Assembly: GCA_003151475.1 (NCBI GenBank)
Contig: PLXQ01000077.1
Coordinates: 1-64,000, forward strand
Length of the DNA stretch: 64,000 bases
Direction: 5' to 3'
Source of the DNA: Acidimicrobiaceae bacterium
GTDB taxonomy: Bacteria; Actinomycetota; Acidimicrobiia; Acidimicrobiales; UBA8190
A program made the translations under genes and the position numbers. This document shows, piece by piece, positions 1 to 64,000 of the stretch. A model generated the notes under the pieces. It was not told where the DNA came from. It saw only the letters and a program-made list of their open reading frames with translations, and searched no databases. The first letter of the stretch is position 1, and each line of letters begins with the position of its first letter.

Positions 1-106
1 GGTGCGTGGATCCCTTGAGACCGCCACAATTCTCGGTGGCATCGGCTTCTGTTCGAAGGTGCCCCCGAACGAATCCTCTGGGATACTCATAGTCCCACCT
101 GGAATC

Positions 107-134
107 GACCTCTCGGCCTAGAGCCGAGCGGGTC
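107..134. other. Hairpin in the leading intergenic region
   Basis: Inverted repeat CTCGGC / GCCGAG (112-117 and 123-128) with a 5-nt loop, extended by GACC / GGTC outside. There is no T-run, so it may be a terminator of a gene left of the window or a 5' UTR structure of the following cyclase gene. Nothing else recognisable lies in positions 1-213. Confidence 0.3.
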
Positions 135-213
135 TGCCGAGCCCTCACTGGGACGGCCTTAAAGCTGCGGATCGAGTCGGCCGATATCAAAAGGGAGCGC
201 TCATGAAGGGCAG

Positions 214-1323
214 ATGACCATGAACTCGAACAAGCAGGATCTGCTCGAAAGCGCACTTGGAGCAGGCGTTGAACAAGCCGCGTGGCGGACCTTCTGGCTC
301 ACGCACATCCGCATCGGATTTGGCATCTTCCTGGTAGAGACGCTTGTGGTCGCGTGTTACCTCGTCCTCACGCCTGAGGGTCCCCATCGCTCGATCCTGT
401 GGGCGGTGGCCGTCCTCTGGCTCCTGCTGGCCCTGGTGGGCATGTCCCTGGCGCCGATCGTGGCCTCGAAGCCGTGGTGTGCCACGTATTCGGTGACCTG
501 GACGGCATTGTCGGCATTCGGAGTCGCCACCGTTGCGATTCTGGACTCCGGTATGAGGAGCCCGCTCCTCGTACTGCTATTCCTCCCCTTGATCTACGGC
601 ACACTGATGTTCACCCCCCGAGCAGCAGCGATCTGTGGCCTTGCCACCCTGGCGTCTTTGGCACTTGTGGCCCTGACCGATCGTGACGTCGCAAGCTCTC
701 CTGGCCGAGTGTTCCTTCTATTTACGGCACTCGCGGGTGCCTCCGCGCTCACAGTTGCTGCCGCGATCAATCGGTCGCATATCGAACAGCACGAGGCACA
801 GCTTCAGGCAGCGTTGGCGGACATGGCGTCCGTTGATGCACTCACAGGGTGTGCCGTCCGGCGAGTGCTACGTCAGCGGATGGAGGAGGAGATCGCTCGA
901 TCGGTCCGCAATCGGAGTCCCCTCAGCCTCCTGATGATTGATGTCGATCAGTTCAAGTCCGTCAACGACACTTTCGGGCACGTCGTCGGCGACCACGTGC
1001 TTGCCAGTATCGGATCTGTACTCCGGCACAATGGGCGAGCATTCGATCTGGTCAGTCGGATTGGAGGGGACGAGTTCGCCCTGCTCCTCCCAGATACCGA
1101 TGTCCCCAGTGCCGTGGAAGTCGCCGAACGTATTCGTCACGACCTCCCTGCCGCAGTCGAGGTTCCCGTGACTCTGAGTATCGGAGTCGGTGGTCTCGAT
1201 CGATCAATGCCGACTTTCGAGCACCTCCTCGACGATGCTGACTTCGCCCTCTACCAAGTGAAGCGAGCGGGGCGAGACGCCATCGCGATTCACCATCCAG
1301 GCCCATCGCCGATTTCGAGGTGA
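214..1323 (+). CDS. Membrane-bound diguanylate cyclase (GGDEF)
   Basis: Predicted to make cyclic di-GMP from two GTP at the inner face of the membrane. The first half (about residues 30-190) has roughly six hydrophobic segments with no recognisable periplasmic sensor domain. The C-terminal half is a complete GGDEF domain: it opens with a variant of the usual DxLTGL entry (VDALTGC), keeps the metal and substrate motif DVDQFKSVND, and has RIGGDEFALLLPD with GGDEF at residues 284-288. RxxD (RAFD) lies exactly five residues before GGDEF, so the product-inhibition I-site is present. Length 369 aa is normal for this architecture. The start at ATG 214 is chosen as the first in-frame ATG after a weak purine-rich stretch (GAAGGGCAG); a second ATG six bases later is possible. 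Monocistronic, followed by a hairpin. The input signal cannot be inferred. Confidence 0.9.
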   Translation: MTMNSNKQDLLESALGAGVEQAAWRTFWLTHIRIGFGIFLVETLVVACYLVLTPEGPHRSILWAVAVLWLLLALVGMSLAPIVASKPWCATYSVTWTALSAFGVATVAILDSGMRSPLLVLLFLPLIYGTLMFTPRAAAICGLATLASLALVALTDRDVASSPGRVFLLFTALAGASALTVAAAINRSHIEQHEAQLQAALADMASVDALTGCAVRRVLRQRMEEEIARSVRNRSPLSLLMIDVDQFKSVNDTFGHVVGDHVLASIGSVLRHNGRAFDLVSRIGGDEFALLLPDTDVPSAVEVAERIRHDLPAAVEVPVTLSIGVGGLDRSMPTFEHLLDDADFALYQVKRAGRDAIAIHHPGPSPISR

Positions 1324-1324
1324 A

Positions 1325-1341
1325 TGATCGTTCAACGATCA
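1325..1341 (+). terminator. Hairpin after the diguanylate cyclase gene
   Basis: Perfect 7-bp inverted repeat TGATCGT-TCA-ACGATCA beginning one base after the stop codon of the cyclase gene. No U-tract follows directly, although a second weaker repeat (GGGAA...TTCCC) ending in TTTTCCC follows within 25 nt. Confidence 0.45.
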
Positions 1342-1818
1342 CGGGAAGGGCCTAGCGTTTTCCCATTTCTGCACCCGGATCAGGAGGGTCAGGGTGCCAC
1401 ATAACGCCGGCTATGGGCCGAGTCTGAGTACCTCCGTCCGTGGACACAGAGCCGGATCGGACCGATCGGTAACATCGCCCAGTCCCAGATGTCGGCATCC
1501 GTCTGAACCGCTCGAACATGCCGGTGATGCGCTATTTGCCATCGGTCCGCTGGTGATCGGGGCCACACTGTATTGCTCGGCGGTGACGATCCCGGGCGGG
1601 TCGCCCGTCGGCCGGGCCACCCGGATCACCGGGGGCGCATAACCGCCCCGAATATGCGTGGCTCCGACGGTGGAGGGCTACCTGCCAGACGTCGACCGGC
1701 ACCGGCACTTTGCGATCGGGGTCGGCGCTGGGAGCGCCGCCGAGCGACAGCGGCTGCGGCGCAGACTCAGTTGCGGACCCGTTGCTTCCACCGTACGGTG
1801 AGGCAGGACACTACGGGG
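1342..1818. other. Gene-poor stretch with possible coding debris
   Basis: No convincing intact gene. Short plus-strand reading frames have protein-like composition: about 1530-1642 (hydrophobic, ends at a stop at 1642) and about 1657-1802 (opening GTG GCT CCG, containing HRHFAIGVGAGSAAERQR). Neither has a clear start signal or a family I recognise; they may be fragments of decayed genes. Confidence 0.25.
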
Positions 1819-2025
1819 GTGACTTTGACCGCCGATCACGCCATCGGAAGAGCGCCGACCGCCGACGACGCCGTGCTCCTGCTTGCGATCCTGAACGGAC
1901 CAGCGGGCGAGCAGGCCTCAGCCGGGATCGAGGTCCTATGGACCTACGGCGAGCCACCGTCATTCGAAGACGTCGTCCGGGAGGTGTCATGCGTTATACC
2001 CCACAAAAGAGCGCACTCGGATTGA
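1819..2025 (+). CDS. Small hypothetical protein, possible remnant
   Basis: A 68-codon frame from GTG 1819 with natural-looking composition (TADDAVLLLAILNGP, IEVLWTYGEPPSFEDV). There is no Shine-Dalgarno site and no recognised family. It overlaps the start of the downstream lipoprotein gene by 37 nt, which could mean translational coupling or could mean it is the 3' end of a decayed gene. Function unknown. Confidence 0.25.
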   Translation: MTLTADHAIGRAPTADDAVLLLAILNGPAGEQASAGIEVLWTYGEPPSFEDVVREVSCVIPHKRAHSD

Positions 2026-4055
2026 GATGGCGACGCCGATTGCGCCGAGCCGCGGTGATGGCAGGCGGAGTCCTCGCTGTCGGCATAGCTGTTGCAGCCT
2101 GCGGCGGCGGCCCATCGACGCCGGGCGTGGCCACGGGCTCGGCGACCACGTTCAATCCGGCTTCCCACGGTTGCGACGTGCTCGTCAGCGCACCCGTCGG
2201 CCATGACTGCCTACTGCCGTGGCCGAACAATGCTTTCACCGAAAAGTCGAACACCGCCACGGGCCTCAAGCTGGACATCACCTCAGCTGAGACGCCAGCC
2301 AACGTCAGTGGCGCCCACATCAGCCCGACCTACCAGGATCAAGGGGACGGCTTCAGCCCTGGTTCGGTGATCATGACTTACATCCCATACCTCAGCCTCG
2401 CGAACTCCGGCATAGTCGATTCGACCGACATCGCGGGTTCGCTCACTACGAACTCGCCGATCGTCATCGTGAACATGAAGACCGGCGCGCACGTTCCCTA
2501 CTTCGCTGAGCTCGACGCCCAGAACCCTAATCCGGCGAGCCAGCTGCTGCTGGTCCGCCCTGCGTACGCGCTGACCGAGGGGCAGCGCTACGCGGTCGTG
2601 CTCCGGAACCTGAAGAACACGAGCAACGGCGAGATCGCTCCTGCAGCCTCAACCGTCGCTGCACTAACCGGGACGCTTAAGCCTGCATCAAGAGGCGTCT
2701 ACATCAAGAACCTGATCAGAGTCCAACTGCACAGCCTGCTCGGAGGTACGACCCCGTACATGGCATGGGACTTCACCGTCGCTAGCGAATTCTCGATCGC
2801 CGGACCGGCGCTCACGATGCGCGATCAGGCGTACAAGACGCTCAAGAAGAATGCGGCCCCGCCGTTCACTGTCTCCTCGGTGACCACCAGCGCGGGCGTG
2901 AGGACGGTACAGGGCACCTTCCAGGTCCCGCTGTTCTTGAAGAGCGCGACCAATTCCTCCTGGATGAAGGTAAACAAGGCGGGACTTCCCGAGATCAACG
3001 GCAAGCGCACGTGGCCCGCGAACTTCATCTGTGTGATGCCGTCGACCATCCAGAGCGGAGGGCCCGCGCTCCCCGCCGTGTACGGCCACGGCCTCTTGGG
3101 GGATGCAAGCGAGGTCGAGGGGCTCAACTTCTCCGACAAGGTGAGCGAAGACATGATGGGCTGCGCCACCGACTGGCTGGGCTTGGATTCCAACGACATC
3201 TCGGAGGTCATTGGGGTCCTCGGCAATCTGTCCGATTTCCAGATGCTCTCAGACCAGATGCTCCAGGGGTTCGTGAACTTCCAGTTCCTCGGACGCCTGA
3301 TCAATAGCCCCGACGGCTTCGCGACCTCTGGCGCATTCAAGGACGGGTCCGGCCACGTTCTGTTCCAGGTCGGAAAGTGCACTTACGTCGGCTACAGCCA
3401 GGGCGGCATCATGGGTGCCGCAGTCTCGGCGATCTCCAACGAGTGGACGAGAGTGTTCCTCGGGCAAGGTGGCATGGACTATGGCGGACTTCTGCTGCAG
3501 CGCTCGGTGGACTGGACCGAGTACCAGGCCTTCTTGAACAAGGCATACCCGAACCTGTACGACCAGCAGATCGGCCTGCAACTCGTACAGTTGCTCTGGG
3601 ACCGGGGCGAGGCTGATGGCTACGCCCAGCACCTCACCTCTGATCCCTACCCGGGCACCAAGGTGAAGCAAGTCTTCCTGATCGAGAATTACGGGGACCA
3701 TCAGGTTGCCAACGTCGGCACGGGTATGCTGGCGCGCACGATCGGCGCTGCTGAGTACGCTCCCGCCTTCACCCGCGGTAGCGGATCGTTCAACACCTCG
3801 TATGGCTTGGGAATCCTCAACCAATCGAAGCCTGTCAAGGCCGCACTCGAACTGTGGGACTTCGGCACGCTGGCACCGCCGACGGACAATCTCGCGCCGA
3901 TCAACGGCTCGGGGGATGGCGCTGACCCCCACAGCTACGGACGGGGAGTTCCGCTGATCGATAGCCAGATCATCGCGTTCCTCAAGACGGGCATCGTGCG
4001 GGACGTCTGCGGACACACGGCATGTCAGGCCACTATCGGAACCTCTAAAGGGTGA
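1989..4055 (+). CDS. Exported lipoprotein of the alpha/beta-hydrolase type
   Basis: Predicted extracytoplasmic, lipid-anchored serine hydrolase. The start at ATG 1989 is supported by the strong site GGGAGGTGTC just upstream; the frame is open further upstream but without a start signal. The N-terminus has an Arg-rich n-region, a hydrophobic core and the lipobox AVAAC followed by GGG, so the mature protein should begin at that Cys. The nucleophile elbow GYSQGG is near residue 468, followed by a candidate Asp/His region (ENYGDHQVAN, about residues 560-570). At 688 aa it is much longer than a minimal hydrolase, and the first 400 residues form an extra domain I cannot name. The substrate (ester, lipid or polyester) cannot be deduced. 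It appears monocistronic. Confidence 0.75.
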   Translation: MRYTPQKSALGLRWRRRLRRAAVMAGGVLAVGIAVAACGGGPSTPGVATGSATTFNPASHGCDVLVSAPVGHDCLLPWPNNAFTEKSNTATGLKLDITSAETPANVSGAHISPTYQDQGDGFSPGSVIMTYIPYLSLANSGIVDSTDIAGSLTTNSPIVIVNMKTGAHVPYFAELDAQNPNPASQLLLVRPAYALTEGQRYAVVLRNLKNTSNGEIAPAASTVAALTGTLKPASRGVYIKNLIRVQLHSLLGGTTPYMAWDFTVASEFSIAGPALTMRDQAYKTLKKNAAPPFTVSSVTTSAGVRTVQGTFQVPLFLKSATNSSWMKVNKAGLPEINGKRTWPANFICVMPSTIQSGGPALPAVYGHGLLGDASEVEGLNFSDKVSEDMMGCATDWLGLDSNDISEVIGVLGNLSDFQMLSDQMLQGFVNFQFLGRLINSPDGFATSGAFKDGSGHVLFQVGKCTYVGYSQGGIMGAAVSAISNEWTRVFLGQGGMDYGGLLLQRSVDWTEYQAFLNKAYPNLYDQQIGLQLVQLLWDRGEADGYAQHLTSDPYPGTKVKQVFLIENYGDHQVANVGTGMLARTIGAAEYAPAFTRGSGSFNTSYGLGILNQSKPVKAALELWDFGTLAPPTDNLAPINGSGDGADPHSYGRGVPLIDSQIIAFLKTGIVRDVCGHTACQATIGTSKG

Positions 4056-4560
4056 CGGTCACGGGGATGTTCCGCGAGTTGAGTAAATGCCTGCCCCAAT
4101 AACCCAACCAAACTCGCTCAGTGAGTGCCACAGATCGCCGGTTCGGTGGTCGTCACCTGCCGTCGGGTGAGCGTTGGGTGCTGCCTCTGGCAAGCGGTGC
4201 CGAACCCATGGTGTGACCGCTCGCAAGTGCCGGGTACAGGACGCCCCCAGGGGCCATCACGGTTGGGCCCTGGCGAGCGCAGAACACCCGTGTTGGTATG
4301 GGCAGGGGAAGGGTGACACCCGACCAGTTCCTCACCGCCGACAGACTGTCCAAGGCGACCCCAAGCCATCCGATAACGCCACGGTGACCGGGGGCAAGCT
4401 CGCCAACGCCCCGCGCGAAAATGCCGGGAGTAGTAAGGCCTCTCGAGGGACCCTAACCGACCGGACCGCGCACAATCGCTCCGGGCTGTGGATACTGCAC
4501 GGGTCGCAACTCCAAGGCCCTGAGGATGCCTTCTTGAGTAGCGGAGTGCTTGAAGCAGAC
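4056..4560. other. Intergenic region without a supported gene
   Basis: About 500 nt between two convergent genes. Open frames on both strands have Arg/Pro/His-rich shadow-like composition and no ribosome binding sites. Short inverted repeats near the 3' end of the hydrolase gene (GTGAC-G-GTCAC around 4054-4064) might help termination. Confidence 0.5.
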
Positions 4561-7065
4561 TCAATCGAGATCGGGATTGGCTGCGAAGTTGATTGATTCG
4601 CCGAAGTCCATGGAGCGGCCCGTATCGTCATACTCAGCGCACGAGGGACCGGCTGCGACACGAGCTGGAGTGAGGTAGCGATCTCTTAGGGCCATCCAGA
4701 ATCCAACTTTGGAAACGTCGCCGCCGAGGTTCTTGAGTTTCTCGTCGGCCGCCGCGTGCAGAATGAGGCCCTTTCGGTGGCGCCCCTGGCCGGCAACGGC
4801 CATGGAGATAGCGTCGACTTCGAAGGAAGTTTCGAGTTCGTCCCCGAGCTCGAGAGCCGCCTGCAAGCTCACCATGTAGCGACGTTCCGCTTCTTCCACA
4901 TCCCCGCGAATCAGGGCGCAGTCGCCAAGGAAGTGGTGGGCGTAGTGGATGACCTTCCGATCTCCATGGGCTACGGCGATGGGCAGTGCAGCCCGTGTGC
5001 GTTGTTCAGCCTCATCAACCCTGCCGAGTGCCACCAGCGCCTGGCAGACTTCGATCTCAGCCAAATTGAGGAGCCGGGGGTCGCCTAGTCGTTGACGGAT
5101 GGTGCGACACTCTTCGAACCTGGTCAAGGCCTCCTCGGGCCGGCCGGCGAAGAACGCGCCCCAGCCCTGGCTTTCGAGACCCAGCGCAACTTCACCTTCC
5201 TGGCCAAGAGCGCGCCACATCGCGAGGCTCGCTTCGGCAGGTGCCGACGCTGACTCGTCGCCGACCATACCTGCGAGGAATCCAATGCCCCAAAGCGCTC
5301 TCGCCACTTCTTCACTCATGCCATCACGGTCCATCAGGGCCCCAGAGAGACGATGCCGACCCTCGGTGTAGTGCGAATGAAGTTGCCAGAACCAGGCGAG
5401 ATATCCAGCCAGAGCGAGCTCATCGTCTCGGTGATGTTCACCCGCCCAATCCAGCGCCGCCCGTAGGTTGTCGTGGTCGAGCTCCAAACGCTCCAGCCAA
5501 AGATCCTTTGCTTCCACCCGTCCGCTGTAGGCGCGAGCGGCAACGTCGAGGAAGTGGCTGAGGTGACGATCCTTCGTCGGCAGCACTTCGTCGAACTCCG
5601 CCAGCCGCGCCGCAGAGTATTGGCGAATGGTCTCGAGTTGGCGGTATCGGGCCGTATCGGCATTGAAAAGCACGAGAGACTTATCGACGAGCGATCCGAG
5701 ACGGTCGATTATCTCGGCTTCGTCAGATGGCGCCGCCCCCACGGCTTCGGCCGCCTCGAGATCGAAACCACCGGCGAAGACGGAAAGCCGTCGCAGGAGG
5801 TCCTGTTCTCGGGCATCGAGTAGGTCGTAACTCCAGTCCACAGTCGCCCGAAGCGTTTGCTGGCGTTCCGACGCGGTGCGGTCTCCGGTGGTCAGCAATC
5901 GGAATCGATCGGTCAACCTCTCTTCGATTTGGCGCGGTGTCAGCATGCGGGCACGAGCCGCGGCGAGTTCGATGGCCAATGGGATTCCTTCCAACTTTCG
6001 ACAGATTGATTCAATCGCCATGAGATCGTCTGACGCTTGGGCCCGGGCTTTGAAGAGACGGACCCCTTCCTCATCTGGCAGCGAGGGAACGGGCCACGCG
6101 TGTTCGCCAGCGATTCCGAGGGGCTCGCGACTCGTAGCGAGAATCGACAGTCCCCTGTGGTGACGGAGGAGCAAGTCGGCGACAGTAGCGACCTCTCCAA
6201 TGAGATGTTCGCAATTGTCGAAGAGAAGGACGAGATCCTTACCCTCCAGGCGTGAGTCCAAGGAATGCGTTACGGACTCGTCGTCAAAGGGCGTGACACC
6301 CAGGGTCCGTGCCACTGTCTCAGGGAGAAGTTCCGGACTCGAGAGCGACGCCAGTTCGACCAGCCAAGCCCCATCACTGCGCTGAGGAACGAGCTCAGCG
6401 GCAACTTGGAGCGCCAATCGGGTCTTCCCTACGCCACCAGGCCCCACCAGGGTTACCAGACGGTGCTGCTCAACGAGCGAGAGCACCTCTGCAATCTCTG
6501 CCTCCCTGCCGATGAAGCTCGTGAGTTGCACCGGCAAGTTGTGCATGTGCAAGTCCAGAGTCCGCAACGGAGGGAACACCTCACGGAGACCGCTTGCTTT
6601 GACTTGGAACAGACGGTGTAGCCCCGATAGATCTCGCAACTGATGCTCGCCCAGATCGACCAGGTTGATTCCCTCCAATAGCGCAGCAGTCGAGTTAGCA
6701 ATCAGGATCTGACCACCGTGACCGACTCCCATGACCCTCGCCGCACGATTGAGAGGGGGACCGAAGTAGTCGTCCCCCCGTTGCTCGGCTTCACCCGTTG
6801 CGATTCCCATCCTCACGGGAAGCTCGAGGGACAGCTGTGCAGCGACCGCCGCGATTACGGCCGAGTGCGGCGACGAGAACGCGGCGACCACGCCATCCCC
6901 AGTGTGCTTGAACAACCACCCACCCTGGGCCTCGATCGTGCTTCGCAGGACCTCGTCGTGAGCGGCCAACATTGCACGCATTTCAACCTGATCCGCTTCC
7001 CAACGACGTGTAGAGCCCTCGATATCGGTAAAGAGGAAGGTCACGGTTCCCGATGGCACGGCCAT
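4561..7065 (-). CDS. Class III nucleotidyl cyclase - AAA-like ATPase - TPR regulator
   Basis: An 834-aa multidomain signalling protein. Residues about 5-170 are a class III adenylate/guanylate cyclase domain with VTFLFTDIEGST (first metal Asp), HTGDGVVAAF (second Asp) and LNRAARVMG (transition-state region). Residues about 215-520 form an NTPase of the kind found in large actinobacterial regulators: Walker A GPGGVGKTRLALQ, Walker B VLLFDNCEHL and the sensor-like ATSREPLGI. The C-terminal ~300 residues are Ala/Leu/Arg-rich and fit TPR repeats (for example ALGRVDEAEQRTRAALPIA). Mycobacterial relatives often end in a LuxR helix-turn-helix; none is visible here, so it probably acts through cAMP or protein contacts rather than DNA. 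The start at ATG 7065 is chosen because GGGAGG lies 10 nt upstream and the conserved cyclase domain begins at once; an in-frame extension to 7206 is unlikely. Confidence 0.85.
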   Translation of the reverse strand: MAVPSGTVTFLFTDIEGSTRRWEADQVEMRAMLAAHDEVLRSTIEAQGGWLFKHTGDGVVAAFSSPHSAVIAAVAAQLSLELPVRMGIATGEAEQRGDDYFGPPLNRAARVMGVGHGGQILIANSTAALLEGINLVDLGEHQLRDLSGLHRLFQVKASGLREVFPPLRTLDLHMHNLPVQLTSFIGREAEIAEVLSLVEQHRLVTLVGPGGVGKTRLALQVAAELVPQRSDGAWLVELASLSSPELLPETVARTLGVTPFDDESVTHSLDSRLEGKDLVLLFDNCEHLIGEVATVADLLLRHHRGLSILATSREPLGIAGEHAWPVPSLPDEEGVRLFKARAQASDDLMAIESICRKLEGIPLAIELAAARARMLTPRQIEERLTDRFRLLTTGDRTASERQQTLRATVDWSYDLLDAREQDLLRRLSVFAGGFDLEAAEAVGAAPSDEAEIIDRLGSLVDKSLVLFNADTARYRQLETIRQYSAARLAEFDEVLPTKDRHLSHFLDVAARAYSGRVEAKDLWLERLELDHDNLRAALDWAGEHHRDDELALAGYLAWFWQLHSHYTEGRHRLSGALMDRDGMSEEVARALWGIGFLAGMVGDESASAPAEASLAMWRALGQEGEVALGLESQGWGAFFAGRPEEALTRFEECRTIRQRLGDPRLLNLAEIEVCQALVALGRVDEAEQRTRAALPIAVAHGDRKVIHYAHHFLGDCALIRGDVEEAERRYMVSLQAALELGDELETSFEVDAISMAVAGQGRHRKGLILHAAADEKLKNLGGDVSKVGFWMALRDRYLTPARVAAGPSCAEYDDTGRSMDFGESINFAANPDLD

Positions 7066-7543
7066 GCCCCCAGCCTCCCACGGGGGAATCCCAGACCGCT
7101 CGATATCACCTCTGAATATGGCCAGACACCCCCACCGAGGGCAGCGCGAACATGCCGGATCCGGTGAGGACCGGAGGAACTCATCGACAGGTCCACCCAT
7201 TCGCAATCACGCGCTCTCGTCGATACAGCGCGGGCAGGCCCCAGGTCAGCTCCAGAGGAACGGCACATCCAGGACCGGGGCCCATGCGGATACACCCGCC
7301 GCTCCCTGCTCACATTTCCGTGCGACTCGCGAGCGCCTTGAGCCCCTGGGTTGGGCCGGTGTCGCAGGCTCCAAAGCGCTGCCTCGGGCCTCCATCTCGG
7401 GTCGCCGGTCGAGGTTGAACTCGCTGGCGACGGGCGCCCGGCTACACGTGGTCGAACCGCAATCCCCTGGCAGCTGTGGCCATGTATCCCGACCGCCGGT
7501 TTGATTACGTTCTATCGGCTTGGCCGCGCCTCGGAGCCCTGGG
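7066..7543. other. Intergenic region without a supported gene
   Basis: About 480 nt between two minus-strand genes. It must hold the promoter and the ribosome site (GGGAGG at about 7073-7080, minus) of the cyclase-ATPase gene. Frames present are short and shadow-like. No strong hairpin was noticed. Confidence 0.45.
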
Positions 7544-9673
7544 TCACCCTGTGGTGATGGAGGCATCTCGTTTGAGTAGATCGAGGAGTTGTGCCGCAGG
7601 CTGTGGCCGGGCGAAGTAGAAGCCCTGGCTGGCTTCGCATCCCAATGCTTGTAGTAGCAGATGCTGCTCAAGTTCCTCCACCCCTTCGGCCACCGTGTGG
7701 AGGCCGAAGTCACTGGCCAGCGTCAAGATCGCACGAATCAATCGGGCCGGCTCTGGACGAGTGGCGACATCGATCACGAAGGCGCGGTCGATCTTGAGCG
7801 TGTCAACGGGAATCTCGTTGAGCAGGCTAAGTGACGAATACCCTGTGCCAAAGTCGTCGATGGCGATTCTCACACCGATTCCTCTGAGTTGGGTCAGAAC
7901 ACGAACCGCCGATTCGGTGTCCTCCATGATGGAGCTCTCGGTAATCTCCAGTGTCAGGCGCTCGAGCTCCAGACCGGCGGCGGCGGCGGCGCTGCAGACG
8001 GTGTCGAACAGCGTCGGATCCCTGAGCTGCCGGGCCGACAGATTCACGCTGAGACCAAGTCCGTCGCCGCCGACAACCTCTTTAGTAAAAGCGACGAACT
8101 CCTGGCAGGCGTGCCGGAGCATCCAGTCACCGATCTCGACGATGATCCCCGACGGCTCGGCGATCCCGATGAATTGGTCGGGCATGACCAAGCCGCGCTC
8201 AGGGTGGTTCCACCGAATCAGGGCTTCGACGCCCCCGATGGTCCCCGAGACGTGGTCGACGATGGGCTGGTAGTACACCTGGAACTCGTCCTCGGTGAGG
8301 GCACGCCGAAGATCGGCCTCCACCTGCATGCGATCGAGGATTCTCGAATGCATGCCGGAGGCGAAGACCTCGTAACCCCCCTCGTTCTTCGCCTTGGCCG
8401 CGTACATGGCGAGATCGGCGTTGCGAAGCAGGTCTTCGGCGCTCTCGGTGCCGGACTCGTCCAACGCCATACCGATGCTGGCCGTGACAAAGACCTCCGA
8501 GGAGTCGATTCGGAACGGTTCGGCGAATGATGCCACGAGGCGTTCGGCTGCCGAGCGAGGGTACGAATCGAGGGCGACCCCTTCGAAAAGGACACCGAAC
8601 TCGTCGCCGCCGAGCCGAGCGATGGCGTCGGCGTCACGAAGAGCCGCTCGCAACCGGTCTGCCGTCTGCTTGAGCAGCTCGTCGCCGAGGGCGTGACCGT
8701 GGAGGTCGTTCACGGTTTTGAACTTGTCCAGGTCGATGAACAGAAGGACAACGCCTCCACCGATTCGCCCCCGGCGCCGCATGGCCTGATCCAGTTGCTC
8801 TGTGAACAGCGCACGGTTGGCCAGGCCAGTGAGGGTGTCATGGAAAGCCTGGTGGCGGAGCTGGTCTTCGAGGACCTTCTGGTCGGTGACGTCACGGCTG
8901 TTGAGCACCAGTCCGCCCACACTGGGCTCGTGGATGAGGTTGGTGACGACCGTCTGGAGATGGCGCCACGAACCATCGGCATGGCGGACCCTCCAATCGA
9001 CCACCATTTCGCCCGAGTCCTCGGTCAGGAAGTCGACGATGCTGTGCCACCGTTGCCTGTCGGAATCATGAATGGCATCGACAAGGTTAGTGCCGAGGGT
9101 GCGTTCTTCGTCCCAGCCCAGGATGCGCTCGACGGAGGGACTCTGGAACAGGATGGTGGCATCGGCGTCGACGATGGCGACGAGGTCGGAGGCGTTCTGC
9201 ACCAAGGCTGAGAAGCGAGCCTCTCGGGCCTGTAGTTCTGCCGTGCTCAGCTCCACCTCTGTGGTCAGATGGGCTTCTCGGGTGGACAGCCGCCGCACTC
9301 CGCCGAACAGCGCGGTCACGAACTGACCGATCACCACGAAGAATATTCCCCTGCTCACCCAGTCGCTCAGTGCCTGGGGCGTATTGGTGGAGACGTCAGC
9401 GGGCAGGAGTGGCCCCGCCACGAACGTCGAGATGACGGCCGTCACCAGAGCCCCCACCGGTCCGAAGCGCAGACCGGCCAGGAACACAGGAATGTAGAAC
9501 CAGTGTGGCGCGGCGTTGGTCCCCCCGCCGAGGTAATACGCCGCCACCCAAGACAAGCCGGTCAGCGCCGCTATGACAGCCAGTGCCGCCGGCGCGGGCA
9601 GGTTCATCAAGGTAACGGCGGCAATGATCCGATCCGCCCGAGATCTTGAATTCGTCGCGTCCCTTTCAGTCAT
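7544..9673 (-). CDS. Membrane PAS-GGDEF-EAL protein
   Basis: A 709-aa c-di-GMP turnover protein. Residues about 20-125 hold four or so membrane segments. Residues about 150-270 are a PAS sensor (ARFSALVQNASDLVAIVDAD, then DRQRWHSIV and a PAC-like end QTVVTNLIHEP). The GGDEF domain has LFIDLDKFKTVND, RLGGDEF with GGDEF at 355-359, and an RxxD I-site (RDAD) five residues upstream. The EAL domain has EALIRWNHP (EAL 483-485), DDFGTGYSSLSLL and VAEGVEELEQ, the metal and catalytic motifs of active c-di-GMP phosphodiesterases. Both activities are therefore plausible. It is transcribed divergently from a second protein of the same architecture only 172 nt away. The site AGAGAGAGA precedes ATG 9673. 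Confidence 0.93.
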   Translation of the reverse strand: MTERDATNSRSRADRIIAAVTLMNLPAPAALAVIAALTGLSWVAAYYLGGGTNAAPHWFYIPVFLAGLRFGPVGALVTAVISTFVAGPLLPADVSTNTPQALSDWVSRGIFFVVIGQFVTALFGGVRRLSTREAHLTTEVELSTAELQAREARFSALVQNASDLVAIVDADATILFQSPSVERILGWDEERTLGTNLVDAIHDSDRQRWHSIVDFLTEDSGEMVVDWRVRHADGSWRHLQTVVTNLIHEPSVGGLVLNSRDVTDQKVLEDQLRHQAFHDTLTGLANRALFTEQLDQAMRRRGRIGGGVVLLFIDLDKFKTVNDLHGHALGDELLKQTADRLRAALRDADAIARLGGDEFGVLFEGVALDSYPRSAAERLVASFAEPFRIDSSEVFVTASIGMALDESGTESAEDLLRNADLAMYAAKAKNEGGYEVFASGMHSRILDRMQVEADLRRALTEDEFQVYYQPIVDHVSGTIGGVEALIRWNHPERGLVMPDQFIGIAEPSGIIVEIGDWMLRHACQEFVAFTKEVVGGDGLGLSVNLSARQLRDPTLFDTVCSAAAAAGLELERLTLEITESSIMEDTESAVRVLTQLRGIGVRIAIDDFGTGYSSLSLLNEIPVDTLKIDRAFVIDVATRPEPARLIRAILTLASDFGLHTVAEGVEELEQHLLLQALGCEASQGFYFARPQPAAQLLDLLKRDASITTG

Positions 9674-9845
9674 TCTCTCTCTGGTATCGACCGGCCTTCA
9701 TCGAACCTTGATCCCAGGCACGGGGTCGGAGTTACAAACGAGTCCTCCCGGCACAATGCCCGGGGCTCATGGTGACGATGTCGGTGGGCCCCAGCCCTGG
9801 TCAGCGGGAATCAAGATGTGACTCTGAGCTGCCGATATCGCCCAG
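9674..9845. promoter_or_regulatory. Divergent promoter region of two PAS-GGDEF-EAL genes
   Basis: A 172-nt spacer between two head-to-head c-di-GMP genes; promoters for both must lie here. I could not fix -35/-10 pairs with confidence. AGAGAGAGA before 9673 is the likely ribosome site of the left gene; GATATC at about 9835-9840 is a possible -10 for the right gene, which starts at GTG with no clear ribosome site. Confidence 0.4.
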
Positions 9846-12131
9846 GTGGACAGCCTGCTCCCCGCCGAGGATGACCCAGGCCCACTGACGCCGTTCCTGT
9901 CTCGGCTGCGAACGAACGCAGCCGAGCCCGCACTGCTCGCCGTCCTCCCCGTCGTTGCGGCTTTCGTTTTGTTCCGGTGGTTCCATTTCATCGCCGACGA
10001 GCCGTACTGGTTGTACATAACACTGGTACTCGCCGCCGGAGCCAGCCGCGTGGTGTACTCCGCCCTATGGGCAGAGTCGCGTCGCCGGTGGCACCTGGGC
10101 GCGTATGTCGGAGCGGCTATGGCTGTGATCGCCGTTGTCGCCTACAGCACGGGGTGGGGGCCGATCCTGTCCATCGGGTTTCTCTTCGGGGCCGCCACCG
10201 CATTGGAGGTCTTCGGATCAAAGGCGACAGTGCCCTGCCTGGTGTGGACGGCCGTCGCCATGATTCTCGGCCAGCTGGCCATCGCCCTTCATCTTGCCCC
10301 GACACTGATCCGTCGGCCGCTGGTGCATGGAGTCGCCGCCCTTGGTCTCCTGGGTGCTTTGTTCGTGATCGGACTGCTCGGGCGAGCCGACGCCGCACGT
10401 GAAGCGAGTGACGCCGAGTTGCGCCGGTCCGAACGACGTTTCGCGGCGCTCGTCACTAGTTCCAGCGACATCGTGATCGTCGCCGACGCGGGCGGCGTCG
10501 TGACCTACGCCAGCCCCGCCTTTGAGTCGGTGCTTGGCTACCCGAGCGCCGAGGACCAGAATCTCATGGCCGACACCTTGCTCCACCCAGAGGACCAATC
10601 GGGGCTGACCGACATCATGGGCGGCGCTCAGGGGCCTTCCTCGACTATCCACGAGGAGATCCGCTTACGGCGAGCCGACGGGGACTGGCTGTGGTTCGAG
10701 GCCGCCATCACCGATCTGAGGACCGACCCCGACGTGAACGGCTACGTGGCCAACCTCCGTGACATCACGCGTCGGAAGGACGCCGAGGAGCGTCTGGCCC
10801 ACTCAGCCGTTCATGACGCGCTTACCGGGCTCCCCAACCGCACTTTGATCCTCGATCGGGCGCATCAGATGGTGGCCCGAGCGCGGCGAGAGAATCTGTC
10901 GGTGGCAGCCCTCTTCGTCGATCTGGACAACTTCAAGGACATCAACGACACGCTCGGCCACGAGGCCGGAGACAGGCTCCTGCAAGCGGTGGCGCACAGG
11001 TTCGAAGGGATGCTGCGGGCCAGCGACACCGTGGGCCGCATGGGCGGTGACGAGTTCGTCGTCCTGACCGAATCTGTGCCTATGGCGGCCGGTCCCGAAC
11101 TGGTGGCCGATCGCATCCGGGACGTGCTGCGCGAGCCGTTTTGCATCGAGGGGTACGACCAGGTTCCCTTGGCAATCTCGGCCAGTGTGGGAATTGCCAC
11201 CGGAGTCCGGGAGTCGGCTAACGAGTTGCTGCGTGACGCTGACATCGCCCTATACCGGGCCAAAGCCATGGGCAAGGACCGGTGGATGATGTTCGAGCCG
11301 GCCATGCAGTCGGCCGTGCTCGATCGGCTGGAGCTGGAGATGGACCTGAGGTCCGCCCTGGAACACCACGAGTTCCTGCTCCTTTACCAGCCGGTGTTCG
11401 ACCTCGACAGTGTGCGTGCCTGTGGGGTCGAGGCGTTGCTGCGTTGGCGCCACCCGACGCGCGGCGTCCTTGCCCCCGACGAGTTCATCCCGTCGCTCGA
11501 GGACACCGGGTTGATCGTCGATGTCGGTCACTGGGTTCTGACCGAAGCGTGCGAGCAGGCGGCGCAGTGGCACCGGCGGGGCCATGCGCTCACGATGTCG
11601 GTAAACGTCTCCATGCGCCAACTTGAGATCGACGCCTTCGTCGACCATGTCCGCGGGGCCTTGTCGCGCAGCGGACTCGATCCCGGCTCCCTCATCTTGG
11701 AGGTGACCGAAACCACGTTGATGCGCGACACCGACGCCACCGTGTCCCGGCTCAAGGCGTTGAAGGAGCTCGGCGTGCTCGTCGCCGTTGACGACTTTGG
11801 CACCGGATACTCCTCGCTCGCTTATCTCCGGCAGTTCCCCGTCGATGCGCTCAAGATCGACCGTTCCTTTGTTGCGGCGATGGGGGACTCCGCTGAGTCT
11901 GTGGCACTCGTCCACACGCTGGTGCAGCTCGGTCGCACGTTGGGGATCGAAACGCTGGCCGAGGGGATCGAAGAACAGTGGCAACTGGAGCGCCTTCAAG
12001 GTGAGAACTGCGAGCGCGGCCAAGGCTTCCTCTTCTCTCGACCCGTCGATCCGGGAGCGATAGAGGCACTACTCACGTCAACGCTTTCGGCAGCGTCGGC
12101 AGTCTCATCCGGAACAGCTGACACTCAATAG
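9846..12131 (+). CDS. Membrane PAS-GGDEF-EAL protein (divergent paralogue)
   Basis: A 761-aa protein with about eight N-terminal hydrophobic segments (residues 30-180), a PAS domain (RRFAALVTSSSDIVIVADAG, about 195-320), a GGDEF domain (ALFVDLDNFKDIND; RMGGDEF, GGDEF at 400-404; I-site RASD five residues upstream) and an EAL domain (EALLRWRHP, EAL 529-531; DDFGTGYSSLAYL; LAEGIEEQWQ). All catalytic motifs for c-di-GMP synthesis and degradation look intact. It shares domain order and many motifs with the divergent neighbour but has a longer membrane region, suggesting an old duplication rather than a recent copy. Start GTG 9846 has no obvious ribosome site, so the true start may differ slightly. 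It could be purely catalytic, or the GGDEF may act as an allosteric GTP sensor for the EAL domain. Confidence 0.93.
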   Translation: MDSLLPAEDDPGPLTPFLSRLRTNAAEPALLAVLPVVAAFVLFRWFHFIADEPYWLYITLVLAAGASRVVYSALWAESRRRWHLGAYVGAAMAVIAVVAYSTGWGPILSIGFLFGAATALEVFGSKATVPCLVWTAVAMILGQLAIALHLAPTLIRRPLVHGVAALGLLGALFVIGLLGRADAAREASDAELRRSERRFAALVTSSSDIVIVADAGGVVTYASPAFESVLGYPSAEDQNLMADTLLHPEDQSGLTDIMGGAQGPSSTIHEEIRLRRADGDWLWFEAAITDLRTDPDVNGYVANLRDITRRKDAEERLAHSAVHDALTGLPNRTLILDRAHQMVARARRENLSVAALFVDLDNFKDINDTLGHEAGDRLLQAVAHRFEGMLRASDTVGRMGGDEFVVLTESVPMAAGPELVADRIRDVLREPFCIEGYDQVPLAISASVGIATGVRESANELLRDADIALYRAKAMGKDRWMMFEPAMQSAVLDRLELEMDLRSALEHHEFLLLYQPVFDLDSVRACGVEALLRWRHPTRGVLAPDEFIPSLEDTGLIVDVGHWVLTEACEQAAQWHRRGHALTMSVNVSMRQLEIDAFVDHVRGALSRSGLDPGSLILEVTETTLMRDTDATVSRLKALKELGVLVAVDDFGTGYSSLAYLRQFPVDALKIDRSFVAAMGDSAESVALVHTLVQLGRTLGIETLAEGIEEQWQLERLQGENCERGQGFLFSRPVDPGAIEALLTSTLSAASAVSSGTADTQ

Positions 12132-12828
12132 GCGCCCATGCGCCTCGGGACGTTGCGTCGCTGCGACCTCAAGCCCTGGTAGACGGTGTGCGTCGAGCAT
12201 TCAGTCGCTCCCATTCCGGGCAGCTGACCTATATCGCCCCCCTCTTCCTTGCGAAATATCGCTTTGCGGACCAAGAAATAATGCCGGCTACAGCTGGGGG
12301 CTTGAAGACCGGCCACTTACCGCACCCACGCTGTATTCCACAGGCGCGCTCGTTAGCGATCGATCCTCCTCGTCGGTCGTCGCCACGCTGAAAGCGTCCT
12401 GCGCACCTACATACGTCATTACAACGAACAGCGCCCGCACCGAGGCATCGGCGTGGCCGTACCGGTCACAAAAGATCCTCCAGGCGGCAGTGCCCTTCCC
12501 GTCCACGTTGAACGCCGCGACGTTCTTGGAGGGCTCATCCTCGTGTACTACCGAGCGATTGCGTAGTCGCCTCAACTTCCAACACTCGGACAAACGGGGA
12601 AGGCCGTTTCCTCTGATCCGTCCGTGGGTCGGCGCACGCGATGACCTGACAGTACCGCTCTGCCGCCGCACTTCGCCGGACGACCCCGATCACTTCCTCG
12701 GTTGGCCATCGACAGCTCGGACGAGGACTCTGTTTCTGGAACCATTCGTCTGCGGTCATCGGACTCGTTCGACGTCTTGGCGCCCTTCAGCTGAGCAATA
12801 TCCGCGGCCAAAGCGATCCCGGACATGC
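12132..12828. other. Gene-poor region with a possibly decayed minus-strand gene
   Basis: No intact gene is supported. On the minus strand three overlapping frames look protein-like in turn: from ATG 12832 (MSGIALAADIAQLKGAK), from 12759 (MTADEWFQKQSP, then EEVIGVVRRSAAAERY) and the end of a frame closing at 12288 (AAWRIFCDRYGHADASVR). This stepwise pattern would fit one gene broken by frameshifts, but I recognise no family. G+C content is visibly lower than in the right half of the window. Confidence 0.25.
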
Positions 12829-12868
12829 ACACTCCCCGCTCGCCTCTATCGAGACTAGCGGGGAGTGT
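12829..12868. terminator. Strong inverted repeat downstream of the lectin gene
   Basis: Perfect 12-bp inverted repeat ACACTCCCCGCT (12829-12840) / AGCGGGGAGTGT (12857-12868) with a 16-nt loop, 28 nt beyond the stop codon of the minus-strand lectin gene. The position fits a terminator; there is no clear U-tract. As it is symmetrical it could act on both strands. Confidence 0.6.
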
Positions 12869-12896
12869 GACGTACCGCTCTACTTACGTTCGAGCC

Positions 12897-13817
12897 CTAT
12901 TGGTAGCAGTTAGCCACCCGTGTATAACCAGGGACTGGCAGCCCTCCACACTGCTGGATCCAGAACTGGTAGAAGGACGGCCCCGTAGTTCTAACCTGAG
13001 CTCTTTCTTCAACGTTGAACTTGAACGGATCAATCATACATGTCAGCCACGTATACGGAATGATTCCCAGCAATCCACAATCGGCCTTGAACGTCGCGTT
13101 TCCACCGATTCCTGGCAGCGTTGTTCCATTCGATCCAGCACCACACCAACTCGAATAACCAGGCTGAATGGGCGTAAGCCCAAATCCAAGAAACGAACTA
13201 GAATTGTGTGGTGCGCAGCTCAACTGCGACACTGTGATGTTCTTGTTAGAGTCCCAGGTCGCGAGGTATTGAATGTTGAACAGTTTCCCATTGTAAGTCT
13301 GCCCGCTTTGTCCGCCAGTGGGCGGGCCCGCCGAGTGACCTCCAGTATTGCTTGCCCAAAGTGCCGAGCCAGACGGCGGGTAGACAACAAGGTTACCGTC
13401 AGTTTGCATGGCGACGTAGGCACCGGGGTGATTGTAGGTCCCGCTACTCCAGAGCGCTCGGCCAGACGGCGGGTAGACAACAAGGTTGCCGTCAGTTTGC
13501 ATGGCGACGTAGGCACCGGGGTGATTGTAGGTCCCGCTACTCCAGAGCGCTGGTCCACCCGTGTAGTAGACGACTAGGTTCCCGTCGCTCTGCATGACGA
13601 GTGAGAAGCGGTTGTCGGTTGAGGTAATCCCCTGATTCGCGGTGAGGACTTGACCCGATACGAGAGTGCCAGTGCCACTTGCGAATGCGGGTTTCGCTAC
13701 CACCGTAGCGACGCATCCCAAGGCGATGAAGCCAGCCAACATCGCCGAGATCATCTTGAACGATGTCCTTATCTTCGTCGAATGATCTCCGGTTGGTTTT
13801 GAGCTCATGTGATTCAT
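12897..13817 (-). CDS. Secreted B-lectin (bulb-type, GNA-like) protein
   Basis: A secreted protein, presumably sugar-binding. After a signal peptide (Lys/Arg n-region, hydrophobic MLAGFIALGCVATVV, cleavage likely after KPAFA) come three GNA-type lectin subdomains, each with the mannose-pocket pattern QxDxNLVVY: MQSDGNLVVYYTGG, then two nearly identical MQTDGNLVVYPPSG copies. A Gly/Ser/Thr linker follows (about residue 180), then a ~120-aa Cys-containing C-terminal domain I cannot name. The start at ATG 13817 has a strong site (AGGAGGAAGTC). An upstream in-frame ATG at 13934 also has a strong site (AAGGAGGAGACAC) but would place about 38 residues before the signal peptide. Lower G+C than most of the window. 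Possible roles: surface binding, defence against competitors, or biofilm. Confidence 0.8.
   Translation of the reverse strand: MNHMSSKPTGDHSTKIRTSFKMISAMLAGFIALGCVATVVAKPAFASGTGTLVSGQVLTANQGITSTDNRFSLVMQSDGNLVVYYTGGPALWSSGTYNHPGAYVAMQTDGNLVVYPPSGRALWSSGTYNHPGAYVAMQTDGNLVVYPPSGSALWASNTGGHSAGPPTGGQSGQTYNGKLFNIQYLATWDSNKNITVSQLSCAPHNSSSFLGFGLTPIQPGYSSWCGAGSNGTTLPGIGGNATFKADCGLLGIIPYTWLTCMIDPFKFNVEERAQVRTTGPSFYQFWIQQCGGLPVPGYTRVANCYQ
13368..13553 (-). repeat. 93-nt tandem duplication inside the lectin gene
   Basis: Two adjacent 93-nt (31-codon) units, 13368-13460 and 13461-13553, differ at only about two positions (A/G in GGTTACCG versus GGTTGCCG, and the last bases). Each unit encodes one QxDxNLVVY lectin subdomain plus its linker. 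The near identity at DNA level indicates a recent duplication or gene conversion; the third, outer subdomain is clearly more diverged. Confidence 0.9.
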
Positions 13818-13874
13818 GACTTCCTCCTGATCGTTTGGGTGATCCGAAACCACAGTCGTGGGAGGCATCATGAA

Positions 13875-13900
13875 GCCCCTCCCGTCACGGCGGAAGGGGC
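13875..13900 (-). promoter_or_regulatory. Hairpin between two candidate lectin start sites
   Basis: Inverted repeat GCCCCTCCCG / CGGAAGGGGC (10 bp, one G-U wobble in the minus transcript, 6-nt loop). It lies between the two Shine-Dalgarno/ATG pairs at 13934 and 13817, so it would form in the leader mRNA and could tune access to the second start. Regulation is inference. Confidence 0.35.
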
Positions 13901-13934
13901 AGGGCTCCCCCTTTTCGCTCTGATCCGTCATGTG

Positions 13935-14331
13935 TCTCCTCCTTGGTATTCGATGTCCCCGTTGCACATCGCACCGGGCTGTGTCTCACCTTGCGCTTCA
14001 CAGTTTGAGACCTTCGACCCCTCGGGCCTAGAGGCAGGGGTGCCCATTTGGCTGTGGGTAGTTCGACCCAGGCCGGGGTGCCGAAATCTCGATCAAGGCC
14101 TGAATGGGCAGTCTGAATCGCCCGGGTTTCATGGAGTCTCTACCGAACCCAGGGCGATTCAGTCCAGTAGGTCAGCTACGCATCTCTGCCAGGCTGAAGT
14201 TGTGGGCGTGATGGTGCACAACCTTCTTCGACGGTCAACATCTATGGCCAGCGAAGTCGATATCCATCTTTAGGGACATGCGACATTGACCGCTCGAGAA
14301 TGCAGCTGCGAAGAGGACTCTGGGCCTTCTC
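13935..14331. other. Non-coding stretch upstream of the lectin gene
   Basis: Contains the lectin leader and promoter. Small inverted repeats (TGGGT-AGTTCG-ACCCA near 14056) suggest structured RNA, but I could not match a known riboswitch; in particular I see no convincing c-di-GMP (GEMM) or c-di-AMP aptamer core. No gene supported. Confidence 0.35.
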
Positions 14332-14349
14332 AGCCGGGTTCCCCCGGCT
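14332..14349 (-). terminator. Hairpin downstream of the response-regulator gene
   Basis: Perfect 7-bp repeat AGCCGGG-TTCC-CCCGGCT about 110 nt beyond the stop of the minus-strand response-regulator gene. No U-tract; a possible intrinsic terminator of the two-component operon. Confidence 0.4.
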
Positions 14350-14458
14350 CGCCAGTGGCCCGAGTCAGTCCGTGTGACCTGAACTTGATCAGATGGTCAC
14401 AACCCCTTTGCCGCTCTAGACCCGAAGTCTGAGCTGGGGCAAACTGCTTTCCCACTCC

Positions 14459-15091
14459 TCAGCTATGGTGGTCCTCTTTGCGCTGCAGGGCATATCGAGT
14501 GAGATCGGCTCGACGACGCTGGCCGGTTTTGTCCCGGATACGGTCGAGATGCGAGTGAACGGTGTGGATGCTGAGAAACAACTGTTTGGCGATATCGGCG
14601 TCGGTTTCTCCCTCGGCCAGCAACGCCAAGATCTCGTTTTCTCGAGGAGTGAGGCTCTCCTCGGACGGTCGATCCTTGTTGTCTCGAAGGAGGTAGGCGG
14701 CGAGGACGGGAGACACATACATGCCGCCACTGGCGACCGCCGTTACCGCGATCGCGATTTCCTCCGCAGTACACGATTTGTGCAGATAGCCACTGGCGCC
14801 AGCCCCGATGGCGTCAACGACACTCACACTGTCGTCTGAGGCCGATACGACGAGGACAGCGCGTCCTGGGGCACTCACACGGCTGACAGCATCAGCTCCA
14901 GTCCCGTCGGGAAGATGGAGGTCCAAGAGCACGACATGGACTCCGACATAGCCATGAGCTTCCATCTCTCCGATACTTCCCGCCGCGGCAACCAGTTCGA
15001 ATCGCGGGTTGGCCTCGACGGTGTGCATGAGCCCTTGTCGGTAGAGAGGATGGTCTTCGATGAGGGCGACGCCGATCAGGTCGGAGCCCAC
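14459..15091 (-). CDS. NarL/LuxR-family response regulator
   Basis: A 210-aa DNA-binding response regulator. The receiver domain (residues 1-125) keeps the acidic pair in ALIEDH, the phosphoacceptor Asp in VVLLDLHLPDGTG, the Ser/Thr switch in VLVVSASD and the Lys in GYLHKS. The C-terminal LuxR/GerE helix-turn-helix (about residues 143-205) has LTPRENEILALLAEGETD and SIHTVHSHLDRIRDKTG. Its start overlaps the end of the upstream histidine kinase by 16 nt, so the pair is translationally coupled and is expected to be a cognate two-component system. Target genes cannot be told from the sequence. Confidence 0.92.
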   Translation of the reverse strand: MGSDLIGVALIEDHPLYRQGLMHTVEANPRFELVAAAGSIGEMEAHGYVGVHVVLLDLHLPDGTGADAVSRVSAPGRAVLVVSASDDSVSVVDAIGAGASGYLHKSCTAEEIAIAVTAVASGGMYVSPVLAAYLLRDNKDRPSEESLTPRENEILALLAEGETDADIAKQLFLSIHTVHSHLDRIRDKTGQRRRADLTRYALQRKEDHHS

Positions 15092-16278
15092 AGAATCACC
15101 TTCGTTCCTTGCCCAAGGGCGGAACTGATCGTCGCGGTTCCGCCCACCTCATTCATTCTGGCTACAATCGAGTTCTTCACTCCAAAACCTTGGGACTCGA
15201 TCGCCTGATCGAAGCCGTGGCCACGATCTCGGATCGTGACACGGACACCTCCGTCAGCACCCATCAGACCAACGACAACCTGGTTAACACCGGCGTGCTT
15301 AGTCACATTCGTGAGTGCTTCCCGCAATGCGCCCAGAAGTGCCTCCGACGCATCGGGGCGCACCTCGATGCCCAGGTCAATCAGAGCAAGTTCGACTCTA
15401 AGTCCAGATTCGGTTGACTCTTCTGCCAGATCTCGGATACGTCGGGCAAACCCGGCCACATTGTCCTGTTCGCCGTTGATCGCTCGGCGCAGCAAGTTGG
15501 CTTCCCGTCGAGCCTGACTGCGAATGAGTTCAGGATCGAGCTGATCGTTCTGGGCAACCAGCTCAAGTGTCTGAAGGGCAGAATCGTGAAGGAGGCGATG
15601 TTCCTTGTTGCGTTGGCGCTCGGCCGCTAAACGCTCTCGTTCCTTGAGCGTCTCTTGTCGCGCCGTCTCTAACTTCTCAGAGTCACCGCGCAGTTTGCCC
15701 ACGGCGAACCGGGCGGCCAGATAGAACCCCCCGTAGCTCGTGGCATTTGCCAGCGCTGTGGAAAGCTGGCTCCCGGCCGCCCGAAAGCTCGGTCGAACAG
15801 TTACGAGATAGGAGCCGGCCAGCAACGCAGGCGCAGCTCGTGACGCAGTGCCGTCGATGGCAACAGCTGCTCCGGCAGCGGCCCCGATAGTCAGAGGGCA
15901 CATCCAATTCAGGAACGCAGTACGGTCGTCTGCCTCGGTGGTGCCCGCCATGGCGTAGAGCCCCGCTACACCGAAAACCACGTCCAGCCATGCAATGTGA
16001 GGTTCGGTATGGGAGCCGATGCGCAAGATCCGACGTGCCAGCCATGCTGACTCGATTCCGGATGCGGCCAGGAGCGCCAGCGCCAGGCGTGGTCGGCGGT
16101 AGGCACTCCAACCTGTTGCCATGCACACGACACCCTGGGTCAGATGCAACGACCGAATACCGAGCAGGCCCCGGGCGATTGCCAGTTCCGTCGCAGCACG
16201 GTCACCCGCCCGAAAAGGGGTAGAAATACCCTCGCCTGACTTCGTGTCCGTCTTCATACTGGTCGGTAGTGTATCCAC
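15076..16278 (-). CDS. Membrane histidine kinase (NarL-partner type)
   Basis: Sensor kinase of about 400 aa. The N-terminal half has about six hydrophobic segments (roughly residues 40-190) and no extracytoplasmic sensor loop of size, so it may sense membrane state. A coiled-coil-like stretch (KLETARQETLKERERLAAER) leads into a HisKA_3-type dimerisation helix with LLHDSALQTLE, the His being the likely phosphorylation site. The ATPase domain has the N box (REALTNVTKHA), G1 (RDRGHGFD) and G2 (GFGVKNSI). It is coupled to the downstream response regulator. The start is uncertain: GTG 16278 sits only three bases after GGAGG, while ATG 16257 is too far from it. A small receiver-like frame begins divergently and overlaps the start region. 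Confidence 0.88.
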   Translation of the reverse strand: MDTLPTSMKTDTKSGEGISTPFRAGDRAATELAIARGLLGIRSLHLTQGVVCMATGWSAYRRPRLALALLAASGIESAWLARRILRIGSHTEPHIAWLDVVFGVAGLYAMAGTTEADDRTAFLNWMCPLTIGAAAGAAVAIDGTASRAAPALLAGSYLVTVRPSFRAAGSQLSTALANATSYGGFYLAARFAVGKLRGDSEKLETARQETLKERERLAAERQRNKEHRLLHDSALQTLELVAQNDQLDPELIRSQARREANLLRRAINGEQDNVAGFARRIRDLAEESTESGLRVELALIDLGIEVRPDASEALLGALREALTNVTKHAGVNQVVVGLMGADGGVRVTIRDRGHGFDQAIESQGFGVKNSIVARMNEVGGTATISSALGQGTKVILWAPT

Positions 16279-16604
16279 CTCCCTCCGCGCGCATCAGGGC
16301 CATCCTGGAAGCCGACAACCCTCTCCTTCGCGCCGGGCTTAAGAGGGCGGCGACCATGGCGGGTATGGACGAGACAACCGATCCCCTTGGTGCCGACTTT
16401 GCTATCCGCAGTGCCGGAGCCGGCTCGTGCCACCCAGTCCTGGATGTCGCGTGCAGTAGCGAAACTGTCGTCATCACTCTTACCTCCAAGCCCTCGACAG
16501 AAGCCTGGTTGGCGGTCCTGGATTTTGTGGGTTGCGTGACCTCTGGCCAAACATCGCGAGTGGCCTCGCGACCAGACTGGGGATGGGAAGTCTCGTCCGG
16601 ATAA
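16269..16604 (+). CDS. Small receiver-like protein, divergent from the kinase
   Basis: A 111-aa frame opening with GTG TAT. Its N-terminus, ARIRAILEADNPLLRAGLKR, resembles the first strand and helix of NarL-type receiver domains (DD/ADxPLVRxGL), followed by VVITLTSKPSTEAWLAVLDF, which resembles a later receiver strand/helix. The middle strand with a phosphoacceptor Asp is not clear, and no output domain is present. It could be a stand-alone degenerate receiver that modulates the adjacent kinase, or a decayed response regulator. It overlaps the kinase start by 10 nt and has no good ribosome site, so it may not be expressed. Confidence 0.35.
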   Translation: MYPPPSARIRAILEADNPLLRAGLKRAATMAGMDETTDPLGADFAIRSAGAGSCHPVLDVACSSETVVITLTSKPSTEAWLAVLDFVGCVTSGQTSRVASRPDWGWEVSSG

Positions 16605-16792
16605 CTCGCAACCATGGGACGACGGCTCGGACGAGCAGGGCACGCCACGAGCTGCGATGGACCCCCACTTCGGTCATCGACGTCGGCTACAGGCATGGTG
16701 GCGTCGGCGCCATCAAGGCGGGTTGGAAGGTATTGCTTCCCTATCGGTGAAGCGACGTCACCGGCGCTCCTTCAGACGAGACGAGAAACGCG

Positions 16793-17248
16793 CTACAGAT
16801 TCAGCGTCCCGCTGACAATCTTCAGCGACTCTTGGCCTTTTCCTTTTGCACACAGCTGTCCGGGCGCCTTGTTGCTAAAAAAGTTTGTCGTATGCCCGTG
16901 TTCCGCGTAAGAGCCTTTCATGGTTCCATCGAACATGACGAATCCCAAATTACCTGACGAACTGGGACCAATGTTCTCGCCTGTGAATTTCAAGATACTT
17001 GGACCGATCCTGCTTGCTGGAGTCCATCTGATCGAGAAGCCCTGGATGTTCACGGGATCCGGTGCCGGACTACCTCCGAAAAGTGCGGTACAGCTGTTTA
17101 CGCTTGTCGCGGTGCTGACAACCGTGGAGCCCACCAAACCTGCAATGGGCGTCAGCGCTCTGACACCGTGAGTGGTGCAGCCTGCCTCGCAGGAATACAC
17201 CCGGTCATTCAGCGCGGGCTCGACGCCTCCACGCGTGGCGTTGCACAT
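16793..17248 (-). pseudogene. 5'-truncated secreted protein of unknown function
   Basis: A 151-aa frame whose body looks like the mature part of an actinobacterial secreted beta-rich protein: Cys-containing start (RVYSCEAGCTTHGVRAL), then GFSIRWTP, ILKFTGENIGP and a C-terminal SLKIVSGTLNL of the type that ends such proteins. No signal peptide is present, although one would be expected. Its 5' end overlaps the last 40 nt of the radical SAM gene, so the original 5' end seems replaced at the junction. G+C is clearly lower than in the radical SAM gene. It may still be translated from ATG 17248 but would stay in the cytoplasm. Confidence 0.55.
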
Positions 17249-18408
17249 CGAAGGTGTTGGCAGGCCGGGTCGTCAGCGAGCGGGTCGCCGGTGGCCGCGT
17301 AAGCCCGCGCTCTCGACCCACCGCACTCGTCAGCATATTCGCAGTGCCCGCAGCGCCCGTGGAACTCGGCGCTCCGGATCGCCTTCAGCACCGGATCGTC
17401 ACGGTAGATCTCGAGCACTCCCTTGTCGCGCACTGATCCGAGCGGGAGGGGCAGGAAGCCGGCCGGGTACACCCGACCGTCGTGCCCCACAAACACGATG
17501 CCCTTGCCGTCACGAGTCGCGACCGTCGGCGCGAGCACCCGGGACGTCGGCTCGCCCATCTGCTCCCGCAAGCGGGCATGCAGGTCCCGGTAGAGCGGTC
17601 CGAGCCGGAACTCAACTGCCGGGTCGATGCTCGAGTCGGGTCGCCTCGCCCGCCAGTCGCGGACTCTGCGGAAGAAAGGCGCCTCCACTGTCCGCACTGT
17701 CATCCCATACTGAGCGGCGTCGACGAGAAAGTGACAGACATCCTCGTACTCATGGCTCTCGATCTCGGCGATCGCGTGCCCGCGTCCGACAGCGATGAGG
17801 AAGAACACCTCCCATGTGCGCACCCCGTTGCGGACGAGCAGTGTCGCGATGTCCGCAAGCTCTCGGACGTTCTGCGCCATGACCGCGGAGTTGATCTGGA
17901 CTGCGAAGCCGTGCTCTTGGAGCAGACTGATGGCGCGGATCGTGTCGGCGAAGTGACCCGGAACTTGTCGAATCTGTTCGTGGGTCTCGGCAATTGCCCC
18001 GTCCAAGCTGAGCGAGGCGTTGCGAACCCCATTGGCGCGCAGCATCGAAAGCGTGGCGGCGCTCAAGCTAGGAGAGACCGAGGGCGAGATGGCGACCGGG
18101 ACGTCCAAGGTCTTCGCATACTCGGTCAGTTCGCCGAGGTCGGGACGTTGCAGGCAGTCACCACCAGTGAGGATTAGGACGGGGGTTGGTCGTGGGGCAG
18201 CGGCGAGGTCGTCGATGATGGCCTTGCCCTCTTCGGTGGTGAGCTCGTCCGGCGCCCGGTCGCGCTGAGCGGTCGCCCGACAGTGGACGCACGCGAGCGG
18301 GCATGCCTTGGTCGTCTCCCAAAAAACCAAGCGGGGTGCCCGATCGAAGTCCATGACGCTCCGGCTAGGCGGTACGTCCAATGGGTGCCGCCCAACTGTT
18401 CCGTTCAT
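17209..18408 (-). CDS. Radical SAM/SPASM enzyme (TIGR04053-like)
   Basis: A 399-aa radical S-adenosylmethionine enzyme. The canonical iron-sulfur motif is CPLACVHC (near residue 37), the SAM-binding GGD is in LTGGDCLQRPD, and a SPASM-type auxiliary cluster region near the C-terminus has CGHCEYADECGGSRARAYA plus Cys in DPACQHLRC. The signature RAPRLVFWETTKACPLAC and the segment GIVFVGHDGRVYPAGFLPL resemble the TIGR04053 family, related to heme- and cofactor-modifying enzymes such as NirJ/AhbD; assignment is from memory. The substrate is unknown. ATG 18408 is chosen for GGAG eight bases upstream; ATG 18354 (GGAGCGTC before it) is an equal alternative. It stands alone, with a truncated gene overlapping its 3' end. 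Confidence 0.85.
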   Translation of the reverse strand: MNGTVGRHPLDVPPSRSVMDFDRAPRLVFWETTKACPLACVHCRATAQRDRAPDELTTEEGKAIIDDLAAAPRPTPVLILTGGDCLQRPDLGELTEYAKTLDVPVAISPSVSPSLSAATLSMLRANGVRNASLSLDGAIAETHEQIRQVPGHFADTIRAISLLQEHGFAVQINSAVMAQNVRELADIATLLVRNGVRTWEVFFLIAVGRGHAIAEIESHEYEDVCHFLVDAAQYGMTVRTVEAPFFRRVRDWRARRPDSSIDPAVEFRLGPLYRDLHARLREQMGEPTSRVLAPTVATRDGKGIVFVGHDGRVYPAGFLPLPLGSVRDKGVLEIYRDDPVLKAIRSAEFHGRCGHCEYADECGGSRARAYAATGDPLADDPACQHLRCATPRVEASSPR

Positions 18409-18561
18409 TATCCGCGCTCCGTTTGGCAATGGCTGATACATATGCCTGCCGATGTTCCCACGTTAGCGCCGCTGCGCCAGCCGTGGCACGGTGACCACGG
18501 TGAGGCCGTGGCTGGTGACGCTTTGATCGCCGGCCTTGAACTCAGCGGGCGTGCCCGACGT

Positions 18562-19899
18562 TCAGCCCTCGTCGGCCGAGCGGGTGCAGCTGAGCCCGGA
18601 CGCCGCCAACGACTCCCCGAGGAACGCCTCCACCTGGCGTGACCACAGATAGCCCACGTGGTTCCCCGAGTACCAGCTGATGCGCGGCTTGTCCCAGTGC
18701 TCCCACAGCATGCGGGCCTGCTCCGGGGTGGCCAGGCGGTCGCCGTAGCCCGCATACACATACCGATGATCGCGTGCCACCTTCGGCTCGAAGCTCATCG
18801 GTGACACCACCCGGTAGACGTCTTCCACCGCACCACCCAGGATGCGGTGCTCGATCGAGCGGAGTCGGATGTGGACCGGGCTGTGTTCGTGGAAGAGGGC
18901 CGGGAAGTCCACCACCGGGATGCCGGCCACCACGGCGTCGAACCCGTTCTCGATGCCGGCGAGGAGTGCGACAACGTAGGCCCCGAGCGAGACCCCGTAC
19001 AGCCCAATGGACGTGGCCCCCTGGTCCCTGATCCACGACACGAGGCGCCGGATGTCCCACACCGCCTGGGTCAACCCGTGGACGGTGTTCATCATGTCGA
19101 ATGACAAGAACGGCTCGCCGCTCACGAGCGTCACCTTGCGCGGCCCGTGCAACGGCAGCACCGGCAACGCGACATTCAGCCCGAGCTCACGGTGCAGCTT
19201 GGCGGTGTGCAGGCCCATGAAGTCCATGAAGGGGTAGCCCATGCAGAACCCGTGCACGCACACGACCCATGGGCGCGGCTCGCCGCGGTGACGGACGATG
19301 GCGGTCGTAGCCCGACGGATGGGATCGTAGGCCATCCACCGCTCACCGCCCGGTTCGCCGGCGCGCACGGCGAACCCGCTGTCGTAGCTAATCCGTTCGT
19401 AGCGCTGGCCGAGGGCCCAGCCGCGGCTTGTCTCGATGTCCTTGGCGGTGAGCGGCGGCGGGGTGCGGTGATAAGAGGCGGGGCGGGCGATCCAACCCCG
19501 GCGGGAGAACAATTGCCGGGCATCGGCGAGCTCGGCGCTCACTCGAGCGAAGTCGGCTCGGCGAGGAAACCGGTTGGGTGTCATCGCCATGGCCAGCAGG
19601 GCCTCGTCCATGGCGACACCGGCCGCCAGCCCCAACGACAGGTTCGGCGCCGGCACGGCGTCGGACACCTCTCCGCTCATCGCCGCCGTATGCATAAAGC
19701 GCAGCGTGCGCGGCACGGCACGCGTGGCTCGGGCGAGCGCCCGTCGCCCTAGGAACTTCATGACGGCGCGATACGATCCGACGACACGCTCGACGGGTGA
19801 CGGGGGTCTCTGACCCGTCGACTCAGACGGCCCTCCGTCCTCTGCCGCGGCCTCGCCCAGTGCCTCTGCTCCGTCCCAGGCGCACTGGGCGTGCCCCAT
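18562..19899 (-). CDS. Large alpha/beta hydrolase
   Basis: A 445-aa cytoplasmic alpha/beta hydrolase. The core has HGFCMGYPF (oxyanion region, around residue 215), the nucleophile elbow GVSLGAY (about 305) and late acidic/His candidates in YAGYGDRLATPEQA and SGNHVGYLW. The first ~190 residues are helical and not part of the core fold. ATG 19899 is chosen because GGAGGGGGCTC precedes it directly; the frame is open for 88 more codons with Arg/Cys-rich, non-protein-like composition. The final residues (near 18590) are followed by an unremarkable spacer to the radical SAM gene. Substrate not predictable. Confidence 0.8.
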   Translation of the reverse strand: MGHAQCAWDGAEALGEAAAEDGGPSESTGQRPPSPVERVVGSYRAVMKFLGRRALARATRAVPRTLRFMHTAAMSGEVSDAVPAPNLSLGLAAGVAMDEALLAMAMTPNRFPRRADFARVSAELADARQLFSRRGWIARPASYHRTPPPLTAKDIETSRGWALGQRYERISYDSGFAVRAGEPGGERWMAYDPIRRATTAIVRHRGEPRPWVVCVHGFCMGYPFMDFMGLHTAKLHRELGLNVALPVLPLHGPRKVTLVSGEPFLSFDMMNTVHGLTQAVWDIRRLVSWIRDQGATSIGLYGVSLGAYVVALLAGIENGFDAVVAGIPVVDFPALFHEHSPVHIRLRSIEHRILGGAVEDVYRVVSPMSFEPKVARDHRYVYAGYGDRLATPEQARMLWEHWDKPRISWYSGNHVGYLWSRQVEAFLGESLAASGLSCTRSADEG

Positions 19900-20010
19900 G
19901 AGCCCCCTCCAGCGCCGCTGCGCCAGCCGGAACCGGCCGGCGTATCGCGCGTTCCAAAGCCATACTACGTCGAGGGCGTGAACAAGGAACGAGCGGAGAA
20001 GGGAGCGGCA

Positions 20011-20269
20011 GTGGAGTTCAATTTGGCCGACCTCTTCCAGAGCGTGGTCGACGTCGTAGCCGAGCAGCCTGCAATAGTTGCCGACGACCGTCGAGCGGCG
20101 TTTCGCCGGGCAGCTCGTGTGGTCCTCGCTGACGCACGACGAGCGCGCGCTCGTCGAGACCACGCTCTGGTTGGCGGGTCTTCGGCTCTACGGACGCCGG
20201 CAGCTCGGCACCTGGTGGGCCCAGGAGGAGTCGCGCGCCCATCTCGACTGCCTGGCGTCGCTCTCGTGA
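20011..20269 (+). pseudogene. Remnant: acyl-CoA ligase N-terminus joined to another 3' end
   Basis: GTG 20011 has a ribosome site (GAAGGGAG) and begins VEFNLADLFQSVVDVVAEQ then PAIVADDRRAAF, which matches the usual N-terminus of AMP-dependent acyl-CoA synthetases (MEFNLADLFESVAD-like). The similarity stops after about 30 codons. In another frame the segment 20100-20269 encodes a natural-looking C-terminus (ERALVETTLWLAGLRLYGRR, then WWAQEESRAHLDCLASLS) ending at a stop at 20269. I read this as two gene fragments joined and out of frame, lying just upstream of the heme A synthase gene. The second fragment's family is unknown to me. Confidence 0.55.
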
Positions 20270-20273
20270 CGCC

Positions 20274-21311
20274 GTGCGGTTGACGGGTCCCCCGCACGGG
20301 GGCGAGGTGGGGGGACCTGCGCGCGCCCCCGCCGGCCCGTCGTGGCGATTGCTGCGCACGCTCGCCATCGTGACACTGGTCGCGACCTATGCCCTGCTGG
20401 CCCTCGGAAGCACGGTGCGGGTCACCGAGTCGGGCATGGGCTGCCCGGGCTGGCCGCTCTGCTACGGCCAGGTCGGCCCGATCGACCACTTCCACACGCT
20501 CCTCGAACAGATCCACCGCTACCTGACCGCCGCCGTCACCGTGGGCGTGCTCGCCGTCGCGCTCCAGGCCTGGCGCCTGCGGCCCCACCGTGCCCTCCGG
20601 CCGGCGATTTCCGCCGTGGCGGTCCTGGCCGTCCAGATCGTGCTCGGCGCCGTGACCGTGGTGACCCACAACGCCCCCGTCACGGTGGCCCTCCACCTCG
20701 CCGGAGCGCTCCTGCTGCTCGCAGCGACGACCGTCACGGCGGTGGCGAGCTCCGTCGCTTCCCGCCCTGCCGCGCACGGGCCGCGCCGGCCGGCTCGGCT
20801 CGCCTGGTCAGCGGTGGTTGCGACGTTCGCGCTGCTCGTCTCGGGATCGATCGTGGTCGACGGCGGCGCGAGCGCCGCCTGCCCGAGCTGGCCCTGGTGC
20901 GTACCGCGCCGAGGCGTCGCCGACCCACTCGTCGCGATCGCCCTCGTCCATCGTGGGGTCGCGCTCGTCGCGGTGGGCCTGCTCGTCGCCCTCGCCGTCG
21001 GGACGCTCCTCCGCCGCCGGGGCAGAACACCAGGGTCTGTCGGGCTCGCCTGGTCGCTGCTCGGCCTGTGTGCCGCTCAGGTTGCCGCCGGGGCGGTCAC
21101 GGCCGAGCTCGCCGCCCCGCCCGCCGCCCAGGACGTCCATCTCGGCCTCGCGGCTGCGCTCTGGGTCTGCGCCGTCGCGCTCGTCGCGGTCGTCTCGTAC
21201 GCGGGTGCAGGACTGAACGACGCCGGCAATCGGGGTGGAGCCCGCTCTGTGTCAACCGCGGGCGCGGGCGCGGGCCTGTGGGTGCCGGAAACCCCATCCA
21301 CCGGGGCCTGA
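20274..21311 (+). CDS. ctaA: Heme A synthase (Cox15/CtaA family)
   Basis: Integral membrane enzyme oxidising heme O to heme A for aa3-type cytochrome oxidase. The 345-aa protein has about eight hydrophobic segments arranged as two four-helix halves. Conserved signatures include STVRVTESGMGCPGWPLCYG in the first extracytoplasmic loop with the paired Cys, heme-ligand His in EQIHRYLTA and HLAGALLLL, and the second-half counterparts ACPSWPWC, LVHRGVALVA and QDVHLGLAAAL. The start is GTG 20274, five bases after the end of the upstream remnant. No heme O synthase or cytochrome oxidase genes are nearby, which is unusual for this gene. The last ~35 residues are low complexity and may be an artefactual extension into scarred DNA. 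Confidence 0.88.
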   Translation: MRLTGPPHGGEVGGPARAPAGPSWRLLRTLAIVTLVATYALLALGSTVRVTESGMGCPGWPLCYGQVGPIDHFHTLLEQIHRYLTAAVTVGVLAVALQAWRLRPHRALRPAISAVAVLAVQIVLGAVTVVTHNAPVTVALHLAGALLLLAATTVTAVASSVASRPAAHGPRRPARLAWSAVVATFALLVSGSIVVDGGASAACPSWPWCVPRRGVADPLVAIALVHRGVALVAVGLLVALAVGTLLRRRGRTPGSVGLAWSLLGLCAAQVAAGAVTAELAAPPAAQDVHLGLAAALWVCAVALVAVVSYAGAGLNDAGNRGGARSVSTAGAGAGLWVPETPSTGA

Positions 21312-21448
21312 CCAGGCGATGTTCGGCCCGGGACCAGGGTGGACCAGGGTCAATGGCTTTCGGGGGGCAGGAGGCGATCGACCCGAGCCCCTTCGGCAGT
21401 CACCTAACTCATCCCCACACAAGGCGGGTTTCGATCCCGGCTCCACCG

Positions 21449-21600
21449 CGACCAGACCGAGCTATCGACATTGTCTATGGACTCTGCAGCGAGGATGTGT
21501 ACCGGCTCTTCTGCATCGAGCGTCACTGGGCCGGACCCGACTGGGAAGGCTGGCTCGCCAATCTCCTTGCCGCAACGCTCTTCCCCAATGGACGAGTGCC
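21449..21600 (+). pseudogene. Remnant of a TetR-family regulator (C-terminal part)
   Basis: In one plus-strand frame about 50 codons read as the end of a TetR ligand-binding domain: RAIDIVYGLCSEDVYRLF, then WAGPDWEGWLANLLAATLFP, the usual closing pattern (WxxWLAxxLxATLFP). There is no start codon, no N-terminal DNA-binding domain, and the frame runs on into non-homologous sequence. Gene debris next to a mobile-element scar. Confidence 0.6.
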
Positions 21601-21877
21601 CCTGGACTCGCTGCGCGGGTCGCGACCTCTTCAGGCGTTGAACCAGCGTTTTGCGACGAGCCTGGTATTCCTCCGACGCCTACCAGGCGGTGCTACCCCT
21701 TCGAATGGGTGCCACCACCTGCCACAGACCGCACGCATAATGATGCTGCCGGGACCCGGTCGGGGCTGCCAGGTGGCAGACTCCGACGGCCTGACCGGTA
21801 GCGCGCTGGCCAGTTGATCCCGAGCGGGCAGTGGACGACACCGCGGAAGGCAGGGGTACTCGGCATCGGCTGCGGGC

Positions 21878-22220
21878 TCAACCAGTCGATGCAACAGCTT
21901 CAGCGAACACTTGAGATGGTGACAGACCACCGAGGGTGCGTCGAGGACGTTCGTTGAGCTCTCGTGCTACGGCGTTGAGATGTGCCTGGGAATGGCCCGA
22001 GAGTTCGGTGCCCCTGGGGAAGTACTGCCGCAACAGCCCGTTGGTGTTCTCGTTCGATCCGCGTTGCCAGGGGCTTTTCGGGTCGCAGAAGTAGATCTGC
22101 AAGCTAGTGTCGACGGTGAAGCGGGTATGCTCGTTCATCTCGTAACCCTGGTCTCAGGTGATCGAACGCCGGAGCTCGGTCGGGAGCCTGACGATCCTCT
22201 TCGCCAACGCCTTGCGGACG
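21878..22220 (-). mobile_element. IS30-family transposase remnant with a nonsense codon
   Basis: The C-terminal part of an IS30-type DDE transposase: VRKALAKRIVRLPTELRRSIT, then stop, then DQGYEMNEHTRFTVDT, YFCDPKSPWQRGSNENTNG and LLRQYFPRGTELSGHSQAHL. The stop codon TGA at 22154-22156 stands where family members have Trp (LTWDQG), so a single G-to-A change would explain it. The catalytic Asp of WDQG and the final Glu of the DDE triad (RGSNENTNG) are readable. The N-terminal two thirds are missing upstream of about 22220. The 3' end (around 21880-21905) resembles an IS30 terminal region, but no intact inverted-repeat pair was found. Confidence 0.8.
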
Positions 22221-22298
22221 GGCCTCGGGCTTTCACGCAGTCCTTGCGCGCCTGCGGGTTCACCTGGTCGCGTCCGCCGGCCTTGCCGGCCACCGGCG

Positions 22299-22496
22299 CT
22301 ACTCGTCCTCGACAAGCGTGATCGCCCCGGTCGGGCAGTTCTTGGCGGCCATGCGCACCTTGTCCCATAACTCGGGGGCCGGGTTCTCGTCGAGCACGTA
22401 CAGGTATCCGTCATCGCGCACCTCAAACACCTTGGGCACGATGCTCATGCACACGGCATTGGACGCGCACACGTCGTCGTCCACGACCACCTTCAT
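22299..22496 (-). CDS. 3Fe-4S ferredoxin (P450-partner type)
   Basis: A 65-aa small electron carrier: DDDVCASNAVCMSIVPKVFE then AAKNCPTGAITLVEDE. The spacing C-x5-C ... CP, with Ala/Asn where a fourth Cys would be, is typical of single-cluster [3Fe-4S] ferredoxins that supply cytochromes P450 in actinomycetes. ATG 22496 has an excellent site (GGAGGTGCGCCCC). No P450 or reductase gene lies in the window, so the partner is elsewhere or was lost when the surrounding DNA was rearranged; the IS30 remnant begins about 80 nt downstream. Confidence 0.9.
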   Translation of the reverse strand: MKVVVDDDVCASNAVCMSIVPKVFEVRDDGYLYVLDENPAPELWDKVRMAAKNCPTGAITLVEDE

Positions 22497-22540
22497 GGGG
22501 CGCACCTCCGTTTCAACCCGACACGAGTCTAGTGGTGGGC

Positions 22541-22657
22541 ACCCACGGGGTCATTTGGGAGATTTCTCCCGGTTTCCCCCAGGGCCCCCCGATCCGCACG
22601 AAAGCCCAGATCAGATGGCCTGCATGTACATGCGGAATCGGGCTTCGAACGAGGGCA
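22541..22657. repeat. Imperfect 115-bp direct repeat, copy A
   Basis: Shares a long imperfect match with copy B at 22838-22952: both contain TTTCTCCC, TTTCCCCCAGG / TTCCCCCAGG, the core ACGAAAGCCCAGATCAGA, GGCCTGCATGTACAT and GCGAACGAGGGCA / TCGAACGAGGGCA. Read on the minus strand both copies encode PSF(E/A)ARFRMYMQA, copy A being followed by a stop at once. Differences are partly synonymous, suggesting a duplicated 3' end of a gene. Confidence 0.8.
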
Positions 22658-22793
22658 GACGGCTGGCATCGTCCATCACGCTGAGAACGTGCCGATCCCG
22701 CCCGTCGACGGTGTCGCACTCGCGCTTCGCCGACGCGCGCCACGCGACGGGGACGGCATGTCTGAAGCGGCCCGCCGCGAGCGTGCCGCCCGT

Positions 22794-22815
22794 AGACCCC
22801 CCCCGGGGGGGTCTG
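22794..22815. other. C8G7 palindrome between the direct repeats
   Basis: AGA followed by eight C and seven G and then TCT: an almost perfect self-complementary tract of about 21 bp lying between the two direct repeats. It could form a very stable hairpin; it is also a place where assembly errors are likely. Confidence 0.7.
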
Positions 22816-22837
22816 ACTTGCGGGCGCACTATCGATG

Positions 22838-22952
22838 ACCCCGGGTCACTGAGCACTATTTCTCCCCGATTCCCCCAGGTCCCTCCGATCCCCACGAAAG
22901 CCCAGATCAGAGGCCTGCATGTACATTCGGAATCGGGCCGCGAACGAGGGCA
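22838..22952. repeat. Imperfect 115-bp direct repeat, copy B
   Basis: Partner of copy A, about 297 bp to the right. The minus-strand reading PSFAARFRMYMQA continues into DLGFRGDRRDLGE instead of stopping. It lies less than 100 bp from the 3' end of the serine-recombinase remnant, so a role as a recombination scar is possible. Confidence 0.8.
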
Positions 22953-23028
22953 CCGGGAAGTGCCTCCGTGGGCACCGCCCCGACACACCGGGGGTCAAGA
23001 CGCGTTAGGTCATGGCGATCAGCTCCGA

Positions 23029-23697
23029 TCAGAAGGAGCGGACATGCCGCTTGAGCTCCACCTTGCCCGCGGCGTCGATGCGCCGACCTTTCAGCGAAGG
23101 ACTGCGAAGAATGCCGGAGACCGTGTTCTGCATCCACTTCTTGCCGTGCACGGTCTCGACCCCCTCCAGCTCGAGCCACGGGGCGATGGAACTGTAGGTG
23201 TCGCCGCGAAGCGCCCGACTCACCATCCCCTTCAGGTACTTCACCTTGGCGGGGTCGGGGACGAGCGTCTTGTCGTATTTGTCGCCGACAACGATGAACC
23301 CCCAGGGCGGCCTCCCCGCCAGGGATCCCTTGTCCTTCAGGTGGCTCTGCAGGTCGCTGTAGCGCTTGCTCACGGTCTGGCGCTCGGATCTGGGCCAGCT
23401 CGCCGAGGACCGACCACACGATGCCCGAGGAGAAGTCTCCCGGCTCTCCGGGCCACACCAGGGGCGGAGAGAGGATTCTGAGGCGCTTGTTGTGCTCCTC
23501 GGCCCAGACCCGCAGCTCGGCCAGGTCACGGGTGGAGCGGCTCAAGCGGTCGAGGGAGGAGGCCACGATCTCGTCGTATTGGGCGATCAGGGCGGGATCG
23601 GTGAGCCACTTGCCGAGGCCGGGGCGCCTCCAGGGGCTCGTCGCCCCCGACACGCCGGCGTCGATAGAGGTGGCGATGACCTCGACCCCCTCCTGCT
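23029..23697 (-). pseudogene. Large serine recombinase remnant, frameshifted
   Basis: Reads as the middle of a serine integrase/resolvase. In one frame from about 23697: EGVEVIATSIDAGVSGATSP, RRPGLGKWLTD, IVASSLDRLSRSTRDLAEL (the SxLDRLSR motif of the catalytic domain) to SVLGELAQI; then the homology moves to another frame at about 23385-23392 and continues SERQTVSKRYSDLQSHL, RPPWGFIV and NTVSGILRSPSLKGRR. The N-terminal strand with the nucleophile Ser is missing and the protein stops early after KRHVRSF, so it is truncated at both ends and frameshifted, hence inactive. It marks a former integrative element. Confidence 0.8.
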
Positions 23698-23720
23698 GGG
23701 ACTAGGGGAGTCCGTACAGA

Positions 23721-23843
23721 TCACGGTCTGGCCGGGGAGGTCTGTATCTGATTCAGCAGCGGCGGGAGCTGGCATCCGCCTCCGATCAGACCAGCGAGGC
23801 CGAGCGCACCGGCCAGGATTACGGTTCTGAGGTGGTGTTTCAT
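23721..23843 (-). CDS. Truncated lipoprotein leader peptide
   Basis: A 40-aa frame with a clear lipoprotein signal: MKHHLRTVILAGALGLAGLI then GGGC as lipobox, followed by only about 16 residues. It is probably the 5' end of a lipoprotein gene cut by the rearrangement that brought in the recombinase remnant. Its start region overlaps that of the divergent sigma-factor gene by 12 bp, so one of the two 5' ends is likely not original. Confidence 0.4.
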   Translation of the reverse strand: MKHHLRTVILAGALGLAGLIGGGCQLPPLLNQIQTSPARP

Positions 23844-24332
23844 GATTGTTCTTCTCGACTGGGCAGATCGAATGTCCGCCTGTACGGCTATGTGCTCCGT
23901 CGCTGTGGCCAGCAGGCGCTGGCCGAGGACGTGACGTCGGAGACCTTCCTGGCCGCCGTGGACGCCGTCCGGCGCGACGACCCGCCGAAGGTCTCCACCG
24001 GCTGGCTGGTGGGGGTGGCCCGGCACAAGCTGGTCGACCACTGGAGACGCCATGCCCGCGAGGAACGGGGGCTGAGCGCCCTGGGTGTACCCGACGAGTC
24101 GGGCGAGGACCCGTGGGACGCGCAGCTCGATGCCTTGCGGGCCCGCAACGTTCTGGCCGACCTGGCCCCTCACCACCGGGCCGCTCTCACCTTGCGCTAC
24201 GTCGACGACCTGTCGGTACCCGACGTCGCTGTCGTTCTGCAGCGGACGGTGCACGGCACCGAAGCCTTGCTCGTACGGGCCCGGGCCGCCTTCCGACGTT
24301 CCTATGCCACCGAGGACGACTCCAATGCCTGA
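23832..24332 (+). CDS. ECF-family RNA polymerase sigma factor
   Basis: A 166-aa extracytoplasmic-function sigma factor. Region 2 is recognisable from LYGYVLRRCGQQALAEDVT (2.1-2.2) through ETFLAAVDAVRR and TGWLVGVARHKLVDHWRR (2.3-2.4); region 4 includes LDALRARNVLADLAPHHRA, ALTLRYVDDLSVPDVAVVL and TEALLVRARAAFRR. The first ~15 residues do not look like the usual start (xLYRRHxxAVYGY), and the start codon overlaps a divergent lipoprotein leader, so the 5' end may have been replaced. The gene overlaps the next gene by 8 nt (ATGCCTGA), giving strong translational coupling to a VOC-domain protein rather than to a classical anti-sigma factor. Confidence 0.85.
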   Translation: MVFHDCSSRLGRSNVRLYGYVLRRCGQQALAEDVTSETFLAAVDAVRRDDPPKVSTGWLVGVARHKLVDHWRRHAREERGLSALGVPDESGEDPWDAQLDALRARNVLADLAPHHRAALTLRYVDDLSVPDVAVVLQRTVHGTEALLVRARAAFRRSYATEDDSNA

Positions 24333-25668
24333 TCCGTTCGAAGCCCTGCTCCGGCATGACGGTCCGGTCGACCCAGACCCGACTTTCGCCGCCCGTCTGC
24401 GAGCGCGCGTGGAGCGCGCGCTCTCCCTACCGGAAGGAGTCACCGTGTCCAACCTCACTGTCGAGGCGGTCGCAGCAACCGATGTTGCCGACCCCTCCGC
24501 CCCCGGCGCCGTCGCGGTTACGGCCGCCGCCGTGGTGCCCTACCTGATCGTGGACGGGGCCCGCCGGGCTCTCGACTGGTATGTGTCGGCCCTGGGGGCG
24601 ACCAGGCGGGGCGAACCGATCGTGATGGCCGACGGCAGGATCGGCCATGGGGAGCTCGAGCTGCGGGGGTCGGTGCTCTACCTGGCCGACGAGTCGGCGG
24701 AAAGCGCGGTGGTCGCGACGCGGCCGGGTGGGCCCGCCACGGTGAGCTTTGCCTTCGAGGTCCCCGATGTCGACGCATCGGTCGACAGAGCCGTCGCCGC
24801 CGGAGCGGTGCTCGAGCGTCCGCTGGCCGACAATCCCTACGGCCGCAACGCCGTCGTCCGCGACCCCTTCGGCCACCGGTGGATCATCTCGTCCGTCACC
24901 ACGGCGCCAAGTCCGGTCACCGCCGGGCCCGATGACCGGTCCGCCGCCGGCGGGCACGGAGAGCGCGTGCGGTCCGGCGATATCGGCTACGTGTCGTTGT
25001 GGGTGCCCGACGCCGAGCGGGCCAGCACCTTCTTCGGCAAGGTGCTCGGGTGGTCTTTCGAGCCGGAGGTGGCCGGGCACAGCCGGCAGGTGGCCGACCG
25101 GGAGCTGCACCACGGCGTGGACGGGGGACACGAGCGGAGCAGTTTGTTCCTCTGCTTCGTGGTCGACGATGTCAACGAGGCCGTCCGGCGGGTGCGCAGC
25201 GCCGGAGGGGAAGCCGACGAGCCCGGTGAGCAGCCGTTCGGTACGGCGGCCATGTGCGTCGACATCGAGGGGACGCCGTTCTCCATCTACCAGCCGCCAC
25301 CGGGACAGCGCGGCCCGCGGCTGGCGGTCAACGGGACGAAGCAGGGCGACGTGTCGTACATCACCATGGAGGTCACCGACTCGGCCCCGGTGCGCGCCTT
25401 CTACGGTGCCGTACTCGGCTGGCAGTTCAACCCCGGCCGGGTGGAAGACGGCTGGGGTCCCGCCGACGTGGTACCGATGACCGGACTGCACGGGGGTCAC
25501 GAGGTGACGACGGTGCTACCCATGTACCTGGTGGACGACATCTACGGCGCCGTGGCCCGGGTGCGCGCCGCGGGGGGATCGGCGCCCGAGCCCGAACGTC
25601 ACCCTTACGGGCTGTCGGCGCAATGCGTGGACGACCAGGGGACGCGGTTCTCCCTCGGCCAACTCTGA
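24325..25668 (+). CDS. Triple VOC (glyoxalase-fold) protein coupled to an ECF sigma factor
   Basis: A 447-aa protein. Residues 1-60 (DPFEALLRHDGPVDPDPTFA, RLRARVERALSLPEG) are a short helical leader; then come three VOC domains: about 75-190 (PYLIVDGARRALDWYVSALG ... YGRNAVVRDPFGHRWIIS, PhnB-like), about 215-320 (GDIGYVSLWVPDAERASTFF ... FGTAAMCVDIEGTPFSIY) and about 335-447 (GDVSYITMEVTDSAPVRAFY ... YGLSAQCVDDQGTRFSLGQL). VOC folds bind metal or hydrophobic small molecules; they serve in glyoxalases, dioxygenases, resistance proteins and sensors. The ATG overlaps the sigma stop, so both are made together. A role as a ligand-sensing partner of the sigma factor is inference; an enzyme induced by it is the alternative. 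Confidence 0.88.
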   Translation: MPDPFEALLRHDGPVDPDPTFAARLRARVERALSLPEGVTVSNLTVEAVAATDVADPSAPGAVAVTAAAVVPYLIVDGARRALDWYVSALGATRRGEPIVMADGRIGHGELELRGSVLYLADESAESAVVATRPGGPATVSFAFEVPDVDASVDRAVAAGAVLERPLADNPYGRNAVVRDPFGHRWIISSVTTAPSPVTAGPDDRSAAGGHGERVRSGDIGYVSLWVPDAERASTFFGKVLGWSFEPEVAGHSRQVADRELHHGVDGGHERSSLFLCFVVDDVNEAVRRVRSAGGEADEPGEQPFGTAAMCVDIEGTPFSIYQPPPGQRGPRLAVNGTKQGDVSYITMEVTDSAPVRAFYGAVLGWQFNPGRVEDGWGPADVVPMTGLHGGHEVTTVLPMYLVDDIYGAVARVRAAGGSAPEPERHPYGLSAQCVDDQGTRFSLGQL

Positions 25669-25676
25669 TCGGGGCG

Positions 25677-25705
25677 GGTCGGGCCGCCGTCGCTGCGGCC
25701 CGACC
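25677..25705 (+). terminator. Strong hairpin after the sigma/VOC operon
   Basis: Perfect 11-bp repeat GGTCGGGCCGC / GCGGCCCGACC with a 7-nt loop, nine bases after the VOC stop codon and three bases before the -10 box of the next gene. No U-tract, as usual in high-G+C actinomycetes. Confidence 0.65.
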
Positions 25706-25707
25706 GC

Positions 25708-25713
25708 TACGTT
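25708..25713 (+). promoter_or_regulatory. Leaderless -10 box of the GH1 gene
   Basis: TACGTT ends seven bases before ATG 25721. With no Shine-Dalgarno site, this spacing predicts transcription starting at or next to the start codon. Confidence 0.5.
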
Positions 25714-25720
25714 GCAGGCC

Positions 25721-26929
25721 ATGAGTGCTGACAACTCCCGTGCCGATGCGGTGACGTTTCCCGAGGACTTCCTGTGGGGGACGGCCACGGCCGCCCACCA
25801 GATCGAAGGTGGGAACGTGAACAACGACTGGTGGCAGTGGGAGCACACGCCGGGGTCGGGGTGCGCCGATTCGAGCGGTGACGCCTGCGACTCGTTTCAC
25901 CGTTGGCCCGAAGACGTGGACCTGGTGGCCGGTCTCGGTCTCGGTGCGTATCGCTTCTCTCTCGAGTGGAGCCGTATCGAGCCGGCGGAAGGGGAATTCT
26001 CGATCGCCGCTCTCGACCACTACCGGCGGATCTGTGGCCATTGCCTCGAGCGCGGGTTGATACCGGTGGTCACCTTCCACCACTTCACGACGCCCCAGTG
26101 GCTGAGTGCCCGTGGCGGATGGGAGGCAGCCGACGCCCCGGAGCGGTTCGGCCGGTTCGTGGCCCGGGCCACGGCGCATCTGGGCGACCAGATCGGTTGG
26201 GCGTGCACCATCAACGAGCCCAACGTGATCGGGGTCATGGGCTACACGATGGGCGAATTCCCCCCGGGGGTGAAGGATGACTTTGGCCGGCATCTGGCGG
26301 TGAACGAGAACATGGTCCGGGCCCACCGACTGGCGGTGGAGGCGCTGCGGTCGGGTCCCGGTGCGTTCCCGGTGGGCCTGACGCTGTCCATGGCCGAGCT
26401 GAAAGCGGAAGAGGGGGGCGAGGCCGTACGGGACGTGGCCGAGGATGTGCTCGAGAACACGTTCCTGCGCGGTACCGAAGGCGACGACTTCGTCGGGGTG
26501 CAGTGCTACACGCGGATGCACTTCGACGCCCAGGGTCAGGCGCCCGACGATCCCGAGATTCCCCAGACCCAGATGGGTTACGAGAACTGGCCCCAGGTGG
26601 TCGAGTACACGGTGCGGCGGACGGCCGCCTTCACCGGGTTGCCCGTGGTGGTGACCGAGAACGGGATCGGCACCGATGATGACGCCGAGAGGATCGTCTA
26701 CGTCTCCGAAGCCCTGCGGGGGGTGCGGCGCTGTCTCGATGACGGCGTCGACGTGCGGGGGTACTTCGTGTGGAGCCTGCTCGACAACTTCGAATGGGCC
26801 CACGGCTACGGTCCCAAATTCGGACTCTTCACCGTTGACCGGACGACCTTCGAGCGTCGGCCGAAGCCCAGTGCACTGTGGTTCGGAGACGTGGCCAAGG
26901 CGAACGCCCTGGTGCCGCCCCGCGGGTGA
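25721..26929 (+). CDS. Glycoside hydrolase family 1 (beta-glucosidase-like)
   Basis: A 402-aa cytoplasmic GH1 enzyme hydrolysing beta-glycosides by the retaining mechanism. Family signatures: N-terminal FPEDFLWGTATAAHQIEG, DSFHRWPEDVDLVAGLG, the acid/base in TINEPNV (Glu 166) and the nucleophile in VVTENGIGTDDD (Glu 313), then WSLLDNFEWAHGYGPKFGLF. Length is shorter than typical (440-480 aa), with compact loops, but no catalytic motif is missing. ATG 25721 is preferred over an upstream TTG at 25712 because it sits seven bases after a -10 box. Sugar specificity is not predictable; no transporter or sugar regulator is adjacent. Confidence 0.92.
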   Translation: MSADNSRADAVTFPEDFLWGTATAAHQIEGGNVNNDWWQWEHTPGSGCADSSGDACDSFHRWPEDVDLVAGLGLGAYRFSLEWSRIEPAEGEFSIAALDHYRRICGHCLERGLIPVVTFHHFTTPQWLSARGGWEAADAPERFGRFVARATAHLGDQIGWACTINEPNVIGVMGYTMGEFPPGVKDDFGRHLAVNENMVRAHRLAVEALRSGPGAFPVGLTLSMAELKAEEGGEAVRDVAEDVLENTFLRGTEGDDFVGVQCYTRMHFDAQGQAPDDPEIPQTQMGYENWPQVVEYTVRRTAAFTGLPVVVTENGIGTDDDAERIVYVSEALRGVRRCLDDGVDVRGYFVWSLLDNFEWAHGYGPKFGLFTVDRTTFERRPKPSALWFGDVAKANALVPPRG

Positions 26930-26946
26930 CTGGCGGGGCCGCCGGC

Positions 26947-27504
26947 CTAGGCGCGGGCAACCTGACGGCGGGCCAGGAGTTTGGTCTCGGCCACGCTGAT
27001 ATGCGTGTCGCCGGCAGGACCAGACAGTTGGAGCGAAGCCAGAACGGCGCCGTCCTGCCAGAAGATGACGTAGGAGTTGGCCGTCTTCGAGTGCGAGGTG
27101 GCCAGGACCGCCCCGTCGCCGATGCCAGCGACGGTCGTGGCCCCGAAGGTCTTCACCTTCTGCGAGACGGTGACGAACACCGAGTGTGCCTTGTCGGCAC
27201 TCGGGCAGTTGGCCGATTCCGAGAACGCCTCGGGGTAGATCGTCTTGCCGGTGAGGACCGGACTGGGCGCCCGACCTTTCAAGGTGAAGACGGCGTAGTG
27301 GCCCGTACATCCGGGGTAGGTGCGGTTGAACACCTTGGCCAGGTTCTGGGCGTCGCTTCCGTGGTCCTGCTGCAATTGCAGGACCGCCGGCATGTCGGCG
27401 TTGGTGAGGACACCGACCGGCGGAGGGCTCGAGCCGCAGGCGCTCAGGAGCGCGGCCGAGCCGATGATCGAGGCGCCGAGGCGCCAACCGCTTCTCTGTC
27501 TCAG
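26947..27504 (-). CDS. Lipoprotein of unknown function
   Basis: About 185 aa with a lipoprotein signal (RLGASIIGSAALLSAC then GSS) and a mature part of unknown family (AQNLAKVFNRTYPGC, VFVTVSQKVKTFGATT, SYVIFWQDGAVLASLQL), resembling small surface lipoproteins. No ATG, GTG or TTG lies in frame between the hydrolase stop and the signal peptide; the only plausible initiator is CTG at 27504-27502, which overlaps the TGA of the upstream hydrolase (CTGA). Translation would then depend on coupling. The start is therefore uncertain, and a sequencing error upstream is the alternative. Confidence 0.6.
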   Translation of the reverse strand: MRQRSGWRLGASIIGSAALLSACGSSPPPVGVLTNADMPAVLQLQQDHGSDAQNLAKVFNRTYPGCTGHYAVFTLKGRAPSPVLTGKTIYPEAFSESANCPSADKAHSVFVTVSQKVKTFGATTVAGIGDGAVLATSHSKTANSYVIFWQDGAVLASLQLSGPAGDTHISVAETKLLARRQVARA

Positions 27505-28244
27505 CTGACCGAGGCCCAGAAATCGCTCAGGACGGCCGCCGCGCCCGCCGGGTCCTGGAGCATCCACCAGTGTCCGATTCCGGGAAGTTCGGCGATCTCG
27601 ACTCCGGCCCGCTTGGCCGAGGACCGCGCCCCGTCGGCCGACAGGAAGGGGTCGTCTGACGGCAGGAGGATCAGTCCGGGGGCGGCGATGTCGTGGAAGT
27701 CCGGTCCCCATTCCCGGCCCACGTCCACGGCCGAGCGGTAGAGGCGCAAGATGCAGCCGGCCATCTCCTCGTCGGCCCAACCGGCCAGGGCCCGGGCCCG
27801 GTCGAGGGGCACGCCATAGGCCTCGAAAATGGTGGCGCTCTCGTCGACGGGGGTGGCCAGTTGCTGGGCGAAGAACTCCTCGCCCTCGCCCGGCGTCTGC
27901 CAGATCTTGGCGAAGTCGTGCCACTCGAAGTCGGGGTCGCCGAGGGCGCCGGCGTCGGTGACCCACGACCGGACAAGATCCGGTCGGATGCTCACCACGC
28001 GCACGACGAAGCCTCCGCCCCAGTCGTGGCCCACCAGGTCAATGGGACCCGAGGCGCCGATGCGTTCGAGCTCGGCGATCAACCAGCTGACGTACTCCTC
28101 CTTGGTGGCTCCGAAGCCCTCCGGCGTCGGCGCCCCGAAGCCGGGAAGGCGCACGGTCTCGGTGTCTGAGGGGCCGAGGATCTCGAGGAGCGGATCCCAG
28201 ACGGCCGCCGTCTCGGGAACGCCATGGACCAGGACGATGGGCAT
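27501..28244 (-). CDS. Alpha/beta hydrolase, epoxide hydrolase/dehalogenase type
   Basis: A 247-aa hydrolase with oxyanion motif HGVPETAAVW (residues 7-16) and an Asp nucleophile in LVGHDWGGGFVVR (around residue 72), the pattern of epoxide hydrolases and haloalkane dehalogenases rather than serine esterases. The catalytic His is in LPGIGHWWMLQDP near residue 228, and the likely charge-relay acid is in LLPSDDPFLSAD. A cap domain covers about residues 120-185. The gene is monocistronic or joined to the downstream lipoprotein gene by a CTGA overlap. Substrate unknown; halide-stabilising Trp residues cannot be confirmed by eye, so an epoxide or ester substrate is equally possible. Confidence 0.85.
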   Translation of the reverse strand: MPIVLVHGVPETAAVWDPLLEILGPSDTETVRLPGFGAPTPEGFGATKEEYVSWLIAELERIGASGPIDLVGHDWGGGFVVRVVSIRPDLVRSWVTDAGALGDPDFEWHDFAKIWQTPGEGEEFFAQQLATPVDESATIFEAYGVPLDRARALAGWADEEMAGCILRLYRSAVDVGREWGPDFHDIAAPGLILLPSDDPFLSADGARSSAKRAGVEIAELPGIGHWWMLQDPAGAAAVLSDFWASVS

Positions 28245-28294
28245 ATCTGAAGCTTCTCACTCCGACATGACGGACGGGTGACAAGATCGGGGCC

Positions 28295-29272
28295 GTGGCC
28301 GACCCCGATGACGACGCCCAACGGTCGATGTACCGGACGATGGTCCTCATCGCCGCCTGTGACGACGCCCTGCGCAGCGCCATCAGCGCCGGGACGATCA
28401 CCATGGCCTACTACTCGCCCCGGGGCCAGGAAGCGGTGGCGGCCGGATTCGCCGCCGCCCTGCGTCGCGACGACTACCTGGTGACCACCTACAGAGGCCT
28501 CCACGACCACATCGCCAAGGGGGTTCCTCTGCGGCCGCTTCTGGCCGAGATGCTCGGTCGGGCGGCGGGAACGGGCAAGGGCAAGGGCGGTCCCATGCAC
28601 GTGGTGTGGCCCGAGACCGGGCTCATGCTCACCACCGGCGTAGTGGGCTCGGGTCTTCCCATCGCCGCCGGTCTGGCCTGGGCCTCCCAGCGCCAGGGCC
28701 GGAGCCGGGTGACAGTGGCGTCGTTCGGCGACGGTGCCACCAACATCGGCGCCTTCCACGAAGCGTTGAACCTGGCCAGTGTCTGGCGACTGCCCGTCGT
28801 CTTTCTCTGCCAGAACAACGGCTACGGCGAGCACACGGCGTTCGCCGAACACCAACGCACCGAACACGTGGCCGACCGGGCCACCGCTTACGCCATGCCG
28901 GGGGTGACCGTCGACGGCAACGACCCCCTGGCCGTGCGGGCGGCCGTGTCCGACGCCGTCGTCCGGGCCCGGTCGGGGGAGGGCCCGAGCCTGGTCGAGG
29001 CGGTCACCTACCGCCTCTACGGCCACGTCTTCGGCGACCGGATGAGCTATGTCCCTGCGGGCGAGCTCGACGCCGCCTGGGAGGCCGAACCGGTCGGTCG
29101 CTTCCGCCGTCTCCTGCTCGAGCGTGCGGTAGTGAACGAAGAGGAGGCCACAGACATCGAGCGCGACTGCGCCCGGCTCGTGGCCGACACCCTCGACGAG
29201 GTGCTGGCGCTGCCCGAGCCCGCCGCTCATGAACTGATGACCGACGTCGTCTCTGGAATCACCCATGCCTGA
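28295..29272 (+). CDS. 2-oxoacid/acetoin dehydrogenase E1 alpha subunit
   Basis: A 325-aa thiamine-diphosphate-dependent decarboxylase subunit. The TPP/Mg motif begins FGDGATNIGAFHEALNLA (GDG at 145-147) and closes with VFLCQNNGYGEHTA. Other family landmarks: YYSPRGQEAVAAGFAAAL, YRGLHDHIAKG, GGPMHVV and RLYGHVFGDRMSYVP. It forms an alpha2beta2 E1 with the next gene, which it overlaps by 8 nt (ATGCCTGA). Sequence features fit acetoin dehydrogenase or a PDH-like E1 better than the branched-chain enzyme, but this cannot be settled by eye. Start GTG 28295; CAAGAT seven bases upstream may be a -10 of a leaderless transcript. Confidence 0.9.
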   Translation: MADPDDDAQRSMYRTMVLIAACDDALRSAISAGTITMAYYSPRGQEAVAAGFAAALRRDDYLVTTYRGLHDHIAKGVPLRPLLAEMLGRAAGTGKGKGGPMHVVWPETGLMLTTGVVGSGLPIAAGLAWASQRQGRSRVTVASFGDGATNIGAFHEALNLASVWRLPVVFLCQNNGYGEHTAFAEHQRTEHVADRATAYAMPGVTVDGNDPLAVRAAVSDAVVRARSGEGPSLVEAVTYRLYGHVFGDRMSYVPAGELDAAWEAEPVGRFRRLLLERAVVNEEEATDIERDCARLVADTLDEVLALPEPAAHELMTDVVSGITHA

Positions 29273-30263
29273 CACCGCGGCACCGGCAGAGGTGAGTGTG
29301 CGCGCCGCCATCACCCGAGCCCTCGACGAGGCCCTCGAGGCCGACGATACCGTGGTGCTGCTCGGCGAGGACATCGCCGACCCCGGCGGTGGTGTCTTCG
29401 GAGTGACCAAGGGACTTTCCACCAAGTACGGATCCGACCGTGTCCGCGACACGCCCATCTCGGAACAGGCCATCGTGGGCGCCGCTGTCGGGGCCGCCCT
29501 CGGGGGGCTCCGTCCCGTGGCCGAGATCATGTTCATGGATTTCCTCGGACTCTGCCTCGACCAGCTGGCCAACCACGCGGCCAAGCTGCGCTACATGTCC
29601 GGGGGCCTGACTCCGGTGCCTATGGTGCTGCGCACGGCCGTCGGTGGAGGGCTCCAGGTCGGTGCCCAGCACTCGCAGATGCTCGAGTCCTGGCTCACCC
29701 ATGTCCCGGGACTGCAGGTCGTGGTGCCGAGCACCCCAACGGACGCCCGGGCCCTTCTGCACGCGTGCATATCTTCGGACGACCCTGCGGTGTTCATCGA
29801 GCAGGTGCCGCTGCTGCAGCGGCGCGGTGTCCTCGACGACACCGCGGTGGCTCTCGGTGTGGCCGACATCAAGCGGGCCGGTACCGATGTGACCGTCGTC
29901 ACCTACGGCCGACAGGTCCACGACGCCCTGACCGTGGCCGAATCTCTGGCCGCCGACGGCCCCGACGTCGAGGTCCTCGATCTGCGCTGCCTGGCGCCGC
30001 TCGACGAGGACGCGGTGCTCGAGTCTGTGCGCCGGACCCGGCGGGCGGTGGTGCTCCACGAGGCGGTGGTGACGGGGGGATTCGGCGCCGAGCTGGCGGC
30101 GCTGATCTCCGAGGCGCTCTTCGGGCACCTCCTCGCTCCCGTTCTCCGGGTGGGCGCCGTCCCGGCGCCGTTGCCCTACGCCAAGAACCTCGAGAGCCTG
30201 GCCCTGCCCGGGCCCGAGCGGCTGCGCAGCGCCATCGGCCGGGTCACCTCGTACGGCGGCTAG
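29265..30263 (+). CDS. 2-oxoacid/acetoin dehydrogenase E1 beta subunit
   Basis: A 332-aa E1 beta subunit (transketolase-like pyrimidine-binding and C-terminal domains). Signatures: LLGEDIADPGGGVFGVTKGL, DTPISEQAIVGAAVGAALGG, HSQMLESWLTHVPGLQVVVP and VEVLDLRCLAPLDEDAVLES. It supplies the pyrimidine side of the TPP site together with the alpha subunit. Its ATG overlaps the alpha stop, and a lipoyl-domain gene follows after 5 nt, so all three are one operon. Confidence 0.92.
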   Translation: MPDTAAPAEVSVRAAITRALDEALEADDTVVLLGEDIADPGGGVFGVTKGLSTKYGSDRVRDTPISEQAIVGAAVGAALGGLRPVAEIMFMDFLGLCLDQLANHAAKLRYMSGGLTPVPMVLRTAVGGGLQVGAQHSQMLESWLTHVPGLQVVVPSTPTDARALLHACISSDDPAVFIEQVPLLQRRGVLDDTAVALGVADIKRAGTDVTVVTYGRQVHDALTVAESLAADGPDVEVLDLRCLAPLDEDAVLESVRRTRRAVVLHEAVVTGGFGAELAALISEALFGHLLAPVLRVGAVPAPLPYAKNLESLALPGPERLRSAIGRVTSYGG

Positions 30264-30268
30264 AGCAC

Positions 30269-30502
30269 ATGCTCCTGCGCATGCCGAAGATCGGGATGGA
30301 GATGACAGAGGCCACCTTGGCTCGCTGGCTGGCCGACGAGGGCGCTCTCGTCGACAAGGGTCAGCCGCTCTACGAGATGGAGACCGACAAGGTCACCACC
30401 GAGATCGAGTCACCGGGCCGAGGCCGGCTGCGACGGATCGCTGAGGTGGGTGTCGTCTATGCCGTGGGCGACTCCGTGGCCGAACTGATCGACGAGACGT
30501 AG
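30269..30502 (+). CDS. Stand-alone lipoyl domain protein
   Basis: A 77-aa protein that is just one biotinyl/lipoyl domain: LRMPKIGMEMTEATLARWLA, then the lipoylation hairpin YEMETDKVTTEIESP with the acceptor Lys in ETDKV, and RIAEVGVVYAVGDSVAELID. It should carry the acyl group from the E1 encoded just upstream. There is no acyltransferase (E2) catalytic domain, peripheral-subunit domain or E3 in the window. Either a separate E2 core accepts the acyl group or the domain serves a different chemistry. A convergent terminator follows. Confidence 0.88.
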   Translation: MLLRMPKIGMEMTEATLARWLADEGALVDKGQPLYEMETDKVTTEIESPGRGRLRRIAEVGVVYAVGDSVAELIDET

Positions 30503-30503
30503 G

Positions 30504-30529
30504 GACGCCGACCGCCGCGCCGAGGCGTC
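30504..30529. terminator. Convergent hairpin between lipoyl and phosphoesterase genes
   Basis: GACGCC (30504-30509) pairs with GGCGTC (30524-30529); internal GC-rich bases extend the fold. It occupies nearly the whole 29-nt gap between two convergent stop codons and likely serves both strands. Confidence 0.5.
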
Positions 30530-30531
30530 AG

Positions 30532-32067
30532 TTACAGCACTGACACCCGCCGGGCCTTGCCTGGTTCCTGGGTCGGAATCTGCTGCACGGTCGGCAGCGG
30601 ATAGGCGGGCGGGTTGCTCAGGTCGACCTCGTGGAGCTGGTTGGCGCGGCACTCGCTCATGACAACGGGCTCTGCCGTCCCCTTCGTCGCCGGTAACGGC
30701 GGTACCGAGCGATCGGGCGAGGACACGTGCAAGGTGGAAGTCAGATCGCCGGTGACACGACGCCGCCAGTCCGAGATGTTCGGCGCCCGGACACCGAAGC
30801 GGGTTTCCAGGAATCGCATCTGCGAGGTGTGGTCGAAGGTATCGGAACAGACGTAGCCACCCCGACTGAAAGGCGAGACCACGAGCATGGGGACCCGGAA
30901 GCCGAGGCCGATGGGGCCGACGATGCCGTCGGCCTGGCTCGGCAGCGGGTCCGCCGTCAGGAACTCTCCCGGCGTGCCCGGAGGCGGGGTGGGCGGTGCG
31001 ACGTGGTCGAAGAAACCGTCGTTCTCGTCGTGCATGATGAACAGCACCGTCTTCGCCCACACCTTGCGATTGGAGACGAGAGTGTTGATCACGTTGTGGG
31101 TGAACCACATCCCGAGCGCCGGCGCCGACGGCGGGTGCTCGTCGTAGCCGTTGGGCGGCGTGATCCATGACACCTGGGGCAGCGTGTCGTGGGCCACGTC
31201 AGCGGAGAAATCGTTCGGGAAGACGGGCAGGAAAGCCTTCTTGTAGAGCGCCGAGGACGAGTCCATGTACTGCTTGAAATAGAGCAGGATGTTGTCCGAG
31301 ATGGCCATGGCCAACGGGCTACCCGGTTGATACTGCGCACCCGGGGCGTTGTACACCTTCCACGAGATGCCGGCGTCCTCGAGCGCCTCGGGCATCGTCG
31401 GCCACGAGGCGCTCCCCATCGCCGACGAGGCGCCGTTGGTGAAGATGACCGGCCCGCCGGCGCGTCCGGCGGGATCGAGCGTGCCGGACAGAGCATGAAG
31501 CCGGTTCGGGTGGGTCTCGGCCATCACCGAGCAGTGGTAGCCATCGCAGATGGTGAAGGCGTCGGCCAGCGAGTAGTAGAAGGCCAGGTCCTGCCGGGTG
31601 TAATAGCCCATTGTCAGGACACCGTTCTGCGGCCCCTCGAATTGCGGCTGAGTGTGGGTGGCGACGAAGCGGTCCATCTTCCCGTTGTTCCAACACATGT
31701 GTTGCGCGTTCCAGGCGTGCGACAGGTCGAAGGTGCACTCGGCCTGGCTGGTGGCCGTGTCGAGATGAAAGGGAAACAGAGCAGGGGCGGCACCGCCGGG
31801 CCACGACTGCTCGAAGAGCTTGGCCCGGCGGGCGTTCATGTCGTCGTAGCCGCGCACCCCTTTGTAGGTGCCGAAGTAGTGGTCGAACGAACGGTTCTCC
31901 TGCATCAGGAACACCACGTGCTCCACCGCTCCGAGATCGGATCCGGCCGGGTTGATCGACGCCGCCTTCTTGGCCGTGGCGCCACCGCACGAGGCGAGCA
32001 ATAGCGAGACACCGCCGGCCATCCCGGCGGCCAGTACCTCGCGACGGGTCCGCAGGTTCTGCTCCAT
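30532..32067 (-). CDS. Tat-exported phospholipase C-type phosphoesterase
   Basis: A 511-aa member of the bacterial phospholipase C/acid phosphatase AcpA superfamily (PF04185). Start ATG 32067 (MEQNLRTRREVLAAG) gives a Tat-type signal with the twin Arg, a hydrophobic stretch and a possible lipobox (SLLLASCGG), so it may be a Tat-dependent lipoprotein. Active-site motifs: VFLMQENRSFDHYFGTYKG (metal ligands and nucleophile region), MAETHPNRLHALSGT, ISWKVYNAP and FIMHDENDGFFDHVAPP, then GFRVPMLVVSPFSRGGYV. It would hydrolyse phosphodiester or phosphomonoester bonds outside the cell, perhaps phospholipids for phosphate supply. TACGCT nine bases upstream of the ATG is a possible -10. Confidence 0.92.
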   Translation of the reverse strand: MEQNLRTRREVLAAGMAGGVSLLLASCGGATAKKAASINPAGSDLGAVEHVVFLMQENRSFDHYFGTYKGVRGYDDMNARRAKLFEQSWPGGAAPALFPFHLDTATSQAECTFDLSHAWNAQHMCWNNGKMDRFVATHTQPQFEGPQNGVLTMGYYTRQDLAFYYSLADAFTICDGYHCSVMAETHPNRLHALSGTLDPAGRAGGPVIFTNGASSAMGSASWPTMPEALEDAGISWKVYNAPGAQYQPGSPLAMAISDNILLYFKQYMDSSSALYKKAFLPVFPNDFSADVAHDTLPQVSWITPPNGYDEHPPSAPALGMWFTHNVINTLVSNRKVWAKTVLFIMHDENDGFFDHVAPPTPPPGTPGEFLTADPLPSQADGIVGPIGLGFRVPMLVVSPFSRGGYVCSDTFDHTSQMRFLETRFGVRAPNISDWRRRVTGDLTSTLHVSSPDRSVPPLPATKGTAEPVVMSECRANQLHEVDLSNPPAYPLPTVQQIPTQEPGKARRVSVL

Positions 32068-32221
32068 GGGTGCCACAGCGTAGGGGACGTTCCCGTCTTC
32101 TTGCCGGGATGCGGTTCCTACGATCGAAGGGAGCGGCTCGAACAGCCTTCTCGACCTTCGTTTTCCCCGGGGAGCGATCTCCGTCTCGGAGATCTGCACT
32201 CCACTGCGAGGTGAGCGGTGC

Positions 32222-32258
32222 CGGCAGGCGGTGGTGGCATCGCCACCACCGCCTGCCG
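32222..32258. terminator. 17-bp perfect hairpin downstream of the cold-shock gene
   Basis: CGGCAGGCGGTGGTGGC pairs perfectly with GCCACCACCGCCTGCCG across a 3-nt loop, ending nine bases before the stop of the minus-strand csp gene. One of the most stable structures in the window; it probably terminates csp and protects its mRNA 3' end. Confidence 0.75.
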
Positions 32259-32266
32259 AACCGACA

Positions 32267-32470
32267 TCAGATGGGGCGGACCTGCTTGGTCTGCATACCC
32301 TTCTGTCCTTGCTCGGCCTCAAACGAGACGCGTTGTCCTTCGATGAGCTCGCGGTATCCGCTTCCCTCGATCGAGGAGAAGTGGGCGAAGACGTCGGGCG
32401 AGCCGTCGTCAGGAGTGATGAATCCGAAGCCCTTGGTGGCGTTAAACCACTTCACGGTGCCTTCAGGCAT
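32267..32470 (-). CDS. csp: Cold-shock protein (CspA family)
   Basis: A 67-aa nucleic-acid chaperone with a single cold-shock domain: [15 protein letters not shown] (RNP1 KGFGFI), [11 protein letters not shown] (RNP2 VFAHF) and [16 protein letters not shown]. It binds single-stranded RNA/DNA and prevents secondary structure. ATG 32470 starts the conserved fold at once and has AGAAAGG ten bases upstream; the open frame beyond it to 32533 is leader sequence. Monocistronic with a strong 3' hairpin. Confidence 0.97.
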
Positions 32471-32752
32471 TGGTGTTGCCTTTCTGTTCTCTTCTCCACG
32501 CTTCCATTGTCTTGCGGGAGACCAAAAAGGCACCCATCAAAGACGCGCAGCCAGCGTGAATTTATAACTGCGCACTGGTGGCAGCCTATCGCCGGAGGAT
32601 GCCGCGTGCTCACTTGGACTGCCACCGGGCCCCGTTGTGCCTGTCAGGGCCCTTCCCCAGCCTGATCGGGCCGGCCCCGGGGTCCACCCGTGGGCTGGGC
32701 TTTCCTCCCAGTCTGCCCCCGATGGGGGCCCTCGGGCAGTCGGGAGACGACA

Positions 32753-33589
32753 ATGGCGGCCATGGAAGGCACAGGGCTCCTGGACGGGCAGGTGGCGGTG
32801 GTGACCGGCGGGGGCGCCGGCATCGGGGGCGCTGCCGGCCGGCGGTTGGCAGCGGCGGGGGCGACGGTGGTGCTGAACGACATCGAGCCGGCGTTGCTGG
32901 CGTCGGCCGTGGCCGAGATCGAGGGCGCCGGAGGCTCCGCTGTGGCCGTTGCCGGCGACATCCGCCACCCCGCCACCGTGGACGCCCTCGATGAAGCGGC
33001 GCGATCGGTAGCCGGCGGTCGCATCGACGTCCTTGTCAACAACGTCGGAGACTACCGGCCCAACGGCCGGTTCTTGAAGACCGGGCCCGACGAGTGGAAC
33101 GCGCTCTACGCCATCAACTTTGAACACGTCCTGCGCTGCACCCGGGCCATCGCCCCGGCCATGGTCGAGCGCGGCGTCGGCAGCATCATCAACGTCTCCA
33201 CCGTCGAGGCCTTCCGGGGCATCCCGGCCAACGCCGTCTACTCGGCCTTCAACGCCGCGGTCAACGCTTTCACCCGCAGCCTGGCCGTCGAGCTCGGCCG
33301 CGACGGCGTGCGCGTGAACGCCATCGCCCCCGATCTGGCTGACACCCTCCAGACGCCGGCGGAGTCCATGCTGCGCGGCCGGCCGCCCGAAATGGTCCGG
33401 CACTGGGTCCCGCTGGGCCGCTTCGGCGCGCCCGACGACTACGGCGATGTCATCGTCTTTCTGGCCAGCTCCATGGCCCGCTTCGTCACTGGCCACGTCA
33501 TCCCGGTGGACGGCGGCACCCTGGCCGCCGGTGGCTGGTACATGCGGGCCGACGAGCGCGGCTGGACCAATCTGCCTGACTCCCCCTGA
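32753..33589 (+). CDS. Short-chain dehydrogenase with altered active site (YxxxN)
   Basis: A 278-aa classical SDR fold. The nucleotide motif TGGGAGIGG (residues 17-25), the adenine motif NDIEP, NNVG and the catalytic Ser in IINVSTVEA are present. The active-site Tyr is kept (VYSAFNAAVNAF) but the Lys that should stand four residues later is Asn. Lys lowers the Tyr pKa and holds the nicotinamide ribose, so its loss predicts weak, altered or no redox activity. The C-terminus keeps RFVTGHVIPVDGGTLAAGGW. ATG 32753 is chosen for GGGAGACGACA upstream. It is closely similar in its ends to the SDR at 35350-36153 (both close with DGG...AAGGW). Confidence 0.88.
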   Translation: MAAMEGTGLLDGQVAVVTGGGAGIGGAAGRRLAAAGATVVLNDIEPALLASAVAEIEGAGGSAVAVAGDIRHPATVDALDEAARSVAGGRIDVLVNNVGDYRPNGRFLKTGPDEWNALYAINFEHVLRCTRAIAPAMVERGVGSIINVSTVEAFRGIPANAVYSAFNAAVNAFTRSLAVELGRDGVRVNAIAPDLADTLQTPAESMLRGRPPEMVRHWVPLGRFGAPDDYGDVIVFLASSMARFVTGHVIPVDGGTLAAGGWYMRADERGWTNLPDSP

Positions 33590-33619
33590 ACCTGCGCCCG
33601 AGAGCCGGCTTCTACTGCG

Positions 33620-34792
33620 CTACTCCGCCGACGACCAGACGTGGTCGACGGGGTCGCTGGCGGTCCCGGTGCCATCAGCGCGCGCCCGCAGTGCGGCGGC
33701 ATCCCATTTCTCTTCAATACGCCCGAAGCGCCAGATGGAGAGCGCCACCGCCCAGGTGACGACGAAGACACCGACGATGGCGAAGCCGGCGGTGTTGATG
33801 TTGAAGTTCTCGAAGAAGTGCCAGACGCTCCCGCCCCAGTTGAGCTCCGAGGGCAAGAGGCCCAGGAATTCGATGGTCCCGATGGCGAAGGCGACGAACA
33901 CCGAGAGCCCGGTGATCGTGATGTTGTAATAGATCTTCCGTATGGGTCGGGCGAAGGCCCAGCCGTAGGCGAAGTTCATGAAGCAGCCGTCGATGGTGTC
34001 GAGGATGCTCATCCCGGCGGCGAAGAGGATCGGCAATGCCAGGATGGCGTAGAAGGGAAGTCCGTTGGCCACGGCGTCACCCGAGAGCACGAGCAGTCCG
34101 ACTTCGGTGGCCGTATCGAAGCCGAGCCCGAAGAGCACGCCGATCGGATAGATCTTCCACGGAGTATCGATTCGCGCCGCCAGAGGGCCGAAGAAACGGT
34201 TCATCAGCCCCCGTTTGTTCAGCTGTTCCTCGAGTTCGTCGTCGTTGTAACGTCCCTGTCGGAGGTCCATGAAGACCTTTCCGATGGAGACAAGCACGAC
34301 GACGTTGAGCGCGGCGATGAGATAGAGGAACGTGCCCGAGATCGACGTCCCCACGATCCCGGTGATGTTGTGGAGTCCCGAGTGCCCGTTGCGGACCTGC
34401 TTGTCGAGGGACCGGATCCCGAAGTTCAGCAGCACCGACAGGGCGAAGACGACACTTGAGTGGCCGAGGGAGAAGAAGAACCCCACACTGAGCGGACGCT
34501 TCCCTTCGGACATCAGCTTCCGGGTGGTGTTGTCGATGGCGGCGATGTGATCGGCATCGAAGGCGTGCCGCATCCCCAAAGTGAGCGCCAGGATCCCCGT
34601 CCCGAGACCGAAGGTCTCCTTGCTCGACAACCGGTAGTGGTGGGGGATGGCGGCGCCGAGAAGGCCGAATCCGACGACGAAGAGACCGACGACGACGGCC
34701 GCCATGGCACCGACCCGGGCCCACTCCTTCGGGGTCAGCGCGTCTTGCACCCTCCGCAGACGTCCGCCCCTACTGGCGCCGGCTGTCCCCAT
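33620..34792 (-). CDS. Nickel/cobalt permease (NicT family)
   Basis: A 390-aa membrane transporter importing Ni2+ or Co2+. Signatures of NicT/HoxN permeases: RHAFDADHIAAIDNTTR (H-x4-DH in helix 2), FFSLGHSSVV, and LFGLGFDTATEVGLL. About eight membrane segments are seen; hydrophilic loops include VLLNFGIRSLDKQVRNGHSG. Divergent from a Fur-family regulator 67 nt away, suggesting metal-dependent control. Nickel would serve urease, hydrogenase or superoxide dismutase, cobalt the cobamides; none of these genes is in the window. Confidence 0.93.
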   Translation of the reverse strand: MGTAGASRGGRLRRVQDALTPKEWARVGAMAAVVVGLFVVGFGLLGAAIPHHYRLSSKETFGLGTGILALTLGMRHAFDADHIAAIDNTTRKLMSEGKRPLSVGFFFSLGHSSVVFALSVLLNFGIRSLDKQVRNGHSGLHNITGIVGTSISGTFLYLIAALNVVVLVSIGKVFMDLRQGRYNDDELEEQLNKRGLMNRFFGPLAARIDTPWKIYPIGVLFGLGFDTATEVGLLVLSGDAVANGLPFYAILALPILFAAGMSILDTIDGCFMNFAYGWAFARPIRKIYYNITITGLSVFVAFAIGTIEFLGLLPSELNWGGSVWHFFENFNINTAGFAIVGVFVVTWAVALSIWRFGRIEEKWDAAALRARADGTGTASDPVDHVWSSAE

Positions 34793-34822
34793 GGCCCGTC
34801 AGCCTCACAGAAATGCGAGCTG

Positions 34823-34853
34823 GCTGCAACAAGCAGCTGGAGGCAGTTATCCT
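34823..34853 (+). promoter_or_regulatory. Candidate operator and leaderless -10 of the Fur-family gene
   Basis: TATCCT (34848-34853) lies six bases before GTG 34860 and fits a leaderless -10. The inverted repeat GCTGC-AACAA-GCAGC (34823-34837) covers the expected -35 position and lies 31 nt from the permease start, so it could be the metalloregulator's binding site for both genes. It contains TGCAA, part of Nur-type boxes, but the match is partial. Confidence 0.4.
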
Positions 34854-34859
34854 GTCCCT

Positions 34860-35345
34860 GTGCCACGAATCGAGGAGCTGGCGGCGACCGGATCGGCGCC
34901 GGGCCAGGCCGAGCCCGACTCGGTCGAGAGTGTCCTTCGGCTGCTGCGGTCCCAGGGGGGCCGGATCACCACCTCGCGGCGCCTGCTGCTGCGCTGCCTC
35001 TTCGAAGGCGGCGCCCACAGGACGGCCGAAGAGCTGGCGGCCGAGGTCCAGTCCTCGGCCCCCGACGTCCACCTCTCCACCATCTACCGCAATCTCGACG
35101 AGCTCGAGCGGCTCGGGGTGGTGGTCCACGCCCACCTCGGCCACGGGCCGGCCACCTACCACCTGGCCACCGAAACCCACGGCCATCTCGTCTGCCAATC
35201 CTGCGGGGCCATGCTCGAGGCCCCGCAGGATCTCTTCGGTGCCTTGGCCCTCGCCGCGGAGCGCGACTACGGCTTCACCATCGATCCCCGCCACTTCGCT
35301 GTCATCGGCCACTGCGCCGCCTGCGTCGCGCCCACCCGCCACTGA
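34860..35345 (+). CDS. Fur-family metalloregulator (Nur- or Zur-like)
   Basis: A 161-aa winged-helix metal-sensing repressor. N-terminal DNA-binding part: VESVLRLLRSQGGRITTSRR, HRTAEELAAEVQ, VHLSTIYRNLDELERLGVV. The C-terminal half holds the structural zinc pair of CxxC motifs (HLVCQSCG and GHCAACV) and regulatory His residues in VVHAHLGHGPATYHLATETHGH. Its position head-to-head with a nickel/cobalt permease argues for a nickel sensor (Nur-like); a zinc or iron sensor remains possible. Start GTG 34860 is supported by a -10 box six bases upstream and by the absence of a ribosome site. It converges on an SDR gene with only 4 nt between. Confidence 0.88.
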   Translation: MPRIEELAATGSAPGQAEPDSVESVLRLLRSQGGRITTSRRLLLRCLFEGGAHRTAEELAAEVQSSAPDVHLSTIYRNLDELERLGVVVHAHLGHGPATYHLATETHGHLVCQSCGAMLEAPQDLFGALALAAERDYGFTIDPRHFAVIGHCAACVAPTRH

Positions 35346-35349
35346 CGAG

Positions 35350-36153
35350 TCAGTTCCGCCGCCGCCATCCCCCGGCCGCATGCGTGCCGCCGTCGACGTG
35401 CAGTGTCGTCCCCGTGATGAAGCGCGCCGCGTCACTGGCCAGGAACACCGTCGCCCAGGCGGCGTCGTCGGGACTGCCGAAGAAGCCGAGGGGCGGCATG
35501 TGCACGGGATCGAACGGCATCTCATGGACCAGGAACTGCTCACGCGTCTCGCGTTCTCCGGCGCTCGACAGCGCATCGGGGGCGATGGCGTTCACCCGGA
35601 TGCCCGACTCGGCCAACTCCAGAGCCAGGGACTTGGTCAGATTCTCGACGGCCGCCTTCATGGCCGCGTAAATGGCGAAACCGGGAGCGGCCTGGTGCGC
35701 CTCGACAGACGTCACGTTGATGATGGCCCCGCCGTGGGGCATATGGGGCACGACCAGACGCACCAGGCGGGTCACCTGGCTGAAGTTCTCGGCCACCAGT
35801 CGCTCCTCGGCACTCTCCGAGGTCCCGAGCAAGGGGGCGGCGAAGGTCCCGCCGGCGTTGTTCACGAGGATGTCGACCCGGCCGCACGCGGCGGCCACCT
35901 CGTCGACGAAGCCCGCCACCGCCTCGCCGTCGCGGACATCGAGCACCCGGCGCAGCGTCCTCGGCGTGCCGTCCTCGTGGCTGACGGTGTCTTCGTAACC
36001 ATGGAATGTCTCGGTCTCGAGCCGGTCGCACAGTGCCACCGTCGCCCCGCATAGGGCGAAGGCCCGGGCCGTGGCATCACCGATGCCCCGTGCGGCGCCG
36101 GTGATGATGGCCACCCGCCCGTCGAGCCGTAGCGGTTCGTCCTCGGTCGTCAC
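35350..36153 (-). CDS. Short-chain dehydrogenase/reductase
   Basis: A 267-aa classical SDR using NAD(P)H. Motifs: TGAARGIGDATARAF (cofactor), CDRLE, DVRDGE, NNAGG, catalytic Ser in INVTSVEAHQ, and Tyr/Lys in YAAMKAAVENLTKSL; C-terminus FITGTTLHVDGGTHAAGGW. The active site is complete, in contrast to the related SDR at 32753-33589. GTG 36153 has GGGAGAGAAT upstream. Substrate not deducible; neighbours suggest a shared catabolic route with the cupin-SDR-SDR operon that starts divergently 180 nt away. Confidence 0.92.
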   Translation of the reverse strand: MTTEDEPLRLDGRVAIITGAARGIGDATARAFALCGATVALCDRLETETFHGYEDTVSHEDGTPRTLRRVLDVRDGEAVAGFVDEVAAACGRVDILVNNAGGTFAAPLLGTSESAEERLVAENFSQVTRLVRLVVPHMPHGGAIINVTSVEAHQAAPGFAIYAAMKAAVENLTKSLALELAESGIRVNAIAPDALSSAGERETREQFLVHEMPFDPVHMPPLGFFGSPDDAAWATVFLASDAARFITGTTLHVDGGTHAAGGWRRRN

Positions 36154-36333
36154 ATTCTCTCCCTACTGCACCACCTCGGGCTGCACCGCCTCGGGCTGCG
36201 CCGCCTCGGGCCGATGACGCCCCGCCGGGATCACGTGTGACTGGACAGATGCCGACCGAGTGGTGATGCTCGCGACATTCTACGGCGAACGGGAACCGGG
36301 GACCGGCGATCGTAGGCCCAACGGGGAGGTGAC

Positions 36334-36894
36334 ATGGTCGACGACACCGAGCACCGCGCGTCCGCTGTGCAACCGACCTTCCGTCATGTCGACGACCCGG
36401 CGATGGCTTGGCAACAGGTGAAGGTCGTCCGCAACGCCGACGGCTCGACGTCGTCGGTATGGGAGAAATGGCTGGCGTTCTCGCCTGATCCACAGTACCT
36501 CTCGCTTTACGCCAAATGGGATCCCGGCGTCGTCGTCCGTCGCCACGGTCACTACAGTCCCCATGTCCTTTTCGTCATCGACGGTGACATGTGGTGTGCC
36601 GACCGGCACTGCCCGGCCGGCACCCACATCGAACTTCCGTTGGGCGCCGCCTTCGGCCCGTTCGTGGCCGGACCCGAGGGCACTCTTCTCTTCGAGGTGA
36701 TGATGGGCGATCCCCGGTCATGGGGTGACGACCCCGCCGCCTTCGCACGCGCCCTCGACGCCCGCGGCGCCGTGGCTCTCCCCGATCCCGAGATCGAGTT
36801 GCCGGCCTGGCTCAAGGACCTCCGGTCGCGCTGGGTTCTCGACGGTGAGACGAGCGATCTGCCTCCCCTGTCCCCGCCGGCAACCCCCGGGTGA
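36334..36894 (+). CDS. Cupin-domain protein
   Basis: A 186-aa protein with a single cupin barrel: metal-binding candidates in RRHGHYSPHVLFVIDGDMWC (HxH plus downstream Glu/His) and the second motif in GTHIELPLGAAFGPF. Such proteins act as dioxygenases, isomerases or binding proteins. The site GGGAGGTGAC precedes ATG 36334. The stop overlaps the next gene start (GTGA), so the cupin and two SDR-type proteins are co-translated. A sensor or isomerase role within the same pathway is inference. Confidence 0.8.
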   Translation: MVDDTEHRASAVQPTFRHVDDPAMAWQQVKVVRNADGSTSSVWEKWLAFSPDPQYLSLYAKWDPGVVVRRHGHYSPHVLFVIDGDMWCADRHCPAGTHIELPLGAAFGPFVAGPEGTLLFEVMMGDPRSWGDDPAAFARALDARGAVALPDPEIELPAWLKDLRSRWVLDGETSDLPPLSPPATPG

Positions 36895-37616
36895 TCGTCG
36901 TCCTGGGTGAGGGCGCGGCCGACGATCCGGCGCCTGCCCTCGCCGTCGGTCTCCGGCGCCTGGGCGAGCCGGTGGTCCTCGGCGCGCCCGATACCGGCGC
37001 GCCCGATACCGGCGCGCCCCGGGCCGATGGCTTGATCACCGTGCCCTGCGCCATGGCGTCGGCCGACGAGGTGGCGCAGGCTCTGGCCCGGGCGCAAGAG
37101 GCGGCCGGTCCCATTCATGCGGTCGTCCTGGTGTCGGCCGGCGCGGTCGCCACGGTGAAAGGAGAGTTGACGGCTCTGGAGGCGGCGGAGTGGTCAGAAC
37201 GGGTGGAGAAGCCTCTGCGGCGGACCCTGGCCTGCCTCCAGGGTTCGCACCGACACCTGCGTGTCCATGGTGGAAGCCTTCTGATCCTGCTCCCCACGCT
37301 GTCTCTCGTCGGCTCGGCCGGCTTCGCTCCGTGGGCGGCGGTGGCCGAAGCGCAGAGGGCCCTGGCCAAATCGGCCGCCCGCGCCTGGGGACCCGAGCGC
37401 GTCACCGTGAACTGTGTCGCGGTGTCGGGCGAGCTTCTCACCTCCAACGGCGCCATCAGCCCGGACCGTCCTGGCCTTCCTCCACTGTCGCTTGCGACTC
37501 GCCCGGACATGGAAACCGATGTTGCTGCGGTGGTGGCCTCGCTCGTGACCAGGGCCTGGGCTGGCGTGACCGGCGCCACGGTGGCGGTCGACGGCGGCGT
37601 CTGGATGACCCCATGA
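36891..37616 (+). CDS. Degenerate SDR-fold protein, probably non-catalytic
   Basis: A 241-aa protein whose C-terminal half matches SDRs (AWGPERVTVNCVAVSGELL, TGATVAVDGGVW) but which lacks the TGxxxGxG cofactor motif (the N-terminus reads VLGEGAADDPAPALAVG) and the active-site Tyr-x3-Lys (the equivalent segment reads APWAAVAEAQRALAKS). It also carries a short internal repeat, GAPDTGAPDTGAP, near residue 32. It overlaps the cupin stop and the next SDR start by 4 nt each. It may be an inactive partner subunit of the downstream SDR, as in heterotetrameric SDR pairs. Confidence 0.8.
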   Translation: MIVVLGEGAADDPAPALAVGLRRLGEPVVLGAPDTGAPDTGAPRADGLITVPCAMASADEVAQALARAQEAAGPIHAVVLVSAGAVATVKGELTALEAAEWSERVEKPLRRTLACLQGSHRHLRVHGGSLLILLPTLSLVGSAGFAPWAAVAEAQRALAKSAARAWGPERVTVNCVAVSGELLTSNGAISPDRPGLPPLSLATRPDMETDVAAVVASLVTRAWAGVTGATVAVDGGVWMTP

Positions 37617-38377
37617 CCGGCGGACTCGACGGACGGGTGGTCCTCGTCACCGGGGGCGGAGCGGGTATCGGGCGTGCGCTGTGTCTCGCCTGTGCCGATG
37701 CCGGGGCCCATGTCGTGGTGAGCAGCCCCGGCGACAACGGCCTCGACACAACGGCACTGGTGACCGCACGCGGTGGAAGTGCGCTGTTCGTGCGGACCGA
37801 CGTCACCGTGGCGGCCGACGTGGAGGCGGCGGTGGACGGCGCCGTACAGAGTTTCGGTTGTCTCGACGCCGTGGTGCACAACGCCACCAGCCGGCTCTCG
37901 AGCGTGGCGGAGCCGATCGACGACATCGGCGACGACGCCTGGTCGGATCATCTGGCGGTGTCGTTGCGCGGCGCCTATCACTGCGCGCGCGCCGCACAAC
38001 CGCAGCTCCGGGCCCGGGGCGGCAGCTTCCTGCTGATGACATCACCGGCCGCCCTCGAGGGCAGCGTCGCCCTTCCCGCCTACGGTGCGGTCAAAGGCGC
38101 GCTGCGGGGATTGGCCAAGAGCCTGGCCGTCGAATGGGGGCCGCTCGGTATCACCGTCAACTGCCTGTCCCCACTGGCCCAGACACCGGCGCTCGATAAC
38201 GCCTACCGGGAGAATCCGGCCCTCGAACCCCGTCTCCGCCAGGTCGTCCCCCTGGGCCGGGTGGGGGACCCCGAGCGCGACATCGCGCCCGTCGTCGTCT
38301 TTCTGCTGGGCGCCGGGGCCCGCTACATCACGGGCCAGACGATCGTGGTGGACGGCGGCCGGTTCACGGGACTCTGA
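37613..38377 (+). CDS. Short-chain dehydrogenase/reductase
   Basis: A 254-aa SDR with an intact active site: TGGGAGIGRALCLAC (cofactor), TDVTVAADV, HNAT in place of NNAG, Ser in LLMTSPAALEG, and YGAVKGALRGLAKSL (Tyr and Lys). C-terminal YITGQTIVVDGGRFTG. ATG 37613 overlaps the previous stop (ATGA), which ties it to the degenerate SDR-fold protein and the cupin. A likely heteromeric pairing with the degenerate neighbour is inference. Confidence 0.9.
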   Translation: MTGGLDGRVVLVTGGGAGIGRALCLACADAGAHVVVSSPGDNGLDTTALVTARGGSALFVRTDVTVAADVEAAVDGAVQSFGCLDAVVHNATSRLSSVAEPIDDIGDDAWSDHLAVSLRGAYHCARAAQPQLRARGGSFLLMTSPAALEGSVALPAYGAVKGALRGLAKSLAVEWGPLGITVNCLSPLAQTPALDNAYRENPALEPRLRQVVPLGRVGDPERDIAPVVVFLLGAGARYITGQTIVVDGGRFTGL

Positions 38378-38421
38378 CCGTTCCTCCCGTCTCCCCCCGC
38401 CCGCCGTGCCACAGTGGGCCC

Positions 38422-39402
38422 GTGGCCGACGCAGCGCCCTTGGCGGCAGGATCGATCTCTCTGCGTCTCTACCCGCACACCGGCCTCGATGCCGACGCCG
38501 TGGTGGAGGAGCTCCGACTCCAGGCCCGGTTGGCGGCCGAAGCCGGTTTCGACGGCGTGATGACCAGTGAGCACCACGGTGGTTTCGCCGGCTACATGCC
38601 CAATCCCTTGCAGGCGGCGGGCTGGCTTCTCGAGGCCATGCCCCGGGGCTGGGCGGCGCCATGCCCGCTCCTGCTCACCTTGCGCCCTCCGGCACTGGTG
38701 GCCGAGGAGGTGGCCTGGTTGGCGGCGCGTTACCCGGGACGCGTGGGCCTCGGGATGGCGGCCGGTTCGCTGGTGGACGATTTCGAGATCATGGGCCTGA
38801 CCAAGGAGAACCTCACCAGGCGTTTCGCCGACGGGCTCGCCCTGGTGGCGGGCGCTCTGGGGGGCGCTGATCCGGGTCGGTTGGCTTCTGATCCGGCCAT
38901 CGAACGCTGTCGTGCCCATCCGGTGCCGCTGGCCAGCGCGGCGATGAGCGCGGCGGCGGTGCGCCGGGCCGCTCATCACAAGATGGGAATCGTCTTCGAT
39001 TCAATGTCGGCGCCCGAGCGCATCGCACTCCTGACCGATGCCTACCGTCAGGCCGGTGGCGACCGGGCGTCGATCGTGATCCGGCGCGCCTGGGTGGGAA
39101 CACCGCCGTCGCTCGAGATGGCGAAGCAGGTGGATGTCTACCGGGGCTACGCCCACCCCGGCGCCCAGGCGCACTGGAGGGCGGACGAGCTCATCGCCTG
39201 CGACGACGCCCGGGCTGTGGCCGACGGGCTTCTCGACGTCATGGTGCGAGCCGGGGCCGACGCCTGCAACATCCGGGTCCATGCCCCGGGCATCAGCCCC
39301 GATCAGGTGCGCGCCCAGATCGTGGCTCTGACCGAAGTGGTCGCCCGTCTGCGGGTCCTGCTCGATCAGGCCAGGCAGCGCAACGGTCGTCCGCCGTTGT
39401 AG
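38422..39402 (+). CDS. Luciferase-like flavin/F420 oxidoreductase
   Basis: A 326-aa TIM-barrel enzyme of the LLM class: ISLRLYPHTGLDADAVVEEL, AGFDGVMTSEHHGGFAGYMP, YPGRVGLGMAAGS and late RFADGLALVAGALGG. These enzymes use FMN or deazaflavin F420 for oxidation or hydride transfer. It lies 44 nt after the SDR gene and reads in the same direction, so it may belong to that operon; a CACAGT box six bases before GTG 38422 could give an extra leaderless start. Its 3' end overlaps the convergent metallo-hydrolase gene by 37 nt. Confidence 0.88.
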   Translation: MADAAPLAAGSISLRLYPHTGLDADAVVEELRLQARLAAEAGFDGVMTSEHHGGFAGYMPNPLQAAGWLLEAMPRGWAAPCPLLLTLRPPALVAEEVAWLAARYPGRVGLGMAAGSLVDDFEIMGLTKENLTRRFADGLALVAGALGGADPGRLASDPAIERCRAHPVPLASAAMSAAAVRRAAHHKMGIVFDSMSAPERIALLTDAYRQAGGDRASIVIRRAWVGTPPSLEMAKQVDVYRGYAHPGAQAHWRADELIACDDARAVADGLLDVMVRAGADACNIRVHAPGISPDQVRAQIVALTEVVARLRVLLDQARQRNGRPPL

Positions 39403-40313
39403 GCGACCATGTCGATGAAGGCGCCGGGCACGTCGATGTGGTCACCGGGACGCGCTCCGGCGCACTCGGCGTAGGCGCGATGCAGGTTGCCGACGATCCG
39501 CTCCGGATCGGTGAGGGCGGCGTAGGCGCCGAGATCGATCTGCCGCGCCGCCTCCAACGGGGAAATCCCGGCGGCCCACGTCTCGGCGGCCGATTCCTGC
39601 ACGAAGCGGATATACCGGCCCACGGTGTCGATGATTTCAGGCCCACAGGGGGGACCGTGGCCGGGGACGACCACCGCGGCGTCGAACTCCTCGAGGCGGT
39701 CGAGGACGATCAGGGCTCCGGCCACCGACCCCATGAGGACGAAGGGTGTCCCCCCGTTGAAGACGAGGTCACCGCTGAACAGGACCTTGCGCTCGGGGAT
39801 CCAGGCCACCACGTCGTTGGTGGTGTGGGCGGCCGTGCCGAAATGGTGCAGCTCGACCAGGAGGTCGTCGACATAGACGTTCAGGTGCCGCTCGAAGGTG
39901 ATGAACGGAGCGGCCACCTCGAGCGCCCCCCAGTCGACCGGATCGAAGATCCCGTCGGGACGCATGATGCCCGTGGCGCGCACGGCGTCACGGCAGAGCT
40001 CGTGACCGATGATCGCCGCGTACGGCAGAAGGCAGTTGCCGTTGGTGTGGTCCCCGTGGTGATGCGTGTTCACCACCGTCCGGCGGCCGGGTCCGGCTAC
40101 GGTGTCGACGGCCTCGAGAAAGGCCCGGGTGCGCGCCTCGGTGGCGCAGGTGTCGATGCACAGCACCCCCGATTCCCCGACGACGAAGCCGGTGTTGTTG
40201 ATCCACCATGTCCCGTCGGGTTGGACGTAGGCATAGACACCGTCCGCCACTTCGTCGACGTGGGGCGGGGCCAGAGCATGGCCGTGGGAGTCGTCGTGAT
40301 GCGCGCTCGTCAT
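39366..40313 (-). CDS. Metallo-beta-lactamase-fold hydrolase
   Basis: A 315-aa MBL-fold enzyme with the dinuclear metal motif VVNTHHHGDHTNGNCLLP (HxHxDH) near residue 85, TNDVVAWIPERKVLFSGDLV (Asp ligand) and a later His in VVPGHGPPCG. The ADGVYAYVQPDGTWWINNTG start is typical of broad MBL hydrolases (lactonases, thioesterases, glyoxalase II-like). Start ATG 40313; TACAAC about seven bases upstream may be a -10. The last 37 nt overlap the convergent LLM gene, giving antisense 3' ends. Substrate unknown. Confidence 0.9.
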   Translation of the reverse strand: MTSAHHDDSHGHALAPPHVDEVADGVYAYVQPDGTWWINNTGFVVGESGVLCIDTCATEARTRAFLEAVDTVAGPGRRTVVNTHHHGDHTNGNCLLPYAAIIGHELCRDAVRATGIMRPDGIFDPVDWGALEVAAPFITFERHLNVYVDDLLVELHHFGTAAHTTNDVVAWIPERKVLFSGDLVFNGGTPFVLMGSVAGALIVLDRLEEFDAAVVVPGHGPPCGPEIIDTVGRYIRFVQESAAETWAAGISPLEAARQIDLGAYAALTDPERIVGNLHRAYAECAGARPGDHIDVPGAFIDMVAYNGGRPLRCLA

Positions 40314-40363
40314 GGAGGTGTTGTATCACCGTCCGTGCTGGGAGTTCTCGCCCGTGACCTCTG

Positions 40364-41080
40364 TCAGCCGATCAGGATGATGCGCGATCCATCGCTCGCC
40401 TCGTGACCGTGCTCGGCGATGACAAAGCCGTGTCCGGAGGCGACCCGGTAGGCGGCAACGGCGGCGGCCAGCGCGTCGACACCGTCAAGGCCCCACATCT
40501 CGATGAAGGACGTCCGTTCCACCAGCGGTTGGAGCAGACCGACTCTCTGGCTGATCCCGAGCGCCGTCCCCCGTGGTTTGAGCCTGACCGACGGCCGGGC
40601 CTGGCTGGCCAGCCGGGTGAACGAGCCCGAGGGGTAGGTCTCGAAGAATTCTACCGATCCATAGTGCGAGCGCAGCCGGTCCCAGAGCTTGAACCCGGCC
40701 TTCATCCATGCCAGCCGGGCCGGGAACGGAGATCCGGCCGACGGGGTCAACATGCTCACCGGCCCGCCCGCCATGCGCTCATGACGGCCGTGATGAGTGG
40801 CGGCCAGGGCCACTTCGGCGCAGCGCGCCGGACGGACCCCGGGAAGCGGGCAACCGGCCGTCTGTCGATCGGGCGCGTCGATGCCGACGTGCGAGACACC
40901 GGCGCACAGTTCTTCCAACCGGTCGAGTCCCGAGTCTCCGATGGCCAGATGGACGCGCTCGACACGGGGTCGGCCGTCGCCCGTGCCGCTCAGAAACACG
41001 GCGTGCACGGCTTTCGTCCCGAAGTCGATCCCCCCGACACTGATGATCCGGTCGTCGGACTGCGGGGCAGTGGCTGTCAC
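40364..41080 (-). CDS. DUF429-type predicted nuclease/RNase H-like protein
   Basis: A 238-aa protein resembling DUF429 (RNase H-like fold): SVGGIDFGTKAVHAVFL with the first Asp, VGIDAPDRQTAGCPLPGVRP with a second acidic site and the SxxRxC-like ARCAEVALAATHHGR, then SVEFFETYPSGSFTRLAS and GLDGVDALAAAVAAYR with a final Asp. Biochemical role not established for the family as far as I know. Start GTG 41080 is supported by a -10 box (TACGCT, minus) seven bases upstream; the frame is open far upstream but composition there is shadow-like. Confidence 0.75.
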   Translation of the reverse strand: MTATAPQSDDRIISVGGIDFGTKAVHAVFLSGTGDGRPRVERVHLAIGDSGLDRLEELCAGVSHVGIDAPDRQTAGCPLPGVRPARCAEVALAATHHGRHERMAGGPVSMLTPSAGSPFPARLAWMKAGFKLWDRLRSHYGSVEFFETYPSGSFTRLASQARPSVRLKPRGTALGISQRVGLLQPLVERTSFIEMWGLDGVDALAAAVAAYRVASGHGFVIAEHGHEASDGSRIILIG

Positions 41081-41087
41081 CGCCGCC

Positions 41088-41093
41088 AGCGTA
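41088..41093 (-). promoter_or_regulatory. Leaderless -10 box of the DUF429 gene
   Basis: TACGCT on the minus strand, seven bases before GTG 41080, with no ribosome site between. Confidence 0.45.
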
Positions 41094-41112
41094 GAGGCGG
41101 AAAACCCCGGCC

Positions 41113-42012
41113 TCAGCCCGGCGACGACGGCGACCAGGGGTGACAGTGACCGCAACAACCGGGATCGACACCGATGTCCATCCGGCACCAGTCCACCAGG
41201 GACTCGAGGTCCGCGGCGCAGACCTTGCGGTAGTGGCCGGTCCGTGTCCGTCCCGGGCGGGCCGGCCCACCGATGCAGGAGCACGTCGCCCGGTGCAACA
41301 TCAGCGAGTTCGGTGACAGCGTCCGGTCGGCATTCACGACGAAGCCGCCGGAGTGGCTCGACACCCAGGCCAGGTAGCCGGCGTCGTCGTCCAGGAACGA
41401 GCGGACCGGCCCCGGGGTCGTGACGAAGACACACCGGGGTTCGGCGGCGTCCGCCGGCGGTGCAGTCGGCACGGCCCGGGCGGCCACCAGGTTCCGCAGG
41501 CTCTCGAGTAGGGCCCACACGTACTGGGCGCCGCGCCCGTTGGGTTCCTCCCCGAAGTGGTGCCAGCGCCTCTGCTCGTAGAAGAGGCAGGCCCGCACCT
41601 CGTCGATGGAATCGGGAAGCGCGTGGGCCCGCGTCCAATTCCGGATGGACCGGGTGGCCAGCTCCGAGACGTCGTCCCAGTAGGCGTACCCGTCGTAGGA
41701 CAGACAGAAAGAGGCCACGGCGTCCCAGGTGCCTGTGTGGTCGGGGATGCCGTGCACCCTGAGTTGCCCGTTGGGCACGGCACAGGGTGCGAAAGCCCCG
41801 GCGGGAGCGCGGCTCGGGTCCCTCCAGCGCAGAACCGGATCCGGTCGCGTCGGTGTCCGACCGGCGCCCACGTCGGGATCGGAGGGGGGACGGGCAACAG
41901 CGGCGCGCGCCCGTTGGCGGCTGCGCGCCCCGGGCACGCGTGTGGCCAGACGGCGCAGAGGGCCCTTGGCGCCGGAGCGTTGATTGTCGAAAGCCATTCC
42001 CGGTACGTGCAT
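41113..42012 (-). CDS. Hypothetical Cys-rich-tailed protein
   Basis: A 299-aa protein. The middle (LRVHGIPDHTGTWDAVASFC, YWDDVSELATRSIRNWTR) is unrecognised. The C-terminal ~90 residues form a domain I have seen at the ends of other actinobacterial proteins: GYLAWVSSHSGGFVVNADRT, LHRATCSCIGG, YRKVCAADLESLVDWC and CCGHC; the conserved Cys/His suggest metal binding. The first ~65 residues are Arg-rich and may be untranslated; ATG 41997 is an alternative start. No function proposed. Confidence 0.65.
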   Translation of the reverse strand: MHVPGMAFDNQRSGAKGPLRRLATRVPGARSRQRARAAVARPPSDPDVGAGRTPTRPDPVLRWRDPSRAPAGAFAPCAVPNGQLRVHGIPDHTGTWDAVASFCLSYDGYAYWDDVSELATRSIRNWTRAHALPDSIDEVRACLFYEQRRWHHFGEEPNGRGAQYVWALLESLRNLVAARAVPTAPPADAAEPRCVFVTTPGPVRSFLDDDAGYLAWVSSHSGGFVVNADRTLSPNSLMLHRATCSCIGGPARPGRTRTGHYRKVCAADLESLVDWCRMDIGVDPGCCGHCHPWSPSSPG

Positions 42013-42023
42013 GGCGCGACCGC

Positions 42024-43070
42024 TCAGACCGCGACGCCGTCGAGAGTGCCTTCGGCCACCACGACATTGCCACGGCCTGCCTGCTTGGCCCGGTAGCAGG
42101 CGTCGTCCGCCAGGCGCAGAAGGTCCTCCACGGTGCTCCTTGGTCCGGCCTCGGCCACGCCGGCCGAGAAACCCTGATGGGTGACGGCGCCCAGCCGGCT
42201 CAGCATGTCCACGGCGTGGGACCGGTTGGTCGAGGGCAACAACAGGACGAACTCGTCACCACCGGCGCGTGCCAGCACATCGGTGGACCGCAACGTCTCG
42301 CTCCACGCCCGGCTGACCTCGCCGAGCAGCTGGTCACCGGCCTGGTGTCCGAAGGCGTCGTTGACCTCCTTGAAGTGATCGAGGTCCATGACCACCACAC
42401 ACAGCGGATGCTCGAGTCGGGCGCAGCGGTGCAGCTCCCGGGCCAAGATGGGCTCGAAGGCCCGTCGGTTTACGAGGCCGGTCAGAGGATCGGTGGTGGC
42501 GGCAACCTTGAGCGCCTGCTGCAGGACGTGCACGACGACCCCCACCGTCACCGTCGTGCCCACCACGACGGCCCAGCCGGCGGAGGCGCCGACCACGCCG
42601 GAGGTGAGCAACACCGCTCCCGACGTCGCCGCCTGGGCCACCAAGTAGATGGCGAAGGCGCGGGTCGAATAGAACGACGCGGTGAAGATGGTGGGGAGCA
42701 CGTACAGCCCGGCGATGCCGTCGACCACGGGGCTGTGATGCGCACACAGGACGGCGGCGCTCACGGCCAGCAGGGCCAGCAGCGACAGGAAGTAGTTCGC
42801 CCGCTGGCCGATACGCTCGCCCTGCCAGAAATTCCCGATAGCCACCACGCCGGCGCCGGCCGCGATAATCGACAGACCGGCGACGTTCTCGCCACGGCCG
42901 TGGGGCAGAAGGATGAGGAGCTCGCCGCTCACGCACCCGATGCCCCACAATAGGGCGGAGAATTTCGACATCTGTTTGGCCGAGATCACCGTCCCCACCG
43001 CTTCGGGACGCGCCGACGCCCCCTTCGTCCGGCGGGGCCGGGACTCGAGGGCGGGTGGGGTCTCGGCCAT
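42024..43070 (-). CDS. Membrane diguanylate cyclase (GGDEF)
   Basis: A 348-aa c-di-GMP synthase. Residues about 35-180 form five or six membrane helices (FSALLWGIGCVSGELLILL ... VVVGTTVTVGVVVHVL). The GGDEF domain begins TTDPLTGLVNRRAFEPIL, has VVMDLDHFKEVNDAFGHQAG and ARAGGDEFVLLLPS (GGDEF 270-274). RxxD (RSTD) sits five residues before, so the I-site is present. The enzyme lacks a separate sensor domain. GATACATAGGAG just before ATG 43070 could be a -10 or ribosome site; it ends 12 nt before the next gene downstream, so they may be cotranscribed. Confidence 0.93.
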   Translation of the reverse strand: MAETPPALESRPRRTKGASARPEAVGTVISAKQMSKFSALLWGIGCVSGELLILLPHGRGENVAGLSIIAAGAGVVAIGNFWQGERIGQRANYFLSLLALLAVSAAVLCAHHSPVVDGIAGLYVLPTIFTASFYSTRAFAIYLVAQAATSGAVLLTSGVVGASAGWAVVVGTTVTVGVVVHVLQQALKVAATTDPLTGLVNRRAFEPILARELHRCARLEHPLCVVVMDLDHFKEVNDAFGHQAGDQLLGEVSRAWSETLRSTDVLARAGGDEFVLLLPSTNRSHAVDMLSRLGAVTHQGFSAGVAEAGPRSTVEDLLRLADDACYRAKQAGRGNVVVAEGTLDGVAV

Positions 43071-43213
43071 CTCCTATGTATCGGCATCTGCCGCCGACGG
43101 TTGAGCGGGCAAAGATTCCGGCACGAGCCCAGCGGGCCCGAGCGGCGGCCGTCGTTCGATGGCGCCCGCGGGCTCCCGCCCGCAGCGCGGCCGGGGTGCC
43201 GTGGCGGCCCCAG

Positions 43214-43219
43214 TAACCT
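43214..43219 (+). promoter_or_regulatory. Leaderless -10 box of the EEP hydrolase gene
   Basis: TAACCT eight bases before ATG 43228, with no Shine-Dalgarno site. Confidence 0.45.
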
Positions 43220-43227
43220 CCGCCAGG

Positions 43228-44034
43228 ATGCGCGACGTGGTTGTGGCCAGCTTTAACGTCCATGGAGGGGTCGACGGCCAGGGACGCCCCTTCGACGTAG
43301 TCGAGGCCTGCCGCCAGCTCGATGCCGACCTGCTCGTCCTGCAGGAAACCTGGACGCCCGACCAGGGGGAGTCCCTGGCCCGCCACGTGGGGGACGCTCT
43401 CGGCTACCACGTCGAGGAGTTGGCCATGGCCCGGGCCCGTCTGGCATCTCCCTCCCCCACGGATGTGGTTCCACCGTCGTGGGGGCCGGTCCTGCGTGTC
43501 AGCGGCCCCTATGGGTTGCGGGTGGGGATCCCCCCACCCGGTCGGGCCCCACAGGCAGGGCAAGCCCTCGCCTCCCGACACGGCACCTGGGGAATGGCAT
43601 TTCTGTCGCGGGTCCCGCTGCTGGCGACGGCCACGCTCGATCTCGGGCAGTTGCTCCGCGACCCGGCGCGGCGCGGCGCCATCGCCGTGGACGTGGACAT
43701 CGGCGGTCGACCCCTCCGGGTGATCGGCACCCACATGTCCCATCTGAGCAACGGATCGGTCCTCCAGCTGCGCTCGCTGCACCGCCTCATCACCGATCCG
43801 GCCCGGCCGGCGGTACTCACCGGCGACATGAACCTGTGGGGACCACCGTTGTCGGCCTTGCTGCCGGGCTGGTCGCGGATCGTGCGGGGTCGGACGTGGC
43901 CGGCCTGGCGGCCGGTGGCGCAGTTGGACCACATTCTCGTCACGGCCGGGGTACGCCAGTTGGGTGCCGGTCAGGTGATGGCCGTGGCCGGATCCGACCA
44001 TCTCCCGGTGCGGGCCCGGGTGACCCTCGCCTGA
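43228..44034 (+). CDS. Endonuclease/exonuclease/phosphatase (EEP) family hydrolase
   Basis: A 268-aa Mg-dependent phosphoesterase fold. Motifs: VVVASFNVHGG (metal Asn), LLVLQETW (metal Glu), RVIGTHMSHLSNGS (His), AVLTGDMNLWG (catalytic Asp/Asn), QLDHILVT and GSDHLPVRARV (final Asp/His). No signal peptide, so probably cytoplasmic; targets could be DNA, phospholipid or inositol phosphates. ATG 43228 is the start of the conserved fold and has a -10 box eight bases upstream. Divergent from the diguanylate cyclase gene (about 157 nt apart). Confidence 0.9.
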   Translation: MRDVVVASFNVHGGVDGQGRPFDVVEACRQLDADLLVLQETWTPDQGESLARHVGDALGYHVEELAMARARLASPSPTDVVPPSWGPVLRVSGPYGLRVGIPPPGRAPQAGQALASRHGTWGMAFLSRVPLLATATLDLGQLLRDPARRGAIAVDVDIGGRPLRVIGTHMSHLSNGSVLQLRSLHRLITDPARPAVLTGDMNLWGPPLSALLPGWSRIVRGRTWPAWRPVAQLDHILVTAGVRQLGAGQVMAVAGSDHLPVRARVTLA

Positions 44035-44051
44035 CGCTCCTTCGCGGTGGC

Positions 44052-44077
44052 CGGGCCCCGGTGGGGCACCGGGCCCG
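44052..44077. terminator. Convergent terminator between EEP and sortase genes
   Basis: CGGGCCCCGGTG (44052-44063) pairs with CACCGGGCCCG (44067-44077) with one bulged C and a GGG loop, followed on the plus strand by AAAC. It lies between two convergent stop codons. Confidence 0.7.
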
Positions 44078-44108
44078 AAACTGACGTCGCGTTCCCGACC
44101 CGCCTCGG

Positions 44109-44822
44109 CTAGATCTTGCGGGTGGGGCCTTGCGGTGTGGCGCTGGCCAAGGCCGTCGCCGCGGTGGCCGAGACGAACGATGTGTAGACGACGATATTCG
44201 AGAGGTAGTGACCCGTCTGTGGATCGAACGTGCCTCCACAGGTGACGAGCTGGAGGGCGCTCACGCCGTGCGAGGCGTAGACCTGGTCGGCCGGAAACTG
44301 TGTCTTTTCGTACATGGCCACGTTGGTGACGGCGAAGGTGGCCACGGCACCGTCAGTCAGGCTCACCTGCACCAGGTCCCCGGGGTGCAAAGTGCGCAGG
44401 TTGAAGAACACCCCGGGACCCTTGAACGAATCGACGTGTCCGAGGATCACCGAGGAGCCCACTTGGCCCGGTGACGGTCCGAGCCGGAACCATCCCGGCT
44501 CCTGGTCGCCGCTGGGCACCTGCACCGTCCCGTCGAGGTTCAGGCCCAGGGTGGACAGGGGTACCGAGAGCCCGAGGACCGGGATACGCAGCGAGGTGGG
44601 CACCGAGTGGGCGACCACGGCCACCGCAGGAGCAGTGGAGCCGGGCGGTGTCGTCGAGGTGGGTGGCGCCGGTGTCTGCGCTACCGGCCCCGGTAGGGGG
44701 TGACGGTGGCCGTGGAGGCCCACCGTCACCAATCCCACGGCGACGACCACAAGGACGCCGGACACCGCCCACCAGAGCCCCGACCGGCGCGGGGCGCGGT
44801 CGGGGCCGGTGGGACTCGTCAT
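44109..44822 (-). CDS. Class F/E-like sortase
   Basis: A 237-aa membrane-anchored transpeptidase. One N-terminal membrane helix (GLWWAVSGVLVVVAVGLV), a Pro/Thr-rich linker, then the sortase barrel: IPVLGLSVPLSTLGLN, catalytic His in SSVILGHVDSFKGPG, and catalytic Cys in LQLVTCGGTFDPQTGHYLSN. In family members I recall, an Arg often stands where Leu is found in HYLSN; the catalytic Arg is thus not evident by eye. Its ATG overlaps the stop of the ice-binding protein gene (ATGA), and that protein ends in a sorting-like signal, so it is the likely dedicated substrate to be attached to the cell wall. Confidence 0.88.
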   Translation of the reverse strand: MTSPTGPDRAPRRSGLWWAVSGVLVVVAVGLVTVGLHGHRHPLPGPVAQTPAPPTSTTPPGSTAPAVAVVAHSVPTSLRIPVLGLSVPLSTLGLNLDGTVQVPSGDQEPGWFRLGPSPGQVGSSVILGHVDSFKGPGVFFNLRTLHPGDLVQVSLTDGAVATFAVTNVAMYEKTQFPADQVYASHGVSALQLVTCGGTFDPQTGHYLSNIVVYTSFVSATAATALASATPQGPTRKI

Positions 44823-45892
44823 CCATCGCCACCCGGAATGGAGCCGTCGGGGTTGTGGGTCCCCGTCAGTACCCGACGCCGGCGGAAGGCCTGGCCCATG
44901 GCTGCAGCGGCGCCCAGGAAGGCGATGCCGCCGAGAGCGACGAGGACCGGGTCAGAGGAGTGCGAGGCGCCGCCCATGCCGGTAGAGGGCGAACCGAAGG
45001 GAACGACTCCGCCACCGAGACCGCCGGCGTTGGCACCGCCGCCCAGCCCGTTACCGGTCGGAGTCTTGGCTTTGCTGCCCGTGCCCGTGCCCCCCCCGCC
45101 GCCCTGGTTGGTACCAGAAGGAGTGGCGCTGGCGGTGTTCGTCGAGGCCGTGCACGCCGATTGGCTGTTGATGGTGTTGGTGTCCAAAGTGACGGCGCCG
45201 TTGCGGGCCAGGATCCGTCCTGTCACGTTGGCTCCGGTGTTGAGTGTGGCCGACGTCAGCGCCATCACCGTGCCCACGAAGGTGGTGGCCGTTCCGAGGG
45301 TGGCCGAACTACCCACCTGCCAGTAGACGTTGCACCACTGGGCTCCGTTGATGAGCCTGACCGTGCTGCTCGACGCCGTGATCAGCGTGGACCCGGCCTG
45401 GAAGATGAAGACGGCGTTCGCGTTGTTCTGACCGTCCAGGGTCACCGTGCCGGTGAGGCTGAGTGAGGATGTTCCCTTGTAGACACCGGCCACCAGGTCC
45501 TTGCCGCCCAAATCGGGGTTCGACTCGACCGTCACGGGGGTCCGTCCCGCTGCGCTGTTGTACGCGGTGGTGAGGTCGTTCTGGGCCTGGAGGGCAACGG
45601 CGTCGGCCGCGTGTGTGGTTCCGTTCGTGACGAGGCCGGGCGGGAAGCCGGTGATCGAGCTGGCGGCGCCCGGGCTCAAGCCCACGCTCCCGTTGATGAC
45701 CGTGGCACCTGTGTTCGTGATGGCCTGACCGGCGAGGACGGAGAAGGGTGCCGCCGTCCCCAATCCCACAGGAGGCTGTGCCGCCGAGGCCGTCGGAACG
45801 CCGACGATCCCTCCCAGAAGAACCATGGCGGCGGTGGTCGCCACCGCCGTGACCGCCGTTGACCCCCGGCGCAGAGGACGACGCGTGAACAT
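44819..45892 (-). CDS. Ice-binding-like (DUF3494) surface protein with sorting signal
   Basis: A 357-aa exported protein. ATG 45892 has AAGGAGTCGGTT before it; a signal peptide ends around TASAA. Residues about 40-240 form a DUF3494 domain: GTAAPFSVLAGQAITNTGAT, INGSVGLSPG, QAQNDLTTAYNSAAGRTP, GGKDLVAGVYKGTSSLSLTG, VFIFQAGSTLITASS and VYWQVGSSATLG, the beta-helical fold of many bacterial ice-binding proteins and adhesins. A Gly/Thr-rich wall-spanning region leads to SPSTG (in place of LPxTG), a membrane helix (VLVALGGIAFLGAAAAMG) and RRRR, a cell-wall sorting signal. It is made with the sortase by ATGA coupling. Role: ice binding or surface adhesion; DUF3494 is not proof of ice activity. Confidence 0.88.
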   Translation of the reverse strand: MFTRRPLRRGSTAVTAVATTAAMVLLGGIVGVPTASAAQPPVGLGTAAPFSVLAGQAITNTGATVINGSVGLSPGAASSITGFPPGLVTNGTTHAADAVALQAQNDLTTAYNSAAGRTPVTVESNPDLGGKDLVAGVYKGTSSLSLTGTVTLDGQNNANAVFIFQAGSTLITASSSTVRLINGAQWCNVYWQVGSSATLGTATTFVGTVMALTSATLNTGANVTGRILARNGAVTLDTNTINSQSACTASTNTASATPSGTNQGGGGGTGTGSKAKTPTGNGLGGGANAGGLGGGVVPFGSPSTGMGGASHSSDPVLVALGGIAFLGAAAAMGQAFRRRRVLTGTHNPDGSIPGGDG

Positions 45893-45983
45893 AACCGACT
45901 CCTTCGATGAGGCCCCGATACCGGGCCGTCGTCGACGGCTCATTTCCTGGGGGTACCCCCACCATCGGCCGGAAAGGTAAAAC

Positions 45984-46017
45984 TAGCAATCTATTTCTAG
46001 ACAACGTTTGCTACTCT
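45984..46017. promoter_or_regulatory. Inverted repeat and -10 box in the wHTH/ice-binding divergent promoter
   Basis: TAGCAA (45984-45989) and TTGCTA (46008-46013) are perfect inverted 6-mers 18 bp apart, unusually A/T-rich for this genome. TACTCT (46012-46017) is seven bases before GTG 46025 and overlaps the right half-site, so binding by the small regulator would block its own promoter and probably that of the ice-binding/sortase operon, whose start is about 95 nt to the left. Confidence 0.5.
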
Positions 46018-46024
46018 TCTAAAG

Positions 46025-46366
46025 GTGACTAATTGGAGCTTCCTGACCAACCATGGTCGGGCCCTGCTGTGCATCGCCCGCGACCCCGAGGTGAGGTTGC
46101 GGGAGATCGCCACCACCCTCGCCATCTCCGAACGCCGGGCCTATGCCATCGTCAGCGATCTCACCGATGGCGGCTACGTGGTGAAGAACAAGGAGGGCCG
46201 TCGCAATCGGTATGTGATCCAGTCCCACCTGCCGCTTCCGGAGTTCACCGGGCGTGACCAGGCCATTGGTGTTGTCCTGGACCTGCTGGCCGCTCCCGAG
46301 GAACGGCGCCGGTTCACACGACGTGCCGGAGATTCAGACGTCGCGGGCCCCGCCTTGACGGGCTGA
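46025..46366 (+). CDS. Small winged-helix transcriptional regulator
   Basis: A 113-aa regulator: FLTNHGRALLCIARDPEVRL, then the helix-turn-helix LREIATTLAISERRAYAIVS and the wing DLTDGGYVVKNKEGRRNRYVI, as in ArsR/MarR-like proteins. The C-terminal ~40 residues (GRDQAIGVVLDLLAAPEERR) probably dimerise. No metal-binding Cys. GTG 46025 lacks a ribosome site but sits seven bases from a -10 box. Divergent from the ice-binding/sortase operon, which it probably regulates; the signal is unknown. Confidence 0.85.
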   Translation: MTNWSFLTNHGRALLCIARDPEVRLREIATTLAISERRAYAIVSDLTDGGYVVKNKEGRRNRYVIQSHLPLPEFTGRDQAIGVVLDLLAAPEERRRFTRRAGDSDVAGPALTG

Positions 46367-46435
46367 CTTGGTTGACCCAGAATACTCGGAGCCAGATATT
46401 CGCAATTTGCTCCGATCGAGATGAGGACTCAGGCG

Positions 46436-47179
46436 ATGGCCCGTCGCAAGATCTCCAATCCGCTGGCTCTGGCTGTTCTGGCCTGCCTCTACGAGCGCCC
46501 GATGCACCCCTACGAGATCGCCACCACGCTGCGGACCCGGAACAAAGACGAGAGCATCAAACTCAATTACGGGTCGCTTTACTCCGTCGTCGATGCCCTC
46601 CATAGGGGGGGTCTCATCGAGACCCAGGAGACGACCCGGGAGGGCCGGCGACCCGAGCGGACCGTTTATCGTGTGACCGACGACGGCATTCACGAGTTGC
46701 TCGACTGGCTCGGGGAGCTCCTCAGCACGCCGGTGAAGGAGTACGCCCAATTCGAGGCCGGTCTCTCCTTCCTCCCGGTGGTGTCGCCGACCGAAGCCGC
46801 CGCCCTGCTCCGCGCCCGGGTGACCCGGCTCGACATGGAGCTCACGGGACGCCGATCGGTCCACTCCCGCCTCGACGAGCACATACCCCGGCTGTTCAGT
46901 GTGGAATACGAGTACAAGACGATGCTCCTCGATGCCGAGCTGACATGGTTGCGCACCCTCGTCGACGACATCGAGTCGGGAGCGCTCGGTGGAAGTGACA
47001 TCTGGGCGGGATTCCACTCTGAGGGCGGCTTCGTGGCAAACAGCGGGAGCGAGAGCGGCTGCGAGATCGAAACCCGCAGCGCCAGCGACAGCCCGGGCGC
47101 CAGCGACAGCCCGGGCGACCATATGACGATTCAGGCCAACGGACAGCGCCACGAACAACCGAAAGGACATAGGTCATGA
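46436..47179 (+). CDS. PadR-family regulator of the DrrAB operon
   Basis: A 247-aa PadR-type repressor: ISNPLALAVLACLYERPMHP, YEIATTLRTRNKDESIKLNY, GSLYSVVDALHRGGLIETQE and GRRPERTVYRVTDDGI (winged helix), then a C-terminal helical Vir-like domain (ELLDWLGELLSTPVKEYAQF). The last ~40 residues are Ser/Gly-rich with a perfect duplicated stretch (SASDSPGASDSPG). Its stop overlaps the DrrA start (ATGA). PadR repressors typically release DNA when they bind the drugs exported by such pumps. ATG 46436 is used; an upstream start at 46421 is possible. Confidence 0.92.
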   Translation: MARRKISNPLALAVLACLYERPMHPYEIATTLRTRNKDESIKLNYGSLYSVVDALHRGGLIETQETTREGRRPERTVYRVTDDGIHELLDWLGELLSTPVKEYAQFEAGLSFLPVVSPTEAAALLRARVTRLDMELTGRRSVHSRLDEHIPRLFSVEYEYKTMLLDAELTWLRTLVDDIESGALGGSDIWAGFHSEGGFVANSGSESGCEIETRSASDSPGASDSPGDHMTIQANGQRHEQPKGHRS

Positions 47180-48204
47180 CCCATGCCATCGAGGCCGAGA
47201 ACCTCGAGAAGACTTTCGGAGGCACCGTGCGCGCGCTCGACGGTGTGAGTTTCGCCGTTGAAGAGGGGACGGTTTTCGGACTCCTCGGCCCGAACGGGGC
47301 GGGGAAGACCACCGCCGTCCGGGTGCTCACGACCATCGTGCGGCCCGATGCCGGAGCGGCGCGCGTGCTCGGGCACGACGTGGTGGCGGAGGCGGGCCGG
47401 GTCCGGTCCCTCATCGGGTTGGCCGGACAGTACGCGGCGGTCGACGAAAACCTCACCGGTCGTGAGAACATCTTCATGGTGGGCCGGCTCAACCATCTGG
47501 CGCGCGACGTGGCGACGAAACGCTCCGGCGAGCTTCTCGAGAGGTTCGGACTCGCCGATGCGGGGGACAGGACCCTCAAGACCTACTCCGGCGGTATGCG
47601 CCGGCGCCTGGACCTCGCCGCAGCGCTGGTGGCGCGTCCCGCCGTTCTGTTCTTAGACGAACCCACCACCGGCCTCGACCTCCGCAGTCGCAACGACCTG
47701 TGGGAGATGATCGAGGGTCTGGTGGACGGCGGCACCACCGTTCTTCTCACCACTCAGTACCTGGAGGAAGCAGACCGACTGGCCCACCGCGTGGCCGTGG
47801 TGGACCACGGCCACGTCATCGCCGAAGGAACGCCCGAGCGATTGAAGGCCGATCTCGGCGCCACCGTCCTGGCCGTGGGACTGAGCGACCCGTCCACCGC
47901 CGCCCGCGCGGCCGAGATCCTGGACAAGGTGGGGACGAAGTCCCCGAGCATCGACGGAGTGTCGATCGAGCTGCCGGTCGACGACGGGCCGCGCTCCGCC
48001 ATGGAGGCCCTGCGGCTGCTCGACACCCAAGGGGTGATCCCCACCACCTTCGTCTTACGCGAACCGAGCCTGGACGACGTCTTCCTGGCTCTCACCGGGA
48101 AACGCACCGAGACCGACGATGAAGATGCCGATCCGTCGGCGGCGGACGGTAGCCGCGGCCGTAAGGGCGCCCGCGCCGGCGCAACCACAGGAGGGCCGCG
48201 ATGA
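47176..48204 (+). CDS. Drug-type ABC transporter ATPase (DrrA family)
   Basis: A 342-aa ATPase. Walker A GLLGPNGAGKTTAVR, Q-loop region AGQYAAVDENLTGREN, signature YSGGMRRRLDLAAAL, Walker B VLFLDEPTTGLDLRSRND and the H-loop TTQYLEEADRLAHR. The C-terminal ~90 residues are the DrrA-type extension (VDDGPRSAMEALRLLDTQGV, EPSLDDVFLALTG). It energises export with the permease encoded next, whose ATG overlaps its stop. Substrate probably hydrophobic drugs or lipids. Confidence 0.95.
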   Translation: MTHAIEAENLEKTFGGTVRALDGVSFAVEEGTVFGLLGPNGAGKTTAVRVLTTIVRPDAGAARVLGHDVVAEAGRVRSLIGLAGQYAAVDENLTGRENIFMVGRLNHLARDVATKRSGELLERFGLADAGDRTLKTYSGGMRRRLDLAAALVARPAVLFLDEPTTGLDLRSRNDLWEMIEGLVDGGTTVLLTTQYLEEADRLAHRVAVVDHGHVIAEGTPERLKADLGATVLAVGLSDPSTAARAAEILDKVGTKSPSIDGVSIELPVDDGPRSAMEALRLLDTQGVIPTTFVLREPSLDDVFLALTGKRTETDDEDADPSAADGSRGRKGARAGATTGGPR

Positions 48205-49040
48205 CGACCACGGCGACAACGACAGAGATCACGACCGTGTCGGAGGGGGCCCCGTCCCCAACCGATGGCGGCACCCGGATCGGCTGGGCTGTGGCCGACA
48301 CGTTGACGGTGACGTGGCGCAACCTGATCGCCTACACGCGCATTCCCGAGTTTCTCTTCTTCTCCACGGTGCAGCCGATCATGTTCGTGCTGTTGTTCCG
48401 CTACGTCTTCGGGGGTGCCATCCATGCACCGGGCGGCGGGCCGTACGTGGACTACCTGATGGCGGGAATCTTCGTCCAGAGCGTTGCCTTCGGGAGCATC
48501 AGCACGGCGGTGGGACTGGCCGAGGACCTGCAGAAGGGGCTCCTCGAACGCTTCCGGGCCCTCCCCATGGCGCGCGTCGCCGTCCTGGCGGGCCGCACCA
48601 CGGCCGACCTGGTGCGTAACGTCTTCGTGGTGGGCATCATCACCGGCGTCGGGTACGCCGTGGGCTTCCGCATCGGCGCCGGTGTGCCGGCCTTTGTACT
48701 CAGCCTCGTGCTCGTTCTGCTGTTCGCCTACGCCATGTCGTGGGGATTCGCCGTCATCGGCCTGTCCGCTCCCAACAGCGAGACGGCACAGGTGATGGCC
48801 TTTCCCGTTCTCTTCCCCCTGGTGTTCGCCTCACCGGCATTCGTCCCCGTGAACAGCATGCCCGGCTGGTTGCAGGCTTTTGCCGTGCATCAGCCGGTGG
48901 GCGTCATCATCATCGCCACCCGCGCCTTGGAGAATGGCGGCCCCACGGCCGGTCCTGTCGTACAGGCCCTCGTGTGGTGCGCCGGGCTTCTCGTGGTGTT
49001 CGTGCCGTTCGCCATTCGGCAGTACCGCCGCCGGGCTTGA
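48201..49040 (+). CDS. ABC-2 type permease (DrrB family)
   Basis: A 279-aa membrane permease with six hydrophobic segments (TRIPEFLFFSTVQPIMFVLL ... VPAFVLSLVLVLLFAYAMSW ... VQALVWCAGLLVVFVPFAI). The cytoplasmic coupling region has AEDLQKGLLERFRALPMAR, and PNSETAQVMAFPVLFPLVFA is typical of DrrB. Forms a pump with the preceding ATPase. The operon padR-drrA-drrB has 4-nt overlaps at both junctions. Confidence 0.95.
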   Translation: MTTTATTTEITTVSEGAPSPTDGGTRIGWAVADTLTVTWRNLIAYTRIPEFLFFSTVQPIMFVLLFRYVFGGAIHAPGGGPYVDYLMAGIFVQSVAFGSISTAVGLAEDLQKGLLERFRALPMARVAVLAGRTTADLVRNVFVVGIITGVGYAVGFRIGAGVPAFVLSLVLVLLFAYAMSWGFAVIGLSAPNSETAQVMAFPVLFPLVFASPAFVPVNSMPGWLQAFAVHQPVGVIIIATRALENGGPTAGPVVQALVWCAGLLVVFVPFAIRQYRRRA

Positions 49041-49062
49041 CCGCCGCCGCCGGCGGGTCCGT

Positions 49063-50229
49063 TCAGGTGAGGAAGGTCCCGCTCGGAGTGGGCGAGATCG
49101 GACCCGAGCCGGCGCCCACTTGCGCCCAGGGAATGGCCCCGGCCGGTGCCGTGAAGTGGACAGGTTCGCCCCACTTGGTGAACGAGATGGTGGCCGTGCT
49201 CTGTTGGCGGCTGACCGTGCCCCGTTCGGTGTAGCGGACCGGAAGGTGCGGTGTCGAAGCCCGCACCTCCAGTGTGGCGGTCCCCTTGGGCGTGGGTGTC
49301 GCTCCCGTGCCGGGAATCTTCACGGGAGCGATGGCGCCGGTGACGGTCTCGACCCTTCGACCGTCCAGTGTTGAAGGCGCCAATTGGTTCCGGGGAACGA
49401 TGGTGACGTTGTCGGCGATGGCGGCGGGAGCCGTGACGGCGGCGTACACCGTGGCGTATGGAGCGTCGCTGCGGGCCAGAGAGATCCACTGCCCGGCGTG
49501 CGTCGCCGCGTCCGATGCCGAGAAGTCGAGGTTGCCGACAAGCGCCGATGCGTTGCCCTTCAGATAGCAGGCTGTACCGATCACCAAGACGGTGAACTTC
49601 TGGGTCCCGCTCGTGATCAGCTGTCGACCGCTGTTGGGCCCGGCGTCGCCCACGGTTCGGGACGAACCGCCGTTCTTCCCGGACAGCGACGACGAGGCGA
49701 CGTAGTGGAAGGAATCAACCCGTCCGGCCGCCTGCAGCGCCGCTTGCAGAAGTTGACGGGCCGCCGGTGACGTCACCGTGCTCGGTGGGGAAGAGACCGT
49801 GGTCCCCGAGCCGGTGAACGTGGCCACCCCGCCGCCCACCAGAGCCAGCACCACGATGATGGCCACGATTGTCGCCAGGACCCGTCGGCGCTTTCGGGGA
49901 GCCACCTTCTGGGGGGCACCGTTCGCCAGCCCGAGGGAACCGACAACGGGTGAAACGGGGGGCGGACCGAACGGCGAAGACGCAGACGGCGGGGGGAAAG
50001 AAGCGGGAACCCAGGGGGCCGGGGCCTGGTAATTCGCAGCGGCGTCGGGCGCGGCCGTGTACCCCGGCGGAGCAGAGGGTGCGACAGGGGGTGCAGAGGC
50101 CTCCGGGGGCGCCGACGCCGGGAGCGGAGATCCCAAGGGAGGGGGGGGTGGTGGCGCGAAGGGAGAAACGGGTTCGTCGCGGTCGCCCGGATATCCGCCG
50201 TTGTGGCCTTGTCGGTCTTCGTCCGGCAC
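49063..50229 (-). CDS. Pro-rich single-pass membrane protein with LprG-like exterior
   Basis: A 388-aa protein. Residues 1-110 are Pro/Ala-rich cytoplasmic sequence (PFAPPPPPPLGSPLPASAPP), followed by RKRRR and one membrane helix (VLATIVAIIVVLALVGGGVA, about 115-135). The exterior (about 150-388) has LLQAALQAAGRVDSFHYVAS, FTVLVIGTACYLKGNASAL and VTGAIAPVKIPGT, resembling the LppX/LprG-type lipid-binding barrel of actinobacteria. Possibly a lipid carrier or cell-envelope sensor. GTG 50229 sits seven bases after a -10 box. Confidence 0.7.
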   Translation of the reverse strand: MPDEDRQGHNGGYPGDRDEPVSPFAPPPPPPLGSPLPASAPPEASAPPVAPSAPPGYTAAPDAAANYQAPAPWVPASFPPPSASSPFGPPPVSPVVGSLGLANGAPQKVAPRKRRRVLATIVAIIVVLALVGGGVATFTGSGTTVSSPPSTVTSPAARQLLQAALQAAGRVDSFHYVASSSLSGKNGGSSRTVGDAGPNSGRQLITSGTQKFTVLVIGTACYLKGNASALVGNLDFSASDAATHAGQWISLARSDAPYATVYAAVTAPAAIADNVTIVPRNQLAPSTLDGRRVETVTGAIAPVKIPGTGATPTPKGTATLEVRASTPHLPVRYTERGTVSRQQSTATISFTKWGEPVHFTAPAGAIPWAQVGAGSGPISPTPSGTFLT

Positions 50230-50236
50230 TGCTGTC

Positions 50237-50242
50237 AGCCTA
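50237..50242 (-). promoter_or_regulatory. Leaderless -10 box of the Pro-rich membrane protein gene
   Basis: TAGGCT (minus), seven bases before GTG 50229. Confidence 0.45.
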
Positions 50243-50304
50243 CGCCTGGCGTCATTGCTCGATGACCAGCCCCGGGATGAGCGAATGTCCGCAGGGAGAC
50301 GTCG

Positions 50305-50326
50305 GTGTCGGACACGATTCCGACAC
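50305..50326 (-). terminator. Hairpin downstream of the methyltransferase gene
   Basis: Perfect 7-bp repeat GTGTCGG / CCGACAC with an 8-nt loop, 44 nt beyond the stop of the minus-strand methyltransferase gene. Confidence 0.5.
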
Positions 50327-50369
50327 TACGAGACAAGGACTCTCCCCGGAGCGCGGGGAGCCCAAGAAC

Positions 50370-51269
50370 TCAGTGGCGTGGTCGACGGGCCACGAGGAGC
50401 CGCGAGGATGCCTGGACGCGCAGGACGCTGTCGTGCTCGAAAGGCCGCAGGAGCTCCGTGGCCCGGGCGAGGAACTGGACCCGAACGTGCTGATCACACT
50501 TTGGCCACACCTGAGAGAGCGGTGGGAGTGACGGGTAGACGCGTACCCACTCCGCCACCCGGGGGAGAGCGGCGAGCATGCGGACGCTCTGGCACGAGAC
50601 GTCAACGAGACCGGCCTGTCCGGCCAATTGCTCGAGGTCGTCTGTGCTATGCCAGGCGAACGCCTCGAGAAGGGCCTCGACCACACCGGAGTCGTCGAGG
50701 CCGGCCTTGACGGTGGCGTCGAGTTGGGCGGCGAAAGCCGGGTTCTCCTCGATCGGTCCCCAGGTGGTGACGCCCATACGGCCACCGGGGGCGAGCACTC
50801 GGCGCATCTCCTCCAAAATCAGGACCGGATCGGTGAAGCGATGCAATGCGTGCTGACAGGCGACGACATCGAAGGTGCCGTCGGCGAAGGGCAGTCCACC
50901 GTCGTCCCATTGTTGCCAGTCGACGGTGCTGGTGAGGTCGATGCGCCGCGCCGTGGCTACAGCGATGGCGGACGGGTCGATGCCTACCACCAGACCGGAA
51001 GGTCCCACTACGTGGGCCGAGAGCCGGGCGAAGACACCGGTGCCACAGGCCACATCGAGCACACGCGCGCCGCGGACGACGACCAGGGCATCGAGAGCGC
51101 GCTCGGCGAAGCGACGACCGAAAGCAGGATCGAAGTGCTGGGCATACGAGGTCGCTGACTCTTCGTCGTCATACGCGGCGCGAAATCCTCCACGTACGCC
51201 GACACCGGAGCCTGCGCTTCGTGCACCCACGGATCGGGGGAACACGTCGCCGGTGCCGCTCATAGCCAC
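50370..51269 (-). CDS. Class I SAM-dependent methyltransferase
   Basis: A 299-aa methyltransferase: VRGARVLDVACGTGVFARLS (motif I), GLVVGIDPSAIAVATA (acidic ribose contact), LPFADGTFDVVACQHALHRF, LEEMRRVLAPGGRMGVTTWG (post-motif). The start at GTG 51269 (VAMSGTGD) is proposed because it is eight bases after TATCCT; ATG 51263 in the same frame is the conventional choice. Acceptor unknown; the sequence resembles UbiE/small-molecule methyltransferases. Confidence 0.88.
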   Translation of the reverse strand: MAMSGTGDVFPRSVGARSAGSGVGVRGGFRAAYDDEESATSYAQHFDPAFGRRFAERALDALVVVRGARVLDVACGTGVFARLSAHVVGPSGLVVGIDPSAIAVATARRIDLTSTVDWQQWDDGGLPFADGTFDVVACQHALHRFTDPVLILEEMRRVLAPGGRMGVTTWGPIEENPAFAAQLDATVKAGLDDSGVVEALLEAFAWHSTDDLEQLAGQAGLVDVSCQSVRMLAALPRVAEWVRVYPSLPPLSQVWPKCDQHVRVQFLARATELLRPFEHDSVLRVQASSRLLVARRPRH

Positions 51270-51277
51270 CGAAGGGC

Positions 51278-51283
51278 AGGATA
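51278..51283 (-). promoter_or_regulatory. Leaderless -10 box of the methyltransferase gene
   Basis: TATCCT (minus), eight bases before GTG 51269. Confidence 0.4.
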
Positions 51284-51379
51284 ATGCACACATTCCACGA
51301 TGTGGCGGACTCTGACGCATACGTGTGCTCTCAGCGCAACACGACGAGGCCATACGACTGAATCGCTCTTCGTTGCCCG

Positions 51380-52444
51380 TCAGTCGTGCGTGCCCGCCGC
51401 CAGTGCGGCGCCGAAGTGCGCCACGAGATCGGGGAGCTGTGCGTGCGCGTTGAGACCACTCGTCGACGGCATGACGTAAACGGGGCGACCACCGAATCGC
51501 TCACGCTGCAGACCGGCGCCGGCACGGCGATCGACGGCGGCGCGCCATCCCGACAGACCCACCATGCAGACAACGGACGGTTGCAGCCAGCGCGCCAGGC
51601 GTTTCACGCGTCCCATGCCCGACTCGTACTCGCCGGCCGTGAGCTCGTTCGCTCCCACCGTGGCCCGCTTCACGGCATCGGTCATCCCGACGCCGTGCGC
51701 CTCGAGTGCGTGATACGGGTCACGGGGCCGCGTCACCAGCCCCGCGGCGATGGCGGCGGGCCAGAAGCGATTACCGGGCCGGGCGAATCCAATACCGGCG
51801 TCGGCCGAATACACACTCGGGTTCAGTCCCACCATCAAGATGCGCATTGCCGGTCCGACGATGTCGGCCAAGGTGCGGGCGCGCACGGCGGATACCCGCA
51901 CGACGTCACCGGCGACCCGGAGATCGGTCACGTCGAAGCCGGCGCCGACGACGACATCGCGCAACATCTCCGGCGGCCATGAGGCGAAGAACCGGTCGCC
52001 GATGTCGTCATCGGGAAGCGCCCGGCCCTCGTAGTCGCCGGCCAGCACCTGGATGTCCACGGGGGCATCGACCACGAGGATCCTGTGCAACTCGGCCAAG
52101 GCCAGGGGAAGCCGGTGGCGCGGCACGTGCAGGTAGCTCATGTTGGCCCAACCGCCGTGAAGGCACTGACGAGCGAAGGGCAGAGCCTCGAGATCGCCCT
52201 GCACAAGCGGAGCGTCGGTCTGGCGCCGACAGAGGGCGAGCATGGTCCAGGACGCGTCGAGTCCGATCATGGGCCGTCCGAGGTCGGCTGTGTACCGACC
52301 GGCACCGCAGCCCAGGTCGATCCGCAGCGTCGCCGGGGTCACCCTCCGGCCGAAGGCCTCGGCGTCGGCCCGTCGCACGGGCTGTCGGCACTCGGCCCAC
52401 CGTGCCCCCCGCTGGTCGTAGACGTCGATCGTGAGCTCGTCCAT
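51380..52444 (-). CDS. Methyltransferase - MUG/TDG-type DNA glycosylase fusion
   Basis: A 354-aa two-domain protein. Residues about 1-195 are a SAM methyltransferase: LRIDLGCGAGRYTADLG (motif I), GLDASWTMLALCR, QGDLEALPFARQCLHG, LAELHRILVVDAPVDIQVL. Residues about 197-354 match mismatch-specific uracil/thymine-DNA glycosylases: MRILMVGLNPSVYSADAGI with the catalytic Asn of GLNPS, GFARPGNRFWPAAIAAGLV (the FAxPGNRFW motif) and VMPSTSGLNAHAQLPDL (the NPSG-like loop, here STSG). One domain may recognise or repair a base, the other methylate something; whether they act together is unknown. Start ATG 52444 is the beginning of the homology. It lies 22 nt after the DUF gene upstream, so probably in its operon. 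Confidence 0.88.
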   Translation of the reverse strand: MDELTIDVYDQRGARWAECRQPVRRADAEAFGRRVTPATLRIDLGCGAGRYTADLGRPMIGLDASWTMLALCRRQTDAPLVQGDLEALPFARQCLHGGWANMSYLHVPRHRLPLALAELHRILVVDAPVDIQVLAGDYEGRALPDDDIGDRFFASWPPEMLRDVVVGAGFDVTDLRVAGDVVRVSAVRARTLADIVGPAMRILMVGLNPSVYSADAGIGFARPGNRFWPAAIAAGLVTRPRDPYHALEAHGVGMTDAVKRATVGANELTAGEYESGMGRVKRLARWLQPSVVCMVGLSGWRAAVDRRAGAGLQRERFGGRPVYVMPSTSGLNAHAQLPDLVAHFGAALAAGTHD

Positions 52445-52466
52445 GTCCGGATCCGTCTCCGAGCGG

Positions 52467-53468
52467 TTACTCGGCGACCCCCACGGGCTGGCCGTCGATG
52501 ATCTGATCGAGGTACTCCGACAGCCCGTAGCCGACACGGCCGTCATCGAGGGTCCACTCGGTGAGTCCCTCGGAGATGCGTGTCACCATGTCATCGCCCT
52601 CGGGAGTCCGGCGCCGGTTCCGCAGGGGAATGAGACGCAGGACGCGGCCCTTCACCGACCACGTCCGGTCATCGGTTACGAGCTCGGCCTCGAGAGCCCG
52701 GTGATAGCGGTCGTCGCCTTCCCATGTCGTAGAAATGCGGAAGTCGGTGCACAAGCGCAGCGCCTCTCCATCCCAGACGAAACCACCGCGGATTCCCTGG
52801 CTGTCGCGACGCGCTATCCGAGATCCCATGAATCCGAACCCGGGGCCGAAGTTCGCCGTCAACCACCGGTAGTACCACGGGGCCTGCCAGTAGCGCGGGC
52901 CCCAGCTGTGATCGCGGAGCCCGAAGCCGTGGATGTCCCATGTCTCTTCGCCCACCTGGACCGTACCGGCCGCCTCCACCAGTTGCTCGTAGTGGCCCCG
53001 GGCGAACTCCTCTCCGGGCCGTTCGGCTGGTTGATCGGGCTCACCGCCGAACATGGCCGAGCGTCCGCTGTAGGTCAACTGCACGGCGCATTCGACATGC
53101 GGGTTGGCTGTGAAGGCGGCCCGTGGGTCGGCCATCTCGAGAGGGTTGTCGAGGAGCACGACACGACCTTCGTAGCTGACCCGCAACTCGGTGAACGGCT
53201 CGACGACGTCGAAGCGCATGCCGGCGGCGTCGAAAGCCGAGTTGTCCGTCACCTGCGGACGCCGGAACATGAAGGCCACGCGCCCGTCGGGAAGGTAGAG
53301 ACAGGCCGTCATCTCGCCCGTGCCTTCGTTGGCTCGGTTGCCGAGCCGGAAGAAGCCCCCGAGCCGGCTGTCGGGGTCGTAGGCGTTGAAGTACATGGAC
53401 TCGTTGAAGTTGGGTTCCGGGCCCAACTCGTGCATGTACTCGTCGGCGGGTTCGAGGCGCAGGGCCAT
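52467..53468 (-). CDS. Conserved protein (DUF7064/7065-like)
   Basis: A 333-aa protein with strongly conserved-looking motifs: NESMYFNAYDPDSRLGGFFR, LGNRANEGTGEMTACLYLPD, WDIHGFGLRDHSWGPRYWQ and YYRWLTANFGPGFGFMGSR. This resembles the DUF7064/7065 family, which has a lipocalin-like fold related to carotenoid 1,2-hydratase (CrtC) as I recall; ligands are likely hydrophobic (sterol, terpenoid). ATG 53468 sits five bases after a TAGGGT -10 box. Divergent from the kinase-like gene at 53527 by only 58 nt. Confidence 0.75.
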   Translation of the reverse strand: MALRLEPADEYMHELGPEPNFNESMYFNAYDPDSRLGGFFRLGNRANEGTGEMTACLYLPDGRVAFMFRRPQVTDNSAFDAAGMRFDVVEPFTELRVSYEGRVVLLDNPLEMADPRAAFTANPHVECAVQLTYSGRSAMFGGEPDQPAERPGEEFARGHYEQLVEAAGTVQVGEETWDIHGFGLRDHSWGPRYWQAPWYYRWLTANFGPGFGFMGSRIARRDSQGIRGGFVWDGEALRLCTDFRISTTWEGDDRYHRALEAELVTDDRTWSVKGRVLRLIPLRNRRRTPEGDDMVTRISEGLTEWTLDDGRVGYGLSEYLDQIIDGQPVGVAE

Positions 53469-53473
53469 GGTCC

Positions 53474-53519
53474 ACCCTATCGAGACGCCCTCCGGCCCAC
53501 CGGGGGCCCGACGTAACCT
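53474..53519. promoter_or_regulatory. Divergent leaderless promoters of the DUF and APH-kinase genes
   Basis: Minus-strand TAGGGT (53474-53479) is five bases before ATG 53468; plus-strand TAACCT (53514-53519) is seven bases before ATG 53527. Neither gene has a Shine-Dalgarno site. The two -35 regions must overlap in the 34 bases between the boxes, so the two promoters probably compete or share a regulator. Confidence 0.5.
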
Positions 53520-53526
53520 CTGCGCC

Positions 53527-54894
53527 ATGGCCCCCGGGGATCTGTCCGAGCAGCTCTCCGCCGCCCTGGCGCCCGTCCTCGGTCCCGGTGTCCACGTGGA
53601 GGACCTGACCCGGGCGCCCGGCGGCGCGTCACGCGAGACGTGGATCTTCACCGCCAGGGGTCCCGAGGGCGCCGGGCGACGCCTCGTGCTGCGACGCGAT
53701 CCGCCCGGCACCGCACCGTCGGGTCTGCGACTCGAGGGCGAACTCCTGCGGGCGGCGCACCGGGCCGGCGTTCCCGTTCCCGACGTTGTCGTCGTGGGTG
53801 ACGACGATGCGGCCCTCGGACCGGGATCGCTCATCATGGACTTCATCGAGGGCGAGACCATCCCGCGGCGTATCCTGCGCAACGAGGAACTGGCTCCGGC
53901 CCGGCTTCATCTGGCCGCGCAATGCGGCCGCGTGCTCGCCGCCATCCATCGGATCCCGCCCCTCGAGATTCCCGGCCTTCCCGGTGGCGATCCCCTCGAG
54001 CAACTGCGGGGCGTCGTCGACCGCCTCGGTCAGCCCCACCCGGCGTTCGAACTGGCCTTCCGCTGGCTCGGTGACAACCGCCCGCCGCGTTCGGCCCAAG
54101 GTGTCGTCCACGGCGACTTCCGAAACGGCAACCTCATCGTCGGCACCGACGGGATCCGTGCTGTCCTTGACTGGGAGCTCTCCCACCTGGGCGACCCCTT
54201 GGAGGACCTGGGCTGGTTGTGCGTGAAGGCGTGGCGCTTCGGCTCGGACCTGCCCGTGGGCGGGCTCGGGACCGTCGAGCAGTTGGTCGACGCTTATGAG
54301 GAGGCCGGAGGCGTCTCTGTCGATAGCGCGGCCCTTCGCTGGTGGGAGATTCTGGGCACGTTGCGCTGGGGCGTGATCTGCATCGTGCAAACAGTCACCC
54401 ACCTGAGCGCCGTGGTTCGATCTGTCGAGCTCGCCGCCATCGGCCGCCGGGTCTGTGAGGTCGAATGGGATCTTCTCGGGCTCCTGTCGGTCGACGGGCC
54501 CCTTATGGACGGCGCCCCCGATGGGCATGTCACCGGCGACCAGCCCGCCGGGCCGTCTACCTTGCATGACGCGCCGTCAGCGGTCGAACTGCTCGAAGCG
54601 GTCGGCGAGTTCCTCACGGCCGACGTCATGGCCAACACCGACGGGCGTCTGCGCTTCCACGCCCGGATAGCGGCCAACGTGATCGCCATCGTGGGTCGCG
54701 AACTCACCCTCGGTCCGCAACAGGCGGCCGCGCATGCAGGGTTGCTCAGGGAGTTGGGAGTGGACAGCGACGCCGAGCTGGCCGACGCCATCCGGTCCGG
54801 GCACCTCGACGCTCGCTCCCGCGCGGTGCACGAGGTGGTGCGGGCCACGGTGGCGGCCAAGCTCGCCGTCGCCCATCCCGGTTATGGGGGCTGA
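53527..54894 (+). CDS. APH-family phosphotransferase with DUF6285-like tail
   Basis: A 455-aa protein. Residues about 1-330 have the aminoglycoside-phosphotransferase/protein-kinase fold: ETWIFTARGPEGAGRRLVLR (ATP Lys), MDFIEGETIPRR, catalytic loop VVHGDFRNGNLIVGTDG and the metal Asp in AVLDWELSHLGDPLEDLGWL. In actinomycetes such proteins often accompany acyl-CoA dehydrogenases and may phosphorylate sterol- or lipid-like hydroxyls. The final ~105 residues (ELLEAVGEFLTADVMANTDG, RLRFHARIAANVIAIVGREL) form a DUF6285-like helical domain fused here. Start ATG 53527, leaderless. Confidence 0.87.
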   Translation: MAPGDLSEQLSAALAPVLGPGVHVEDLTRAPGGASRETWIFTARGPEGAGRRLVLRRDPPGTAPSGLRLEGELLRAAHRAGVPVPDVVVVGDDDAALGPGSLIMDFIEGETIPRRILRNEELAPARLHLAAQCGRVLAAIHRIPPLEIPGLPGGDPLEQLRGVVDRLGQPHPAFELAFRWLGDNRPPRSAQGVVHGDFRNGNLIVGTDGIRAVLDWELSHLGDPLEDLGWLCVKAWRFGSDLPVGGLGTVEQLVDAYEEAGGVSVDSAALRWWEILGTLRWGVICIVQTVTHLSAVVRSVELAAIGRRVCEVEWDLLGLLSVDGPLMDGAPDGHVTGDQPAGPSTLHDAPSAVELLEAVGEFLTADVMANTDGRLRFHARIAANVIAIVGRELTLGPQQAAAHAGLLRELGVDSDAELADAIRSGHLDARSRAVHEVVRATVAAKLAVAHPGYGG

Positions 54895-54942
54895 CGAGTC
54901 CCACACGGGCGACGGCCGAGATCAAGCCGGTCACCCGACAGC

Positions 54943-54948
54943 TAGGGT
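54943..54948 (+). promoter_or_regulatory. Leaderless -10 box of a luciferase-like gene
   Basis: TAGGGT eight bases before ATG 54957; no Shine-Dalgarno site. Confidence 0.45.
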
Positions 54949-54956
54949 CTTGCGCC

Positions 54957-55787
54957 ATGCGATTCGGCATCGACATTGCGCAGCAGCGAATGGACTTCGA
55001 CGAGATCGTGGCCCGCGCCCGATTCGTGGAGGAGCTGGGCTTCGACGGAGCCTGGGGATTCGACCATTTCGTCCCCATGTACGGCGACGGCCCCGGCAAT
55101 TGCTTCGAGGGGATGACCACCCTCGCCGCCCTGGCCACGGCCACCACCAGGATCCGGCTGGGTCTCCTCGTCACCGGCGTCACCTACCGGCACCCGTCGG
55201 TCCTGGCCGCCGAGGCGGTCACGGTGGATCACGCCAGCCACGGACGCCTTGAGCTGGCCATGGGCTCCGCCTGGTTCGACGCCGAGCACCGTCAGCTCGG
55301 CATCGACTTTCCTGAGACCGGTCGCCGTTTCGACCGCCTCGAGGACACGCTCGAGATCTTCACCCGCCTCTTCACCGGTGAGGTCGTGTCCTATGCCGGC
55401 CGTCAGATCAACCTGGACGGAGCCCGCCTGCTGCCCGTACCCGTCCAACGACCGCATCCGCCGCTGTGGATCGGTGGATCGGGCCCCCGCCGCACCTTGC
55501 CGCTCGTGGCCCGTTTCGCCGATGCCTGGCACACCTGGGGCAGCCCCGACCAACTCCGTCGCCTCTCGGCCACCGTCGACCGGCTGGCCGAAGAGGCCGG
55601 GCGTTCGCCCCAGGCGATCCTCAGAGCGTCGTCGCTGTCGCTTTCCGAACCGAGCGACGAGGTGGCGCGAAACGCAACCGCTCTGCGCGACGCCGGTATC
55701 GGCTATCTCGTTTGTGGTTGGCCGGCGGAAGGACGCGCCAAGGTCGAGGAGTTCGCCTCCCGCGTGATGGGCGAATTCACCGCCTGA
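54957..55787 (+). CDS. Luciferase-like F420/FMN oxidoreductase
   Basis: A 276-aa LLM-class TIM barrel: RFGIDIAQQRMDFDEIVARA, EELGFDGAWGFDHFVPMYGD, TTRIRLGLLVTGVTYRHPSV, GRLELAMGSAWFDAEH, RPHPPLWIGGSGPRRTLPLV. The pattern is that of F420-dependent enzymes in actinobacteria. Conserved Asp/His positions for F420 binding are plausible (FDHFVPM). Reaction and substrate unknown; nearby enoyl-CoA hydratase and SDR genes suggest lipid or terpenoid breakdown. Confidence 0.88.
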   Translation: MRFGIDIAQQRMDFDEIVARARFVEELGFDGAWGFDHFVPMYGDGPGNCFEGMTTLAALATATTRIRLGLLVTGVTYRHPSVLAAEAVTVDHASHGRLELAMGSAWFDAEHRQLGIDFPETGRRFDRLEDTLEIFTRLFTGEVVSYAGRQINLDGARLLPVPVQRPHPPLWIGGSGPRRTLPLVARFADAWHTWGSPDQLRRLSATVDRLAEEAGRSPQAILRASSLSLSEPSDEVARNATALRDAGIGYLVCGWPAEGRAKVEEFASRVMGEFTA

Positions 55788-55812
55788 TCAGAATTCCTCG
55801 CCCGCGAATGCG

Positions 55813-56613
55813 TCAGCGGCCTTCGAAGCGCGGCGCTCGCCCTTCGAGCATGGCGTTCACCCCTTCGACGGCGTCGGCCGTTCCGGCCAGCGCCGCCTGC
55901 TCGGCCAACTCGTGACGCATGGCGGCGCGCACGGCGGCACCGAGACCGCGGCGCAGCGTCGCCCGCGTCGAGGCAACGGCCAAGGGTGCGCCCGCCGCGA
56001 TCTGTACGGCGATTTCAGTGGCCGCCGTCACCTCGTCTCCGGCGGGGACGAGGTGGTTGGCCAGTCCGATGGTGAGTGCTTCTTCGGCGTTCACCCGCCG
56101 CCCCGTGAGGAACAGCTCGGCCGCCCGCGCCGGCCCGATGACCTCGGGCAGGACCCGGCTCAGGGCGAAGCCCGGATGGATCCCCAACCGGACGAAGTTG
56201 GCCTGGAACCATCCCCCCGTCCCGAGCACCCGCACGTCGCAGGCGAGAGCCAGACCGAACCCGGCACCGATGGCTGCTCCCTGCACGGCCGCCACCACGG
56301 GAAGGGGAGACTCGTAGACGCGGGCCGCCTGGGCATAGAAAGCGCCGGTCTGCGTCTCGAAGCCGCCCTCGGCGGTGGGATCGGGGGCATCTCCGGACCG
56401 GAAGTCGGCGCCGGCGCAGAACGAACGGCCCTCGGACGCCACCACGACGGCGCGGGCCTGCCCCGGCAGCGCATGCAGCGCGTCAGCCACCTCTCGCAGA
56501 GCGGCCTCGGTGAGCAGATTGTGCGGCGGCCGGCGGAGAGTGACGACAGCGACGCCCCCGTCGATGGAGACCGTCACTGTCTCTTGCCCACGCCCCTCGG
56601 GCGCGGGACTCAT
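55813..56613 (-). CDS. Enoyl-CoA hydratase/isomerase family protein
   Basis: A 266-aa crotonase-fold enzyme acting on acyl-CoA thioesters. Oxyanion hole 1 in SEGRSFCAGADFRSGDAP, hole 2 in VQGAAIGAGFGLALACDVRV, and GIHPGFALSRVLPEVIGPAR. The position usually holding the second catalytic Glu reads HPGFALSRVLP, so the exact chemistry (hydration versus isomerisation or ligase-type) is uncertain. Its ATG overlaps the stop of a diguanylate cyclase gene (ATGA), which is an unusual partner. Confidence 0.9.
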   Translation of the reverse strand: MSPAPEGRGQETVTVSIDGGVAVVTLRRPPHNLLTEAALREVADALHALPGQARAVVVASEGRSFCAGADFRSGDAPDPTAEGGFETQTGAFYAQAARVYESPLPVVAAVQGAAIGAGFGLALACDVRVLGTGGWFQANFVRLGIHPGFALSRVLPEVIGPARAAELFLTGRRVNAEEALTIGLANHLVPAGDEVTAATEIAVQIAAGAPLAVASTRATLRRGLGAAVRAAMRHELAEQAALAGTADAVEGVNAMLEGRAPRFEGR

Positions 56614-57677
56614 CGAGTACGGACCCGGGACCGCCGACTCTTCACGAGCTCGATCTCCGCTCGCGAGATGATCTCGTCCAGTGTGTCGTTCCCCCGTAGC
56701 TCGCTGTAGCCCACGCTGGCCGAGGCGCCGGGTGCCTCTTCGTTCAAGATGATCCCGAATTCGTGGGCCCGGAGCTCGGCGGTCGCCATGTCGGCGCCGG
56801 GCAACGAGAAGAGAAACTCGTCCCCGCCCAGGCGCATGATCACGTCGTACGACCGCAGAGTCGCCCGCAGGGCGGCGGTCACCTTGCGTAGCAGCTCATC
56901 GCCGCCCCGGGGACCCTCCGCACTGTTCACCGTCTTCAGCCCGTCGACGTTCAGGTAGCCGAGGACGAACCGCTCGCCTGCCCTTCGGCACCGGTCGAGC
57001 TCCCGTCCGAGCGCGGCGAAACCCGCCTGCCGGTTGAGCACTCCGGTCAACTCGTCGCGCGTCAGTCGATCGCCTTCGTAGGCGCTCTCGGGTTCGTCCA
57101 CCTGTACCGTCCGCAGCGGGGTGGCCCCCCACGGCTCCGGCGCGCTGGTGGTCGATATCTGGCGCCGGGGCAGGAGCCGCACGCCGGCGCTGGGCTCCGG
57201 GTCGGCGGCAGCCGCCGTTGCCTCGTCGCGTCGCCGGGACCAGGTACCGGTCAACGGGCCGGCGCCTTCGAGCGACGGAGCCGAGGACTCGTCGACCTCA
57301 TCGGGGGACACCTCCGCCGACTCTTCGCCCGTCTCGGTGTCCTCGGAAGGAACCGGTCGCAGCGACCCGGGGACTACGCCACGCACGAGATCGACCCACA
57401 GGTTCACGATGCTGCTCAGTTGGCCGGCCATTTGATCGAGGATGGCGTCGCGCTCGGCCGGTTCGAGATGACGGAGAAGTGCGTGCATCTCGCTGGCTCC
57501 GTCGGACAGGGCGGTGGCGACCTCGAGGAGCCGGTGGGCGGGGACGATCGACGCCTCTTCGACGAAGGGCCGAACCTTGCCCCCTGCCTCACGGGACGCA
57601 GCCGAGAATCGTCCGTGTTCCGCCCGGACGCCGTCGTCGAGGTCCTGCATGTCAGAAAGTCCCTGTCGGGTCGCCAC
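56610..57677 (-). CDS. Soluble GGDEF protein coupled to an enoyl-CoA hydratase
   Basis: A 355-aa cytoplasmic protein without membrane helices. The N-terminal ~110 residues are helical (LEVATALSDGASEMHALLRH, AILDQMAGQLSSIVNLWVDL), followed by an acidic linker and a GGDEF domain: DELTGVLNRQAGFAALGREL, GYLNVDGLKTVN, MRLGGDEFLFSLPG (GGDEF 284-288), RSYD I-site five residues before. The first metal Asp of the usual (I/V)DxD pattern is Asn (LNVD), so activity may be weak or the domain may serve as c-di-GMP or GTP receptor. GTG 57677 is used; ATG 57650, nearer a ribosome-like AGGGACTTTCTGAC, is also possible. It overlaps the next gene by 4 nt. Confidence 0.88.
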   Translation of the reverse strand: MATRQGLSDMQDLDDGVRAEHGRFSAASREAGGKVRPFVEEASIVPAHRLLEVATALSDGASEMHALLRHLEPAERDAILDQMAGQLSSIVNLWVDLVRGVVPGSLRPVPSEDTETGEESAEVSPDEVDESSAPSLEGAGPLTGTWSRRRDEATAAAADPEPSAGVRLLPRRQISTTSAPEPWGATPLRTVQVDEPESAYEGDRLTRDELTGVLNRQAGFAALGRELDRCRRAGERFVLGYLNVDGLKTVNSAEGPRGGDELLRKVTAALRATLRSYDVIMRLGGDEFLFSLPGADMATAELRAHEFGIILNEEAPGASASVGYSELRGNDTLDEIISRAEIELVKSRRSRVRTR

Positions 57678-57822
57678 CAGCGATGCGGTCGAAGTTACAC
57701 CTGTGTGACTTCACGACAGTGGATAGTCACCCCTCCCCGTGTTCGCCGAGCCTCGCTCTGCGTTGGGGGACCGTCGTGCCTCATCGGCGGGGCCGACACG
57801 CCGCCGGCCCGAGTTCTTCCGG

Positions 57823-58698
57823 TCAGGCGGTCGCCGTCCGCTCCATGCACGGGGCCAGCGCGTCGAAAGCGCCGGGTACTTCGTCGGGGGTGGTGACGAA
57901 AAGAAGGGCGGCCACAGCGTCGGCCCCGGCCGCCGCGTACTGCTCGACCGTGGCCGGGCTGAGCTCTTGGAAATACGGGCACACCGTCACGATTATCTCG
58001 GCCCGGGACCGACCCTCAGCGCCGAGCAGTTCCTCGAGCCTGGCCATTGGTGCCGCCAGCTCGGCCGGCGGCCGGTTGAACGAATGCCAGCCCTGGCCGA
58101 GGCGCGCCGTCCGTCGCAGAGCGGCATCGCTCTCGCCACCGATGTGGATGGGAGGATGCGGATCCTGCACAGGCTTCGGATACTGGTGACACGGGGCCAA
58201 CGAGTAGTGCTCGCCGGAGAACGACGACGGGTCCTCGCACCACAGAGTGCGAAGCACCTCGAGGTAGTCATCGGTGCGCGCTCCGCGTCGGGGCCAGGGC
58301 ACATCGAGAGCTTCGAACTCCTCACGCAACCAGCCCACTCCGACGCCGAAGTCGACCCGCCCGTTCGACAGCCAATCGAGTGTCGCCACCTCCTTGGCCG
58401 TATATACCGGGTTCCGCTGCGGGAGCAGGCACATGGCCGTCCCCAACCGCACCCGCGATGTTTGCCCCGCCAGAAAGGCCAAGGCGGTGAAGGGTTCGAG
58501 GAGTCCCGTCCCCGTGGGAAGCGGGATCCGACCATCATCGGCGTAGGGATAGCTCGACGCGTAGTCCTCGAAGGTCACCACGTGCTCGCCCACCCAGATG
58601 GTGCCGACACCGCGCTCTTCCGCCTCGCGTCCCACGGCACCCAGCAGCTCGGGGGTGGTGAACGGACTGGCCGTGGGCAACCAGATATCGAACTGCAT
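57823..58698 (-). CDS. Luciferase-like F420-dependent oxidoreductase
   Basis: A 291-aa LLM enzyme of the TIGR03619-like type: FDIWLPTASPFTTPELLGAV, GTIWVGEHVVTFEDYASSYP, LGTAMCLLPQRNPVYTAKEV, GRVDFGVGVGWLREEFEAL and DPHPPIHIGGESDAALRRTA. ATG 58698 has a good ribosome site (GAGGAGATCACC), in contrast to the leaderless genes nearby, and it follows the SDR gene upstream by 85 nt, so it may be the second gene of an SDR-LLM operon. Confidence 0.9.
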   Translation of the reverse strand: MQFDIWLPTASPFTTPELLGAVGREAEERGVGTIWVGEHVVTFEDYASSYPYADDGRIPLPTGTGLLEPFTALAFLAGQTSRVRLGTAMCLLPQRNPVYTAKEVATLDWLSNGRVDFGVGVGWLREEFEALDVPWPRRGARTDDYLEVLRTLWCEDPSSFSGEHYSLAPCHQYPKPVQDPHPPIHIGGESDAALRRTARLGQGWHSFNRPPAELAAPMARLEELLGAEGRSRAEIIVTVCPYFQELSPATVEQYAAAGADAVAALLFVTTPDEVPGAFDALAPCMERTATA

Positions 58699-58783
58699 GG
58701 TGATCTCCTCTTCGTCGTTCAGCTCTCGGTCAGTAGGACAGAGGCAGGTTCACCAGAGATGCAGCCTCACCAGATGTGCAGCC

Positions 58784-59524
58784 TCACCGCAGATGAAGTC
58801 CGCCGTCGACGAGAACGACCTCGCCGGTGACGTAGCGGGCGCCCACCAGGGCGACGATCACCTCGGCGATGTCCTGCGGTGTTCCCGAACGCTCAAGTGG
58901 CGCCTGCGCCTTTACGAAGGCGCGCACGTCGTCCCAGTCCGACGTCCACGGCGTGTCCACCAATCCCGGGGCGACTGCGTTCACCCTGATCTCAGGTCCG
59001 AGCACGTTGGCCAACAGCACCGTCATGTGACTGAGCGCCGCCTTGGAGGCGGCGTAGGGGATCGAACTGCCCACCGCCCGGTGACCGGCCAGTGACGACA
59101 CGTTCACGATCCGGCCGTCACCGCTGCTCTTCAGATGGGGAACGGCGGCCACCGTCACCTGCCAGGTCCCGATCACATTGACCCCGAATATCCGCCGCCA
59201 CACATCGGCCGTGGCCGCCGTGAGATCAGGATGGGGGATCACCGCCGTGGTCCCGGCGTTGTTCACCAAGATGTCGAGCCGCCCGTGGCGCTCGACCGTG
59301 GTGGCCACCAGGGCCTCGGCCTCGTCACCGTCGGCGATGTCGCCCCGGATATAGCTGGCCCCCGGCAGCTCGGCGGCCAGCGCCGTGCCGGCGTCGACCG
59401 AGGACGAGGAATTGACCACCACGGTGGCCCCGGCGTCGGCCAGCATCCGTGCCGTCGCCGCCCCGATCCCGCTCGAGGATCCCGTCACCAGCGCGACCTG
59501 TCCGTCGAATCTCCCCGTCGCCAC
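58784..59524 (-). CDS. Short-chain dehydrogenase/reductase
   Basis: A 246-aa SDR with all classical motifs: ALVTGSSSGIGAATARMLAD, NSSSSVDAG, GDIADGDE, NNAGTTAV, NVSSLAGHRAVGSSIPYAAS with the catalytic Ser, and YAASKAALSHMTVLLAN (Tyr, Lys). Ends YVTGEVVLVDGGLHLR. GTG 59524 is proposed because a TACGGT -10 box ends exactly six bases upstream; the frame stays open to 59806 but that stretch is the antisense of the divergent FAH gene. Confidence 0.9.
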   Translation of the reverse strand: MATGRFDGQVALVTGSSSGIGAATARMLADAGATVVVNSSSSVDAGTALAAELPGASYIRGDIADGDEAEALVATTVERHGRLDILVNNAGTTAVIPHPDLTAATADVWRRIFGVNVIGTWQVTVAAVPHLKSSGDGRIVNVSSLAGHRAVGSSIPYAASKAALSHMTVLLANVLGPEIRVNAVAPGLVDTPWTSDWDDVRAFVKAQAPLERSGTPQDIAEVIVALVGARYVTGEVVLVDGGLHLR

Positions 59525-59530
59525 CGCCGC

Positions 59531-59540
59531 ACCGTAGGTT
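59531..59540. promoter_or_regulatory. Two overlapping leaderless -10 boxes in a 22-bp divergent spacer
   Basis: The plus-strand -10 TAGGTT (59535-59540) is six bases before ATG 59547; the minus-strand -10 TACGGT (complement of 59531-59536) is six bases before GTG 59524. The two boxes share the central TA (59535-59536). Polymerase can therefore occupy only one direction at a time. Confidence 0.6.
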
Positions 59541-59546
59541 GTCGGG

Positions 59547-60431
59547 ATGCGCCTTGTCAGCTTCGCCGGCCGAAACGATCGGGACCGGACGCCGCGCACC
59601 GGTGTCCTCGTGGGCGACGAGGTCGTCGACCTGACCGATCCCGCCGTGGGCCTGCCCGGCGACATGGCCGACCTCCTGGCCGCCGGCACCGGGGCCATGG
59701 AGAGCGCCGCCGGCGCCCCGGCCACCGCGGCCGCCCGGCACCCGTTGGCGGCGGTGACGCTTTTCGCCCCCGTGCCCCGTCCGCCCAAGGTCATGGGTCT
59801 CGGCATGAACTACGGCGCCCATGTGGCCGAGATGGGCCGGCCCCGGCCCGAGAACCAGGTCTGGTTCAACAAGCAACGGACTTGTGTCATCGCCCCCGAC
59901 GAGGCCATCGAGGTTCCCCGGGTATCGGCCCAGGTCGACTACGAGGGCGAGCTTGCCTTCGTCATCGGTCGCCGCTGCCGGCACGTGGCCGCCGCCGACG
60001 CCGCCTCGGTGGTGGCCGGCTTCAGCATCATGAACGACGTGAGCGTCCGCGACTGGCAGTGGCGGAGCCCGACGTGGACGATGGGGAAGTCATTCGACAC
60101 CCATGGACCGCTCGGACCGTGGCTCGTCACCCCCGACGAGATCGAGGATCCGCACCGACTGCGGCTACGGACCTGGGTCAACGGCGAGCTGCGTCAGGAC
60201 AGCTCGACCGACGACATGATCTTCTCCTGTTGGGAGATGGTGCAAGAGCTGAGCACCGTCTTCACCTTGGAGCCCGGTGACGTGGTCTCCACCGGCACCC
60301 CCGCCGGCGTGGGGGCGAGTTTCGACCCGCCCAAGTGGTTGGTGGCCGGTGACACCGTCCGCATCGAACTCGAAGGCATCGGCATCCTCGAGAACCCGGT
60401 CATCGATGAGGGTGGACCGGCGCGCCCGTAG
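59547..60431 (+). CDS. Fumarylacetoacetate hydrolase (FAH) family protein
   Basis: A 294-aa FAH-superfamily enzyme (2-oxo-hydroxy-acid hydrolases, hydratases, decarboxylases of meta-cleavage routes). N-terminal MRLVSFAGRNDRDRTPRTGV; catalytic core KVMGLGMNYGAHVAEMG, VDYEGELAFVIGRRC (metal Glu), GFSIMNDVSVRDWQW, MGKSFDTHGPLGPWLVTPD (Lys and Asp) and GDVVSTGTPAGVGASFDPP. A Mg/Mn-dependent hydrolase of aromatic or lipid breakdown products is likely. Leaderless start at ATG 59547; its end carries the -10 box of the next gene. Confidence 0.92.
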   Translation: MRLVSFAGRNDRDRTPRTGVLVGDEVVDLTDPAVGLPGDMADLLAAGTGAMESAAGAPATAAARHPLAAVTLFAPVPRPPKVMGLGMNYGAHVAEMGRPRPENQVWFNKQRTCVIAPDEAIEVPRVSAQVDYEGELAFVIGRRCRHVAAADAASVVAGFSIMNDVSVRDWQWRSPTWTMGKSFDTHGPLGPWLVTPDEIEDPHRLRLRTWVNGELRQDSSTDDMIFSCWEMVQELSTVFTLEPGDVVSTGTPAGVGASFDPPKWLVAGDTVRIELEGIGILENPVIDEGGPARP

Positions 60432-60434
60432 CCT
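60429..60434 (+). promoter_or_regulatory. Leaderless -10 box of the arfB-like gene
   Basis: TAGCCT overlaps the last bases of the FAH gene and lies six bases before ATG 60441. Confidence 0.45.
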
Positions 60435-60440
60435 GGGTGA

Positions 60441-60917
60441 ATGGCACCCACCGGCCAGATCCCCCCACCGACCGACGACGGTGCCACGTCGGGGGCCGAG
60501 CGTCGCGCCGTCTTGCGGGTGACGCGCGGCCTCGCCATCCCTCTCGACGAACTGGCCTGGCGGTTCACCCCGAGCGGTGGCCCCGGCGGCCAGCACGCCA
60601 ACAAGACGAGCACGCGAGCCGAGGTCCGCTTCGACGTCGCATCGTCACCGTCGCTCGGGCCCCGACAACGCGCCCGGCTCCTCGAGCGACTCGGTCCCAC
60701 CGTCCGGGTGTCGGCGGGGGAGGAGCGCTCCCAGTCGCGCAACCGCGAGTTGGCGCTACGCCGACTCTCGGCCCGCCTGGCCGAGGGTCTGCGCATCGAA
60801 CCCACCCGCGTCCCGACGCGACCCACGGCCGGGGCCAAGGCCCGGCGCCTGGAGGACAAGCGCCACCGCTCCGCCCGCAAGCGCGACCGCGTCGTCCGCG
60901 GCGACGACGGATACTGA
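60441..60917 (+). CDS. arfB: Ribosome-rescue factor ArfB/YaeJ-like (GGQ domain)
   Basis: A 158-aa peptidyl-tRNA hydrolase that frees stalled ribosomes. The catalytic GGQ lies in FTPSGGPGGQHANKTSTRAE near residue 50, as in class I release factors, but there are no codon-reading domains. Further family landmarks: LDELAWRFTPSGG and VRVSAGEERSQSRNRELALR. The C-terminal ~30 residues (PTAGAKARRLEDKRHRSARK) form the basic tail that threads into the empty mRNA channel of the ribosome. ATG 60441 is six bases from a -10 box. Confidence 0.93.
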   Translation: MAPTGQIPPPTDDGATSGAERRAVLRVTRGLAIPLDELAWRFTPSGGPGGQHANKTSTRAEVRFDVASSPSLGPRQRARLLERLGPTVRVSAGEERSQSRNRELALRRLSARLAEGLRIEPTRVPTRPTAGAKARRLEDKRHRSARKRDRVVRGDDGY

Positions 60918-60932
60918 TGACGGGCCCGTTGC

Positions 60933-60938
60933 TAGGTT
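60933..60938 (+). promoter_or_regulatory. Leaderless -10 box of a small hypothetical gene
   Basis: TAGGTT six bases before ATG 60945. Confidence 0.45.
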
Positions 60939-60944
60939 GCGGCC

Positions 60945-61352
60945 ATGGCCTTCAGGTCTGAAAGGAAGCGACTCGGAAACGCCCTGCGGCCTGAGGAGGA
61001 GATCCTGGCCAGCGATCCTCTCGCTCTGATCGAGGAGCGACCTGACTTGGATGTTTTGTCACGACCCGTCTTGGTCGTCACGAATAGCAGTGTCTTCCTC
61101 ATCTTGTCGGGTAAGAAGGCTGAGGTGAGCCGGATCGGCCTTGATGCTCTTGCCGGTGTGGAACGGACAGACGACCGGAAGTTCGGCAGTTCGCTCCGGT
61201 TGACGATGACCGACGGTGATGTCAGGACTTTCGTCTTCGAACCTCGCGCCCACGGACAAGTCACGGCGGATCTCATCACCGAGCGATTCTTCGGGCGCAT
61301 CATCAAAGACACCGCTGATGAGCTTCCTTTGAATGACCGAGAACTCGAATGA
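60945..61352 (+). CDS. Small hypothetical protein, PH-like fold possible
   Basis: A 135-aa soluble protein: LRPEEEILASDPLALIEERP, LVVTNSSVFLILSGKKAEVS, LRLTMTDGDVRTFVFEPRAH. The alternating beta-strand pattern with TNSSVFLI and a C-terminal helix (ADLITERFFGRIIK) resembles bacterial PH-domain proteins, but this is inferred from pattern only. Somewhat lower G+C than its neighbours. Leaderless start. Confidence 0.7.
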   Translation: MAFRSERKRLGNALRPEEEILASDPLALIEERPDLDVLSRPVLVVTNSSVFLILSGKKAEVSRIGLDALAGVERTDDRKFGSSLRLTMTDGDVRTFVFEPRAHGQVTADLITERFFGRIIKDTADELPLNDRELE

Positions 61353-61407
61353 CGACGGGAACCTCTTGGTACCAGGGCGGCGGCCACGGCGCCCGGGCCT
61401 TACGGCC

Positions 61408-62226
61408 CTAGAAGATGTCGGGACGGATCAGCGCGTCGCTCCCGCCGTCCACGAAGAGCACGGACCCGTGCACGAAGCTGTTCACCGGATCGAGCAGAAA
61501 GCCCACGGCGCCGGCGATCTCGGCCGGGGCGGCCCGCCGGCCCATGGGGACGGGCAGCGCTTCCACCAACGGCCCCAGGATCTTGTCCTCGAGCGAATCG
61601 CGCAACAGCGGGGTGTCGACCGGTCCGGGGGCGACGGCGTTCAGCCGCACCCCGGCGTCGGCCCAGACCTGGCTCCGCCGCCGCAGCGCCCGAGTCATGG
61701 CCAGCTTGGACATCCCGTAGACGGTGGCACCGTCGAGCGAGGCGGCCACCGTGCAGGCCGGCTCCTCGTCCCCGGCCAGAAGCACCTCGACCAGTGTCTG
61801 GTTCTTGGGCGTCAGCGTGGCCCCGTTGGAGGAGATGGCCACCGCGGCGGGGGCTTCGCCCTGGGCCAGGGCGGGTAGGAGCCCGTCGAGGTAGGCCAGG
61901 CAGCCGAAGTAGTTCACCCTCACGATCTTCTCGAACGGCGTCACGTGGGGGCCCAGCCCGGCACAGGCCACGAGCCCGTCGAGCCGGCCGCCGGCCAGAT
62001 CCGTCGTCGTCTCCACCGCCAGCTGCCGGCCCTCCGCCGTCGACAGGTCGGCGATCACATCGGCGTCGTGGAGGTCGACCCCCACCACCCGCAGCCCGCT
62101 CTTCTCGAGCCGTTGCCGGACGGCCTCTCCGATCCCCGAGGCCGAGCCGCTCACGGCGATGGTCCGCCGTCGACGCTCGGGCGCCGGCGGTTGCTCTGCG
62201 CTCTGTCCCGGATCGCGTGTCGTCAC
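61408..62226 (-). CDS. SDR of the 3-alpha-hydroxysteroid/coniferyl-alcohol dehydrogenase type
   Basis: A 272-aa SDR: TIAVSGSASGIGEAVRQRLE, VVGVDLHDADVIADLST (the Asp-rich adenine pocket and short strand typical of the HSD-type subgroup), VACAGLGPH, FGCLAYLDGLLPALAQ, AISSNGATLTPKN (Ser), ATVYGMSKLAMTRALRR (Tyr, Lys), FVHGSVLFVDGGSDALIRP. The long insert between Ser and Tyr (LVEVLLAGDEEPACTVAA) also fits this subgroup. GTG 62226 has TACAAC seven bases upstream. Steroid or phenylpropanoid alcohols are plausible substrates. Confidence 0.88.
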   Translation of the reverse strand: MTTRDPGQSAEQPPAPERRRRTIAVSGSASGIGEAVRQRLEKSGLRVVGVDLHDADVIADLSTAEGRQLAVETTTDLAGGRLDGLVACAGLGPHVTPFEKIVRVNYFGCLAYLDGLLPALAQGEAPAAVAISSNGATLTPKNQTLVEVLLAGDEEPACTVAASLDGATVYGMSKLAMTRALRRRSQVWADAGVRLNAVAPGPVDTPLLRDSLEDKILGPLVEALPVPMGRRAAPAEIAGAVGFLLDPVNSFVHGSVLFVDGGSDALIRPDIF

Positions 62227-62278
62227 GCCCGGAGTTGTAGCCGACGTCGGCGCCGACCGCCTATTCGCTGCTTGCGCT

Positions 62279-62803
62279 CTAGTCGCCGCAATCGCGGCAG
62301 AGCGACCCCGAAGCCCCGGCCCGTTGCGTCCGGTTCCGGACCGTGAAGCACGAAGAGCACACGAATTCCCGGGCCCCGCAGGCAGACATCCTGACCTCGG
62401 CGGCGCTGGCCAACGTGTCGATGGCGAGCTCGTGAAGGTCGCCGCCGTGCTCCTCGTCGCCGGCCAGCTTTTCCTGCAGGATCCGGTCGAGACTCTCCTC
62501 GCGGTCTTCGAGCTCCTCGATCTCGAGGTCGCCGCCCACCATGGCCACGGCGTCGTCGCCGGCGGACAGGTCGTCGTCACCGTCGTCTTCATCGTCACCG
62601 TCGTGGACCAGGTGGTCGAGCATGGACTCGAGCACGTCGATGTCCACCTCGTTTTCGAGATCGGCCCGGGTCTCGAGGTCCTTCTCGAGCAGGCTCTCCT
62701 CGTCCACCTCGAGCACGGCCAGTTCCTCGGGCGGCTCGAGGTCGGGCTCCCCCTCGGTGAAGTGCTCGTCCTGTCGCTGTCCCTGGCGTTCGATCACCCG
62801 CAC
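62279..62803 (-). CDS. Acidic DUF4193-like zinc-ribbon protein
   Basis: A 174-aa protein, strongly acidic in the middle (DLETRADLENEVDIDVLESM, DGDDEDDGDDDLSAGDD) and ending in a metal-binding knuckle: CGAREFVCSSCFTVRNRTQ then SLCRDCGD, the C-x2-C ... C-x2-C of DUF4193, a family common in actinobacteria. GTG 62803 has GGGAG seven bases upstream. Possibly a transcription or translation accessory factor; function not known to me. Confidence 0.7.
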   Translation of the reverse strand: MRVIERQGQRQDEHFTEGEPDLEPPEELAVLEVDEESLLEKDLETRADLENEVDIDVLESMLDHLVHDGDDEDDGDDDLSAGDDAVAMVGGDLEIEELEDREESLDRILQEKLAGDEEHGGDLHELAIDTLASAAEVRMSACGAREFVCSSCFTVRNRTQRAGASGSLCRDCGD

Positions 62804-62901
62804 GTCGGTTCTCCCGTCGTCGGCTTTCCTCCGCCCAGCATCGGCCCGGCCACCCTCTCCTGGCAAGGCCATTCGGGACCTTTTTCCCCGGCGCTTCCTT
62901 G

Positions 62902-63693
62902 TCAGCCCACCTCGCCCGACACGTAGGCCTTGGTCCGGGGGTCTCTCGGCGTGTCGAAGAGGTCGACGGTCCGGCCGTACTCGATCAGCTCCCCCGTGGC
63001 CCGGTCCTCTCCTAGCAAGAAGAACGCCGTGTAGTGCGACACCCTCGTCGCCTGGAACATGTTGTGGGTCACGAGGCCGATGGTCACGTCGCTCGAGAGC
63101 CGGGTGATCAGCTCTTCGATCTTGGCCGTGGCGATGGGGTCGAGCGAGGAGCAGGGCTCGTCCATCAGCAGCACCTCGGGCTCGATGGCCAGCGCCCGGG
63201 CGATGCACAGCCGCTGCTGCTGTCCCCCCGACAACCGGACGGCGGGTGTTTGCAACCGGTCCTTCACCAGGTCCCACAACGCGGCATGGTGCAGCGCCGC
63301 CTCCGCTGCCTCGTGCAGCAGCGCCTTGTTCCGGACGCCGTTCAACCGGAGACCGGCCACCACGTTGTCGAAGATGCTCATGGTGGGAAACGGGTTGGGC
63401 CGTTGGAAGACCATCCCCACCCGGCTCCGAACCAGCTCGGGTTGGGTGTCGCGGCCGTAGACGTCGAGATCCCCGACCGTCACCCGGCCCGTCACCTTCC
63501 CGCCGGTGTCGTCGTGCAGGCGGTTGATGGCCCGCAGGATGGTGGTCTTGCCGCATCCCGACGGCCCCACCAGAGCCGTCACCCGGTTCCGGGCCAGGTC
63601 GAGCGTCACGTCGCGCACCACCCGGTGGGACCCGAAGCTGACGCTCACGTCCTCGAGGGACACGGCGGCCGCTTCTGCTGTCTCAATCGTCAT
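62902..63693 (-). CDS. pstB: Phosphate ABC transporter ATPase PstB
   Basis: A 263-aa ATPase of the high-affinity phosphate importer. Walker [21 protein letters not shown], the PstB-specific [20 protein letters not shown] (Q-loop), signature [17 protein letters not shown], Walker [21 protein letters not shown] and the H-loop in [13 protein letters not shown]. The C-terminus [24 protein letters not shown] follows the family. Transcribed after pstA; phoU and pstS/pstC would lie to the right of the window. Phosphate limitation control by a PhoP/SenX3-RegX3-type system is expected but no box was identified. Confidence 0.96.
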
Positions 63694-63729
63694 TTCCGTT
63701 CCCGCCCTGGTCGTTCGATTTTACCGGAG

Positions 63730-63749
63730 ACCGTGGCGCCGGCCACGGT
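63730..63749 (-). promoter_or_regulatory. Hairpin in the pstA-pstB spacer
   Basis: ACCGTGGC / GCCACGGT, perfect 8-bp stem with a 4-nt loop, between the pstA stop and the pstB start. It could be an attenuator or an mRNA-processing signal that sets different levels for permease and ATPase. Confidence 0.45.
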
Positions 63750-63757
63750 GACTGACA

Positions 63758-64000
63758 TCACCGGGCCTGCCGGTTCAGCCGTCCCGCCACCAGGCGGGCC
63801 ACGATGCTCAGGACGAGGACGAAGACGAGCAGGACGAAGGCCGCTCCCCAGGCCGTCTGCTGGTCGGCCGGGAAAGGTGACGTCCCCAGCGAGAAGATGG
63901 TCAGCGGCACCGCGGCGGTGGGTTGGGCCGGGTTCAGGTTGAACAGCTGGCTGCCCGTCGTGAACAGAAGCGGCGCCGTCTCCCCGACGGCCCGGGCCAC
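63758..64000 (-). CDS. pstA: Phosphate ABC transporter permease PstA (partial)
   Basis: The C-terminal 80 residues of PstA; the 5' part lies beyond the right edge. The conserved cytoplasmic loop ends with ARAVGETAPLLFTTGSQLFN, typical of PstA/PstC permeases, and the last membrane helix is GAAFVLLVFVLVLSIVARLV with basic RLNRQAR at the end. It pairs with PstC as the phosphate channel. Partial at the 5' end. Confidence 0.93.
   Translation of the reverse strand: MARAVGETAPLLFTTGSQLFNLNPAQPTAAVPLTIFSLGTSPFPADQQTAWGAAFVLLVFVLVLSIVARLVAGRLNRQAR

Follow-up and report, generated by a model that had tools for sequence, protein, structure and literature searches.

The gene analysed here, which lies in a 64,000-nucleotide window (the whole stretch of DNA under study), encodes a class I SAM methyltransferase fused to a MUG/TDG-type DNA glycosylase. 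This is a genuine fusion, of long standing in one class of actinobacteria, and it keeps the signature residues of both active sites. The half of the methyltransferase that holds the SAM site has undergone several parallel deletions in place, leaving behind a remnant homologous to its other half. On balance, we favour a mismatch glycosylase core, a methyltransferase half that caps it, and a SAM-binding half that is separately dispensable.

The 354-residue frame is single and stop-free, and its ATG is backed by an N-terminus (MD..T...Y) that is conserved in alignments of its relatives. An earlier note on this DNA had described one frame holding a SAM methyltransferase and then a MUG/TDG-type glycosylase, and this description holds: both Pfam domains in the translation score above their cut-offs, in that order and separated by a linker of a few residues at most, and the motifs it had listed are all present (IDLGCGAG at residues 42–49, GLNPS at 206–210, FARPGNRFW, and MPSTSG at 325–330). 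The fusion was modelled with AlphaFold2 from 45 aligned relatives, and the models were judged by mean pLDDT and pTM (95.5 and 0.93, respectively, at full length). In the predicted structure the methyltransferase is docked rigidly onto the glycosylase with hardly any linker.

Table 1. Features of the fusion gene, with positions in the window.
Feature	Position	Strand	Basis or conservation
Whole fusion gene, 354 aa	51380..52444	-	ATG at 52444, stop at 51380-51382; translation
Complete class I SAM methyltransferase, residues 1-190	51875..52444	-	Pfam, AlphaFold2, structural match to 3e23
SAM-binding half, residues ~1-104, absent from half forms	52133..52444	-	Alignments; profile-profile boundary at residue 95-105
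Second half of methyltransferase, residues ~105-190, retained in half forms; probable structural cap	51875..52132	-	hhalign, half-form model
MUG/TDG-type glycosylase, residues 191-354	51383..51874	-	Pfam; match to 1mug
Motif I DLGCGAG, residues 43-49	52298..52318	-	D43, G45, G47, G49 each 52/52
D63, probable SAM-ribose acidic residue	52256..52258	-	52/52 full forms
GLNPS with catalytic Asn N208	51815..51829	-	52/52 full, 23/23 half, 3/3 solo
NRFW; N225 aligns with TDG Asn157	51761..51772	-	Alignment to MUG/TDG
MPSTSG, the glycosylase's second motif, with a TDG-like Ser327	51455..51472	-	Translation, comparison with TDG

The N-terminal domain belongs to the class I SAM methyltransferases both by Pfam (Methyltransf_25, 41.4 bits against a cut-off of 27; Methyltransf_11, 39.5 against 21.2; best stretch 43–123) and by its full fold, the predicted residues 1–190 matching SAM-bound RPA2492 (3e23) with Z 25.0 and rmsd 1.8 over 182 aligned positions. 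Motif I and the acidic residue after strand 2 occur together in all 52 full forms; we take the role of the latter, D63, from class I methyltransferases in general. P89, H106 and P113 are likewise invariant across the 52, and Y9, R151 and F153 are each kept in 51 and W156 in 49; Y9, H106, R151, F153 and W156 are positions that presumably line the substrate pocket. The SAM half evolves with a dN/dS of about 0.11–0.25 in seven of seven close pairs, and is therefore under purifying selection where it is present. Ordinary DNA methyltransferases are marked by a DPPY-like motif IV or by PCQ. On reading the sequence neither mark of the N6-A, N4-C and C5 enzymes was found, the stretch after strand 4 being WANMSYLHVP, and so by motif it does not count among the ordinary DNA methyltransferases.

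The C-terminal domain matches the UDG family (PF03167, 47.2 bits against a cut-off of 24.3; best stretch 198–337), with E. coli Mug and human TDG nearest by sequence (E. coli MUG aligns to residues 193–341, E 7e-19). The predicted residues 191–353 have the MUG/TDG fold, matching 1mug with Z 24.7 and rmsd 1.8 over 161 positions and TDG with Z about 23. Both G-[IL]-N-P with its Asn, whose catalytic role is described in PMC12001322 and PMC3488261, and N-R-F-W are present; N225 is kept in 52 of 52 full and 23 of 23 half forms, and P209, W228, P326, S329 and G330 are each found in all 52 full forms. The earlier note had asked whether both active sites are conserved in homologues, and the signature residues of the SAM site and of the glycosylase are indeed conserved in 52 of 52. 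It had also remarked that the glycosylase loop reads STSG where NPSG is usual. STSG is there, but "usual" needs correcting: position 327 is Ser in 29 and Asn in 23 of the 52 full forms (and Asn in 39 of 39 ordinary stand-alone MUGs), and because TDG has a Ser, Ser271, at the position that corresponds to Asn in E. coli Mug (PMC3488261), STSG is the TDG-like state and no broken site. The protein falls under the NCBIfam Mug equivalog cut-offs (NF007570, 79.8 of 144 bits; TIGR00584, 54.5 of 402.6 bits). Two further UDG-superfamily genes occur in the host genome and neither is matched with the fusion protein as query, so that, on sequence comparison, the fusion is probably the genome's only MUG-type gene.

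The survey covered a sample of 296 genomes from the same class, 396 taken from the phylum, and genome_contigs in one scan. Matches at E ≤ 1e-3 were found in 154 of the 296 class genomes, many of them to a methyltransferase alone or to an ordinary MUG, and the strong matches were sorted by hand with the aid of fetched loci. The fusion family is carried by 68 of the 296: 39 have the whole fusion, each on one contig and together spanning 18 families, 4 are probably contig-split, 19 have a half form (18 usable, in 12 families, and one frame-broken), 5 are undecided at contig edges, and 1 has a solo form. Counting other loci, there are 52 distinct full-length relatives with this domain order, a search for which the earlier note had proposed. 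An ordinary stand-alone MUG is found in 54 other genomes of the 296, with no overlap with the 68 among up to seven scored candidates per genome. Outside the class, the matches listed for the 396 phylum genomes cover roughly the glycosylase part alone, with the exception of a methyltransferase-only match in G413, and the genome_contigs scan, which reaches close relatives only, gave 32 loci that are mostly named Acidimicrobiia, Acidimicrobiales or Acidimicrobiaceae, which makes Acidimicrobiia the probable origin of the window. Duplicates were removed before counting (L040 = L024, L084 = L054, L091 = L070, L092 = L077), as were loci cut by contig ends (L029, L064, L090) and three frame-broken copies of the fusion or half form (L053, L062, L128), which reflect sequencing error or decay. 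The genes on two contigs labelled Acidobacteriota or Acidobacteria (L036, L055) group within the acidimicrobial clade, and these are probably mis-binned MAG contigs.

In the half forms the glycosylase is kept together with methyltransferase residues ~105–190, and residues ~1–104, the whole SAM site, are gone. A tree of the glycosylase domain unites fused and half forms in one clade against the 39 ordinary MUGs (SH-aLRT 100), and the same clade is recovered with 10 outgroup rows (100/100). Within it, the half forms are scattered among the full forms, requiring 10 changes for 23 rows, at least three of them forced by well supported branches. The number is 13 with L069, L072 and L074, which had earlier been called half forms and were dropped (fewer than 320 bases precede the glycosylase, and the N-terminal half may lie off the contig). 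A single origin of the half form is rejected (the constraint costs dlnL 126.7, p-AU 0.0001) and appears in 0% of 200 bootstrap trees, the bootstrap values being not fully settled. Three solo forms (L049, L051, L054) have lost the whole methyltransferase and still lie within the fusion clade, by two changes on the tree.

The chromosomal place of the genes gives evidence of repeated loss that does not depend on this tree. Four families (f9, f35, f36 and f43) each contain both full and half forms, in different genera, and homologous neighbour genes stand beside the full and half genes on both sides in f9, f35, f36 and L085 of f43, and upstream only for L087. Measured from the upstream neighbour to the glycosylase, and against full forms selected for each group, the half forms are shorter by 260–286 (f9), 367–400 (f35), 185–330 (f36) and 350–435 bases (f43), and two solo forms by 501–574 bases, close to the 561–570 bases of the whole methyltransferase domain; these differences are approximate because sequences on the full side were truncated 600 bases ahead of the glycosylase. 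One half form (L052) has the remnant and no shortening (differences 3 and 46), and for L050 the differences of 1046–1070 are not readable as one deletion. Nothing of the SAM half turned up in a six-frame search around 23 half-type or solo genes: the strongest match there had E 0.46, in a row that was later dropped, against E 5e-34 or better for five full-form controls. The half forms have thus lost core elements of a domain and kept a homologous rest, and with the three contig-edge rows dropped this is not a gene-model artefact.

The remnant was aligned from 21 half forms, two of the 23 (L086 and L126) being omitted because their start is not clear. In hhalign it matches residues 95–187 of the full alignment with a probability of 98.5%, E 1.4e-14 and a score of 79, whereas 30 column shuffles did not exceed 15.4. 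By this profile comparison it is the second half of the methyltransferase, minus a further stretch of about 19 residues near 135–153. The half form is predicted to fold as one compact unit (pLDDT 93.8, pTM 0.91), in which a short first strand, helix, strand, helix and two strands, equivalent to half a Rossmann-like sheet, precede the glycosylase. Fold searches with this model gave only UDG-type matches among the 50 rows listed, and for that reason speak neither for nor against a methyltransferase origin of the remnant. In these rows UdgX starts at model residue 10–12 or 41 and most TDG matches at 22–29 (end points only), a hint from the model that the retained helix may sit where other UDGs have N-terminal elements.

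We suggest that the half beside the glycosylase acts mainly as an N-terminal cap or support and is usually kept as such, and a structural role of this kind is probable. The main rival is that the remnant has no role, decaying slowly after loss of the SAM half and persisting only through its contiguity with the glycosylase. Selection on the remnant is relaxed (dN/dS about 0.26–0.76 in eight pairs, against 0.07–0.28 for their glycosylases), so part of its retention may indeed be slow decay; low-complexity inserts interrupt some remnants (L086, L077), and the solo forms, having no methyltransferase part at all, imply that a cap is not strictly needed. However, the same piece, with its motifs LP..LA..H..LPVG and GAGF, is retained in the alignment across separate losses, dN/dS is below 1 in eight of the eight pairs, and the predicted fold is compact together with the glycosylase. 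On this evidence we consider decay of a roleless piece rather unlikely as the full account of the remnant.

In the explanation that we prefer, with a capping half, the C-terminal domain would be a mismatch glycosylase of the MUG/TDG family that stands in for the ordinary MUG and, to judge from its intact active site, probably excises U or T opposite G. The N-terminal domain would be a complete small SAM methyltransferase docked rigidly upon it, whose outer half (~1–104), repeatedly deleted in place, may provide a separate and dispensable methylation activity. Since the SAM half is intact and under selection where present, yet repeatedly lost, such an activity would be useful but separable. The glycosylase thus looks like the core function, and the SAM half like a separately dispensable one.

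The earlier note had raised a functional link between base excision and methylation in a single chain. The fusion and its two intact active sites are supported. Against an obligatory coupling speaks the loss of the whole SAM half, in at least four families, from orthologous genes that stand in the same place and keep the glycosylase signature residues. A coupled enzyme would methylate the substrate of the glycosylase, its product (the abasic site or freed base) or flanking DNA, and the half-form lineages would have dropped the second step. The fusion is old, rigid and conserved with both sites intact, as coupling would have it; against this, the SAM half is lost repeatedly while the glycosylase stays, and motif IV of the DNA methyltransferases is absent. 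Furthermore, the C-terminus that follows strand 7 of a class I fold points away from the SAM pocket, so that the active sites of the two domains may well look in different directions. Gene context offers coupling some encouragement: DNA-acting genes lie near distant, plasmid-borne stand-alone relatives of the methyltransferase at 8 of 14 loci (three of which represent one orthologous context), compared with 1–2 of 10 for controls, although this difference is small and plasmid-biased. The contexts include DUF4007 with a cysteine desulfurase, HNH nucleases, a non-specific nuclease, a phosphorothioation-associated gene and fusion to a PLD/ResIII helicase, and they give a lead, and only that, towards DNA-linked methylation. 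Taken together, we regard coupling as distinctly unlikely, and less likely again a scheme in which a G:T or G:U site, once opened by the glycosylase, is modified by the attached methyltransferase at a base, at the abasic product or at a nucleotide close by. Such a link between mismatch excision and methylation would later have been abandoned in some lineages through loss of the SAM half.

Among the stand-alone relatives, those on alphaproteobacterial plasmids (L116, L138, L139) sit beside genes for a class V aminotransferase (cysteine desulfurase-like) and DUF4007, in what looks like a DNA-modification or defence island. On a plasmid of Polaromonas sp. W11N (L143:4995-6752), a related methyltransferase shares one chain with a PLD-like domain and a ResIII helicase.

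It is very improbable that the SAM domain serves as a sensor or regulator of the glycosylase and not as a catalyst: the rigid docking in the model and the invariant SAM-binding residues would suit such a role, but the positions that typically form the substrate pocket are kept as well. An artefact in which a frameshift or assembly error joined two neighbouring genes, or domains that in homologues are always separate genes, either of which the earlier note had named as fatal to its reading, can be dismissed, since 52 distinct full-length relatives exist, from the 18 sampled families and named MAGs.

Immediately downstream of the fusion gene, on the same strand, lies a second, stand-alone class I methyltransferase (50370-51353, minus; Methyltransf_11, E 1e-19), and just upstream is a gene for a DUF7064/DUF7065 protein (52467-53516, minus; Pfam), which is common to the near relatives L033, L035 and L036. 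Another group of loci has SDR, PAP2-phosphatase-like and FAD-oxidoreductase-like neighbours, the last names having been given by reading the sequences and not by search. As a clue to function the neighbourhood yielded only neighbours common to related loci, and nothing on methylation. A phage origin and a plasmid origin were both rejected, since 0 of 7 phage records and 0 of 108 plasmid records with a match cover 80% of the query in one place. In a viral scan with an alignment-derived pattern, 43 stretches matched and none was confirmed. The fusion protein hit 0 PADLOC families at E 0.1, and an anti-phage defence role was rejected.

No description of the fusion was found in the open-access literature searched. 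Its parts are of known kinds; the searched literature describes neither the order of the domains, nor how old that order is in one class, nor the recurrent loss in place of the catalytic half. Related lineages carry whole, halved and methyltransferase-free versions at one and the same chromosomal position. Nature has here run an experiment on multidomain enzymes, and comparison of the three forms can show what a mismatch glycosylase gains from the methyltransferase and for what reason a broken Rossmann-like domain is kept by half. If the methylation concerns DNA or a repair product, bacteria would be seen to join excision repair to methylation in a novel way.

Each part has close counterparts. 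The methyltransferase resembles the small class I enzymes RPA2492 (3e23) and Cg3271 (3h2b) over the whole domain (Z 25.0 and 23.3), with SAM motifs in common, although these stand alone and are only 20–25% identical to it in structural alignments. With E. coli Mug and human TDG (family 2 of the UDG superfamily) the glycosylase shares its fold, catalytic Asn, NRFW and second motif, but differs in carrying an N-terminal methyltransferase, in having Leu for Ile in GLNP and in scoring under the equivalog cut-offs, and many members of the fusion family have a TDG-like Ser/Thr in the second motif. The stand-alone actinobacterial MUGs (39 rows, Actinomycetota including Blastococcus) belong to the same glycosylase family and take the fusion's place in other genomes of the class; in contrast to it they form a separate clade, have no methyltransferase and carry Asn at positions 327 and 256. 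Finally, the half forms are a case of domain atrophy, in which core elements of a domain are lost and the rest is packed on a neighbour. In Prakash and Bateman (2015, PMC4432964) such atrophy is reported to be rare and mostly to spare functional sites, and by that account it is unusual for a catalytic half-domain to be lost in parallel: here it is the active-site half that goes, and it does so repeatedly, in orthologous genes.
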